This document shows, one piece after another, positions 1 through 64,000 of a stretch of 64,000 nucleotides of DNA. The notes under the pieces were generated by a model, which saw nothing but the letters and a program-made list of their open reading frames with translations, searched no databases and was not told the origin of the DNA. Each line of letters starts with the position of its first letter. The stretch's first letter is position 1. Position numbers and translations under genes: made by a program. Source of the stretch: Phascolomyces articulosus. Lineage: Eukaryota > Mucoromycota > Mucoromycetes > Mucorales > Lichtheimiaceae. The DNA is taken from assembly GCA_025677815.1 (NCBI GenBank), contig JAIXMP010000032.1:186001-250000 (forward strand), read 5' to 3'.

Positions 1-785
1 ATTCAACACAAGAAGAACGAAGACAAAGCGATACAGATACACCTTCCACACCTCAACTATTTGATTGGAATGATCAACGAGAACGTTTTTTTGATAGTCA
101 ATCTCGATTAACACAAGCCATGCATGATTTAACATTGGTATGTTGCCAAGACAATCTTAACACAGCTATTACAAATTCTCCAACTTCATTTCTCCTTCAA
201 ACTTCCCCATCTACTTCATCCGCATTCTCTTCATCATTACAGCAACAACAACAATTACAATTTCAACAATCTCAAGAAAATATCATTGTACAACATCATT
301 ATCATGAACATCATCATTATCATTATCATTCACCATCTCAACAACAAGAACAACAAAATCAACAACAGCAGCAGCATCAAATGAGCCAATTACTCAATTA
401 TGCATGGTCTTCCATACGAGCCATCTCCTCCAATTCATCTGCAGCAGCAGCAGAAGCCGCAGCACGATCCGCGCGTATACTTGAAAACCTCAACAAATTA
501 AACGAAAAATTGAATAGTAATCATTATAATAAACCTTTATTGATCCATCCTCCACGTATCGCCTTATCCAAAACAAACATAGTACGCCTCATGGTTTATA
601 TTACTTTGTTAATATTTTCCTTCATGAATCAGCAACAACAAAATCAATCTCAACATTTATCTAAAAAATGTATCACTGCTCGACGTTGTATTGGTCAATT
701 TGTAAGCCATGCATCCGACAGTTTACCCATTTCTACATGGATTCAACATTCAACTTTGTTAGTTTATATCATGGCGTTTCTCTAA
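1..785 (+). CDS. Q/H-rich protein with C-terminal membrane segment, 3' part only
   Basis: The reading frame is open from base 3, so the gene begins before the window. The first Met in view (base 120) is probably internal. The visible part has glutamine/histidine low-complexity stretches, an Ala-rich segment predicted to be helical (SSAAAAEAAARSARILENL), and a hydrophobic stretch IVRLMVYITLLIFSF that looks like one membrane span. A second hydrophobic tail (LLVYIMAFL) ends at the TAA at 783-785. I do not recognise the family. The final hydrophobic residues directly before the stop could be a tail anchor, but that is inference. No intron signal is needed in the visible part. Confidence 0.6.
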   Translation, partial: STQEERRQSDTDTPSTPQLFDWNDQRERFFDSQSRLTQAMHDLTLVCCQDNLNTAITNSPTSFLLQTSPSTSSAFSSSLQQQQQLQFQQSQENIIVQHHYHEHHHYHYHSPSQQQEQQNQQQQQHQMSQLLNYAWSSIRAISSNSSAAAAEAAARSARILENLNKLNEKLNSNHYNKPLLIHPPRIALSKTNIVRLMVYITLLIFSFMNQQQQNQSQHLSKKCITARRCIGQFVSHASDSLPISTWIQHSTLLVYIMAFL

Positions 786-1234
786 CAACCTTAAAGCAAA
801 AATAACTAAAATACCCCCTCCTCCTCCTTCTCCTTCTATTATTTCCAAATCTTCAATGTCTCCTCCAAGCATTTGTAATCTAACACACAAAAATTAACAC
901 ACTTATGTACAAAAACTTATTCTCTCTATGTTGTATATTATTCGTTTTACTTTCTATTTCTATTTTCCCGTTTGTCTTTATTATTATTATATCTTCATAT
1001 CATTTTCTTTATATGTCACATTTTCTTTTTGTTCTTTTATTTTGCTTTTTTTTTTCTCTTTCTTTCTATAGTTCTTTTTGATTATTAAAGAAAAATATGA
1101 AATATATCATTACAATAACTAAAATGTTTCGGTAAAACAGTTTACACACAGACTGATGTTTAATTAAAAAAAGAAAAAAAAAACTCAATCTTGGCAAATC
1201 CTTATATATTATTATATAATGTAGATCATGTAAT
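786..1234. other. Intergenic, convergent 3' ends
   Basis: This T/AT-rich spacer lies between the 3' end of the plus-strand membrane-protein gene and the 3' end of the minus-strand helicase gene. It holds pyrimidine tracts and several AATAAA-like A-rich stretches suited to polyadenylation on either strand. I see no coding signal; the ORF around 1066-1260 is low complexity. Confidence 0.6.
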
Positions 1235-2579
1235 TCAAGACTTTCTTCTGAGTATGGCACGTTCTTGCTTTTTTCGATAATTCAATAAACGTTGACGTTC
1301 TTGTTGCCAGATTTTTCTTTGACCTAATTTAAGTCGAGTAATCAAATCCATAGCTTGTCCTTTAGTCAATGTTTGTTTGGATTCCACTTTATGATGTTTT
1401 AATGCCTTGAGTTGGGCTTCTGTCGCTGTATGTTTTCGAAAAGAAGCCATGCGTAAAGCCATCGATTGTTGATGTTTAGGTATGTTTTGTTTTAGCCATG
1501 TATCAGCTGCACGAATTGCCATGGATCGAGTATCTGCTTTCAGTGGTAGTTTTTTATTCCGGAAAATCATCCGGGGTTTATTGCCACCACTGTCGCCAGC
1601 GTTACCACGAGTCGCCGTTGTCATTTCACGCGTTAATATCCCACGCCATAGACCATCTTCTTTAGATAATTCCAATTTTAATGTACCGACGGTCCATATA
1701 TTCAAAGCACATTTATCTTCACCTACAGTCACCCAACTATTGGCAGATATTGAACGTAATTCGGGAGAAACAGAAGTTTCCAACATGAATTCATTTAAAT
1801 CATCATATTCTGTAATTTTGATTCGAATTTCTTGGCCAACTATGAGTATACATTTATTTTGTTCAATAATAATAAAAGAAAAGTTAGTAATAGTAATAGA
1901 TATAATATATTATTAGTTTAAGCTATATTCGTCATGATTTCGTTTGCATAATAGGATATACTATTTTTTATTATTGCTTACTTTGATCATTCTGTTGTTC
2001 TTCTTGTTCCTCGTTGTTATTATTACCAGGTAACACCACGTGTTCTAGATTGGTCTGTGCGACTGCTCGGCGTTCCATATCAAGCACGTTTTCGTCTAAC
2101 AAATATATATATATAAAAATAGTAGAACAAAATAAATAAAATGGTTTATATTTTAAGTTAGCATGTCAATATTTTTTTTTTTTGTAGTGTAAATGTGTCA
2201 TCAGAATTATATATAAGAAATTTACCCCGCACAATTTGTGAATGATCAAGTCCCATTAAAGTGGGAAACGTGATTAACCCTTCTGAGCTGGCTTTGCTAA
2301 AATTATCCACAAAATCGATCACTAAACAATCTTTTTTTTCTGGGTATAATCTCATACCACGACCAAACATTTGTTGAAATAACACACTGGACTTTGTAGG
2401 TCGTGCCATTAATACACAATCAATACGAGGAATATCAGTGCCTTCTGTCAAAATACCTAATTATAAATAAATTTAATATAATTTTTTAATTTACATCATA
2501 GCACAAATAATATTATATTATAAAAAATATAGAATTTAAGTTCTTTTTGTCTTTTCATTATCTATAAAAAATAAACATT

Positions 2580-2618
<39 letters not shown>

Positions 2619-3921
2619 GTATAATAGATAGAGTATATATTTACCACAATTCACTAATACTGGTATTTCCCCATTACGGAATTTACGTAACGTTTCAGAT
2701 CGAGTCAACGCTGGAGTTTTACTAGTAACAAAATCTGCATTAACCCCATGGTCTCGAAAAAGGTTACACAGCGTCAATGTATGTTCTATATCCACAGCAA
2801 AGACCAATGTTGATTTTCTTTCTTGCCCAAGTGCAAATTTTTGCCAACTTTGAAAAATAATCTTGTTTCGATGTTCCACATTCACTGCACGCGCCAATTG
2901 GGATTGTTGGAAATCATCATAACGTGTACCGACATGTGTTAAATCTACGGCTGTTTGTATGGTGGTTACTTTGATGGGGGATAGCCATCCAGCTTCAATC
3001 ATTTGTAACAAATCCATGTGATAAACGATTTTGTCAAAGATCCCTTCTAAAGCAATACCATCGTGTCGTCTTACGGTCGCTGAACAACCCCATACAAACA
3101 TGTGGTTTTTATTATCGGATGGAGCATCGAAATGTTCCAAAATTTTGATATAGGTACTGGCCGCGGCATGATGAACTTCATCAATCATAATGGTTTTAAA
3201 AAGTTGTGGGTCATAACGTTCCAATCGTCTTGAATCTTTTCTACCTAATGTTTGAACTGAAGCAACAATCACATCGGCATCGTCAATATCGGGTTTTCGT
3301 TTGCCTTGATCCACTACGACTCGCTATTTATTATCATGATTAGCATCAGTTTCATTTAATATCTCTAAACTGCCATCTCTCCCTCCACAGCCCCAAAATT
3401 TATAACAAACTACCATCAGTATCTTACCCAAGATGGATTATATTGTTTGATTTGAGTTTGTGCTTGATCCAAAAGTTCGGTTCGATGGGCTAATATTAAT
3501 GTTTTCTTTGCCTGGGGCATTGGATCGGGTATCTTGGCAATCAAATTCGACATGACAACCTTGAAAGAAAAATATATCTGTCAAAAAAAAATACCCATAT
3601 AACTAAACCCTCCCTCGCCTCTCTTTCTTTCTTTTCTCTTATTCTTTCTTTACCGTCTTGCCACTTCCTAATCATAATGGAAACACGAATGAACATTTGG
3701 GGATCGAATTTTTTTTGACACGTTATTATTATTTTTTTCATTAAAAGAAGAAAAAAAAACTCACCCACAGGTAAAGACACGATTTGTTTACGATGCCCTG
3801 ATTTAAATTCATCAAGACACAATTGAATGCATTCTTGTTGATATTTACGTAATGTGGGTATAGCAGTTGTACTAAAACTATTTCGAAAAAAGGATAAAAA
3901 GGAAAAGGGCTGTTTTTGCAT
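1235..3921 (-). CDS. IRC3: Irc3-type mitochondrial DEAD/H-box DNA helicase
   Basis: Hand-built model with seven exons: 3921-3765, 3667-3654, 3559-3428, 3323-2645, 2456-2226, 2095-1982 and 1839-1235. It encodes 643 aa in one frame. Seen: short basic/aromatic N-terminus with few acidic residues (a plausible mitochondrial presequence), Walker A GSGKT at residues 53-57, motif II DEVH at 149-152, motif III SAT, motif V region GTDIPRIDC and motif [11 protein letters not shown]. The order and the 'RKYQQECI' start of the core match the SF2 Irc3 family, which in budding yeast is a mitochondrial DNA branch-migration helicase of similar length. The second exon is only 14 nt and supplies most of Walker A (see findings). 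All introns are GT-AG, 94-188 nt; intron 4 carries CA/TA microsatellites. The start lies 99 nt from the 3' end of the neighbouring BAG gene on the same strand, so its promoter must be very short or overlap that gene. Confidence 0.88.
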
Positions 3922-4020
3922 AATAGTTTTTTTTTTTACAAAACGAAAAAAGGAGGTCAGGTCACAAACAACCTTTATCCAAAAAAAAAGAAAACAATGA
4001 AAATTTATATATTATTATGA

Positions 4021-4912
4021 TTAACTGCTACATAAAGTTTTAACTGTAGCTCTAACTTCATCTACTTGTTCTAATAATCGTTGAAGTAATCGTACACCTT
4101 CTCTTCGTTTTTGTCTAGCTGCATCAAAACCAGGTGGACATTCTACACCATCCAAGGTAATCAATGCCTGCATTAACTTTTCTGATAAATAAATCCCATT
4201 GTCTTGCATTGTCTTTTTATCCTTATCCTCCACGGGTATCTTTTGTTCTTGTACAAAGGATCGAAATTGTGTAATATCGGATTCCATCGTTGCCTTGATT
4301 GGATCCACAATTTTACCAATACGTATAATTAATCCATATTCTTCTGGGTTCCCTGATGCTGTTTCTTGTGCTACGGCTTGTTTCTATATCATCAAATGGA
4401 TATAAGGTCCTTTGTTCCTTTTTTTCTAATATCCTATCCCATCTCTCTTCGAAACTTACATCTACTTTTTCACCAGTAAGCACCACGGTCGAGCCAGCTC
4501 GTATCCCGCAGCTAATCAATGTAGCTGTGTCATCCTTTAAATTGGCTAACACATCATAGAGGTATGATTTAATTCGAGTTCTCGAATATACGCAAATATA
4601 AATAGATTCTCTCTCTCTCTTTTTTTTTTTTTTTTTTTTATTTCGTTCCCTTATGTTTATATATATCTCCATGAGTGTAAATAATAAAATAAATAACAAC
4701 ATACCACCAGAAACTGACATTTTCATGGATGCCACAGGCACACCTGTCAATTCTTTACATTTCACTTTTAAATCTTTAAGGATGGCTTGATCGAGACTTG
4801 GATTTTTAAGAATCACTTCGAGTGTTTGTTTGCCCCATTGGACGTGGATGGTATTCTGGAGCTCCTTCTTTGAAGGTTTTCGCCATCCAAAAAAGGATGC
4901 CAAGGTTGCCAT
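4021..4912 (-). CDS. BAG1: BAG1-like co-chaperone (UBL + BAG domain)
   Basis: Three exons (4912-4705, 4545-4460, 4383-4021) give 218 aa. Residues about 20-97 read as a ubiquitin-like fold (I-H-V-Q-W-G, then LKDLKVKCKELTGVP, then GANLKDDTATLISCGIRAGS). Residues about 120-218 are helical and match a BAG domain, the Hsp70 ATPase-domain binding module that promotes ADP release. The UBL-BAG order is that of animal BAG1 and fission yeast Bag101, cytosolic factors linking Hsp70 to the proteasome. Introns are GT-AG (159 and 76 nt). Reading through intron 1 gives a poly-K stretch, which supports splicing. The gene is immediately upstream, in tandem, of the helicase gene. Confidence 0.85.
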
Positions 4913-6760
4913 GAAGGCTCTCCAGAGAACGATTAAAAGTAGTTCGAGTATGGTGTGAAAGGAAGGAAAAAGAATAATAATAATAAAAAAAGGAGAGCGC
5001 CTAGCGTTTAAATAGAAACAATATTTCGATATATCTTATTTTACAATCGAGATGCTTTTATAAAAATAAAGAGAAAAAAAAAGGGAATGCCAAGTTGATG
5101 AGTACCTGTGTTATCCCTCTTTTTTTTACCACGTTTTTTTAAACTATGGTGATTTGTAGCTATATAGCAATAAAGAAGACTTTGGAAGTTTTATATATAA
5201 GGGCTGGTAATATGTGTGAAACAGAAATGGCGGGTTTGCTGGGTTTGGTTACTAACGATGGAAAATTCGAATCGTTGTTGACATGTTTTGATGGAGTTGT
5301 TTGGTACAACTGACATATCTGAAGGTTAACCCAGATAATACCAGAGTTCTACACCATAGTCAAAAACTAGACACCATGAAGCTAAAGGATCCATTATCAA
5401 GGTAGATGTTGGTTTCGTTTTTTTTTCGACGAAATATTACCCAAGATACGAGTCGGTACAAAAAGAAAAAAAGGTGATCCTGATGGGTAATACAAATAAT
5501 AAAGAGGGTGATAGATGATGAATATTGATGAAATTAGTGTGTGCATTTTGAAATGACTTTTCCTTCTACCTTCATAATATAGAATGGTTTTGCTGTGTAA
5601 ACAATGAATTGCATATAAGAATGCTTCTTGTTTTTGATCATGTTTTTTTTTGTATCCAAGTTCTATATAATAAATTCATTATTGTATTAATATCTTGGAT
5701 CATATCAAACAACCTGCACGACCCTCTAAAAAATGCAAAAAGATATCATAATACTTTCTGTTCTATATAAATACAACCTTATTCCAAAGGAAGCAAAAAG
5801 CATACCCATGATATCAGAAAGATATCCTGACAAAATAAACACACGATATGAAAAAAACCTTATCTATCAGTAAACAACTATAGCTTGTAGTCGTAGAAAC
5901 AAAACAATACACCTTGTTTGTTCCTTTTGTACGTAAAGAATGTCTTACCATAATAGCCGCGTGTGTAATGTAAGATAAGAAATTAACAAAAGGGTGGCAG
6001 GTACTAAATAAGAACAGTTGGAAAAAGAGGGAGAGAAAATTAATATGATTAATAACCGTTTCATCATCATTCCTTTCAATGAACCTTCGCAAATCTTATA
6101 CAACTATTTTAAAACGTGGGGATGAGTAGAAAGATCAACATGTATCTTTTAAGCAAGTAAAACCGAGGCCGTTACATATGTATTTAATAAAAATGATGAA
6201 AGATCAAAAAAGTACCATTATCATGCATTTTAAAAGAAAAAAAAAGAGAAGGCAGTTTTTTAACTGTGATGCAAATGATAAAGAAAGAAACATGTTTGAT
6301 AGATGTGCCATGTGCAATTGATTACAATCTTAGCACAGACGATCATGAAAAAAAGGTACATATCATTAAACCCTTGTATCTTATGTTGTGTTTATCAGAA
6401 AAAATCAGGGCAAGCTTTATTTTGAAACCAAGAAGCTCCTCTGTATTTTGATGGTATTTTTTTTACTATTGTTAACATGTAATGTTCCTTCAGCAGAGTA
6501 AAGTTTGACAAGACATGTAGGAAAAACACGTGACCAAACAGTCGATGGAGAGGAATGGATGTTATTATTTTTATTGTGAAGGAAGAACAGCCATTGCACA
6601 CTTTCGCGCCAATGAGCATGGTGATCCTACTAAATAACCACCAAATAAATTGGTATAATTAAAATGAGAAAAGGATGGACTTTCTGTCTATAATTATTTT
6701 CTATTATCATATTTACATATGTAAAGCAGTGTTGGTAGTAATTGCTCACTATTTTCCTTA

Positions 6761-6780
6761 TTTCTGCTTATAAGCAGAAA
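6761..6780. repeat. Perfect 20-bp palindrome
   Basis: The sequence TTTCTGCTTATAAGCAGAAA equals its own reverse complement over all 20 bases. It could be a dimer-factor binding site or the fused ends of a decayed small element. No gene lies within 1.8 kb. Confidence 0.85.
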
Positions 6781-7204
6781 CCCCACATAAAATAGTTTCT
6801 GGGAAAGGCGTAAATGGTAAAACCCTCCTAGAGCTCCTATTTATAATTTTGGGTTAGATGCTTCCATACAAAAAAGATGCCTATAAACTAAAAAAAAACC
6901 ACCTTCTCCTAACGAAACAATGAAATTATTCTTTCCAAAAGCCAAAAATTATTTCATCTTGACCCAAAAAATGATAATATCCATCTTTAATCAATTTTCT
7001 TCATAATGCCAATAGCCATTATAAACCGATGAATTATTATTTCCTCCAATACCAAAAGATGACCCTCGCCAGAGGAATTAAAAAAGCAAAATGCTGGAAA
7101 CAGAAAAAACCCAGGGTAGGAGTATCACTGCAAAAATACAGGCGTTTTTATAAAAAAAAAGACCATGCTACTTTGAATCCAGCATCCGCTGGCTGACAAC
7201 GTGA

Positions 7205-7224
7205 ACTAGTACTAGTGACGCGTC
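7205..7224. repeat. Two abutting palindromes, second contains ACGCGT
   Basis: ACTAGTACTAGT (12 bp) is directly followed by GACGCGTC (8 bp). Both are perfect palindromes. ACGCGT is the classic MluI cell-cycle box bound by MBF-type factors in fungi, but no nearby start codon supports a regulatory role here. Confidence 0.8.
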
Positions 7225-7480
7225 AAAAAGTACTCCATTGAGGAGGGAGAGAGAAAGGGGGTAAACTATATTTAAGCTGGTAAATGGAGCAATGAGTTTA
7301 TATTAGTTGAGTGATCTTCAAATACTACATCTTCGTCTTAAATGGTTTACGAAACTATAAACTTACCAAAGCAAATTAAAAAAAACATAAAAGAAATGTG
7401 CAAAAAGAAAAAGATCTAATAGAAGAGAATTAATCATTAAAATACATAGATAAATATCAATATTCACACATTAACTTGAT

Positions 7481-8340
7481 GATTCACCTCTTCAATACCC
7501 AACTAAGCATCATGATAATGAAAGTCATACATATCTTGAAATAAGCCAAAAAAAAGGGCGAGTTTAAAGACATCCCAGGTCAAAGCATGACCAAAAATAG
7601 ACAACAGGGTAGATATTTCAGTAGGAATGACATGATACGGCAAAGGGTTAAACCAACATATATGATGAAAGATGGACGATATAGCATGACGATGAATCGG
7701 TACAGCATACATGATAAAAGTTGGTTCAGGGTGGCTTGATCAACGGGTGTTCATGATGCAACATAAAGTAGAACCAAAGACCAAAGATCATGTGACACAA
7801 CAAATAATTACCAAAGAAGGATGGCTTGACACACGGTAGTAATAAAATAATCCCATAGTATATACGATCAATGGAAACATACAACATAGTGCATAGTATA
7901 GATGACCGAAGGAGATTGATACAAGAGATCAGTAACTTGGATGACTAATAAAGAAGATGGATAACACAAAAAAAAAGATTTGTAAGTATTATCAACAGGT
8001 AGAAAACACATTATTTTAAATATAATACGATCACGAAAAAAAAAGGTGTCAAAAGAAATTCAATAACATACCATAATATATCGCACCATGTTTGAGAGGA
8101 AAACAACAGGAAACAATGTTATATGACCAAAAAGATGAGTGTGACGACAGCCGCAGCAAGGATGGATGGATGAAACGATCAACAAAATGGTGAATCAGAG
8201 CAGAAACATCTAGACAAGGATGATCATAAAGAGTTTACCAAGAGAATGAAGGGACAGATGAACCATGGGAGTTTGACCGGATGGATTGGAGCCAGAGAAC
8301 TATGGATGGATTGAGCAAGACCTTGCTGCATGATGGATTG
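7481..8340 (-). pseudogene. Decayed membrane-protein-like coding tract
   Basis: Read on the minus strand, this stretch gives several coding-like runs in shifting frames: a run beginning QSIMQQGLAQ, a run with LDVSALIHHFVDRFIHPS, a run with HYVVCFH, and a terminal piece FGHALTWDVFKLALFFGLF ending at a stop near 7503. The pieces are hydrophobic and rich in His, Trp and Tyr, and are broken by stops and frame changes. A GTATGT donor-like site lies near 8070. I do not recognise the family. It could be a decayed gene or a poorly modelled intron-rich gene. Confidence 0.3.
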
Positions 8341-10611
8341 TGATGAAAAGAAATAATAATGGATGATAAATGATTGGATGATTAAATAAAAAAAAATAAA
8401 AAAGAAAGAAAAGGTACGGTGATAATTTTTACAATTTTGGGGGGCTATTTTGAACCCTTTTTATACTTTTTCAACATTGAAACAATGAACTATTTTTCAA
8501 TCATTTATAACTTTTTCAATTTTGATCTATATGAGACGAGGTGAGTCTTGCTTTAAAGCTAAGAGCTTAGGCTTTTTTGGTATATGTTTTTCATTATAAT
8601 GATGTTTGATGATATAGTTATATATTTATTTAAAAATAATAAAGTAATATTTTGATAAGATGATCGTATGACAACTTCTAAAACGGAAATTTCAAAATAG
8701 TTGTGACATCTAAACGGAATATTTTTTTATTGGATGGGTGATAAAGTTGATAAGAGAGACTTGCTTTTTTTTTAAGAGTATACTGGATGATTGATGTATT
8801 GATTAATAAGAGGATGATATCATTTCTATGTACGTAATTAAAGAACAATAAGCATGTTCTTTATGTATGTAAAAAAAAAGAAGCGATTGAACTTACTTGA
8901 ATTTGCTGACATGACCTTACTAGACATTCAATAATAAAACTGACATGATTAGAAAGAGAAAAAGATGGGCTTTCTGCCAATATATTATTACAGATCTAAA
9001 GCAAATGTTTTTGTTGAGTTAAAAGTATTTGAAATGTCATGATTATGGATTACTCATTAACAAAAGTAGAAAATTATTATTATGAAAACAATGACGAAAA
9101 TGATTAATGATATTGGATTCAATTTAATAAAGAGATAATATGATGATATCATCTTGTCAAACGTAATTGTTTTCTATGAAAAATCATGCATAATAATGAA
9201 TCTTATCTTCCAGCCAAAACAGGAAGATGGTAGAAGGATGGGAAGATGGTTTTTTTTTTAAAAAAAAAACAAGTCATTGAACAAGATCGCGTTAATCGAC
9301 GGGATGTTACAGAGTAACCATTAATAAAATTAGGATGATTATAATGAGAAAAAGATGGATTCTTTGATGATATATATATTCATTATTGTTATATATAATA
9401 CATAAATGTAGATAATAATTTAAAAATAAAGACCTTTTTATGATAGCAGATCATTAATTAACAAAAATAGAAATAAAAAAATATCTTATCTAATCATGAA
9501 AACAATGTCAAAAATGGCTATTAGAAATGAAAAGGATTGTGTGCTTTATTCTTTTTTTAATTGGATAACAAATGATAGTAGCAAAGAGATAGAAGACTCG
9601 TAATAAGGAACAAAATGGAATATAATGGAAATATAATTAATATCTCAGAAAAAGGATCTTTCTCATGCTATTAAAAGAAAAATGCATTGGGTTTGGTGTT
9701 CAGTGTATTATATAGTGAGGCTATTGTAATAAAAAAACACGAGTGTGTGGTGAACCACACTAATGTATGATAGATTCATTCATTCATTAATAATCGGTTA
9801 AGCATCATTCCATAATAAAACATCGTACAACCATTGATAAACTATATCACTCTTGATTTGTTTTTCATTATTAATAATCTGGAATACAAAAGAAAGATTA
9901 TGAAGAATAGAAAAGAAGTAAATTGATTACTAAACAGGACAATAAAAAGATATACCTATCAGTACCATTTTTTATTATATTCCATTTCATCTCATATTAC
10001 AGAAATAATAGTTATTTTATAAGATTCTTTATCGTGACTCTACTATAAAAGAGGACATGATGCTCTTTCTAAATGCTCACTCTTCCACATGTGCTTAATC
10101 ATTGCATTCAGATAATTTAGAAACTGTGGTGCCCTAGAAATAAGAATGTAGAGTATTCGAAAAAAATAGGGTTCGTATCCCTGATAATATTGTAAAATAC
10201 CTGTACATAGAACAATATAAATAAACTTTATCTTTGATATTATCTTTATTCACAATAAATTGTGTTTCAAAAGACCTCTCTTTTTTTTTTGAACTATCTA
10301 TTCTACGTACAACACAGAAACTTATAAAAACAAACATTATTTGAGTAGATCAAACCTCTCACCATTAACTATATTATATATTCGTCATTATATTTCTTGC
10401 TTTCACCATTATGGTAAGACTTAGAACAGACAGCGAACACATATAGGGTGCACACCTTTTTAACTTGGTTTATTTTGAAGATTAAGTCTTTTATATGCAA
10501 AATGGTGATGAGGATTTTTTTTTACTGCATTGCTTTATATTTCTAATATATACACTTTTGGTTGCCAATAAATTTACATCACTATTTCCATAAATGGAAG
10601 GCGTTACGTTA
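8341..10611. other. Gene-free AT-rich stretch
   Basis: No supported gene. Contains many ATG/GAT-rich and poly-A stretches, a T10-A10 palindrome at 9250-9269, and a hairpin with 7-bp arms and a 2-nt spacer (GTGTGGT-GA-ACCACAC) at 9745-9760. Confidence 0.5.
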
Positions 10612-11579
10612 GAGACAGACAACCAAACCAAATCCTAAAGGCACTTTTCATACTCCGTATAAAACGCCTAAAAAGGGAGGAGATTTTAAAACCTTTTATT
10701 GTAAAACTCCAAAAACTTGTTTGCATAAAGATCAGAAGGATATAGTAGTCTGTAAGAGCTCCCACCATATCACTACTTGAAAGTTCAATAGCTTCTAAAA
10801 GAAGAGCTGTATTTTAACTGCATATTCAAATATCAACCTTTTTTTTTATTAAATACGCCGTCATGTTAAAGAGGGGATTATTAGTACACGTACACCTTTT
10901 TTTTGTGTCTATCATAATATACCGTTAAAAAGTTGCGTCTGGCACAATAGACGTATACAACAAGGAGTATTAGGTATATTACTTCAAGTGATTTACATAT
11001 TTACACTTTATATGTATATATTTTCTATAAATGAAATTACCCTCTCTCGATGATCATAGTGCAATGTGAATCATGTATCTCAACAACAAAGAATGAACTC
11101 TCAATGCTATTCCATTACATAGAACAATATGATGAAAAAAGATTACATACCTATAGTTTTATATTTACGGAACTTCGATTTAGCTAAAAAGCATAATGTT
11201 ACTTAATTGATTTATTTATAATAATTGAATCAATCAAAGAATATCACATTGTATATGAGATTCAAAACTTAATAAATTCCATTCATAAAATGAATAAAGT
11301 AACAGAATCAAACATTTGTCTAAAAATAAGTAGCCATAACATAAAGCCAGCAACGGGCTGCGATACTATTACCGTTATATTGATAATCCATTTATGATGT
11401 CAATAGTATATTTATATATAGGCAAACAAATCATTGGTATATATATATATATGTGTGTGTGTGTGTATTCTTACCAGCAATTTGAATGGGAAAGAAGAAC
11501 ACATCTTGATGATCCTTGGTGGGAATACATCAAAAGCACCTTAGCTTTCCCCGAATCAGATTATCCATGTCATTTATAA
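10612..11579 (+). pseudogene. Coding-like fragments, possibly a decayed multi-exon gene
   Basis: Three plus-strand open segments have protein-like composition. At 10612-10780: Pro/Lys/Thr-rich with a FYCKTPKTCLHKD stretch that could be a zinc-binding knuckle. At about 11034-11189: contains VQCESC and a well-formed helical run ending in a stop. At 11478-11579: begins after a good acceptor (TTCTTACCAG), contains HLDDPWWEYIKSTL and ends at TAA. No connected start-to-stop model can be made. They may be exons of one unrecognised gene or unrelated relics. The last segment looks most like a true terminal exon. Confidence 0.28.
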
Positions 11580-12904
11580 ATATGTGTTTTACATATTACT
11601 ATACTGGTTTTTCCGAGTCAAACAACAATGTTTATTATATGATAATCAATGAGCTAATTGATCCATAATATCCTGTATGCTATTATATAAAGTGCTATTT
11701 TAAGCGACTATGTAAAAACACTAGTATTAGTAGAAAATCGATTAAAGGCTGCTTCTACTTTTTTTTCTCATTCAAACTTATCACAAAAAAAAGTGAGAGA
11801 ACATACTGAAATCTACTAATTTCATACCATCCTATGCAAACTGAATAATGTAAATGAATAATCGTCAAAGTACATCGATATACATTCTCCTTAATTTATA
11901 CCTTGATGGTTGTTCTGATATTTAAGTCGTAATTCTGTTTATCAGAATGTATATATTTAAGCATGAAAATAACAAGTTACGTATCATTTATGAAACATCC
12001 AATATTTTACTTTGGTAACATCATCATCTCTAATATTTTAAATCATCCTATGTATAGTATTTGATGCATAAGTAAAAGAACCTCTGCTTGTCAATTTTCT
12101 AAGGTTCACATAAAAAAGCATGTTCTTTTGACCCCCTTACTGCTTTTTTTTTTTTCAGAGTTTAAATCCCCCCTTTTATTTTGCATGATACGCCACTGTA
12201 AAAAAAGGGGTGTGTGTTCCTCACTATTATCGTCCATTACCAAGTTATCCATTCACCATGGTAATTACACTATTGCCAGGCAACCAGATTGAAGTCTCGA
12301 CCTTTTTTTTTTTCAGTAGTGAATGATAAATAATAAATGTAGCCGAGTGAGAGTAAGAGTAAGAGGTACTTTTTTGGACAGTCGTTACGCGTTTTTTTAT
12401 TATTATTATTATTATTTTTTACATAATGTAGGAATTTTGACACGAGGAAAAAAGAAATGTCCAATTCCTCATTACTTTTTTTTTTTTTTTGGTACATTTC
12501 AACAGACCATTAATCCAGTTGTTCATCTCCAACAGTCTATTATCATGGTGAAAAAAAATGTATATGTTTATCTAGAGAAATAAACAAATAATAATGCGTG
12601 TCAAAACTTTTTTTTTCACTCTATCATATAAAATAAGGATGAAAACTGGGTGTACAAAGTATAATAGTGCCTTATTTTAGTTTGACCATTACTTTTAGAC
12701 CATTATGGTTATGATAGTATATGTATTATAAAGAGTGGTATATATCATTGATGATAAATGAAAAACAGGTACTTATTAGTTATTATGCATGTAATCCATA
12801 AACCAACAGTGTAGAATATCTACTAATTCTTTTTTTTTTTTTTTTCAAACAATGGACGAAAAGACGCCACCACATACTCCTGGTCTTACTCACCATAAAT
12901 GCTT
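11580..12904. other. Gene-free AT-rich stretch
   Basis: Nothing coding is supported. It contains ATT microsatellite runs around 12398-12418, poly-T runs of 13-16 (12477, 12830), and a GC-richer patch (12245-12300) without ORF support. Confidence 0.5.
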
Positions 12905-13385
12905 CTGGACCAGGAAAAAGGTTATGACAACCTCTGTGGCGGCTAGATCAAGAAAAGGCGTATGATCGATTCTGGCTTGACCAGGAGAAAGCATACGACA
13001 GCCTTCTCCTGGATCAAGAAAAGGCTTAACAATAGATCGTCTCGGGCTTGACTAGGAGAAGGCGTACGATTTTGACTCCTTCTCGACCAAGAAAAAAGCA
13101 TATGATCGATCGCCTCGGGGGACTTGACTAGGAGAAAGCCTATGCTAGCTTTCTCCTGGATCAAGAAAAAGCCTACGACCGATTCGGGTCTCTGGCTAGT
13201 CTACAAGAAAACCTTTGGTACATTGATCTCTTCTCGATCAGGAAAAAGCATATGATCGACCTCCTTCCCCTCCCCCCCCAAACCTCTGAATTGACCTGGA
13301 GAAGGGCTATAATTGATCCCTTCTTCTTGCCCAAGAAAAAAAAGCATATGATCGACCTCCTCGACTAGGAAACAGCTTATCGTTA
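12905..13385 (+). repeat. Degenerate minisatellite built from a LINE reverse-transcriptase motif
   Basis: About 13 imperfect copies of a unit encoding LLDQEKAYDR-like residues occur at irregular 30-50 bp spacing. Copies start near 12905, 12943, 12976, 13006, 13047, 13082, 13123, 13153, 13196, 13233, 13291, 13328 and 13360. Typical units read CTGGATCAAGAAAAGGC followed by TATGATCG. Frames differ between copies, and some carry TAG in place of CAG. The motif is the palm motif-A segment (LDxEKAYDR) of non-LTR retrotransposon reverse transcriptases. The array seems to be a tandem amplification of that short piece, not a coding sequence. Confidence 0.75.
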
Positions 13386-13600
13386 GATCCTTACAAGGTA
13401 TAAGCAGAAATTTCGATCCTATCCATTTTTAATGATTTTTTTTTACGGGGGGTATATTGAATGACTTGTATATTCAGAAAGTTTATAATTTATTATTAAT
13501 TACAAAGGATCTTTTTCTTTTCCTATAAAATGTATAAAGTATTTATGGTTTACGACAAGGAGATCCATTATCACTCAGTCTCTTTTGTTCCAATTCTAGA
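13386..13600 (+). mobile_element. Remnant of LINE-type reverse transcriptase
   Basis: At 13547-13591 the plus strand encodes GLRQGDPLSLSLF, the palm motif-B signature (RQGDPLSP) of LINE reverse transcriptases. It lies about 160-200 bp after the motif-A array, roughly where motif B should follow, and in the same orientation. The reading frame closes soon after, and no endonuclease or further RT motifs are visible, so this is a relic. Confidence 0.65.
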
Positions 13601-14467
13601 ATATGATTCTTCTTCCTCCCCCCTTACTCCCCCAGCCGCCGCAGGATTCGACAAGATAGAAGGAGGAACCAAACTCCTCCTAGAATCATTCGGCCGAGCT
13701 ACTTAATTTGTTTTTTTTGATAGGGTCAAAGAAGGGGGAGGGAAACTCGATCATTACTGTTGCTTTCCAACCATGTTTTTGGTAATTATGAAATAATACA
13801 AGAAATTGATAAAAAAAAGTAACCTTATGCACCGAAAAAATTATTCATTTATTTGATAAATAATAACAGATTGCTCCATTTGAATGTCGACGTATATTAC
13901 CCACAAAATCGTCCTACCTTATGAGCAATTCAACATGACCCAGAGCACATAACCAAAGTGAGTTTTGTTTCTTTATTTCATTAATGACTTTACTAAAAAA
14001 AATCAATCAAATTATCAAGTACGGTCCGTTATCAATATAAGATATTATTTATTGATGTAGAGCATTGTTTCATACAACACACTCCTCTTCTCCTATTTTT
14101 ACTACATTAGAAACCGAGAGATATATTCCCAATGATGTGTTTCTAAATGTATTCAAAGATATTATTTAGATATGTTTCAATAATATCATCTCATAAACAA
14201 TCACCGATGATTTCAATCATTATATCGATCAATCAAAAAAAAAAAAACCAATTTACGAAGGGCATTTTAGCCAAAAGAATTTTTATATAACAAAGTAATC
14301 ATTGATTCATAAAAAAAAAGCAATGGGGTATTTTCCAGGTATTTTTCTTTTTCTTCAATACTACTGATAGTAACAAGCTTTGGTCATTGTAGATCATACC
14401 ATGGTTCACATATATCATTATTATTATGTTGAATGAACTGAAGAAGAGAAATAAATTGTAATACTAT
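13601..14467. other. Gene-free stretch
   Basis: Contains a GC-richer patch (13600-13700) with imperfect inverted copies of TCCTCC/GGAGGA next to TTCTAGAAT-type sequence, then AT-rich DNA with poly-A runs. I see no coding signal. Confidence 0.45.
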
Positions 14468-15172
14468 TTATTGGTTATATATCATATTGTGTATAACAAA
14501 AAAAAAAGAGAAGACAAATATATCAACTACAATTCTTTTCTCCTTTATACAAATGAGTTTGACTTTTTTTTTGGGAAAAACCAAAGGCAATAGATATCTA
14601 TTATTTGCTCGCTTTTCAAGACAGGAAAAAGTAATTGGATCATTGATATACCTACATACTAGATTCATTTCCAACATCGATGTCACCAAATAATAATAAG
14701 TCCCAAAAGATGGGGTCAATACAAACTCTATTTTTTCCCCCAAGGTATAGCAACACAAACATCCTATTATTTTGCTGATATGCTGGTGATGTTCCTTCTC
14801 TACATATCCAAGGAGTTCCAGTAGTATAATATATCGAAGGGACACATTAATCATTGTATTAAGAAAGATTTCAATAGATAGAAACATTGTCTTTTGTTCA
14901 GAACAACAGGTAAATATTGTATTGAAAGCATCGAGAAGTTTTTTTTTTGTAACTGATATACTAATAAAATAAAAAGTTAATAAACGAAAACAAGAATTAT
15001 ATTCAATAAGTTCACCATGAAAAAGGATTATTACTGTTGGACTTGTCGTCAAAATGAACCTGATACTTGTATATAGTAAGCTAGTTATTATCAATAAAAT
15101 AGAAACAAGAAACACATAGTACTCCTTCTGTTTATTTACATTATAGAATATATGTTGTTTTTTTTTCTTGAG
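14468..15172 (-). CDS. Unrecognised long open frame, hydrophobic product
   Basis: The frame is open for about 235 codons, far longer than expected by chance at this base composition, but there is no ATG at its head; the first in-frame Met is internal. The product is rich in Ile/Leu/Phe with an N-terminal hydrophobic run (LVSILLIITSLLYTS), a Cys pair (TCCSEQ, CLCCYTLG) and a C-terminal hydrophobic run after a KKK tract. No family is recognised. It could be an exon of an unmodelled gene, a young pseudogene or a chance frame. The shorter plus-strand frame opposite it is considered a shadow. Confidence 0.25.
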   Translation of the reverse strand, partial: LKKKKQHIFYNVNKQKEYYVFLVSILLIITSLLYTSIRFILTTSPTVIILFHGELIEYNSCFRLLTFYFISISVTKKKLLDAFNTIFTCCSEQKTMFLSIEIFLNTMINVSLRYIILLELLGYVEKEHHQHISKIIGCLCCYTLGEKIEFVLTPSFGTYYYLVTSMLEMNLVCRYINDPITFSCLEKRANNRYLLPLVFPKKKVKLICIKEKRIVVDIFVFSFFFVIHNMIYNQ

Positions 15173-16108
15173 TGTCTATTCCATTATCTCTTAGGAGATA
15201 GGGTATATCTGTAAAAAAAATAAAGTTTTAATAGGTCCCACTACTTTTTATTAATACAAGGAAAGCCCCTCTTTCTATATAAAATCCTTTAGTTGATGAT
15301 ATAGTAATAGATAGTAATGGATGTTTAAACTACTTGTTGAACGTTTTCTTTGTTAATATGAACCTTTTCCATTTGGTGTATATAATTCTTTATTACATAT
15401 AAAGAGAATCATTGATCTTAATTACATAAAGAAAATACATTTAATTTCTCTAACCCAAACGTTGGTGTAAAAAAAAAAGTTTTCACACTCCTCTCGAAAC
15501 AAGGTCTTTGTGTCCATGATTATAATATTATTTAATAACAACAACCTTGTCATAAAATTGGATTTTTTTGGGGGGAGGGGGAAAGGGAAGAGGGAGTGGA
15601 TAGTCAATGATTATATTATCATCATCATCAAGTTATTGTCAATGTCACTTTATATGGGAAAAACAGTAAGAAGCTATTTTGTTTATTATAAATCAATTGT
15701 TTATTAATAAGATCATTTGATGTAACTGTACTCAATACTTTATTTCATTCTTTGTTATTATTAGAATAATATGAAAGAAGTAAAAAGTGAGTCCTTTTAC
15801 CATTTTATGCAACAAGAAGACATCTGATATAGTAGAACATGATTGATATAGGTACATTCATTCTTCTTGTCGTTACCCTTTTTTTTAATAATAAATACTT
15901 TACATCCTATTCTCCCACTTTTAATATAAATACATCACTAAGGATAGTTAAAAACTTTATATATTGATCTGGGAAAATAACATCTGAATTTAAAGTCTTT
16001 TCTTTTGTTGTCTGTGATACGGACCCCACTAAATCTTTATAATCAAATTAAAATATCAAGTGTCGCGTGGGTGTCCTAAATTAAGAAGCAAATGTTACAT
16101 GGAAAAAT
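15173..16108. other. Gene-free AT-rich stretch
   Basis: Only simple-sequence DNA is visible, including a G-rich run at about 15572-15600 and poly-A/T runs. The short ORFs on both strands (15422-15707) are compositional. Confidence 0.5.
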
Positions 16109-16291
16109 ATGAGTACACAGCCATCGTTGGATAATGAAAAAAAAAAAAAGTGGCGAGATGATGAAATGAACCAAACAGAATCTTTTTATCAAGTTTGTGT
16201 CAAAAGAGTAAGAGGGGGACCCAACACCAAAAAAACCAACCCAAATAATGGAACTATACCTACTTTGGATGATATATTATCATTCAACTAA
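16109..16291 (+). CDS. Possible small hydrophilic protein (60 aa)
   Basis: Starts MSTQPSLDNEKKKKWRDDE and ends TLDDILSFN with a TAA. The composition (Q, N, D, E, K, P with one Cys) is unlike the Ile/Phe/Tyr-rich chance frames around it. It has no recognised domain, no intron and no clear promoter. It could be a real small gene or an exon of something larger. Confidence 0.28.
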   Translation: MSTQPSLDNEKKKKWRDDEMNQTESFYQVCVKRVRGGPNTKKTNPNNGTIPTLDDILSFN

Positions 16292-19200
16292 CTATTTCAT
16301 ATTATAAAAAAAAATTGGGTTGAATGGATCCCCATGCTTAATCATTGTAATTGAAATAAATAATAATAATTAGTTCATTATTCCAGAGGTTTATGGTGTA
16401 ACGAAATAAAACAAGAAAACGGTTATTCACTCAAATTCATAGTTTTTTATTCTATAATAGACAACAAAATGATCCCTTCTTCTCTCTCTCTCTCTCTCTC
16501 CTCCCCGACCCAAAGTATTTAAAGACGAAGAAGTAATATATATGACAAAGTTATTCTATATCGGAATAATAAACAATAGAGATTCTTGAATTTCTTCATG
16601 TCCCACGATCGATTTCGATGGATTTCTATAATAATAATAATAAGAATAATAATAAATGAACTATCTTGTTTAGTTTTAGTATATATATATATCATACAAG
16701 AAGTATCTTTATGGTTGTTGAAATTTAAACTTTATAATAATGAGATAGAAACCCAGAAATTATTATAGGTTTTTTTTTTGCACTACCATCAAATAAAGTT
16801 TAATTCAAAGCAGAGAGAGTATGTGTATAATTTATGAAAATCCTTATTGTTGATCGACCTCGCAGTTTTTTTAACTATTCGAACGAGAAAAATGCTAGCT
16901 TGTGGGGGGATGTAATGACAAGAAGTTTCATTTTTTGATCATCATGGATTTTCTTTTTCCTTTCATATAATTTATTATTATTATTCATTCTATTTTAGCA
17001 CCAAAAAAAAAACAAGCTTGTTTTTTTTCTTTTCTCTCTCTCCCCCAATCCAAATGGTCTATGAATGGACCATTAGAACTTTTGTGTTGCCGTAAGACAG
17101 AATTAAAAGATTTTCAAAGGAGTGTGTGTTTATATATATATATATATATTTATAAAAAAAAAACTCAGATTTTTTTTGTCATACGAAATACACGTTCTAA
17201 TCTCTAAAAATAAATAAAGTTTTTTAAACACAAAAAAAAAAAGCTTATAAAAAAAGGTATGGGCTCAGCCAAAAAAAAAAGAAAACTCTTTCCATATACC
17301 AGGCGAATGGAACATTGTACAACAACTTTTCTTTTTCTCTCTCTCTCTTTTTCTCTCCTCCCCCCAAAAAAAAGAACGGGCCGATTCGATCGTTTGAAAG
17401 ACCTTTTTTTTTTAGAACCTTAAATTTTAAGTATTTTTTTTTATATGTTAGAACGGATTCGATTACCAATTTGGTAATTGTGTCCAAAGCTTTTTTCTGT
17501 ATTTATAATGTATCAAAAAACAAAAAACAAACTTCTCATCCTTTTTCACTATATATATATATATATATATATATGAAGATGCATGAAAGAGAAAATACTA
17601 TTTTCATGATATTCGACCGAACCTTTCTTTTTTATTTTTCTTCCTTATCATAGTAAAGGGAGGAAGAATCATGTTTATTTTTTTTTTATAAGAATAACAT
17701 CATGATGGTTAACTATTGCTATTACTATTACTACTACTTCTTCCTATTACAACGTCATTTAAGGAGAGAAAATCAATTTTAGAAGCTTTTTTTTTTTGCC
17801 AAGTATATATTTATAAAGTTTATTCTTAATAAATGCATATATAAAAAAAAGTACGAGTTAAAAAAAAGTGATCCTTTGGACTCATCTCTAATGATAACAG
17901 CTGATCAAAACTTTACAAGAAATACTTTCTAAAAAGTAAATAACAATTCATCTGCATATTGAAACAATTTATATAAATATAAGAAAAGCTTAATTGAAAT
18001 ATACTTGTTTCCCTTCCCCCCTTTTTTTTTCAATGGTAAAATAGTAGTGTGTGTAAATGCTGATGCGTGAGGGTGAGGGGGGGAGAGGGAAATCAACATG
18101 TCAGTTTCACACACACACACACACACACATACTGCAGTCTATTACATTTTTCACACATGTAAATATTCTAAAACAAATACAAATAGTTTACATGGATGTT
18201 GATAATAGAAAAGAGTTTAAAATCCATCATGTGTGTCTATTAGAATAGACAAAAGACCTTTTGTTTTTTTTAAAGAAAATCATGCTAATCATTAAAAGAA
18301 ATAAGTAATAGTAACGTATATGATTGTTATTTAAACATGGATGGCGATAACTTATACTCTCGTCTCTCTCTTTCCCTCCCCCCCCAAAAGAACACCTCCT
18401 TTTATTTAAAGTTATTTATTTACTTTCTCATGGTTCTTTTTAAAGTAGATCTTCTGATAAAATAAATAGTCGATAATTTCATACTATCTTCTTCTTCTCT
18501 TTTCATCATATGATTTCTTTTGATGATAAAGTTGAATGCATCATGGGGAAGTGGAAGAGGAGGAAAGGGGAAGGATTTCAAACAATACATACTACACTAT
18601 ATTTTATACATGTTACCATTGGTTATAAGGAGTACATTTGCATTGGTAAAAAAAAAACCCATCATTATTATTAAATAAAAGGTCTAGAGGATTAACTTCA
18701 ATTTATAGATAATCATCAATATAAGGTGAGAAAAAAAAAGATTTTTTTTTTGTTCTGACAATCCATTTGTTTTTTTCTTATGGAGAAAAATAAAACTCTA
18801 AACATTTAGAGTGAAGGGGGGAGAGTTGTTGTTAATATTTCACAACTCAGCCAAATGTAGTGCAGCAGTAAGGTATAGTCGAAGATAATAATTTAGGCTT
18901 TTTTTTTTGAGGTTCTGCATAATTATGTTCGGAGAAGAATTCTAACATATTATTATTGATGATGATGATGATGAATAAGTAAATATTTAAATATATAATT
19001 ATCCAGTGTGATAGAGCGACAAAAAAAAAATTAGAGTTGGTTGTTAAAAAGTTAAATTCATGGGTGCTCAAAAATTGAAATACAATTGTATAATTATCTT
19101 AAAAGATACACATCATCTCTCTAATAAATTCTATATTGATTATCTCTACATAAATATTGATTATTATTACACAATAGTCCCTCCTTTCTATAACATCCCA

Positions 19201-21681
19201 CCCCCCTTGACAGCCTCATAACAAAGTAAAAATAATTATTCATTCCATTTATTTATTACATTATTTGAAAATTTTTTAAAAAAAGTTGTTTTTTTTGGGG
19301 GGGGAGGAGAAGAAGGATACCTTTGTTCTTGTCAAAAGACTAAAGAATGATATTAGATTGGCGGGGGAAGAAAATAGGATAACTAAAGAGAAAAAGAAGA
19401 GATGATGGGACCCCACACATTGATAATAAATGTTGACCTTTTTTTTAAAGTTTTTTTTTATTATTTTATTAGCGGAAACAAATGGGATCCAATAATATGG
19501 TCTATTATAATGTAATAATATAAAAGATAAACGACGATAAACGAAGTATGTGTGTATGTGTTGGGTACATTTTTTTTTATTATAATTAAAAAGCGAAATG
19601 AAAAGATTTATTACTTTGTTCTACCCAAGTGATCATCTTTCTTCTCCGCTCTTCTTCCTCTTCCTCCTCCTCCGCCCCTCTATCTATCTCTCTCTCTCCC
19701 CCATTCCCCCACCGGGGTCCACACTTAATATTCATTCTATACATAATAATGTTAAATTCAATAAACATCTAATGAGAAATTGTTTCATCTCTATACTATC
19801 ACAATAGGATTGGGAAACACACACACTCTATTTCTCCTAACCTTTTTTCGGATGGGAGCGAACAAAAGTATATGTTTTTTGCATAATGAACCCTCATCTT
19901 ACATACGCGCGGAGTGAAAAATTATTATAATAATAATTACTTTTAATTGTTTAAAAGAAGTATTTATCACCATCTATATCATCATTTCTGAAATCAACAA
20001 ATAACAACAAACAAATAATAGATGAAAAAAAAAGGAGCACGCGTTGTAAAGAAAAATAAAATAGTTAAAATATCCTAAAAATGAGTTGAAACCCGAAAAT
20101 GATTGATAGTAAAAAGCAGTAAAGAAAAAAAAAAAAGAGGAATTCTATTATATATTATTAAGCTACTATGTTAAATTATAATTGTTGTTCTTTCTCTCTC
20201 CTTCGCTGAAAACAAAATTTCTATTTTATTATATCGATAAAATAAAAAAAGAAATTGTTCAAAGGAGTGAGAGAGAGAGAGAAGGGAGGAGGATCTATTT
20301 TTTTAGGAGAATGAATCATCTGCATCAATTTCTAATGTATGTTATGTGTGCATTATTCCACATACATGTACATATTACTAATTATTTACATTTTTAAAAA
20401 CAAGAAGAGAGGGGAGAAGAAGAAGAAGAAGAAAAAGAAGGTAACGAAGAAGGAAAGGAGATATATATATAAGTCACCCAAGAACCTGACTATATATATA
20501 TATATATAAAAGGATCGATCGGTTGCATTAAAATAATAAACCTTCTTACCTCCATTCTTTCTAATAGACTATCCTTGTTTTTTTTTCTAAAATACCCTAA
20601 TGATATTTTAACTCTCTCTCTCTCTCTCTCCCCTTTCCCCTTCTATCTCTCTTCTATTATTTCTATACAACGGGATAGATTATGCAAAAAAAAAAATACT
20701 ATTTGAGTAAAGAAAAGAAGAAAGGGGGTTTGAACGATAAATTATATGATGATTGTCATAAAATTATTAAGATGGATGATCGCTTCTGAATAGACATAAA
20801 GGATATTCTTAATTATTATCCTTTCTATTAAAACCCCAAGGTGAGAGAGAGAAGGCGGAGTCAAAACCTTTTTTTTTAAAGAAAACACAAGGAGATTCTT
20901 TTTACGCCACTTGTTTTTACTCTAGATGGTAAAATAGTAAATTATTATTATTATTGTTAAAGTTAAATGTAAATAGACAAACAAAATTAAGTTGTCTATA
21001 TTTGGGGGGGGGGTTGTATATAAAGAGAGAGAGAGAGAAAGAGAGAAAGGGGATTATTTATTGGTAAATGTGTAATAAAAGAAAAGGAGTAAGTCTATTT
21101 TTGAAGCTTATTCCTTATGTTGATGGATGATAACTATAACCTTTTTTGGGTTTAAAGACGCACATACACATATTAACATGAGAGAGAAAGAAATCTAGGA
21201 GGGTCATATATATATATGACTCAATGCAACTTTATGATTAAGGCAAAAAAAAAAGTATACAAAATGATATAATATTAATATTAATTATAATAAATGGAAA
21301 GATGGTTTGGATGAAGATGAGAAGAAAAAAGGTTGGGAGAGAAAGCCTAATACTATTATTGCTATTACATCGACGACGTCAAAAAAAAAAAACTATATGT
21401 ATATATAAAGAAGAAGAAATGTATATAAATGTATGGTAGAAGTAGTGGATTGGTGGTTTTTTTTTGGTAAAAAATATATATATATATATAAAAAGGGAGA
21501 GGAGAAGTGAAGGGAGGACGACAAATAAAACAAAAAAAGTGAATGTATATATATGACTATAAATGTGAGGTTTTTTTTTTTTTAAAAAAAAAGAAAAGTT
21601 GTTTGAGTAGTATAAAAAAAGAATGCATGTTTTTTTTAAAGGAAAGGGTAAAAAGAGGGTATTGTATTATTACTATTTTAA
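16292..21681. other. Long gene-free stretch rich in simple repeats
   Basis: This is the 3' flank of the WOPR gene and beyond. It holds (TC)n near 16482-16500, (AT)n near 17136-17148 and 17549-17573, (CA)n near 18111-18130, (CT)n near 20612-20630, (GA)n near 20270-20280 and 21027-21040, AAG runs near 20418-20445, and many poly-A/T runs. I find no coding stretch on either strand that stands out from the composition. Confidence 0.5.
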
Positions 21682-22129
21682 TTATAATTGAAGACGATCA
21701 TGAAGAGCATTTAATTGACGTTGATCTTCAGAGGAACGTTGCCGATGATTCATAGGAATTTCTTGAACTGGAAGTAATGGAGAAGTAGCACCATTAACGG
21801 AGGAGGTAGAAGATAATAATGGAGAACGTGAAGGATGTGTCATGGGTGAAGTAGCTGTTGTTGTAGTAGGGTATAAAGGTGGTAAAGCTTGACAAAATGA
21901 ATCTGTTGAGGAAGGGTGAGTAGATGTGATCATAGGTGTTGTTGCTGTTGTGTTTGTTGTTGTTACGACAACACCTGTTGTTGAAGAAGTGGTTGTATTA
22001 TTGGACGATGTATTATAATAAGGATCATAATGAGGTGGTGAAGAAGAAGATTCCATCATGACCATATCTTCATCTGAAGAAATAGGTGAACTAGATAAAG
22101 AAGGAGGAGGTGAAGGAGGACATGATGCC

Positions 22130-22161
<32 letters not shown>

Positions 22162-22776
22162 CGTAGAATGATGTTGATGATGCATGGTCGGAGAAGACAT
22201 TGACGCTTGGCGCATGTTATGAATGGTAGCAGAATGACCTCCGCTTGTATCCAAAGGATTCAATTCTGGATATAATCCTTTAGGAACCACAATTTGACTA
22301 AGCATAGGATCGGCAGAAGGTTGTTTTAAACGACCCGTCAAAACATCAGTCTTGGTATAATAAGAAATAAGATGTAACTTTTGATTGGTAGCAGTACAGA
22401 TGGAAAAACTTTGTTTAATCAAACCATCTTGTTTATAAGAACAAGCAGCAGCAGCTTTACTTCCTGCTGGTAAAGAAGTGGAAGTGACAGAAGAGGTGGA
22501 AGTTGTAGAAGAACGACGAGGTCGACGTTTGGTATCCAATTCACGATAGGTTAAAAAACTACCTAATACACGACTCGGTGACCATGTACGTCCATCTGTC
22601 CATCGTCGCATACCAGCTTCTCGTTCATCCCAAGCAAATACCGAACCGGATCGAATATGAATACGTTCTTTGGTAGAAAGACGACGTTGTACACGATCTA
22701 GTTGTCCTCTTCGACATGCTTCAAATACAATAAGAGCATCTTGTGGAGTCTTGATATAACCGACATATGTTTCCAT
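21682..22776 (-). CDS. PAC2: Gti1/Pac2 (WOPR) family transcription regulator
   Basis: Single exon, 364 aa. The start METYVGYIKTPQDALIVFEA and the runs RRGQLDRVQRRLS, RSGSVFAWDEREAGMRRWTD and GSFLTYRE form the first half of the WOPR DNA-binding domain (about residues 1-85). LIKQSFSICTATNQKLHLISYY with LKQPSADP and VVPKGLYPELN forms the second half (about 117-172). The linker between halves is Ser/Thr-rich. The C-terminal 190 residues are low complexity (poly-N, Ser/Pro and Thr runs), typical of fungal regulators. Family members (Wor1, Ryp1, Gti1, Pac2) are nuclear switches of morphology or nutrient response and often regulate themselves. The gene is isolated, with 6.8 kb of non-coding DNA upstream and no confident gene for 16.7 kb downstream, compatible with a heavily regulated master regulator. 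Confidence 0.92.
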
Positions 22777-25700
22777 TCTATTTGGTTGTTATGATGATTT
22801 TATAGATTGTTGTTGAAAGTGATTGTTGTTGTTATTGTTGTTATTGTTATATATATATATAAAATAAATAAAAGAAGTGTTTATGTGTATATATATATGT
22901 GGCGGAAAGTTTAGAAGAAAAAGAGAGAGAGAGAGAATATATTTATATATATAAAAAAAAATGAAAGAAATAAGAAAGAAAGAAAGAAAGAAAAAAAGTG
23001 GGGATTCCGGTCAAAAAGACCCTTCTATTTATAAAAGGGAGAGAGAGAGTTATGATCAACGTAAAAAAAAAAAAAAAAAAAAAAAAGGGACAAAAAAAGA
23101 ATATATAAAAAAAGTATCATGCATGCGATGAGCATTCTTGGCAGCAAAAAAAAAAAAAAAAAAAAAAAAAACTATTCTTGGGGGGAGGTCACACTAAAAA
23201 ACCTTGGTTGTTCCGAATCGGGGAAAATCTTGATTCCTCATATCCTTTTTGTAGGAGTCGAGACCACATTATATAACAACACATTTTTTTTATTTTATTT
23301 ATTACACACTATCTGGTTTAAAGTTTATAAATAATTATGCTGAACTTGAACAAACTTGTTCATTCTTTTTTTTTGGGGGGGAGGGAGGGTGAAGAGAGTG
23401 CTTTGTTCATCCGTCATAAAATCAATAAAGAGGGGGTGGAGGAGAGAAAAAGAGAAAATTTCATCTAATATATTATATTTATTTATTTCTATCATAAAAA
23501 TATCTTTCAATAAAAAACATAACACTTTTTTAGATTACTCTTTAGTTCGTTCGTTCATTCACGTATATAAAAACTATATACCATTTAGACAAATACTTTA
23601 TACAAAAAAAAGGTCACATCCTTTATACTAAAAAAAAAATGATACTAACCAAACATTCGGAAATGGCGGGAAAACAAAAAGTCTAGACTTTTTGGTGTGA
23701 AAACAGCATTTTCATTCTATTCAAAAAGAAAAAAAGCTTATAATTTCTTTCTTTTTTTCTATGGATATATATATATATATATATATATATTCATTCTCTC
23801 ATTTTTGATATAAATATATATAAATAGATAGTTATTCGTTGGATGATGCAGAGATGAATGGATTGGATATAAAAGTTGTGTAAGCCCCTGTCATCAATCA
23901 TTCAATCATTCAATGTTATATATATAAACAGTCGTGGCTGTTAAAAAAGTAAACCTCCTCCTCTCCCCCCCCTTAGCAACAACTATTAAACAACAAACCT
24001 TCATTCTTAAAAAACTCTCCGTTTTACCTTTTATTTTCACTCATTTCTCTCTTTCTCTCTCCCCCCACCGAAAAGAAAAAAACATGCTCTTCTTTATTAT
24101 TATTATTATTCTATAAAATATAAAAAAAAACCCCCTTTTTTTTGTTCTTTTCTTTATACTCTTCTTCTTCTTCTTCTTGATCAGTTTATAAGATCCATTT
24201 ATATATAATTATTATGGATAGGATAGAATCTCCTTATTCTTGTTCTTCTTATATATTCCCTCTTCCCCCAAATAATAATAATAATTCCTTAATAATAATA
24301 ATAATAATAATTTACCAGCCACTATCGGCCAGAAATAATAAAGATGGCGTCGTCATTTAAACATTTTATATAATGCATCATAATACAACAAGTCTATCTC
24401 TCTCTCTCTCTCTCCCCCCTTCATTTTTATTCTTCACTCTCCCCCCAATATGAATTTATTATTATAATAAATAATAATAAAATAAACACATGACCAAAGC
24501 CAAAACTTTATATGCAAATTCAATGCATCATGGGGGCAACTTATTTTCTTTTTTCTAATATATATATATATATATATAAATTTGACATATAATAATTCTA
24601 ATATCCTATTGACTTTAATGACTACTCATATAAATATTACCTATGATACTTTTTGGTTTAGAGAGAATAATAATAATAATAATAATAAATAATTTATAAT
24701 TAGCTTGTCAAACTTCAAATGATTATTAACCTTGTGAGACAATGGACGTTGTATATATATATACTTCTTTTCTTTCTTTCTTCTTTAACCTTCGCCCCCC
24801 CCAAAAAAAAGACTTTTTTTATTCTCCTTTCATTCTCATATCTCCCCCTCCTTTCAATAACCCCCCAAAAATGTGATAAGGTTCAATAAAATCATTACAT
24901 TTTTTTTAAACTCTTTTTTTTTCTTCTTCTTCTTTTCCACATTTCCCCTCCCCCAAAGAAAAATATAAGATAAGCATGAAGCAAAAAAAAAAGTCTATTT
25001 TTTTTTCATTGCCGATTGACCGGGCGGAAGAAAAAAAAAAGGATCAACAGCTAAACTTTTTTTTTTGTATTACAACATATCCATTTGAAAAAAAGAGGGC
25101 GAAAACCTTAAAACCTTTATTATTGTAGCATTTTTTTATTACAATTCATGGTATATATTATTACAATGGAACGATGAAAAAAGAGAGAAAGAGAGATGAT
25201 GATGATGATGATAATATCCTTTTATAAAAACAACCCTTATCATAGACAACGAAAAAAAAAAGTTATATAACTAAATGGTAAAACCTTTTTCTTTTTATAT
25301 ATATATAAATAACTTGTTGTACCTATTAATAATAATAATAATAATAAAATATTGACAATGAAAATAAAAATATTCCGGGTTATTTTTTAATAAAATCATT
25401 TTATTTGACCGAGTGAGTACAAAATGAAAAATGGAAACGGTAAAAAAAAAGTGGCACTCCATCCTCCCCTCCCCCCAATAAAGTGTGTATGTACAACCGA
25501 CCCTTTTTTTCATTTTATTTGATCTTTTTTATTATTTAAATAATCAATGGACTTTTTTTAATGATAAATGGGAAGAGAGTCTAACAAAAAAAAAAAAAAA
25601 GTTTCATCATTTTTAGATTACTGTCTTTAAAAAGTTTATTTTAACCAAATCCTTTTTAATGATTTATATAAAAAAAAAAGAAAAAAGTAAATGAAAATGT

Positions 25701-26870
25701 TTTTTATGAAAAAAATGATCGACGACCTGAAAATAAAAAAAAAAATCCTCATATCACGCGATTTCGTCTTTTTTTTTTTTCATATTGTATAACAATGAGT
25801 TGTGTAGAATTAAAAAAAAAAGTTGTTCGGGACTCTCTCTTTCTAATAATGTGATTTTTTTAAAAGCTAATCTATACAAAGTAAATATCCATGATTATCT
25901 TTTTTTGGATTATTATTTTTTTTATAATAAGAAAAAACATCTTTGACATAATTAAAAAAGAAAAAACGTTGTTCAATTTATCGCGTGTCAAAAAAAAAAG
26001 CATTCGATTCCATCCATTAGAATGCTTGTTGTTGTTATTAACAGTAGTAGTAGTAGTAGTAGTACAATAAGTATAAATAGAGTAACCACAAGAACTATTT
26101 TTCTATATATCAACTTTATATCTTTTCTATGTAATAATATAAAACACATGCTTCCAATGATTTTTACTGTGACTTTTAAAAAAAAACCTTATGCAACGTT
26201 ACGTCAATAGGATTCCATTGGATATATATATATTTATATCATATTTGTTTTAATATAATAATTCAAGTGAATAGTAATATCATGCGTAAAATCATAAAAA
26301 ACAAAAGATCAATGATAACTTTATTTATATAGAATAGGAAATTGTGTGATAAAAAGACAATTCTCCTTTAATCACAAATAAACTTTTTACAAGGACTTCT
26401 TCTATTGGATATAATTTATCCTTTAAATAATAATAATAAAAACATTCATCATCATCATCATCCTCATCAAAAAAAAATAATAATAATGAGAAATCTCACC
26501 TGTTCCCATGCAGGTACGTTTAAAATCTATTATTATTTGGGGGAGGAAAAAAAAAAGAGAAGGAGGGTTATATCTTATGTAAAAAAAAAGTACTATCCTC
26601 AAGTTTACCCGCCTTTTTTTTTCCTCCTTAAAAAAAAAGCTTTAGTATGTATGTTTTTCTTTCACATCCAAATTACAACTAAAAACATTTTTTACAAAAA
26701 GGAGAAAGGACATTCTTACTATTCTCAATATGAAAAAATGTGGGGTAAAAAAAAAGCGCGCGTGAAATCCATGATTTGAGGCCAAAGCAACATATAAGGA
26801 TTTCTTATAGTGTTTAAAAAAAAACACGCAGGGACCTTTTTTTTGAATATATATCTCCTCTATATATATT

Positions 26871-26906
<36 letters not shown>

Positions 26907-29626
26907 AGGGACCTTATTTTTCTCATATTTAGATAAAAAAAAAAAGGACGCGTCAAAGAGTTATTATAAAACTCGTGTTTAATCTATTAATAAAGGGTTA
27001 CCCTTGATAGAATTTAAATATAAAATATATTTCCGTCGTTTTCTTATTATATATATATTTCTCTCATGAACAAACTCCATTGTTGAATGACTCATTTTGT
27101 AAATGACATTTATGCTAATAGTATATATTGTTTATTTCGGTGTCGTATAGAAAATATAGTAATTAAAGTTATTTTTTATAATATAGTTTTTATTTTTTTA
27201 AGGGGGGGGAATAAAGTGAGCTTTTTATCCCATAAGGAATAATTCAAATAAGTTTATTAAGGTATTGACTAAACCAACTTAAAAAAAATTTGAGGAGAGA
27301 ATATGATGTGATTTAGGGAAAAAAACCCCCCATTTCGCGCGGGCGTTCTCAATAAATGCTTATCCTTAATCATTGTTGTTGTTGTTGTTATTGGGGGAGT
27401 GGGAAAGGGGGGAATATAAAATCCATGGTTAAGATAAACTATTTCAACCTTCCCCCTCTTCTTTTCTTCTTCTAATAGGAAGATAAAAAAAAACGTATCG
27501 TTTTTTACCCAATTTTTCAATTTAAGACCGATTTTTTCTACGTAATTTCGAATCAGGAATTTTTTCTTTTATCTCGATAGTATTCTATTTTATTATGATG
27601 GACTCTATCGAATGAATTCTTATGTATATATTTAATAGTTGACAAAAGAGGAACACGATCAAAATAACCCTTCCTCCACCCCAACCCCCACCTGGCTAAG
27701 GTCGATCATACTTTTTTAACATTTCATAGGGCCAATCAATCCCATTCTATTAACTCAATAAAGTTCAATTATTGACGATAACAAGATATGTCGTAAATAA
27801 TAAAAAAAGAATCGATAATGATAAAAATAGGAACCAAGTTGTGTTGGGGGGAAGGTGAGGGGAGAAGTTAATAATAATTAAAAAAAAGATGTGTTTATTA
27901 AAAAAAAAGAGTGAATAATAATAATATCCGTTGATCCACGCCGCAAGCATATAAACGTAAATAATTATAAAAGTAATGTTTTAAAAAGTGAGATAAAAAA
28001 GTGTCATGTATTTCTCTAAACTATTTCATTGGCATCCGCCCGTTTCAAGTTGCATATACAAGTTAAAAATAATAATAAAGAGAAAGAGAAAGGGGCAGGG
28101 GAGAGGAAAGAATAAGAACAAATATACCTTGCATGAATCAAAAGTGTACATTAAAATATGATTTCCAATAGGTAAAATCGATTTAGAATAACAAACTTTA
28201 TATATATATATATATATAAACTCCTTCTCTCTTTTTCATCATGACGAAGTAGAAGCTAAAGTTCTATATCGATCCCTTCACCCCCTCCAATATATACCTT
28301 AATATTGCATGATGTTTGGGGATATGGCAAAGCCATACACACTACATGTGGAATTGCATAAAGTTTTTTTTTTTAATATTTCTAATCCTTAAAGGTTGGA
28401 TCAACAAGTAATAATAATAAAAAAAAGATGACAGATTTCATTTATAATAAAAATAGGAGAATTAGAGTGTAAAAAGAAACGAATATCACTTTTTGAAAAC
28501 TTCTTGTTTATATCATCATGAATGAATATTAATCATCTAATTCAATTTCATATTGATAATTCAATATGATTGATTAGAAAAGTTTATCATGGTTTGTTTT
28601 TTTTCTTGGTATTGATGAGCATGGGGGTAATTGTTCGATAATAAAAAACATTGTCGATTGAGCGTCGCTACGCCGCCTAGTCACAATCCTACCGTTATTA
28701 TCCAAAATTATGAAATATCACCGAAAAAAAATAAATAACTCATTCATTTCAAAGCACTTTTTTTTAATAATAATTAAGAACGCATTTACATTTTTTTTTT
28801 CGTTTTACCGTCACTCTTTCACTCTCTCTCTCTCGGCTTCATGATTGAATATGGTTAAAGTAGTAAAAAAAAATTGGATGGTTTTCTAATCGTTATTTAA
28901 CTTTTTTTTTTTCTCCTCCTTTTTTTTTTCATACCGATTAAAAAGTTCATTCCCCCCACCACCATCATGTAGGATTGGTTATATATCATGATTGAATATG
29001 AAGATACTATAAAATAAAATGTTTTAATAAAAACCAGTTTCATTTTCTAATTTTTTATTGAATCAGAAAAAAAAAGGTTTTGAAAGCACCTTCCTCTCCC
29101 CTTTGGTTTCTTTTCTTTTTTTTTTCTGTCAACAACAACAAAAGAGTGTATATACATTTTTTTTAAAAAAAATAAAAAGATCATAATGATGATAATGTTA
29201 TAGAAACCCTCATTCTCGTTCATTTCCCCTCCCCCCCCAGCCAAGATAAAGCTAATTACTATAAAGACTAATGTTCCGTTTTTTTTTAAAAAAAAAATCA
29301 CATTATTCGTCATGGAAAAGATAAAAGGTAAAAATATGTGCATAAAATTACCATATTCATACATGAAACCGTCGATCTCTATTTTTGTCTATTTTATACA
29401 TTCTTTTGTCTTTTATTATTATTATTAAGAATGTAGAATCGGAAACAAAAAAGATACATGAAAGAAAATATGTTTTCTAATCCAGAATTAAACTCGTCCT
29501 CATTTCATAACAACTCTTATTATACTTTAGATACATGCACACATACAAAAAAAAAGGTGGGTTTTATACAATAGACAATAACTTTTTTCTTTGATCTGCA
29601 TTGGGGGTGGGAGGGTTTAGAAAGGA
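22777..29626. other. 6.8-kb non-coding region upstream of the WOPR gene
   Basis: No coding signal. It holds poly-A runs of more than 20 nt (about 23063-23085 and 23144-23170), (AT)n tracts (23765-23790, 24558-24580, 28200-28218), a (CT)n run of about 17 units at 26871-26905, ATT/AAT runs, and T8-13/A8-12 palindromes. The proximal part is the promoter of the WOPR regulator. The distal part abuts the 3' end of the GTPase gene at 29627. Confidence 0.5.
23664..23674 (+). promoter_or_regulatory. E2F/DP-like site upstream of the WOPR gene
   Basis: TGGCGGGAAAA matches the E2F consensus (TTTSSCGC family, here GGCGGGAAA). It lies about 890 bp upstream of the WOPR start codon. One match in a long AT-rich region is weak evidence, but GC-rich words are rare here. 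Confidence 0.25.
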
Positions 29627-31942
29627 TCAAGTCTTTGTGTTTATTAATCGTATCACACGCCCTAAACATTTTGATTTTCCTTCCATAAATAAAATTTGAG
29701 CTCCTTGACAAAGATATTTAGGCTCATGCATGAATCGTAAGATACAACGACCTTCATTTCCCGAAGGAATGATACGATGATGTATGGTGTGATTGGAGTG
29801 TTGTGTCGTTGTCGTTGTCGTAGTATGTTCTTTATTATCATTTATATTATCTTCTGCTGTCAAGGAAGAGGAGGATACAGTCGATGAGGATGAGGAAGAT
29901 GTGGTAACGGAAGAAGAAGTATGATTGATTTCATTTTTTGTGGATAAAATGGAAATAACACGTGCTCGCTGTCGAACAGATCCAGAATGAATCATACCAC
30001 AAGTACCTACAGTAACACCTGTTGGATGATATAAAACAATCAAATCGGCTTCAAATTCATAATAACTGGTAGGTTGTTCTGTACCTAACAACACCATACC
30101 ACGTTGTATTCGAAAAGGAGGATGATGATGATGCTGCTTAGTGTTGTTGTTCTCTGTATCATCATGATCATTTAAAGAAGAGGTAAAAGTTGGACGAATC
30201 GCCAAGGTAGCTGCTTGACCGCAATGTACATAATGAGTGGCTACTCGATGTCGATGGATCGATTCCACCGTGACTTTGATAAAAGTACCAGTACTATCAG
30301 GTCCTAAATGATAAGTGCGTCTCATTTCATCCTCATGAATATTGATTCGACCACGACGTAATACTCCACCAATGATAGGTCCAATATCTTTATGCATCAT
30401 CAAAAAAAAATATCTCTTTGTTTAGTAAAATATATATATATATATATATTATCCCATCTTTTATAAATTCAAATAAACTTTTTTTTTTTTTTACCTGATA
30501 ACGAATACACTTCTTCCACTTGAAACTCGACAGGTTCTTCCAAAAGAGCATCATAATGCTTTGTAGGTCTTGGTAAAAAATTAAAAAATCGTTCCAACAA
30601 ATCAATATTGGTTCCTGTGACATTGGATACCAAAAAAATCGGGATTTCAGGTCCACCTCGAGCAACATGGGAAGCACAAGAATCAAAATCATTTTCACTT
30701 CTTACAATGATAGGTACTTTATTCACACCAGGGGCTCTTAACAATTGAACCAATCCATTCAAAGTACGTTTTAATTGATCTCTGGAAGCCACATCCACTT
30801 TGGTCACAATAACAAAGACAGGAATATCCAACATGACAGCCAATGATAAATGTTCACGCGCCATTTCTGATATTCCATTCATATTGGCGGAAAGTACCAA
30901 AGCGGCATAATCCGGGGAATACCCTGTCATACCCGAAATTGTGGTTCGTAAATATTTGGCATGACCACATAAATCCAAAAAGGTAATCACTTTGCTACTC
31001 ATGTCACAGATTTGTTCCCAGGTACTGATATTATGAGTAGATGCATAATTGATTAATTTTCCTTCAGTATCGTAACCAATGATTTCATGGGAAATGGATG
31101 AAGTACGACCGGATTCAATTTCGTGTCGATGACGTGCACAAGATAATCGTGCTCGTCCACGTCCATTGTCTTGAACACCATGGGTAATGTATCCTAATAA
31201 AGTGGATTTACCTTCGCCATGACCTCCCAACATTGCTATCCGAATATCTGTGAATTGTTGTTGTTGATTTGTTAGTCTTTTTCGTATTAATGCTTCAAGG
31301 ACTTTGTGAGATTTCTTGGCTTCTTGTCGTCCTAATTGATCCATCGTCAGTTCTCGGATAATGGATACATCAGCATCCAGTGCGTCCGCCATTTGTCGTA
31401 ATGTATTCATGGATGCTGACATGTCTTCTGCGGATAAACCTGAAAAAAAAAGTTCAATTTTTTTTTTAGTATGATTCTCACTCTCTCACTCTCTCTCTCT
31501 CTTTCTCTCCCTCTACTTATACATTCATATATATACAATACCTACTAAAGTTCCATCATCATCCACACCAAGTTCATACATTGCTTCTCCGTCTCCTTCC
31601 GATAGTCTATTCATATTTTCGTTAGTCAGATATTTTAAATGTATAAAAAAAGAAAAAGCTTCCTCTTCCTCATTATATATATACCTCCATTTCATTTGGG
31701 TTATCAAATGATCTAATCGTTCAATAGAAGGATCCACTAATTTTAACTAAACAAAAAAAAAAAAAAAAGATCATTAGGATCCAATAAACAAAAAATAAAA
31801 AGAAAAAAAAAAGTTAAAAACTCTCAGGAACACTTGCCTTATATTCCACATTACCAGCATCATCAATTTCTGGTGGAAGGGCATCTTTTAACTCTTGCCA
31901 TTGATTCCAAGGTGAAGAAGAATATTGTGTTTCATTGTGCAT
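29627..31942 (-). CDS. GTPBP1: GTPBP1/GTPBP2-like translational GTPase
   Basis: Five exons (31942-31838, 31746-31685, 31606-31542, 31439-30495, 30387-29627) give 645 aa. Order seen: N-terminal YKLKLVDPS region (about 34-60), a conserved EGDGEAMYELGVDDDGTL block, then the G domain with G1 GGHGEGKST (149-157), G3 DLCGH (233-237), G4 TKVD (290-293) and a SNVTG stretch. The C-terminal beta-barrel domains carry GPDSTGTFIKVTVESIHRHR and SVRQRARVISI. This matches animal GTPBP1/2, EF1A-related GTPases linked to ribosome rescue and mRNA decay in the cytosol. Oddities: intron 1 is GC-AG (GCAAGT donor), G1 has GGHGEG, and the C-terminal region contains His-, Ser- and Thr-rich insertions (about residues 465-575) absent from the animal proteins as I recall them. 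Other introns are GT-AG. Confidence 0.88.
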
Positions 31943-34900
31943 GACGGTATATTATTATTATTATTATTATTTTAAAAAAAGAGATAAAGATATTCGTTCG
32001 TTGGTTGTTGTTGTTATTATTATGACTTTGTCTATCAGTAACTGTTGATGTGTTATTATCTCCTTATTTTTTGTTTTTGACATATAAAGTTCTATAGTAT
32101 AGGAGTATATTTGTTCCCAAAAAAAAAAAGAAAAAGAAGTTCTCTCTCAATCACACACACATACACTATTTTTATTTTATAAAGCAGAAAAAAGAAATCG
32201 CACGTTCTCTTTTTGGAATGTGGTCAACATGAGTCAACAACAAAAATCATGCTACCCCACTTTCTTTCTCTTTTACCGCAGCATCGAGATAACAGAAAAT
32301 ACTAGATGTATTTTTTAAAACCATGAAAACTTTGATGATTTTATTGTATGTGTCAAATATTCAAGATAATTTTATCTCTTTGTGATTTCAAAATTTTGGA
32401 TGTCTTGCCAATTCGACAATGTTTTTTTTTTGTAGCTATTGAATACTTTCCAAAGATTAAATCCATCTCTAGGATGATGGATTGATTTACATAGGTTTTT
32501 TTTGTGTATCATTATCTTTAGTCGATAGCCAAGGAAATAGATTTTTATCTGTCCTTTTTATTTTATACTTGCCACGAAATATATCAATCAGATCAATTTT
32601 AAGGAAAGAAAAAGTCATCTATTTTTCCCCTGCATAGTATCCTATATATAGAAGTATAAAAATTATGATGCTTGCATTGCAGGATTAGTTAAAAAAGATA
32701 TATCTAAATGATACTGCGGTACGACTATGTCATGCCTGGAAGAATATAATCCTTAGTTGGAAATTTTAACATTCGTTGCCCTTAAAAGTTTACTTTTATG
32801 TGGATATATCAATTGTAAAAAGAAAGCTCTTAATAATAAACTTTCTATTTTATTAGGAAATTACTTATAAAGTACAACGGACAGTTATCTACAACACCTT
32901 TTTTTTTCGAGTGTGATTTTGATTTATCCACAATAGTTATATACGGGACTATATGTTGAAAAGGTTTCAAATCATTCTTGGAATAGATGAATCCCAACAT
33001 TTCGAAAGAGAAGAAGGGAAATAACGTATTATTATCACACTCTATCGGTAATAAAAGAGCCTATTAAGTTCAATCATACTTGTCTTTTGTATTACTTTGA
33101 CTGGGAATCGAATGGATGATGGTAATAATGACAACACATCAATGCAATTTAAATTGAGATACATATTCTTAAATGCATTATATAAATGTTCAAAATGGCC
33201 TTCAATATAATACCCCCTTTAGGAAGGTAATACTTCAAATCTGAAAGTCAAAGCAATGCAAACAGTAATACATTGAGGAAGGTTTTACAATAGAGTTGGT
33301 CGATATTAGAGCAAATCTTTGATATTACATCTCTATTTGATGATGATGTGTTGTTATGGATTGGATCTTTTTTACCCTTCAAAGTATCCTATAAAGTAAT
33401 GAATAGAATGCGTCCTGTAAGTTAAGCTTTTATTTTTTATTATGACTCAATATGATACTTTGGCAACTGACTTGTATGACTTGGGTCCAGCCCTATCTAG
33501 GGGAGAATGTTACACCGCTGCTTACGCCAAGCCATCTTTTTTTTCCCTGTTAATTTATCAATTTAGATAAAGATGTACTTACCTTTTTTTTTCAAATTCT
33601 TGATAAACATTTTTTTTAAAAAAAAGATACACATATTTTATAGCTACTTCATATAAACGTTTATAACGGTTATTATATGTAGAGGGAAAAAAAATTAATA
33701 TGTAATAATAATAATTTTTCTTACCATTTACAAGAAGTATATTGTTTTAAAGAAGTGTTTTTAGGTTTTATTACCACAAGTTGATTCCATTTTTGTATCT
33801 GGATTGGTTTTCCGCTCAAATTCTCCTCCAACCAACCTCTTTAACAAAAAAAAAAATTAGGAAGCAACATATTGGGTGTAGCTCCCCTCCCCTCATCATT
33901 TTATTTTTTGAGGGTGGGTATATAGTTTCGCTTAAGATCGCTTTCGAGAATAATACTCTTTTTTTTTTGTTGTTTGATTTTTCTCATTTTCGGTGACCTT
34001 TAACAAAATTTACAAGATCATCGATATCAGGATCAAACGACATTTTTTTATATTTATATAAATAAATATGAAAATGATAAATCTTAGTTTAACATACACT
34101 GCTTGATGATTTTTTTTAGAAAAAAAAAAATCCAAGGCCACATTTTATGACTAATAAATTTCTTTATTTTGCTCTTCATCATACCCATTGGTATGTATAT
34201 CACCAAAGCAATTTTTAGTTTATAATGGAACAATTTTAATTTTTAAAATTTACCTATGCAACGTGTCATTGAAGGGTGCCATATCTTCTGTTCTGCTACT
34301 ACTTTTATAGTTATATTTCATCACCAACCATTTTCTATGATGAGATTGGTCAATAGACTCTATCAATCCTTTTGATACTTTTTTTTTTTTGGAAAGCGCA
34401 TGGACCAACAGATTCGATATAGATGTTTTTTAATGATGGTGATGGTGGTAGTCCGTAGTAGTATGAGCAGAAAATAAATATTGGTTCAGGTACCTTTTTT
34501 TTCAAAAAGTTGTTGAAGATGGTATATTTGGTCTATTAGAGGATGATAAAGTTTGTTGCATATTTTCTCTAAAGTTTCTGGATGGTATGAACTCTGTGTA
34601 TTTATAGTTGGATGTAACTAGGGATAGTACTCTTTACATACTTGAAGTCATTACAAAATGTGGAATCTAGAATACAATCCACTTTTAGTTGATGTGAGTT
34701 GTCATAACCATTTTGAACTACTGAGCTACATCAAAAAGAATATGAATTTGTTAAAAACATATCAGCATTGACTTTTCATATTGGGGAAAATAGGCTTTAT
34801 AAACGACTGTAACTAGGCATTAACACGCATAAGCATACCTTTTATTTATATGTGGGAAAATGGGGTTTATTTTAAAAAAAAAATGCTCTATTTCTCACAA

Positions 34901-36220
34901 AAACAAGGAGATCATACTATATATGTATAGCTATAGTAAGAACACATGCTCATGTTCCCAACATTGCATACATGCATTTTTATCAACAATAACAAAAAGA
35001 AACTTGAGTTAACTTTCTATCAGAGATTTCGAAATGTCTTGCATATTTATAAATGAGCCTATATAATTATTCGCTGTTGGTGTACTAAAAACACTAATAA
35101 TAAACCAAGTTAAAATGATAATTATTGTTTCTCGTATTTTTGTTTGGGAAAATGCATTTCCCTGAATTATTTATTGAAATTTTGCACATATGCTACTCAT
35201 CACCATATCTATAATAAACTTTTTTTTTAAAAAAAAAAAAGGTAAAATGAATTTTATTTTCCTAAAAAGTCTTACTGGATATAGAGCATAGAGCGACGAT
35301 CTATCGCTAAAATCTCATAGGAGGAAATAAAAAAGAATAAGCTACTTGGGGGATTTTTATTTGTATATTCAATCGACGTTGTCTCGGCAAATATTTGTAA
35401 ATCGATGATACGCTGGATCGACTAGAGATGTATACTACAATCTGTTACTATAATTGAAAAAAAAAAGGTTTTTATAACAGAATACCACCCACTAAATAGA
35501 TATAATATGACTGATCTTTTACATTACAACAAAAAAAAACATCTAAAATGTACAATATATTTATATATACTAGCATTCATAACATACTACATGGAAAAAA
35601 AGTATATATTTATACTTGAAAGATCGATATTTTGTGAGTCATATAAATTGATAGTATACCCATCATATAACAAGCATATTATCCATTTATTTATTCATGT
35701 AACGTATAGTATAATGATTTATACTTTATCAAAAAAAAAATCCGGCATCGAGATTAAAGTATGACAAATAAAAACCAATGTTTGTTATGGTGAGTAAGCT
35801 GTCCTCCACCCTTCAACTGCTATATTTGTTCATTAGTATATTATGTGCATCTATATTTTTGTATAGTAGAGTACGACATGTTTTATATTTAAAATCAAGA
35901 AAGGATAAGATACTAAGATTTCATTACGGTAAGAAAAGTAAAGGATGATAGATCGGTGAATCACTTTTTCAAGTACACGTGCAAAAATTGGTTACTGTCA
36001 GTTACCGCCGTCGCCAGTTTATTTCACATTTTGTTTGTTTGAATATTGTACTTGGTTATAAGTTACAGAATATTTTCCATGGATCATCTTTTCTTCGTCA
36101 GTATTTCATATCATCTTATTATATTTAAGATTACGTCTTTCTTTTTGATTCTTGATTACTTTTTATATACCAACTTGTATATATATTTTTTTTGAATTAT
36201 ATAATCCAATATTCACTACA
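31943..36220. other. 4.3-kb intergenic region
   Basis: Divergent promoter space between the GTPase (minus) and the subtilisin (plus). An open, protein-like stretch around 32700-33000 (starting DTAVRLCHAWKNIILSW) is broken by stops, and a GC-richer patch at 33470-33530 also looks like decayed coding DNA. Neither is recognisable. T/A palindromes occur at 33610-33625 and 35220-35240. No RNA gene seen. Confidence 0.45.
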
Positions 36221-38046
36221 ATGAAATTTTATAGTGCGGCGCTGGTTAGCTGTGCTACATTATATGTAACCATCACATCAGCCACAACAACAGCATTTCC
36301 TACGATGACAGATATCAACAGTAATAACAAATCGCCCACACATGTCATTAAATTTAAAAATTCGATATTTAATGGAACAACAGGTATGGAGAGAGAAATA
36401 TCATAAAATCACTACTAGATAAAAGAAAAATTCGCATGAAAATGAAAAAAGGCTCAAGCGTGGATTTTTTCTTCTTTTCTTTAAGCACATAACCTGGTCG
36501 CATCAAAACATCGAGAATACATGATAATGTCATTACGTGCTGCTTCAGCATCTGAAAGAAAAAAACGAGATACATCTTTTCTTGGAGATGATTTAGAGCT
36601 GGAACTCAGACTTCAACAAGAAGAACAAGATTTTCTTCTCCAAGCACAAGATATGGAACGACAATTATCGTTGGATCATATTAGTATTGATCCAGAATTC
36701 GTAGCTGTATCAGGGATATTCCCAGATAATGGGTTCATTGATACTTTGTATCATGATACTGAAGTGGATTACATTGAACCCAATTATAATTACAAGGCTA
36801 CATTCTTACTTCCAAATCATGATTCCATGATGACGCAGGATCAAAAAGAGAATAATGAACAACAACAAAAATTATTCAAAAAAAGATCCTCTTATTCTTC
36901 AAGCCCGGATTGGGGATTGGCAAGAATTAATAAACGTACACCAGATGGATTAGATTCATACGAATACGATACAACGGCTGGGTAAGAATTTATTTCTATT
37001 CATTTATTTTTATTTTATTTTCTAGATTCAATATGTATATACTAATGATAAAAAATGATATGCTATAGATCCGGTATTGAAGTGTTTGTCCTTGATTCAG
37101 GTGTTAATGTTAATCACAAGGATTTTGAAGGACGTGCTATAGCTACTGCCAGTTTTGTGGATAAAGAAGATACTAGTGATCTTGGTGGTCATGGTACACA
37201 TGTTGCTGGTAAAATCGCAGGCAAATTATATGGTGTTGCAAAATCGGCCAATATCCATTCTGTCAAGATTTTGAATCGATCAGGAGATGGCACCATGAGC
37301 AATTTAATCAAAGGTAATATACACATTGAAGTCTTATGAATGCTCTTGCCATCTATATCTTTAAATATTACAAAATGGGAAAGAAAAGAAAAAAGAAAAA
37401 ATACTAATATATTTTTTATTTATGCAAATGACTTTTTTAGGCATTTCCCATGTAATACAAGTGGCTACACCAGGCAAAGCCATTATCAATTTATCATTAA
37501 GTGGTCCTAAATCAAAATTAATTGATGAAGCAGTATCTAAACTTGTCAATGAATACAATATTCCTGTCTTTGTATCTGCTGGTAATTCTGGTACAGATGC
37601 ATGTTATTTCTCCCCATCTTCGAATCCAGATGTATTCTCCGTAGGAGCCACGGATATCAATGATCAAGTCCCTTATTATTCTGATACCGGCTCATGTGTA
37701 AAAATATATGCTCCTGGATCCAATATTAAAAGTACATGGATTGGTGAGAAGGGTGAAGAAACAAAAGTTTTGGATGGAACAAGGTAAAAAAAGTCATCTT
37801 TTATATAGAAAAAAAGGTCAAATTTTTACTTACATAATCTCGCAATGCCAAATTTGGTAATTTAGTATGGCGAATCCACACGTTGTTGGAATTGCTGCTT
37901 CATTGATGTCAAAACAAGTTTTTAATACACCTCAAGAATTATATCAAGCCATTCTATCCAAAGCCACAAGTGACATGTTGAAGTTTACTTCTACATTGGA
38001 TCAAGAGAGTAATAATAATTTGATAGCCTATAATGACATTCATTAA
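36221..38046 (+). CDS. PRB1: Subtilisin-like serine protease, cerevisin (Prb1) type
   Basis: Five exons (36221-36383, 36486-36981, 37069-37313, 37441-37783, 37866-38046) give 475 aa. The N-terminus MKFYSAALVSCATLYVTITS is a signal peptide. Residues about 45-145 resemble an I9 inhibitor propeptide (HVIKFK..., DTEVDYIEPN), followed by a basic KKRSS processing site and the DWGLARI start of the mature S8 domain. Catalytic Asp229 (VLDSG), His261 (GGHGTHVAG), oxyanion Asn (SAGNSG) and Ser416 (GTSMANPHV) are all present. Intron 4 splits the serine codon as AG|T. Members work in the vacuole or are secreted and degrade protein during nutrient stress. The fit to vacuolar protease B is good, but the final location cannot be settled from sequence. 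The ATG chosen directly precedes the signal peptide; an upstream in-frame Met lies in the T-rich leader. Confidence 0.9.
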
Positions 38047-38329
38047 TAAAACAAAAAGTTGAAGCCCATTATTAAACTTAATTTGTGAAACAAAGAAATA
38101 ATTTTTTACCCCACACGTCTAATATGTTAAGTAGCTCATAACTGAAATATAAATAATTAGTAGTAAAGAATGAAATCGATTAGTCCTGGGTTTTCTATTT
38201 TTTTTTTTTTTACCCTTCTTCTTTCACTCTTTCTTTATTAAAACTTATCTATCTCTTTTTGCAACTTATATCAAACAAATAAAATAAAAAGCCACAACCA
38301 CAAATAAACCCAACAATTTCATATTAATA

Positions 38330-40147
38330 ATGGATTCTAATAACGGTTCCTCGGCAAGTTCGCCATCCGATACAATGCCAAGCACTATCGATAATGAACC
38401 ACCTCAGTACACTATTATGGATGCCTCCACTCGATTCAGTTTCCAACATTTCGACCAAGAGTCTGATTTTGGCTTTGAAGATGAAAATGGAGAACGAGTA
38501 CGAAAACGAAAAAGACCCGGTCGTAAACCCAACCCACCTTCTGTTCAAGAACGTCGAGCACAAAACCGAGCAGCACAACGAGCTTTTCGAGAACGAGAAC
38601 AACGTCGAAAAGAAGAAAAAGAACGAGAAAACCAAGCTCATTTGGACGAACTCATTCGTTTGCGTAAACGATTGGCCGAAGTGCAATATGAAGCCAACTA
38701 TTTACGAGGTTGTGTCTTGTTACTATGTTTAACCAGTCTTGTTGAGCGTGGGTCCGTGCCTCATATCTGGACAGATACTCGTTTATTTCCTATTACTTGG
38801 AATGGGCAACCACCTGTACAACCAGAAGATAATGTGAATAGTATTCCTGCTATTTTACGTACTGTGCTTGGTAAAGATAATCAGATTCTGGACTTTCAAT
38901 CGTCTCTCATGACAGCGCGATGTACAGGTTGGTCATTACCGGACCAAATTGAACAATTATTGAATGGTGTGGATAAGTTTATACCTGCACCGAGAGAAGA
39001 ACAGCAAAAACAACAGCAACAACAGAACCATATTGAGACCGGGTCGTCCGTATCGTCAGCTTCGTCGTCATCGTCAGGAAAGAAGAGGAGAAAGAGTTAT
39101 AATAATGAGGAAACAAATACAATATTGGAACAACGACAACTGCAGGATATACCTTATCAACAAAAACCCCAACAACAAACTTTACCATCATTATCAGCCA
39201 CACCCCACCGAAATACACCCACTTCTTTAGAGAGAGACAAGGATAAGGAAAATAATGAGGAGGATGAAGAAATGCTATCACCTTACACAGGAACAGAATC
39301 CATGGTTCAACACTTTACTGCAACAAAGAATGTTTACGGTACTGTCAGCGAAACTCCCACTCTTAAAACACCTGATGACTTGACCCATTTACCTTCACTA
39401 CAAGCGCTACACATTTTAAAAATTCAACTAAAAGCTGCAAGTGTTCTTGGCGATAAAACTCGGATTGCTCTCACACCCAGTAAGTGAATATTCATTACAT
39501 GCATTTCTTTTTTTTTTTTTTTGAAAATAAAAATGCATGCATTATGACATAGTTAGTTCTAGAAGCTCTAAATATGAATCTATTTATTTCTCAAAAAAAA
39601 AAAAAAAATAGCTGCTTTACAACGATTGATACCTCACGATATTCGAATTGACTATTGCCCCGGCCCATCACTAAGAGATCGAATGATCCTCTTTCAAGAT
39701 TATTATGATGCAGATGAAGTATTTGAATTATTATCGACCAAAACACGGTTTATTGGAGGGGATACGAGAGATGCAAGAAACTGGGTACCTGATCCCAAGT
39801 TTTCTGAAAGATATTGGTTCTTATCCCATCAATTAGTGGATTACCATTCAGGAGAATGTGCATTGATTCCAGAATTCATTGACGCTATCTTGGCTTCTCA
39901 ACGAGAAAAAGAAGAAGAAATGAAAAGAATGGAAGCAGAAAAGAAAGAGCAATTACGACAGTTACAACAAGAAAAAGAAAAAAGTTCAAAACGTAAAAGC
40001 AATAATTCTGGGAATAGTACAACGACTTCCATAGCATCTTCCTCATCAACGACATCCTCATCCACTTCATCTACAAGAAGACCACCCATATCCTCTGTAC
40101 GGAAAGAAAGGTCATCTAATATACGTTCATTACCACTGGATTTGTAA
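38330..40147 (+). CDS. bZIP transcription factor with DUF3425-like C-terminus
   Basis: Two exons (38330-39479, 39612-40147) give 561 aa. Residues 61-67 read KRPGRKP, an AT-hook-like motif. Residues 73-90 hold the basic region QERRAQNRAAQRAFRERE of the Pap1/Yap subgroup, followed by a short leucine zipper (LDELIRLRKRLAEVQYEANYL). After a Gln/Ser-rich middle come RIDYCPGPSLRDRMILFQ and DARNWVPDPKFSERYWFLSHQ. This pattern is found C-terminal to many fungal bZIPs (DUF3425), whose targets are mostly unknown. The N-terminus is acidic (DFGFEDENGE). The terminal 90 residues are a charged coiled coil plus Ser/Thr runs. The Cys-rich domains expected of oxidative-stress Yap1 proteins are not evident, so I do not assign that role. 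Convergent with TAF5. Confidence 0.87.
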
Positions 40148-40488
40148 TAAGCGGTCTATTTAACAACAACAAATTACTATTTACATTGCACAATATTTGC
40201 ATGTTACGATATCCTATTTCCTTTTATGTATTCATTTGTCATTTTGTATAAACGCTGTTTTTTATGTGTAACATAGCATAGTTATAATATATATTAAATT
40301 TTACACACGCAATTTTTCCTTTTTTTAACTTCTCTTTACGTACTTTTTTTCTCCTTTGAAGGAAAAGAGATGATGTGGGTGTATAAAGAGAGAAAGAATC
40401 AGATATTATTTTTTTTAAAAAAAAAGATCATTATATATTTTGAATTTTAGGGGAAATGAAAAATATCGGGTTATATAGTTTATGTTCT
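40148..40488. other. Short convergent intergenic
   Basis: 3' flanks of the bZIP gene and TAF5. AT-rich, with a T8-A9 palindrome at 40409-40425 that could sit in either 3' UTR. Nothing coding. Confidence 0.6.
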
Positions 40489-43400
40489 TTAAGCTTGTGA
40501 TTCGGGTGGAGAATATGCACCAGCAACCAAACATAAGTTTCGCGGAGTAAATTGAATATCGTAAATAGGTGTATGCTTGGTAGGGAACACTCCCAATTGA
40601 TCATTACTATAATAACAAAAAATATAAAACAAGATTCATCCATCCATCAATAAAAACAACACCAATAATAATAATGAATAAAAAAAGAGGAAACTTCTAA
40701 AACGATCATTACCTTTCAATAGCACCCTTCTTTCGTTTTGCTTCTTCCTTAGCAGCTTTATCTTTGGCTAAATCTTTCTTATCCTTCTTTGACCGATCAT
40801 TTTCATCCAATCGTATCCGTTTTGTGTCTACACCATCTTCAGAACCAAAAGCAACACTTGTGCTCGATAGAGTATCTTTATTCACATCCCATACACGCAC
40901 AGTTCCATCGGCTCCTCCTGACACCAATACATTGCTATCTGCACTGAATGCAACGGAATATATAAAACTCGTATGACCCGTCATTCGTTTAAGTCGACGT
41001 CCAGAACCAAGATCCCATAACATGATGGATTTGTCTTCGCCTAAAAATAGTGATATTTTTGATTAGCAATTTTTCCATAAAATCCAACTTTTGGTATTAC
41101 AATATAATAATTGAGACATAAAAAAATGGAAACTTTACCAGCAGATGCCATCCAACGACCATTAGGAGAGACAGCAACTGTTTTAATAGATCCAGTATGT
41201 CCTGTAAAGACTCTCACACAGGTTCCTCTTTGTACATCCCAAAGTCGGCATGTACGATCACTAGACCCAGTGACCAAGTATTTTGAGTTGGGATGGAACT
41301 TGACAGTCTATAGATGTATAATATTAAAAAACGGTCAATCGCCATGGCAATCATTAAATCATGCAATACAGACACACAAAAAATATTATTGATACATACA
41401 TCCACATCTGAAAGATGGCCCGAAAATATTCTCAAAGGATGAATATGATCACAACTCCATAATCTTGCTGTTCGATCATGCGATGCAGTAGCGAAATAAA
41501 ATCCATAAGGTCCGAAATCAACGTCCCAAATAGGATAATTATGACCTTTATAGCAAACAAGATTCGAATAGGTTTGTGTACTCCATAATCGTGCTATATT
41601 ATATCATATGTACGTTAAATCAGGTTGCTCCCCTTCTCTCTCTCTCTTTCCAATAACTTCAACCTCCCTCTTTTTTTTCTTACCTGTCTTGTCCTCAGAA
41701 CATGAAATCAAATACTTGTTATCATGACTAAAACTGACACCATAAACGGGTCCAGCATGTCCTACAAGTCGTTTATATTCTGATCCATGTCGTTCTTTTT
41801 GACGGTTTAAATCGTTATCTAAATTATATATTAAAAAAAATATAGGTAATATATCAGTTTATAACGAAGCTATAAGATAGAATATCATCATATCACTACC
41901 ATCCATATAACTTTTTTATATATATTGTCAAAACTTACGGTCATTCACATGGGCTGGATTGACAGTATTTCGAAGACCTCTTAACTTTTCTCCCTTTAAA
42001 CTCCAGATCTTGATGAATGATTCAGAAAAACCGCCAGCAATAAGTGAAGCATCTTCTGTCATTGTTAAGCAATTCAAACTAAATAAAAAAAAGGCTCAAA
42101 ATAATGAGAGACTGTTTTCTTATTTTCAAATATTAATAATAATACTAAATCAACTACTTACCCATCATGTGTATTGTGAAATGTGTAACAACATATACTA
42201 GGTAATGAGGCATTACCAAGTGATACTCGTTTTCGTAAATCTTTTAAGGATTCTAATTCTGCTTCGATATCTGTACCTCGACTTTTATACATAAAAAATC
42301 GCACATGAGTTCTCATATTACAAACATCTATTTGAACCTAAACTCTTTTTTTTGTGTCTTATTTCCTTATTCCTATGATCATTCAACACCAACAAATGAC
42401 TTACTATTGTGGTAATGGTATATCACCAAATGCAGGTCCATCTACTGTCGCTTCTTGTTTCACCTTTTTAAATGTATCTAATAATGAAACGACAGGCTCA
42501 GCAGAAGAAGCAGTCTATAGAGCCGTAGTTTTTTTTTCATATCAATTCATCACCATGTTAGATTAAATTCAATAAATCCATATGTTTCTTGATATACCAA
42601 AAAAAAAAAATACGTAATAATGTCGTAAAAGAGAAAGATGGAGACTTACAGGATCTACAGCAGCATTTTCTTTTCTTGCAGCATCACGTTCTTTTAAAGT
42701 TCGTTCCACTTCATCTTTAAAGGCAGGATCCATATGTTGTTCACCCAACTGAACACGTTGTTGATTAAACGATTCAATTTGTTGTGCTTCATGACCAGCA
42801 ATACCAATCACACCAGCCATATCATCATTCTCCAATCCGCCTGCGGATTTCAATTTGCCATGGACCACTAAATAATGTATATATATATATATATATATAT
42901 ATATTTCTATTTGAGTAACAAAAAAAAATAACTCCTTGGATGCGCAGCTCCTATCCATCTTATTTTTTTTCCCTTTCCTATCGCATCTCGACGCGTATAT
43001 CCATGTTTTCTTTTCCACACACGCGCATTCTTACCTTGAATATTAAGATATTGATTCACAATCCGCAGTAAAAGCATATACTTGTTGTCTTGGAGATAAT
43101 TGAGGAATAATTCAAAAGGAACGCTTGACATGCGCAAATTATACTTGTTGTTACGGTACATTTGTGCTAATTCGTTTTCGCGTATATGTTCTGGTGAAGT
43201 GACCGTTTCCAATCGATCGATATCCAATGAATGTAATTCGACGTGATCTTTTTTATACGTTTCCATGAAATATTTTGCTTGTTCTGACAAGTTTTTGCTG
43301 ACCAAGTCAAGATACGCGTGTACGAAAATAGGGAAAAGAACAGATCGTAATTCAGGCTAACATTCATTTTTATTAATTTACATCATGTGAGTATAAAAAA

Positions 43401-44022
43401 ACAATGTTTTACCATTGAAATAATAATAATAATAACCATCGAATATATAAAAAGTAAATTGTCCCCTCTCTCTTTTCAATGTATGTTTCTTTACCTTGTA
43501 CCAATCCAACGATTTTTCAATCCATTCACGCAAGTTTCGATAACTGACATTATAAGCGTCTGGATCACCTTCTTCCACATCTTTATATTTGGAAACATGA
43601 CTCGATCCTGGTTGTGCGGCTGCTCCAGAAGATGTTAATACTTTGGATAATTCTTCCAATGATAAAGTGTTACCACTGGATTCACGAGCAAAAATGGTGC
43701 CTGTGGCTTTATAGCCTTTTTTTTGTAAATACGATGCCACGATTTTATCTAAATCATCTTGGGATGGTAAATTGGCCGCTGAAGGTTTTTGTTGTGCTGG
43801 TTGTGTTGGTTGTTGTTGTTGTTGCTGTGGTGGTTGCTGTTGTTGTGATTGGGGTTGAGATTGTTGTTGTTGATCGCTTGTATTATTATTGTTCGTGGTA
43901 CCACCAGTAGTAGCATTGGGTGTTGTTTGCTTGCTATTATTATTATTATTATTACTATTATCTACTGCATTACCTTGATTGGATGGTCCTGGTGTTGAAT
44001 TTTGTGGTGCAGGTGAACTCAT
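40489..44022 (-). CDS. TAF5: TAF5, TFIID/SAGA WD40 subunit
   Basis: Eleven exons (44022-43495, 43356-43035, 42867-42650, 42514-42405, 42281-42162, 42078-41939, 41818-41684, 41593-41400, 41307-41139, 41040-40713, 40606-40489) keep frame and give 793 aa. The N-terminal 85 residues are Q/N-rich. A LisH motif lies at about 90-115 ([19 protein letters not shown]), then the TAF5 NTD2 all-helical domain (about 145-285, e.g. [35 protein letters not shown]). Six or seven WD repeats follow ([45 protein letters not shown]). TAF5 is a shared scaffold of TFIID and, in fungi, SAGA, acting at RNA polymerase II promoters in the nucleus. A basic-charged loop ([20 protein letters not shown]) interrupts the last blade. 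Introns are GT-AG; intron 2 carries an (AT)n tract. Confidence 0.92.
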
Positions 44023-47000
44023 TTTTTTTTCTTCTTATTTTATTTTACAGATCTCTTGAAAAAAAAAAAAAAAAAAAGCTCGCAAAGATAAATGTTATAA
44101 GCGAATTTTGACTACATTAGAAATGTGAGCGTGTGTGGCGTCTGAGACTGAATATTTAATACTACAAGTCAAGCAGCCGTAGTGCATCTTTTTGGCAATC
44201 GTTATATTGGATGGAACAATGGATCTGATACTAGTACAGACATTAGTGCATAATATTCATGACTCTTTTCTGAGGACAATTATAGATATCATTTATAAAT
44301 GCTCAACATTACACCACTTAAATGTGCAAAAAGATAAAAAAAAAGTTGCTATATAGACGAATGTTATCGCTTTTGCACAGTCATTTTTTTCGATCCAGAG
44401 GATAATAAATTAATCTAACACCTGAACGAAGTTCCTTCCTAAACCAAAAAGAAAAAGTCAATGATATAATATAAAACTAAAGCTCGTTTAGAGGTAGGTT
44501 CAAAAATAGCCATCGCGGACAAATAGTTTACTTTTCTTATGATGATTGGGATACTTGATGTACTATTCCAAGTCCTTTAGTTAGGAGGTATATTATTCTA
44601 TATTATGTACAAATAAATAAAAATATAAAAAACGAGTACTGTTACTTGTGTTATAATACGCATATTGGCATCAGCAGATATAATTTATTTTTCTTTATTG
44701 TTGTATATAGTTACATTATATGAAAGCCATCATCTTCTTTCAAACATATAATTTTGCAAGCATTCTTTACTGGATGTTGTGTAACAAAGTGGATGATAAT
44801 TCTTGAAAGATCAATTTAACAGTAGACTCCCAATGTTTATTATATCAGTCATTGAGAATTGTAATGGATTGAATGTGTTACTAACACAAAGAAGCAATAA
44901 AAAACTCTTCTTTTTTTAGAGCTTTATCTAGTTTAAAGTATTCCATCCATCCATTCAAGCATTTCTGTTTATTATGTTCATTATTTATTATCTGTTGATT
45001 TCACGATGGAATCATTAAAATACCAATCAATTATACATATAACCATCAAATGGTGGATATTCTTGGTATATAGTAGTGACAAAGAAAAGACAATGCTCCT
45101 GTCTGGTTTATTGCTGTTGTTAGCTGCCGTTGGTATCATCTCCATTATTTTAAACTTCACCAAAATTTTATATTTGACGACTTCATTTTAATAACGGAAA
45201 CAGTTACGAAATCAAACTATTAAGTTGTTATTATAAAAAAAAGTTTTTGATACGACTTTGTAATAATAACAATGAATGGATCGATGATCAATACAAAAAA
45301 ACTGAGTACCCTTTATCTTTTCGTTTTTTGATCAAGATGTAAAACTAATTTTATATCAACACGATCCAAAGAGAGTACTATGGTAATTTGTTACGTTGCT
45401 ACCCTGACTATCTTGTTAAGGGGCAAAAAAAAACTGTGTTCCATGCCATCGAATACAAACCATTCACTGTGTTTTGCTCTTTGAAGTAAAAAAAAAAAAG
45501 CAATATTGGGTTCTATTGCTATTGCTCTGATGCTCTATTGTTATACTATAACAACAAAGAGGCTTTTACCAGTAGTTTCATAATAAAACTGGTACCTCGT
45601 TTAAATAAACATACCCATAGAAACTACTAATTCACTTATTCTCCAGTAATTGATACCATAGTCAATAAAAAGCGACCACAAATATATAAATGGTCACTTG
45701 ATATCTGATTATATGCAATAAATAAAAAAATAAATATCTCAAGACAAAGATATAGATTTATTAAATATCATGATCATCACCCCATGCATAGTATATATCT
45801 TGTTCAATATCCATCAGTACACCGTTGTTTGTATGTTATCCTTTTGCATATATTAGTAAAAAAAAAGGTTATAGGTGAATCTATTCTATTATTTTATTTT
45901 TTTTTACATGTGCAAGTCAGAAAAAAAAAAAAAGTCCCCACCATCCATCATGATGACTTCATCTATTTAATATTGCGTCATTTTATTTGATGCTATTTAT
46001 CTTAATATACACATGCGAGCATGATAATCACTCAATTCATTATTTAATATTTATTGTGTAAGAAAATACTACATGCCAAACCAAACAAAAAAAAATACTC
46101 TCACACCAAAGCCATGACACCAACAACAAAAAATGATTTTCAACAATCATGTGCCTGGTAAATAACAAATTTGTTTTTATAAACTCGTTTTGACAGCTTT
46201 GATGTATATTTTTTGGATAAGTATGAAAGAATGGTTAATATTATATAATGCTCTCTTTTTTTTCACTGGGGTGATCAGCTGAAATTAAAGTGCTTCAGTC
46301 CTGTAATAAGTTATATAATTGTCCATTGTCATTGAATATCGTTTTAAATATATTGTATAACATTGATAGAAAGCACACAATTTTTTAATATAAAATAATT
46401 TGGACATGTGGTTCCACAAATATAAACCATTTTTCCTTCTTTCCGGACAAATGTTTGATGACATGGCAGCGATCTCGAGTTTCATGTGTCTTTCATTCAT
46501 CATCATCATTATGACAATAAAAGACTACAACGTGTAAGTGTATTTGTCATGATTCATCCAATCAAAACATTATAAAATGGGCTTAGAGTGCATAATGATA
46601 AGGAGATTATTCCTTATAATCAGCGCGGTAAAAAAAAAAAAGGGAAATATAGATAAACAAACAAAATGCAGGGAAATAAATATCAAGCGAGAATGAGTGT
46701 GAAGTTGTGAGGGCTTGTTGTATTTACCAATGGCGTATTTTTATTGAAAATCACAGATGTTTCTGTTTATAGACAAGTCATTCACATCTTCTAAAAATGT
46801 TACTTTTGATTAGCAAGGAACGCATGATTATGCTATGTCAGCAACAAATAAATAATAAAAATCATCTCATTCTTCTTATTATTTAATAATATCGTTTAAC
46901 AGAAGACAACCCCGCATTCGATCATTGTCATCATCATCATCATAAAGTGGGGAGGGGAGAAGTTCTTGACAGTAACAAAATATGGTATCATGCCACATAA

Positions 47001-48254
47001 TTCACTTGGAGACAAATGTGTGTGAGTAACTGACTAAGATCATCGTACGAGGCGTATTTTTTTGGGTTCAAGTGTGTAACGTTGGCGTAAAAAACATTTT
47101 GAACTTGTAAAAGAAAAATCCAAGTTTTTTCCTAAATTGAGAAGCAACTCCCACAAGCATCCTAATGTGTGTTATGTTGATAATCAAAAAAAAAAATACA
47201 TAAATAAATACACACGCACGCACATAGTGACAAGAATGGTTAATGTGTAATAACAAAAAAAAAATCTTTTTTTTTTTGTAATGATAGGGTTTAAAGAAGT
47301 ACTTTTCTTCATTAACGGAAAGAAGGAACAAGAACAACAAACGAGACGAAAAGAACGGAAAGTTTAAAAAAAGGAGCTGGAATTTTATTTTATCTTTGAA
47401 ATGGGATGAATGAATGGATTTCTATCAATAAGATAAAGGATAGCTTTTTTTAAGACGACAAAAAACAAAGTCTTCTTTGCGAACGGACCTTTTTTTTATA
47501 TAATAAAAATAAAAATAATATATAGTGTACTACTAACGTTTACTTTATTTTTGATTACCATTTCCCACGTTTCAATAACGAAAAGATGCGTTCCTGAGTT
47601 AATCATTTTAAGAAACACCTTTTTTTTGTTGGGTTTTGATTATGTTATGTAGCTCTAGAAACGGGATTAATAAAAAAAAAATTGATATCGGAAAAGGGAC
47701 ACCAAGCATCTCAAAAAAAAAAAAGGAATCGATGGGAGATCGCCATTTTTCCGACTTGTTGATTGGCGGAATCTTTTCATGGCCCATCCGTAGGTCGCCG
47801 ATAGCGCCAAAACCTTTTATCTTTCTTTATTTAAGATTTGAACATTATTTATTATTGAGATAAACATGTTGGTCTAATAATAATAATAATATAATGAATT
47901 TAATAGATCTAAAATATTTTAGTATCATTTGAATGAATGAATTATAAGAAGAAGAATGAAAAGGGAGTCATCCTTTAGATGATGAGAGGGAAGGAGAGAG
48001 GTTGGGGGGTGATGATAATAAATTTAGTTGAAACATAGTTTATTATAAAATATTTGAGGATAAAGAATCTCGACCCTGTCGTGTTTATTTTTTTAAGATC
48101 CGCTTCCGGATTTGTGTGTGTTATGTTATCAGTGAAAAAAAAAAAAAAGAATTTATTTTTATTACACACACACAAAGAAACGCTTCTTTTCCTTCTTTCT
48201 TCTTCTTTTTTTTCTTTACTACTTTTTATTTTATTACTTTTTACCATTATATAC
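44023..48254. other. 4.2-kb divergent intergenic region
   Basis: Between the divergently transcribed TAF5 and the GATA-like-domain gene. No recognisable gene. Small ORFs at 45006-45191 (one hydrophobic span) and 46285-46509 have no supporting features. A TTTTGGCGC E2F-like word (minus strand, 47804-47812) lies about 440 bp upstream of the next start codon. Confidence 0.45.
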
Positions 48255-49570
48255 ATGATACAATCACTCGACGTTCCTGTCGTATCGTTAGCTGTACCCA
48301 ACATTCATAAAATGAATGAAATTACCAGTGATGACTTGTCTTGCATGTGGACAGGTAAAATATCATAATATTTCTTTGCGTTTTTACAATAAAAAATATA
48401 ACCTTTTCCCCATTCTATTCTTTAGTCTTCACCAAATGTAAAGATAATCTTGAAAATGGTCGACGACTTGAAAACTTAAGTTGGAGATTATGGTATCGTG
48501 AATCATTAATCGAAAAAGCACGAGAACAACACGTTCGTACACCTATTCCAATTCAATCAAATAACAACATCAGCAATGATTATTTCAGCTATGTATCATC
48601 TTCTGCATCTTCATGCGAGTCATCATTACAAACCCCACCTTCTTTAAAACATATGTCATCTTCTTCTTTTAAACGAATGATTTCTTCTTTGGATAATCCA
48701 ATTGAAAAACAATCCCATTATCAACAACATCCTGCTATTCAACTTTTACCTACTCCTTCATCTACACCTGTATCAAAACCATCATCCAATACTTCCGCTG
48801 CTGCTGCTACGGTAGCAATGACAACTACACCAAAAACAGATGCGCAGTCAACTTGTCATACAACTAGGAGTACGAAAACAACTACTGCACCTTTGACAGT
48901 GGTGGCACCTCAGCCCAAAAAGGCATTCTCAGTACCAAAACCCCAACGCAAGTTTTATGTTTCTGATGATGAAGAAAGTGAAGAAGACGAATATGAAGAA
49001 GATGATGAACAACAACAACCTATGTTAACAACCATGCATGAAAACTTGAACATTATGGATGAAGAAGAACAAGATGATGATGATGATGATGATGATGGTT
49101 GCTGGAGTACAGTCCGTACAGCCGATGAAAGACACTTTTATTCAGCAACAACAAGAAAAACACCTGCGCCAAGCTTGTCTAATAAAATTACTATTTCTGC
49201 TGCCCCTACCGCTTCCGAGACAGATTTTGTTAAAAAGACTCCGACATTCGTCGCCAAGCAACCCCAGCCATCTTTACTTTCTGCAATGTTTGCACGACAA
49301 CAACCATCACAACAACGTTCTTCTATTCGAAATCATTCTACACCTTCTCTTCAACGACGACAAAGACGATCCAATGCTGCAATGTCATTTAATCATATTC
49401 AACAACAAGATGAACCCGAATTATCACAAAGTTTAAGTTATTGTGTTGATTGGGAACAACGACAAAATGCCCTATCGATCAATATCGATCCAACATCACA
49501 TCCTTATCAAAAAAAACAAAAACCATTGGAAATGTATAATAACTATTGGGAAAGTTTCAGAGGATGGTAA
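48255..49570 (+). CDS. Protein with AreA-type GATA-like domain (PF08550)
   Basis: Two exons (48255-48354, 48426-49570) give 414 aa. Splicing joins SDDLSCMWT to VFTKCKDNLENGRRLENLSW and RLWYRE, the compact motif found N-terminally in AreA-family factors and in TOR/nitrogen-linked regulators of the Mks1 kind (PF08550). The rest is low complexity: Ser/Thr-rich, a strongly acidic run (DDEESEEDEYEEDDE, then poly-D), a basic RRQRRSN patch, and a conserved-looking C-terminus YNNYWESFRGW. No Cys4 GATA zinc finger is visible, so it is not itself a typical GATA factor. A role in nitrogen or TOR signalling is inference from the motif. The ATG at 48255 was chosen because the upstream in-frame sequence is a T-rich leader. 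Confidence 0.8.
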
Positions 49571-50119
49571 AAAAAAGTATAATCGTTTTCCCTTATCTAT
49601 CTCTTTTATACACATACAACACAATATACATACATACACTCAAAAAATCAACATATCATTTCAAAAAATCTTGCATTTACATTACATATATATAATTTTG
49701 CTTACCTTTTTCTTTCCATATATATCCTTTTGTACATTTCATTATTTCCCTCCCCCTTCTTTGCTTTATATAATTGTAATCATCTCTTTCCCTCTCTTTT
49801 TATCTTGCGCGGAACAAATTCTTTTCCTATACATACTTATTTGACTTTTTGCATACTACTACTACTATTTTACAAAAAATATATTTTTTTTTTAATAATA
49901 TAAAAATAATTATATAAGAATTATCCTTTAATAATTTGAATTTGATTAAAAAAAATCACATCATGTATTAAGAAGAATGCTGGAAAAAAAAAGTAAAACA
50001 ATGAAAAGAGAGATGAAGGAATTGTGTATATATATATATATAAAATGCTAAAAGACTACATGGTGAATTATTATTATTCTAATATTTTGATTGTTTGTGT
50101 TGGTTGTTGTATATAACGT
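49571..50119. other. Convergent intergenic
   Basis: 3' flanks of the GATA-like-domain gene and GMP synthase. T-rich, with ACA/ATA runs, A-rich polyadenylation-like stretches and a short (AT)n near 50028-50041. No gene. Confidence 0.6.
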
Positions 50120-51955
50120 TTACTCCCATTCGATCTACAATAAAGAATCATAATAATAAAAAAGTTAATTAAACGAATCAAATCAATACAAACTATTAGA
50201 AAATCCAAACTTACGGTAGCTGGGGGCTTGGAACTGATATCATAAACGACACGATTGACACCCTTTACTTCATTAATGATTCTTGAACTAACGCGCTTCA
50301 AGCAAACGAACCATTCTGCACTAGCACAAATATCAGCGGTCATGAAATCCTTGGTTTCGACAGCACGAAGAGCAATGACTTGTTCATAAGTACGCTTATC
50401 ACCCATGACACCGACGGCCTTCACAGGCAACAAGGCAGCATAAGCTTGAGAGATTTGACGATAGAAACCATTCTTTTTGATTTCTTCAATGTAAATGTTA
50501 TCGGCCAAACGAGCAATTTCGACTTGTTCCTTGGTAACTTCACCCAAGACACGGATTGCAATACCTGGACCAGGGAAAGGATGACGCCAGACCAATTCAT
50601 CATCCAAACCAAGAATCTTACCCAAAGCACGAACTTCGTCCTTGAACAATTCACGAAGAGGTTCAATCAACTTGAGCTTCATGTCTTCAAGCAAACCACC
50701 GACATTGTGATGAGTCTTGATGGTAGCACTGGGACCCTTGAAGGAGATGGATTCAATGACATCAGGATAAAGTGTACCTTGAAGCAAATATTCAATATTA
50801 CCACCACATTCCTTGTCGACCAAAGCAGCTTCAGCTTCAAAGACTTCAATAAAGGTATTGCCAATGATCTTGCGCTTCTTTTCAGGATCAGTGACACCCT
50901 TCAAACGTTCCAAGAATAAATCAGAAGCATCACTAATCTTGATATTGATACCCATCTTTTCACCCAACATTTTCTTGACATTGGCACATTCGTTCAAACG
51001 CATCACACCGTTGTCGACGAGAATGGCATGGAAACGATCACCAATGGCTTCATGCATCAATTTGGCAGCAACAGAGGAATCAACACCACCAGAGACAGCA
51101 CCAATGACACGACCGTTAGGACCAACAATGCTACGAATACGTTCAATTTCCTTGTCAACAAAAGAGTCCATGCTCCATGAAGCAGCACATTCACAGATAC
51201 CAATGACAAAGTTCTTCAAGAGAGCTTGACCATCAACAGTATGGGTGACTTCGGGATGGAATTGAATACCAAAGAAGTGTTTTTCGTTATGTGCAACAGC
51301 AGCGAAAGGAGCAGTACGGGTATTAGCAATCACAGTGAAGCCAGGTGCAGCAGCGGATACTTGATCACCATGACTCATCCAGACCTAAAAAAAAAAAATT
51401 GACAGGTTTTTTTATCAGTTTTTTTTTCCTCAAAATATACCATATACAAACCAACTCCGCATAATCCCAGTTTTGTTCCTCCTTCTCATATTCAATATAT
51501 CATCTATAATAATGCTAAATGTTTACCTGAATATCACCAGATAAACCATCAAAGAGCTTATCAATAAAAGGATGATCGGGATGTTTGGCAACGGTAAGCA
51601 TAGCATGACCATATTCGCGATGATCACAAGCAACGACGGAACCTCCCATATGGGTGGTCATTTCTTGAAGACCATAACAGATACCAAGAATAGGGACACC
51701 AGCATCAAAGACAGCAGGGTCCACACGAGGGGCATCCTTGTCATAAACGGAATAAGGAGAACCAGACAAGATAATACCCTTAGGCTTAAAGTGAAGATCA
51801 GCCATTTTTTGAGTGCATGGTAACAATTCACAATAAACACCCAATTCACGAATACGCCGAGTAATCAAATGAGAATATTGAGAACCAAAGTCCAAAATAA
51901 GGACGGTATCGTAAAGTTGATTGACTTGGGTCACCTTGTCTTGGGTGGTCGACAT
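50120..51955 (-). CDS. GUA1: GMP synthase (glutamine-hydrolysing)
   Basis: Three exons (51955-51527, 51384-50215, 50134-50120) give 537 aa, the normal length for fungal GMP synthase. It converts XMP, ATP and glutamine to GMP in the cytosol, the last step of guanine nucleotide synthesis. The class I amidotransferase domain has nucleophile Cys93 (GICYG), His186 and Glu188 (FHPEV). The ATP-pyrophosphatase P-loop is SGGVDSS (241-247). The C-terminal dimerisation domain includes [17 protein letters not shown] and ends SSKPPATIEWE. The last exon codes only IEWE plus the stop; without it the frame would run into intron sequence. Codon use is more C-ending and restricted than in neighbouring genes, as expected for a well expressed gene. 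Confidence 0.96.
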
Positions 51956-53017
51956 TTTTGTCTTTTTTTTTAAATTTGGGGGGGAATATAGAACCAAAAG
52001 AAAAAAAAAGTTTCTTCTTTTCAAGTTTAAAGCACAAAAAAAAAAAAAAAAAGAGCTGTCACGGATTACCATTTTTGGAAATCAAAGGACCAGTGGCGGG
52101 TGATGTTAAAGTACCTGGCCAATCAAGTTAAAAGTTAACGCTTATTACATTCTACACGAATTATAAACCTGATGTGTTTTTTCGCGTTTCTAATCACCTG
52201 GCCACTTCTTCACTTCTTCCTTTTTGCTGATAGTTGACGAAGAGGAACATCAGCATCAACATTAACATATTAATAATCCTATTTGCTAAATAATTCATTT
52301 CATTAAGCAATGAAAAAACGTCGAGTACACATTAATTGGATAATGCTATTAATACCATTACTATTGTTACTTAACAATGATATGAATAGTCGTAAAAAAG
52401 TACTACTTTTATAACTATTACAAGATACTAAAAGTATAATTTTGATCAAGCATTAAGGAAATGATGTAAAATATCCCCTTACGATCATTTAAATGATGCT
52501 CGTGTGTTTTAATACCTAAAGAAACCTTAATTAATTTATATATAGAGATTTACAGTTCATTCATAAACAATATACCCTATATATAACTTTTTTATTCAAC
52601 ATACGCAAATTTATTCAGTCTGTCCAAACTCTATTGTAATGAAATCACAGGGATTGCTTCCTTTCTTTGCATCTTAGTTCCTTATTTTCTAAAAAAGGCC
52701 CACTCTCTTTTTGCAATCTTATTTTTGGCAGGTTCAGGAAAAATAATATACTTTGTAGACATATAGTATTGGATGAATCGAGATTTTTAACAATTTTTAT
52801 CACCTATATGATAAAAAGAATAGTAGTGCTATTACATAAACATACTGGATATTTTCTCTAGCATTTTATAAACTAGCTTCTATACTGTAAGATTTAACTT
52901 TGCACTTGCCGACTCAAGCACACTGGGAAAGATTCTCTTCTATTTTTTTTTTATTGTTTAAATATTACAACTTTGAAGTAAACCAATTCTGGAAGTTCCA
53001 GTACCCTACCTTTTTTC
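51956..53017. other. Intergenic, upstream of GMP synthase
   Basis: Contains the GUA1 promoter (poly-A/T and pyrimidine tracts at 51960-52060) and the 3' flank of the next minus-strand gene. No coding signal above background. Confidence 0.5.
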
Positions 53018-53668
53018 TCAAGCTAATTGTAAAGAGTGTTGTAAATCCATACTGAATCGTTTTCCTCCAGTCTTATCCACAATAACCAAGTTCACGGAGC
53101 TCAAAAACTCTTTGGAAGTCTCGATGACTTTTAATTCACATTCCAAATGCACTGTAGCATAAATATCTTCAGTCATTGAAACACCGAGCCCTCTTAAACT
53201 CTGTATCAATATGGTAACATACATAGCTCAATATTAGTAGCAGAAATTAATAAATCACAGCGACCACCCTTTTATCTACCTTCATGTTTTGCCCGATGGA
53301 AGCATTAATAAACTCAGTAAAAAGGATTCTTGGCAATTCTTTCACATCAATCGCTGGTAATGGAGGTGCTGATGATGGTGGTAGTGATAAGGAGGGAGAT
53401 CGATGAGAACTAGTGCTATCATGTTCTTGTGACTTCGGACGTGTGGAAAAGGCGGAAGGCAAGGTTGACAATGGCTTAGAAATAGTATTGTTGTTAAAGG
53501 ATAATAGTAATCCTGATGATGAAAGTACTTCAGGATCCGTTGCTGTGGTAATTTTTGTTGTAGGTGATGTACGTAACGTGGTAGGTCCAATGATAGTTGT
53601 AATATAGGAGCCAGTTCAATACCAGTATTAGCCAATGACGATGTTATTTTTGTTTTATAATGAGGCAT
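53018..53668 (-). CDS. Unrecognised 163-aa protein
   Basis: Three exons (53668-53623, 53542-53280, 53200-53018) with clean GT-AG introns of 80 and 79 nt keep frame from MPHYKTKITSSLANT to a TGA. Residues about 16-75 are Ser/Pro/Thr-rich and look disordered. From IDVKELPRILFTEFINASIG onward the protein looks folded, alternating strands and helices (DIYATVHLECELKVIETSKE, SSVNLVIVDKTGG). I do not recognise the family. The first exon is short, and an upstream start cannot be excluded. The region just upstream is decayed, so a 5' truncation is also possible. Confidence 0.5.
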
Positions 53669-53790
53669 TGATAGTGTGTTAGTAGCTTGTTTATCCGATG
53701 GCTATTTTCGTGCTATAGCACTTCTTTCGAATAATAATGTTTTTGTTAATTATGACGATGTTGATATAATAATAATGGTGATAGAATTAG

Positions 53791-54130
53791 TTAAGAATGT
53801 TTGTTTTTGTTTTTTTTCGTTGTGTCCCCAGTGCCTATCAAAGATTTACGTTTACTACCAGTCTTCTATTTTTGTACAGCAGACATGGTGCAATAAGTTT
53901 CCCCATGATGCCAATTTGCCTTCTGCTTCTGCAGGGCTTCGACCTTTACTTGTATCCTATCAGGTTTTAACAATTGAAAAATTGATTCCTGAAGTATCTA
54001 CCAACGGTAGGAACACCCTCAGATCAAAGAAGACGTTTTTGGTTTTGGAGGTAGGATGGAAATGCCAATCATGATACGTTTCTTCTATCCATATATGATT
54101 CACAATTTCAATTTGTTTTGTTTTTCCATA
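53791..54130 (-). pseudogene. Decayed fragment of an unidentified protein gene
   Basis: Read on the minus strand it gives a convincing protein-like path: IEIVNHIWIEETYHDWHFHP, KNVFFDLRVFLPLVDTSG, INFSIVK, GRSPAEAEGKLASWGNLLHH, VCCTKIEDW, then KRKSLIGTGDT and a stop near 53791. The path needs frame changes near an AAAACC run and an AAAGG run (each avoids stop codons) and at GACTGGTAG. There is no start codon. This is either an old gene copy with indels or, less likely, sequencing errors in homopolymers. Function unknown. Confidence 0.45.
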
Positions 54131-54707
54131 TCAAAGTTCTTGATGTTTCCACTATAGAAATCACAATAGTAAGTACATTATATATTAGTATTATAGACTA
54201 TATATTCAACAGTATAATATTACATAGATGTATTTTTTTTTGGTCAAAACTAGTCAAAGAAAGTAGAAAATAAACCCTTCTTACTAGCATCTTCTATTAT
54301 TCAACAAAACGAGGTACTATTCCTGTCATTGTATTACTTTTTTTTTACTTATCCTATTTTTATTTAACTTCCACTCTAATAAAAAAAACACCAGCTTTTC
54401 TATATTATACGACTTTATTTGCCATAGAAGGAGGTCTACCTACGCCTTTCTAGCCTCTGTATAAAATTAGGAAGGCCCGTTGTCACTTACAACCAAAAAT
54501 TTTGCATTCAATAACGAAAAACCCATACCTTCATAAATGAACATCCTCCCCTTTTAGCTGAAAACTTCTGGCCTTTATAACTAAAATTATATCTATTCCT
54601 GAAAAACATTTGTTTTATCACCGCTTATCAACATCACCCTTAACAACAGAATTCAAATTCCTTATTAGGAAAATACCCTGAGAAATATAGTGCTTCATTA
54701 ATAAAAA
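54131..54707. other. Spacer before the nested transposons
   Basis: AT-rich; I see no gene. Possible imperfect palindromic words around 54430-54480 (CTACCTACGCC...GGAAGGCC). Confidence 0.4.
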
Positions 54708-54735
54708 CAGACCTCTGTAGAGGTTAGGGAGTCAC
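54708..54735 (+). repeat. Left terminal inverted repeat of the outer element
   Basis: Begins CAGACCTCTGTAGAGG and pairs with 60415-60442. Confidence 0.65.
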
Positions 54736-55486
54736 TCTCTGGATTTTTTCCTCGAGCCTTTTTTTAAACCCCTGCTTTGCCTTTCTTTTCTCCCACTGAT
54801 GTCCATCTATCTATCTATCTCAAATACTCATGCATTACATTATTCTTTAACGCATTTTGTTCTTTAAACCATAAATGATGTATATAATTATTATACGCAT
54901 GATTCCTTATAGATAATGTGCTCATCCGAATTACCTTATTTGGAGCGATTGCTTCACAGCATTTTGGAGTCTCTAGTTAGATAAATATAAATAATATTGT
55001 TAATCATGAGTAGAATACCCCTATGTGTGCATTATGGTATCAGATATGTCTGGTTATAATCATGAGGCTTTTATTCTATTATTCAAGCAGAGGTTTAGAG
55101 GACCATTATTACAGTTAATAACAAGGGAATAGCATAACTACAATTACTGTGTCCCTATTAACGTGAAATTATGTGGTGTTTGACATATACTATGCTAAAT
55201 CCTACAACAAAAAACTATACAAGTGAATGTTTTGTGTTATTTTTATGATAAATAATTATAATGTTCCTTCCTACTGATTATATGGATGGCATTAAGTATG
55301 GATAAGGGATTGTACAAGGTTTCTTATTAATAAATAATAGCTGCTATGTTAAAACAAAATACAACATTTTTGATGAACCTATAACGTGGCCCACAAATAT
55401 TAAAAACCTGGAAAGGTTGTTCATTATAAAAAAATAATAACTACATTATGCTATTATGTTTAGTTGCCTGCTTTGATGAATAATAA

Positions 55487-55495
55487 GTCATCCAG
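55487..55495 (+). repeat. 9-bp target-site duplication (left copy)
   Basis: GTCATCCAG, identical to 59694-59702 immediately outside the right inverted repeat. Nine base pairs is the usual size for Mutator-like elements. Confidence 0.85.
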
Positions 55496-55525
55496 GGGTG
55501 GTGTGTTTTTTTGTGGGCTTTTTGG
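55496..55525 (+). repeat. Left terminal inverted repeat of the MULE
   Basis: GGGTGGTGTG followed by T7 and GTGGG; pairs with 59664-59693 with one indel and a few mismatches. Confidence 0.8.
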
Positions 55526-55890
55526 CATTTTTGTGTATTTAGCCACAGATTTTTTGTGTACTTCGCCACCGGTGTGGATGTTACACAGTACTTTGGGTAT
55601 TATAAAAAGCGACTTTTTTTGTGTACTTTTTTTTGTGTACTTTTTTTTAGGGGCCTGTCTCTTCATGGCGCTCACTCCCCTCACTCAAAAGATTTTTTTT
55701 GTGTGGTATTTTTTGTGTGGTTTTTTTTTTTTTTTGTGGTTTTTTTTTTTTTTGTGGTTTTTTTTTTTGGTGTGGTATAAACTAGGTATCTATCATTTAC
55801 AGCATTATATAGTCCATATTACAAGCGATTTTTTTTGTGTGGTATTTTTTGTGTGGCAAATTCAAAATGTACTTTTTGTGTGGTTTATCA
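55526..55890 (+). repeat. Subterminal T-rich GTGT(A/G)G repeats in the MULE
   Basis: About ten irregular repeats of T6-T15 followed by GTGTAC, GTGTGG or GTGG. They resemble the terminal repeat itself (T7-GTGGG). They lie only on the 3' side of the transposase gene and may be extra transposase-binding sites or slippage products. The ORFs through this stretch are compositional artefacts. Confidence 0.6.
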
Positions 55891-56381
55891 AGTGATTTTT
55901 ATTCATCTTTTTTTTAAAAAAAACTATCTTAGGCTCTGGTTACAATAGTTATAACTATTCTATTTAACTATTCTATTGACTATATATATCTAATATTTGT
56001 CACTTACCAAGTATATTGAACTATTTACTAACAACGTCATATAATCATACAACTTTACTTCACCAATTCACCTCAGGTTCACATAATTCAACCTGAGTAA
56101 ACCATACCTTATTCACACATGACAAATACATATTGATCCACTTGATCGTACAATATAAAGGCATATAGACCATCCTTATATGAAACCCGAAAGAATAAAA
56201 CAAAACAACAATTGAAATAAACAACAAGAAAAAAAGTCATCAACTTATCTCCAAATGGGTCATTGCCCGTCTATGTTACGAATTAGTTAAATTATAATGC
56301 TTTGTCAGTTAACTATAATGAGTGAAAAGAAAAAAAAAGTTAGTACCATTTTGGTTAACCATATTGAATATTACATACATG

Positions 56382-59300
56382 TTAAATATGGTGTCTTTGG
56401 TGATAAAAATCCAACCATGTTGTTGATAGTTGCTTTCTCTTCACATAAGGTTCATAGGTGAGTTCCAAACGTGGCCATTGCATATGATTAATTGCTTCGT
56501 CTTTCATGATAACTGTATAGAAATGTATTCTATCCAAGTGTAATATAATGGGGGTTTTGTCGTCATCTGTATTCTCTGTTTCGACATATGGCAAGAATGT
56601 AAATGATGCTTCAATGGGAGTTGTCAATACAATGACTGGTCGATTATAAACTTGAGCTAAAACAATTGGACATTCCAGATTGTCAAACCACAACCCCATT
56701 GTCACCGGTCCTTCTGGCTGATCAAACTTCTTCATCAATTTATGGTAAAGTGTTTCACCAAACATATCCTTAAACAGTGTCGATTGCTGTTCCATTTTTG
56801 TCTTCATACATAACTTGACAACAAAACACTGGTCTTCTTTTCCATAAATTGCAAAAGATGCAGCCCGCCAACCACAGTTACCATCATCAACAGGGCTATA
56901 TCTCCCAATAACGCCTTCTTTATCCAACTTGAACTGGCGCATATGTAAATCCGACATGGGAAGAAGGTTAAACTCACGGACCATCGGCTTAAACATCTTC
57001 TCTCTATACAAATAAAACATAACCAGTTATAAATTTTAAAAACATACCATGTTTCTTTTTTTTTATCAGTTATCGGCAATCTGCCTTCTCACCTAGCAGA
57101 CTTTTCATTTATCATCTTCATTCGTTTTAATTCGCGTTCCTCTTCTTCCATTCTTCTTCTCTTCTTGTTCTCCTTATATTCTTCACGTATTTGGTTTGCT
57201 TGCTGCTCGCGCCTGGCTGCCAACAATTCTCGTCTCGACTTACCATGCTCCTCCTTCGGCTGGTCTTTTTTATCGCCGTCAACCTTTCCCTTCTCATCAC
57301 CACTCTTTTCTTTTTTCTTTTCTTCCCCTATATAACACAACACATTAATGTAAATGTATGGAATATATATAAAATATCAAAATGTAAACAGTACAATAAA
57401 TGAAAATCGGGTACTAACCATGACCAAGAAGAGCTTTGGTAGTGTCAGGTGCACGTCCATCGTTTATAAATCTCTCCTTCTTTGGCTTTGAACTATCATA
57501 AAAAGAAATATATAAGTACACTAGCTAATCATACAAAAATATGATAATACCTTTTATTTTGAGTGTCTTTAACTCTGAAGCCATTGTCAAAGCATTCAAA
57601 GTCTTTTTCCAGTGATTGTAAGTAATAAAACATTTGACGTAATGTTTCAATCACTGGTTTCTTGGCATGAACAATCCTATAAAGATCTCGATGGTACGCC
57701 TCAATGCCATTGGTTGTACGACATTTATTTTCTTGCAATTCTTTCTTCAAGACAGCCTTTGATCTGAAAATCATTACCGCAATTTCATCTCTTGTCCACC
57801 ATTTTAACCAACGATGGCAGTTTGGAAATTCGTTGTGTAGATCCTGTACTGCACTATTGAATGTCTTTTCGGTTTTGGCATTATACATCTTGTTCGTCAA
57901 ATTCAAAAAATTATCATCAAAGCCACGAGGAACGACAAAGTGATTGCTGACTATGCGCTGGACCGACTGCTTCCAATGATGATAGCATCCACGAAGGAGC
58001 GTAGTTGCATCAATGTTGCTTCGAGGAAACGCATCCATAAACGCATCAAGAAAACCTTGACGTTGGGATTGGGAAAAATCCATAACCTATAACAATATAT
58101 ATATATAGTTCATACATTCAAAAATCACGTACCAGTAAGCAATACAATCAAAATACAGCCGGTTTCGCCGTTCATGTTTACAATGCAACTCGACAATATT
58201 GTGGCTGTTAAGTTACTTGTTTTCACGTCCTTATTCTATGTTCTACAACCTCCCCTCGTCCATATAGTATATGCTCCTTCTATATCAAACATGCTCACAT
58301 GCTCAAGACATTTTTTCATACCCATATCCTTATCACAAACTTCATTAACTGAACCTCTCAATACCCTTTCCCTTTCACCCATCACTCTTTCACCAATCAC
58401 CTTTTCATCCAAGCCTTTTACCCCATCACTCGCTCACCATCAAAACACTCATTCTATCACCAACCATCTACACTACAGTAGATCATTTTATACACTTACC
58501 AGCCCCGAAAAATTAATATCCAGTTCCTCGTCTGACTTGCCAAATGCAAATGCAAAGGTACGAAAGAAGGATAGAAAATAAGCCTTGAAATGTGTGGCTG
58601 TCAAACCATCAAGAACAGCTTGAAAAACCACACCAAACTTACCCGTCTCTTCAAAAAATATATTTGTAGAACACAGGTAATAACCCTTCGAGAAACAATC
58701 GTATGTGACGTCGGTGAGGATAGGGTAAGATTGAAAATCGACACGAGCAGCAACAGTTGGGGCACAGAACGTAATGCAGAATTTGCCGGGTGTTATATCG
58801 GTCGATTGGAGGTAATCGGGAAACTCCTCAATAAGATTACCAAGCTCGTCACTAGCAGATTCCAATGAGGGGCGGCTTGAAGGGAGTTTTCCTCTCTTGA
58901 CAAGAAAATTACGTCGGTAACGTTTAATTTTGCCGAGACGATGCAATGTCTTGCTGATTTTGATCATTGGTCGTGCTGGTTGTTGTGGACGTATACTGCT
59001 GGTGCCAACTTTCAACGCGTATGCTGTTTCTGACGGGCATTCAAGCACACGTTCCTCCACTTGGTCAAGAACTTCCATGGTGTCATGCAATGGTTCAAAC
59101 CTGTTATGAGTGTGTGTGCCTTGATGGTCAAGTGTACCTATTCTCCCAGTAAACTTGAAGTTCACTCTAACTGAACAACAAATGTGCTGCAAGGAGTGTT
59201 CATTACAGAATTCACAAGTGCCTTTGACCTGCTTTTCTATACCTTTAGGCGTACTCATGGGTCTGATTATCTTGCCACACGACTTATTGGTACAGTTTAC

Positions 59301-59489
59301 TGCACCCAAACAAATCTTGGTGATACTGAGGCCATTCTTGATGTGGCCATAATTTCTTTGGAAAAGCTGCCATCCAATGCTCATGTCATACACATATTCT
59401 TTTTCGTTGTTTTTGCTGTTTTCCTTTTTAGCTTCGCGAAGTTGGATTTGGTAAATATTTTTACCATCAGGAAATTGAGGGAAAGACAT
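56382..59489 (-). CDS. MULE transposase fused to OTU-type cysteine protease
   Basis: Five exons (59489-58500, 58086-57551, 57492-57419, 57327-57093, 57003-56382) give 818 aa in frame. Residues about 35-130 carry a Cys/His module (CTNKSC, CEFC at 92-95, CC, then HQGTHTH) resembling the GCM-type zinc domain of MULE transposases. The DDE core has Asp260 (LTDVTYD), Asp333 (VMDFSQSQRQGF), the MULE motif RGCYHHWKQ (Cys364) and Glu459 (TTNGIEAYHRDLY). Residues about 520-610 are a highly charged coiled-coil linker. Residues about 612-790 form an OTU-like protease with DDGNCGWRA (Asp652, Cys655) and a C-terminal RIHFYTV (His772). The transposase should cut and paste the element; the protease may remove ubiquitin-type modifiers or process the fusion (inference). 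Intron 1 (413 nt) is unusually long, but its removal joins FSGL to VMDF exactly at the conserved motif. The last three introns are 58-89 nt. Confidence 0.87.
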
Positions 59490-59663
59490 GGTACAGTAAT
59501 AAAACAGTGATAATGTAATTGGAAGTAATTAAGAAGTAAGAATAATTCAAACAATTTACAAGAGTATCCTTTTAATGTATTCATTTAATTGCGTATAGAC
59601 TGCTTTTCCTCTTCCCCGACTGCTTTTCTTCTCGCCTATTTCAATTTTTTGTCAGCTGCTAAA

Positions 59664-59693
59664 TCAAAAAACCCCACAAAAAAACACTCACCC
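59664..59693 (-). repeat. Right terminal inverted repeat of the MULE
   Basis: In reverse complement reads GGGTGAGTG, T7, GTGGGG. It ends exactly at the right copy of the 9-bp duplication and lies about 175 bp upstream of the transposase start codon, so it probably overlaps the promoter. Confidence 0.8.
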
Positions 59694-59702
59694 GTCATCC
59701 AG
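59694..59702 (+). repeat. 9-bp target-site duplication (right copy)
   Basis: GTCATCCAG, identical to 55487-55495. Confidence 0.85.
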
Positions 59703-60414
59703 CTACCTATAATTAATACAATCAAGAGACTTTATGGTGGCTAGTATGTTATTCTAAGCTTATACTTATAAACCTTTGACTCATACTTGGACAAGGCATA
59801 TAATAAATTATATACTGTTAATATCTTACTCATTAACTATAATATAAATAATAAAATCGACCCTTCATAATGTACACTTTGGAAAATTTGAATATAGTAT
59901 ATAATAAAATTATGTACTCTGATTGAACTGATGGTGACTCATCGTTTTATAAAATGAAAATAAAAAAAAATATAAAAACCATTGACAAAAGCTTGTTTTT
60001 AGCAATGAAAATATTGAGTAATAACAGTATGATCAATATTATTGTCATCACAGGATCATGCTATACAACATTGTTCAATAATAAAAAATGATTTTTTTTT
60101 TGGAAAATTGGAAAAATGGGTTAAAAATGGCCAAAAGCACCCTTTGGTTTTTATTCAAAAATTGCCCATTTTTCCATTCCACTCCTCAACTTCAATGGTT
60201 TTTTTTCTCAACCCAAAAAAAACGTACATGCATGATACTGGTATCAAAAGTCTTCTCTTTCTTTGCTTAAAATTATATAGAAATACTAAAGTGACCAAAA
60301 AATATTTTGCATGGCATCACTAGAGGTCAAGTTGCCTATTAATTAAACCATCCTATCTTTTACTATTACATTTCAAAACCTATTCTAGTAAAATCTGCAA
60401 AATCCTAGTGAGTG
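59703..60414. other. Right part of the outer element
   Basis: AT-rich DNA inside the outer inverted repeats. The ORF at 60042-60323 is Phe/Lys-rich from poly-A/T tracts and not convincing. No transposase motif seen. Confidence 0.45.
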
Positions 60415-60442
60415 GTGACTCCCTGACCTTTATAGAGGTCTG
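60415..60442 (-). repeat. Right terminal inverted repeat of the outer element
   Basis: Reverse complement begins CAGACCTCTATAAAGGTCAG; pairs with 54708-54735. Confidence 0.65.
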
Positions 60443-60615
60443 TTTTGAAGACATGAGTCTAAAAGCTAATCGAAATTAGTACAGATACCTGGTACTAAAT
60501 TGCTGGGTCTGAACATTGAAAATAATTTAGAACCAAGGGGTTTCTTCAATTATGTCTCTCTATTTCTGAATTATCCTTTTTTTTTTTTACTTAAACAATT
60601 TTTATTTTAATAAGC

Positions 60616-61982
60616 ATGTCTACTCTAACCGAACTTTTGCAATTGTATAATGATGAAGAAGAAGAATTCTAAGCCAGTATTTGCAGAAGAAAGTGTTTTT
60701 TCCAAATGATTGAAGAAGATTATGAAACAGAACCTCAAACTTACAAAGGATCAGTTTATAGTCATAAAAAGAAAGATTATAATTGCATTGAAGGTCATGA
60801 TCAGCTCATGGCTGATTATTTTAATCCCAGTTATGTTTATAATGACACTGATTTTTGACGTGTTTATTATATGAAATACGAAGTTTTTCTCAAGATCATA
60901 AAAGCTGTTATGGAACATAACAATAACTATTCTGTGTAGAAAAAAAGATAGCTGTGGCAAACCTAGCTTCACCCCTATCATGTCTGTAGGAAAAGAATAT
61001 ACCAAATAGGTGTATCTAAGTTTAAATGAGGAAGAAAAGAATAAATAATAAATAAAATAGAATAATGCTATTATTATGAAGTAGTGTGAATTAGAACAGT
61101 ATACTAAATAAGGTATAATGTTCAATAATAAGAAAATAAGAAATAAATAAATACCCTCTTAGTATAAGGCATAAACTAACAATAACAAATATCATACCTC
61201 ATCTCTATAGACTCATATAAACATGTATGTAACAATAGATAAATAATTAGAAATAAACACTTTATTGAAAAGTATAAAAGGACCTCGATTTTATTAGATA
61301 GTTAGATTATCATTACTTTTATTAAAATAAATCTATATAACAGTCTTAATATATTCCTATATCATTTTTATTTTCTATTTATTATACCTTTTATATTTTT
61401 CACAACCCTAAATAAAAAGTTTCTATAGCTATGAGAATTTTAGCAAATAGTAGAAGTACTAAGTAGGTGAATATTTGTATATGGGTGAGAGTACAGTACT
61501 GGAATCTCTAAAACATTTTTGTTCAGCTATTATCATAATATTCAGTGATACTTACCTTTGTGCACTTACCTAAGCTGATATAGAAAGGTTATTGGCTGTT
61601 GCTAAAGATTGCAACTTTCCTAGAATGATTAGATTGCTAGATTATATATATTAGCAGTGGAAAAAAAAACCTATATAATAGAAAGGTTGTTTTTAAGGTA
61701 AGGAGTAAGTACTAATAGTTGTCCTTGAAGCTATTGCATCTTATAGCACTTAAATCTAGCATGCATACTTTGGTCTTCCTAGTTCTCTTAATGATATTAA
61801 TGCCTTAAACCATTCCTATCTCTTTTTAACTTTCTTGCCAGCTATACTCTACCTGTGAAGGTCATTATAAATAGCTATTAGTATAACAATGGCTATTTCC
61901 TTACAGATAGCATTTACCCCAAATAGTCTACTTTGGTTTAGTCAATCAGAGGGGAGGCTTTTAGTCTTAAAGAAAAGGTAAG
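60616..61982 (+). pseudogene. PIF/Harbinger transposase relic, interrupted
   Basis: The plus strand encodes successive pieces of an ALP1/Harbinger nuclease: an acidic start (MSTLTELLQLYNDEEEEF, stop), GHDQLMADYFNPS, a stop at 60856-60858 where an Arg is expected, VYYMKYEVFLKII, KKDSCGKPSFTP; then after an insertion AMRILANS, YLYMGESTVLESLKHFCSAI, ADIERLLAVAKD, FPRMIRLLDYIY, VVLEAIASYS, HAYFGLPSSLNDINAL, YNNGYFLTDSIYPK and STLV. Identity rests on remembered family motifs. Stops occur where Trp, Gln or Arg would be expected (61751, 61757, 61924, 61939). At least one frameshift is present, so it is dead. Confidence 0.75.
60981..61427 (+). mobile_element. Probable solo LTR inserted in the Harbinger relic
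   Basis: This 450-bp insert separates two transposase segments that should be nearly contiguous. It starts TGTCTGTAGG and contains a TATAAAAGGACC promoter-like site near 61276, downstream ATAAATC/AATAAA signals and no coding sequence, as expected for a solo LTR. The exact ends and a target duplication are uncertain (CTAT flanks both sides). Another kind of insertion is possible. Confidence 0.4.
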
Positions 61983-62839
61983 ATATTTATAATAGTAGGG
62001 GATAACAACCCTATTATAATAAGTTCTTAATCTAGATAATGACTAAGTTATCTAACTATAGCTATATATAATTAATATGGAATTTGGTTAATTTTAGATT
62101 AGAATAAAAGATAAAATGGACGATATAAATCCTTTGAGACTTTTTTATAGGTTTTTTAATAGAAAGAAAGATTTGAATAAAAGTTGAATTACTTTTCTAT
62201 AATTACATTTATAATAGCTTATTTATACTTTTTCTATTCTATAAAAAATATAGGCTTAGTTACTTATTTTATACTATTCTATATTATGGATGGATGAATC
62301 GGGACCTTTGGGATATGATAAATATTATCATTTATAAGGGTAGCTATAAGGATAGGTCTAAGGCTATACCTTTTATCTCTAATATCTTCTTTAATATTTT
62401 CTTTTTAGAGAGTTATATAAAGGTAGTATATCATTATATGATTATACTAATTTCCTTTTTTACACAAGGATTATTTAAGTTTCCTTATTTGTATATGTGC
62501 TCAGGCTGTGCCTTTTATATAATATTAGTATTTATTATAGAGTATAGTATTAGAAGAATATAATAGAAGTTATAATTTTTATATTTTTAAAATAAAAAAT
62601 ATTAAAAATTCCTTTAAAAACTTATAACTTTTAAAGTATTTAATTTTATAAAATAAAACTAGTACTATTAGATAGATCTATTTTTTATCTATCTGATAAT
62701 ACTAATTTCATTGTACATTAATTAGTGAAATTTTAAAAAATTCTAAAAAATATATTTTTTTTCTTATTTTTTTATTTTTAATCTACTTTGGTACTAAAAT
62801 GATCAAATATATTCTAGGAACCCCACGAAAATACATGGG
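61983..62839 (+). other. TA-rich decayed tract upstream of the tRNA
   Basis: Strikingly rich in TA and poor in CA. An 89-codon plus-strand frame at 62294-62563 (containing LWDMINIIIYKGSYKDRSKA and FPYLYMCSGCAFY) looks like a mutated protein piece rather than random sequence, but I cannot identify it. It may be further transposon debris. Confidence 0.3.
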
Positions 62840-62922
62840 GGTAACATGGCCGAGTTGGTCTAAGGCGCCAGACTCAAGTTCTGGTCTCGCAAGAGGCGTG
62901 AGTTCGAATCTCACTGTTACCA
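62840..62922 (+). tRNA. tRNA-Leu, anticodon CAA
   Basis: Full cloverleaf: acceptor stem GGTAACA/TGTTACC, D arm TGGCCGAGTTGGTCTAAGGC, anticodon stem CCAGA/TCTGG around loop CTCAAGT (anticodon CAA, reads UUG), long variable arm of class II type (TCTCGCAAGAGG), T arm GTGAGTTCGAATCTCAC and discriminator A. It is 83 nt without an intron, and CCA is not encoded. T-runs downstream (from about 62951) can serve as an RNA polymerase III terminator. The many mobile elements just upstream fit the known preference of some retroelements for tRNA flanks. Confidence 0.95.
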
Positions 62923-63485
62923 AACCTCCTTCTTTAGAAGGTCAATTTATTTTTAATTATTTTTCAAAAAAGTGCTGCGGCGTCCTTTTTTTTTTTTATT
63001 AATTACTCACTGCACATAAATCGGTGTTTGAGCAAAATCAGGGTTGCTCCAATTTTTTATTTCAGCATGTTTGAGCTTTTGATCTGCTCAAATTTTATAT
63101 TTGAGCACACTAAAAAATACAAAAATATATTTGCTTATGCAAAAGAATTGTTAAGTGTACTACATCATCTACTGAGAACTGTTTTACTTCTTTACTGCTT
63201 CTAATCTTTTTACTTTAAAATACAAACCACTTTTGAATTTAATCTTGGAATTAAAAAATGTTTCTGTGACCAGTGCTTTCAACTGAGTAAACATCCTGAA
63301 AAGTTTATTTACTAGGCAGCCTCTACTGTTAATTGACATAGAATTAATTTTGAAACCAATCTTTATGATGAATGGACTGTCAATATAAGCAACATGATAG
63401 ATCTTGACAATGACAATGGTAGAAATATTAATTCTCATAATAAATTATCATATTGACTAAAAATAATTATATCTATATAGTAGTT
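62923..63485. other. tRNA downstream region with TTTGAGCA motifs
   Basis: Repeated TTTGAGC/GCTCAAA words at about 63027, 63069, 63085 and 63099 include a hairpin with 9-bp arms (TGCTCAAAT at 63085-63093, ATTTGAGCA at 63099-63107). The 84-codon minus-strand frame at 63184-63438 (with SMSINSRGCLVNKLF) has protein-like composition but no recognised family. It may be a transposon relic whose end includes the hairpin. Confidence 0.35.
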
Positions 63486-63671
63486 GTTGATTTTGTTCCT
63501 GAGCCACCTATATTGAAGCCTATTTTGGGACTCAAAGAACAACAGGATATCGACGATTATTTTGATTTCAATGACTTTGACGATGATGAAAATTAACAAT
63601 ATGCTGGTTCACTTATTGAAGATAATTTATCTAAACCAGCCAAAGATGCTATGCATGATGGTGTACTTTAG
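63486..63671 (+). pseudogene. Coding-like fragment with one in-frame stop
   Basis: After an acceptor-like ATATAG the frame reads VVDFVPEPPILKPILGLKEQ, then an acidic stretch (DIDDYFDFNDFDDDEN), a TAA near 63595, then QYAGSLIEDNLSKPAKDAMH and a final TAG. The composition is protein-like on both sides of the internal stop. No family recognised. It may be the tail of a decayed element ORF. Confidence 0.3.
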
Positions 63672-63815
63672 AATTCTTTAGAGATTATCTGTTTATTTGT
63701 TTTAATTTGTAAATACTAAATATTAAATGTATTCTTTTATATTAAATAATATTATGGAGGATATAACTGCTTCTTCTTCTGATAAGCTATACTTCTCACT
63801 GTTCTCTTTATAATC

Positions 63816-64000
63816 ATGTTCCAATGTCAATACCTCCCAGAAACTGCTGCGAAAATATTAACGGTATCCATTAATGTTCTTCATACCTATCTTAATGCTC
63901 CTATCCGATCCCTTCTAAAAAAGTTATCCACACTTCGCCAGGAGATGGGTGTTGACACAGGTATATACATATATAGTGAGAAAAAGTGCTTAGTTATCCC
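63816..64000 (+). CDS. Start of an unidentified gene, cut by the window end
   Basis: From ATG 63816 the frame stays open to the end: MFQCQYLPETAAKILTVSIN, then VLHTYLNAPIRSLLKKLSTL and RQEMGVDTG. The amphipathic helical pattern looks like real protein. A GGTATAT donor-like site at about 63960 may end the first exon. With so little visible I cannot name a family; it could also be transposon-derived. Confidence 0.3.
   Translation, partial: MFQCQYLPETAAKILTVSINVLHTYLNAPIRSLLKKLSTLRQEMGVDTGIYIYSEKKCLVI

Follow-up and report, generated by a model that had tools for sequence, protein, structure and literature searches.

Transposons often carry ubiquitin or SUMO proteases, and why they do so is treated as an open question in the papers on Ginger and on VTD domains (PMC2836005). 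Described examples include Ulp1 in Mutator elements, OTU domains in Ginger and Helitron elements and a Trichomonas transposase that bears a C19 peptidase (PMC2836005), as well as Helitrons and Helentrons with OTU and VTD domains, for which the authors suggest protection from degradation (PMC9741609). Among the Mutator-like elements (MULEs), the cnidarian MuDR-6_HM, a Hydra element, is listed with an 'Ovarian Tumour Gene' motif, so that OTU in a MULE has already been published, and MULE-Mucorales is listed with a 10-bp target duplication, 40-bp ends and a SWIM finger, with no further motif in that listing (PMC6446971). Given that OTU is present in MuDR-6_HM, Ginger and Helitrons, the fusion of such a domain to a transposase is not in itself new. 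In the open-licence literature we found no report of a transposase-OTU fusion in Mucorales, of differing deubiquitinase types within one clade of cut-and-paste transposases, or of one OTU family spread across two transposase lineages of the same genome. What is new here is the wider pattern of deubiquitinase-type modules around the fusion, and this pattern is more interesting than the fusion.

The window (the whole stretch of 64,000 nucleotides that was analyzed) contains a complete transposon of 4,198 bp at positions 55496-59693, with its gene on the minus strand (Table 1), and originates from Phascolomyces articulosus (Mucorales, Lichtheimiaceae), in agreement with the mucoralean host presumed in a preliminary description made from the letters of the DNA. 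The element resembles MuDR-6_HM in being Mutator-type with an OTU domain but differs from it in host, and the sections of PMC6446971 that list the cnidarian element give no zinc finger and nothing on module exchange for it. It resembles the Mutator elements with Ulp1 in combining a Mutator-type transposase with a protease of the ubiquitin-like-protein class (PMC2836005), but has OTU in place of Ulp1 (no Pfam match to PF02902 in the window protein at E<=1). Ginger1 likewise has a transposase with a C-terminal OTU domain, or another such protease (Ulp1) in sister elements, but its transposase is like a Gypsy integrase and its zinc fingers are different (PMC2836005). Helitrons and Helentrons share with the window family a deubiquitinase-type domain within a transposon protein and the replacement of one class by another, but they are rolling-circle elements and VTD is a different class (PMC9741609); no Rep or helicase Pfam match was found in the window protein at E<=1, and target duplications are present, unlike in that class. 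A search of NCBIfam gave no informative match.

Table 1. Features of the transposon, in positions of the window.
Feature	Position	Strand	Basis
Target site duplication, left copy, GTCATCCAG	55487..55495	.	Sequence, comparison of copies
Left terminal inverted repeat, ~30 bp	55496..55527	+	Alignment of ends
Subterminal array, 12 copies of TTTTTGTG, candidate transposase-binding array	55507..55880	+	Counted; role putative
Exon 5: OTU domain and C-terminal W-P...W extension, including stop codon	56382..57003	-	
H772	56523..56525	-	
DGNC motif with D652 and C655	56874..56885	-	
Exon 4: charged linker	57093..57327	-	
Exon 3: linker	57419..57492	-	
Exon 2: second part of DDE core (D333, CYHHW at 364-368, E459)	57551..58086	-	
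Exon 1, residues 1-330: GCM-type zinc domain and first part of DDE core (D260)	58500..59489	-	
GCM-type zinc domain, about residues 38-135	59085..59378	-	Family profile vs mouse GCM1 1odh
Right terminal inverted repeat, ~30 bp	59662..59693	-	Alignment of ends
Target site duplication, right copy, GTCATCCAG	59694..59702	.	Sequence, comparison of copies

The perfect 9-bp duplication and the inverted repeats of about 30 bp that had been reported for this copy were both confirmed: the left end, GGGTGGTGTGTTTTTTTGTGGG, and the reverse complement of the right end, GGGTGAGTGTTTTTTTGTGGG, differ by one mismatch and one 1-bp gap over 22 columns, and the match extends to about 30 bp. The genome search for further copies that the preliminary description had suggested was carried out at the DNA level on the assembly (47.4 Mb in 110 contigs) and identified six full copies, together with several diverged or partial ones. 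All six copies have the same ends and encode an identical protein of 818 residues, and there were no base substitutions among them, their only differences being longer or shorter T runs (2 of 4,200 alignment columns). Target duplications of 9 bp flank four of the six (the window copy, L002, L003 and L005) and one of 10 bp flanks L004, each of these five copies having a duplication of its own; L006 has none. When the joined flanks of the copies were used to seek related empty sites, uninterrupted relatives of the target site were found for L003 (on C59) and L002 (on C13 and C19), each with a single target copy differing by one base and without the element, and none were found by this search for the window copy, L004 or L005. 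At L006 (C1:488248-492447) a relative was found for the right flank only; it lies 31 kb away, at C1:523502-523612, and its similarity ends at the element edge, with rearrangement or flank exchange as the likely cause. A chance open reading frame or chance duplication is ruled out by the six copies, most with their own duplications, and by the related empty sites; assembly duplicates are ruled out by the differing flanks of the copies, and an old element by the absence of substitutions. The transposon has multiplied recently, and the view of it as a complete, young element present in multiple copies is borne out. A separate element of about 640 bp, L060 (C24:391387 to about 392025), shares both its ends with the window family and is flanked by an imperfect repeat, CTTAGTTAA / CTTAGCTAA, as judged by eye; it is probably an old non-autonomous derivative of the family.

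The gene was found to be intact as described, with five exons bounded by GT..AG borders that encode exactly 818 residues, and the six residues named as catalytic (D260, D333, E459, D652, C655 and H772) are all at their named positions. Its reading as a single multi-exon gene for transposase and OTU is supported by the joining of the two parts in other gene models, namely P0001 and P0002 of Circinella minor, P0005 of Phascolomyces articulosus and the partial P0015. In addition, the matches to the diverged copies C21, C67, C27 and C16 are all interrupted after residue 331 and before the segment at residue 510, a common place of breakage that is expected of shared introns. The first intron of the window gene (58087-58499) is 413 bp long, and the gap at the same place in those four copies is about 340-370 bp; the frames of C24 and C13 read through without it. 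The N-terminal part of the protein was assigned as a GCM-type (WRKY-GCM1) zinc domain, as had been proposed, based on a match of the family profile to mouse GCM1 (1odh, E 4.1e-6) and on the presence of the Cys and His ligands in order. Pfam GCM did not match the full window protein (E<=1), and its best score among the relatives, 23.8 bits for P0008, was below the curated cut-off of 25. A candidate binding site is provided by TTTTTGTG, which occurs 12 times in the left 420 bp of the element versus 11 times in the 59,784 bases outside it (both strands), and for which 2,000 Markov simulations gave a mean of 0.6 and a maximum of 6. The array is one-sided, with one site at the right end, and its first site falls inside the left inverted repeat.

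The presumed catalytic residues of the transposase are well conserved in the alignment: D260 is present in all ten rows, D333 in nine (P0006 has a gap) and E459 in all eight rows with letters at that position (P0005 and P0009 are gapped), while the genomic copy C67 has G in place of E459. The core motifs follow the order D-x-TY ... D ... C-x-x-HW ... E, which by eye we take to resemble the motifs of MULEs. In a fold search, ISCth4, a member of the IS256 family, the bacterial counterpart of MULE, was the sole transposase among the matches listed, in a weak match for which the query was a poor model of a relative (pLDDT 41.8). These predicted folds would tie the core weakly to the IS256/Mutator fold. 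Of the features that mark a Mutator element, we found duplications of 9-10 bp, within the 8-11 bp range of MULEs (PMC6446971), terminal inverted repeats and an acidic triad of D, D and E, but not a MULE transposase domain recognizable by profile. Pfam MULE (PF10551) did not match the window protein at E<=1, and none of the six copies is among the 29 PF10551 rows found in the genome. An attempt to link the window transposase clade to the PF10551 MULEs of the same genome by hhalign failed, the alignment (E 0.028, probability 1.8%) lying outside the core. It could be argued from these profile results that the transposase represents a DDE superfamily of its own that has a GCM domain, its 9-bp duplications being coincidental and the element no relative of Mutator or MULE. 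We regard this as unlikely in light of the 9-10-bp duplications, the MULE-like motif order (presumed by eye) and the ISCth4 match. As such, the earlier assignment as a MULE has the length of the duplications, the ends, the order of the motifs and a weak IS256-type fold match behind it, but no sequence profile, and we call the element Mutator-type, with MULE membership unproven.

The assignment of the C-terminus was examined in the same way. Pfam OTU did not match the full window protein at E<=1, and the OTU exon by itself scored 15.2 bits, below the curated cut-off of 23.3. Failure of an OTU HMM on this domain had been named beforehand as refuting its identity, and this outcome was formally reached, but we overruled it and designate the C-terminus as an OTU domain on the combined indications of the family profile, which matches OTUD5 at 9.3e-5, and of the predicted model, in which an OTU fold was found (pLDDT 68.8). 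Since GCM, MULE and OTU all lack a Pfam match in the full protein, we base the domain calls on family profiles together with predicted folds. Consistent with the OTU assignment, the catalytic Cys is kept in 9 of 9 rows and the His in all 8 rows that reach its position, and the Asp of DGNC is present. The OTU domains of human OTUD5/DUBA and VCPIP1 have the fold and catalytic motif in common with that of the window, but these are host enzymes and are 17-25% identical to it.

We consider it reasonably probable that the element is a recently active Mutator-type cut-and-paste transposon in which a single protein combines end binding, DDE catalysis and an OTU deubiquitinase acting in cis. In this scheme the N-terminal GCM zinc domain would bind the element ends, perhaps by recognising T(5-7)GTG sites, which lie in both the inverted repeat and the subterminal array, and the DDE core would excise the element and insert it with a 9-bp stagger by catalysis of the IS256/Mutator type. 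The C-terminal OTU domain would deubiquitinate the transposase complex in cis, the most likely benefit being that the complex is spared from proteasomal degradation; this is one of several possible roles for the domain. One other role is that OTU acts in trans on host histones, on PCNA or other repair factors, or on silencing factors at the site of excision or insertion. Activation of repair factors was proposed by the Ginger authors (PMC2836005), and a changing host target would fit the fast divergence of the domain: compared with the same five relatives, the window protein is 36-39% identical in OTU and 58-66% identical in the transposase. We nevertheless find a role in trans rather unlikely given that fusion to the transposase is a prediction of the cis role, with the caveat that these data do not separate the two. 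The faster divergence of OTU could also reflect weak constraint. Between copies C21 and C27 the dN/dS was about 0.33 for OTU and about 0.11 for the transposase, rough values in that dS was above 1, and on this rough estimate OTU appears to be under purifying selection. With its ends and gene unbroken, its OTU exon compact and its multiplication recent, the element lends itself to a direct test by catalytic mutation.

Among the relatives in the genome, the diverged copies C27, C21, C67 and C16 consist of transposase and OTU, like the Circinella proteins. Decay among the relatives is apparent as a frame break in the OTU of C16, loss of E in C67 and stops in C70. Other diverged rows (e.g. C56:1578-1580 kb, C20, C49 and C31) had transposase matches but no OTU row in the genome search. 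At C24 and C23 a more distant transposase of the window clade (29% identical to the window for C24) is followed by an OTU frame, which locus at C23 is broken up. At C13 (41% identical to C24, 32% to the window) and C56, a transposase of this clade is followed instead by a different domain with conserved N..SCYIDA, G-x-H and DN motifs, which we presume to resemble those of USP proteases. The USP-like loci are L037 (C13:272620-277233), L044/L050 (C56, about 1693-1697 kb), P0009 and P0017. Transposase and USP-like domain are joined in one gene model in P0009 and in one predicted protein of 562 aa in P0017, whose contig is 1,851 bases long and so has little space for introns. Pfam UCH matched the excised domain in two of three members at sub-threshold level (best E 0.0065), and did not match full-length P0009 (E<=1) or the C13 frame (E<=10). 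Searches of the PDB with the domain were empty and there was no USP among the fold matches listed, the model of P0009 being poor in this domain. The designation 'USP-like' is therefore tentative, being based on the motifs and on a weak match to the UCH profile.

In the transposase tree, C24 and C23 group with the USP-bearing rows (99/99) and away from the clade of the window element, while the order within this group is unsettled (87/86). Constraining the three USP rows to one group did not lead to rejection (p-AU 0.227), and the module may therefore have been exchanged just once. A further test, with all OTU-bearing transposases placed in one clade, gave p-AU 9.1e-52, but we set this result aside because the unlabelled rows P0003, P0004, P0007, P0008 and P0011 count against the group in it. 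The USP-like module in the relatives suggests that removal of ubiquitin may help such transposons move. It also bears on the idea that OTU is a processing protease that cuts the fusion protein, which we judge very unlikely because replacement of OTU by a USP-like domain in related transposases points to ubiquitin as the common substrate.

A second lineage with OTU was apparent among the PF10551 MULEs. An OTU frame lies 1.3-1.7 kb downstream on the same strand in 11 of the 29 PF10551 rows, at 10 loci that include L046 (C38), L047 (C40) and L012/L045 (C100) plus seven others, and no OTU frame was found within 3 kb of the remaining 18. Of 28 OTU rows in all, 16 entered this pairing; the remaining 12 lie on different contigs or at distances above 3 kb. 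L012, the one such protein scanned, scored above the cut-off for MULE and slightly below it for FAR1. By hhalign (98.8%, E 1.3e-16) the PF10551-linked OTU and the OTU of the window family are homologous, and the W-P...W extension is common to both. By comparison, Ulp1 has no link to the MULEs of this genome, with none of four PF02902 rows beside a PF10551 row. Gene fragments are captured by Pack-MULEs (PMC6431247), and OTU might accordingly be chance host cargo without a role in transposition. This reading is disfavoured, and we hold it to be highly improbable, on account of the homologous domain and common extension in the two lineages, the retention of catalytic residues across the compared rows and the purifying selection suggested between C21 and C27. 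Since one OTU family is common to two transposase lineages that profiles do not link, and sister transposases bear either OTU or a USP-like domain, the modules may be exchangeable. We tentatively propose, at somewhat short of even chances, that in these Mucorales it is deubiquitination itself, and not a given enzyme, that is the selected part of Mutator-type transposition; if module exchange is true, the element would need an activity rather than one class of enzyme. OTU frames of the PF10551-linked type were also observed at C14:8680-9414 and C58:198462-199196, contigs that have no PF10551 row, and these may be cut-off elements or separated modules.
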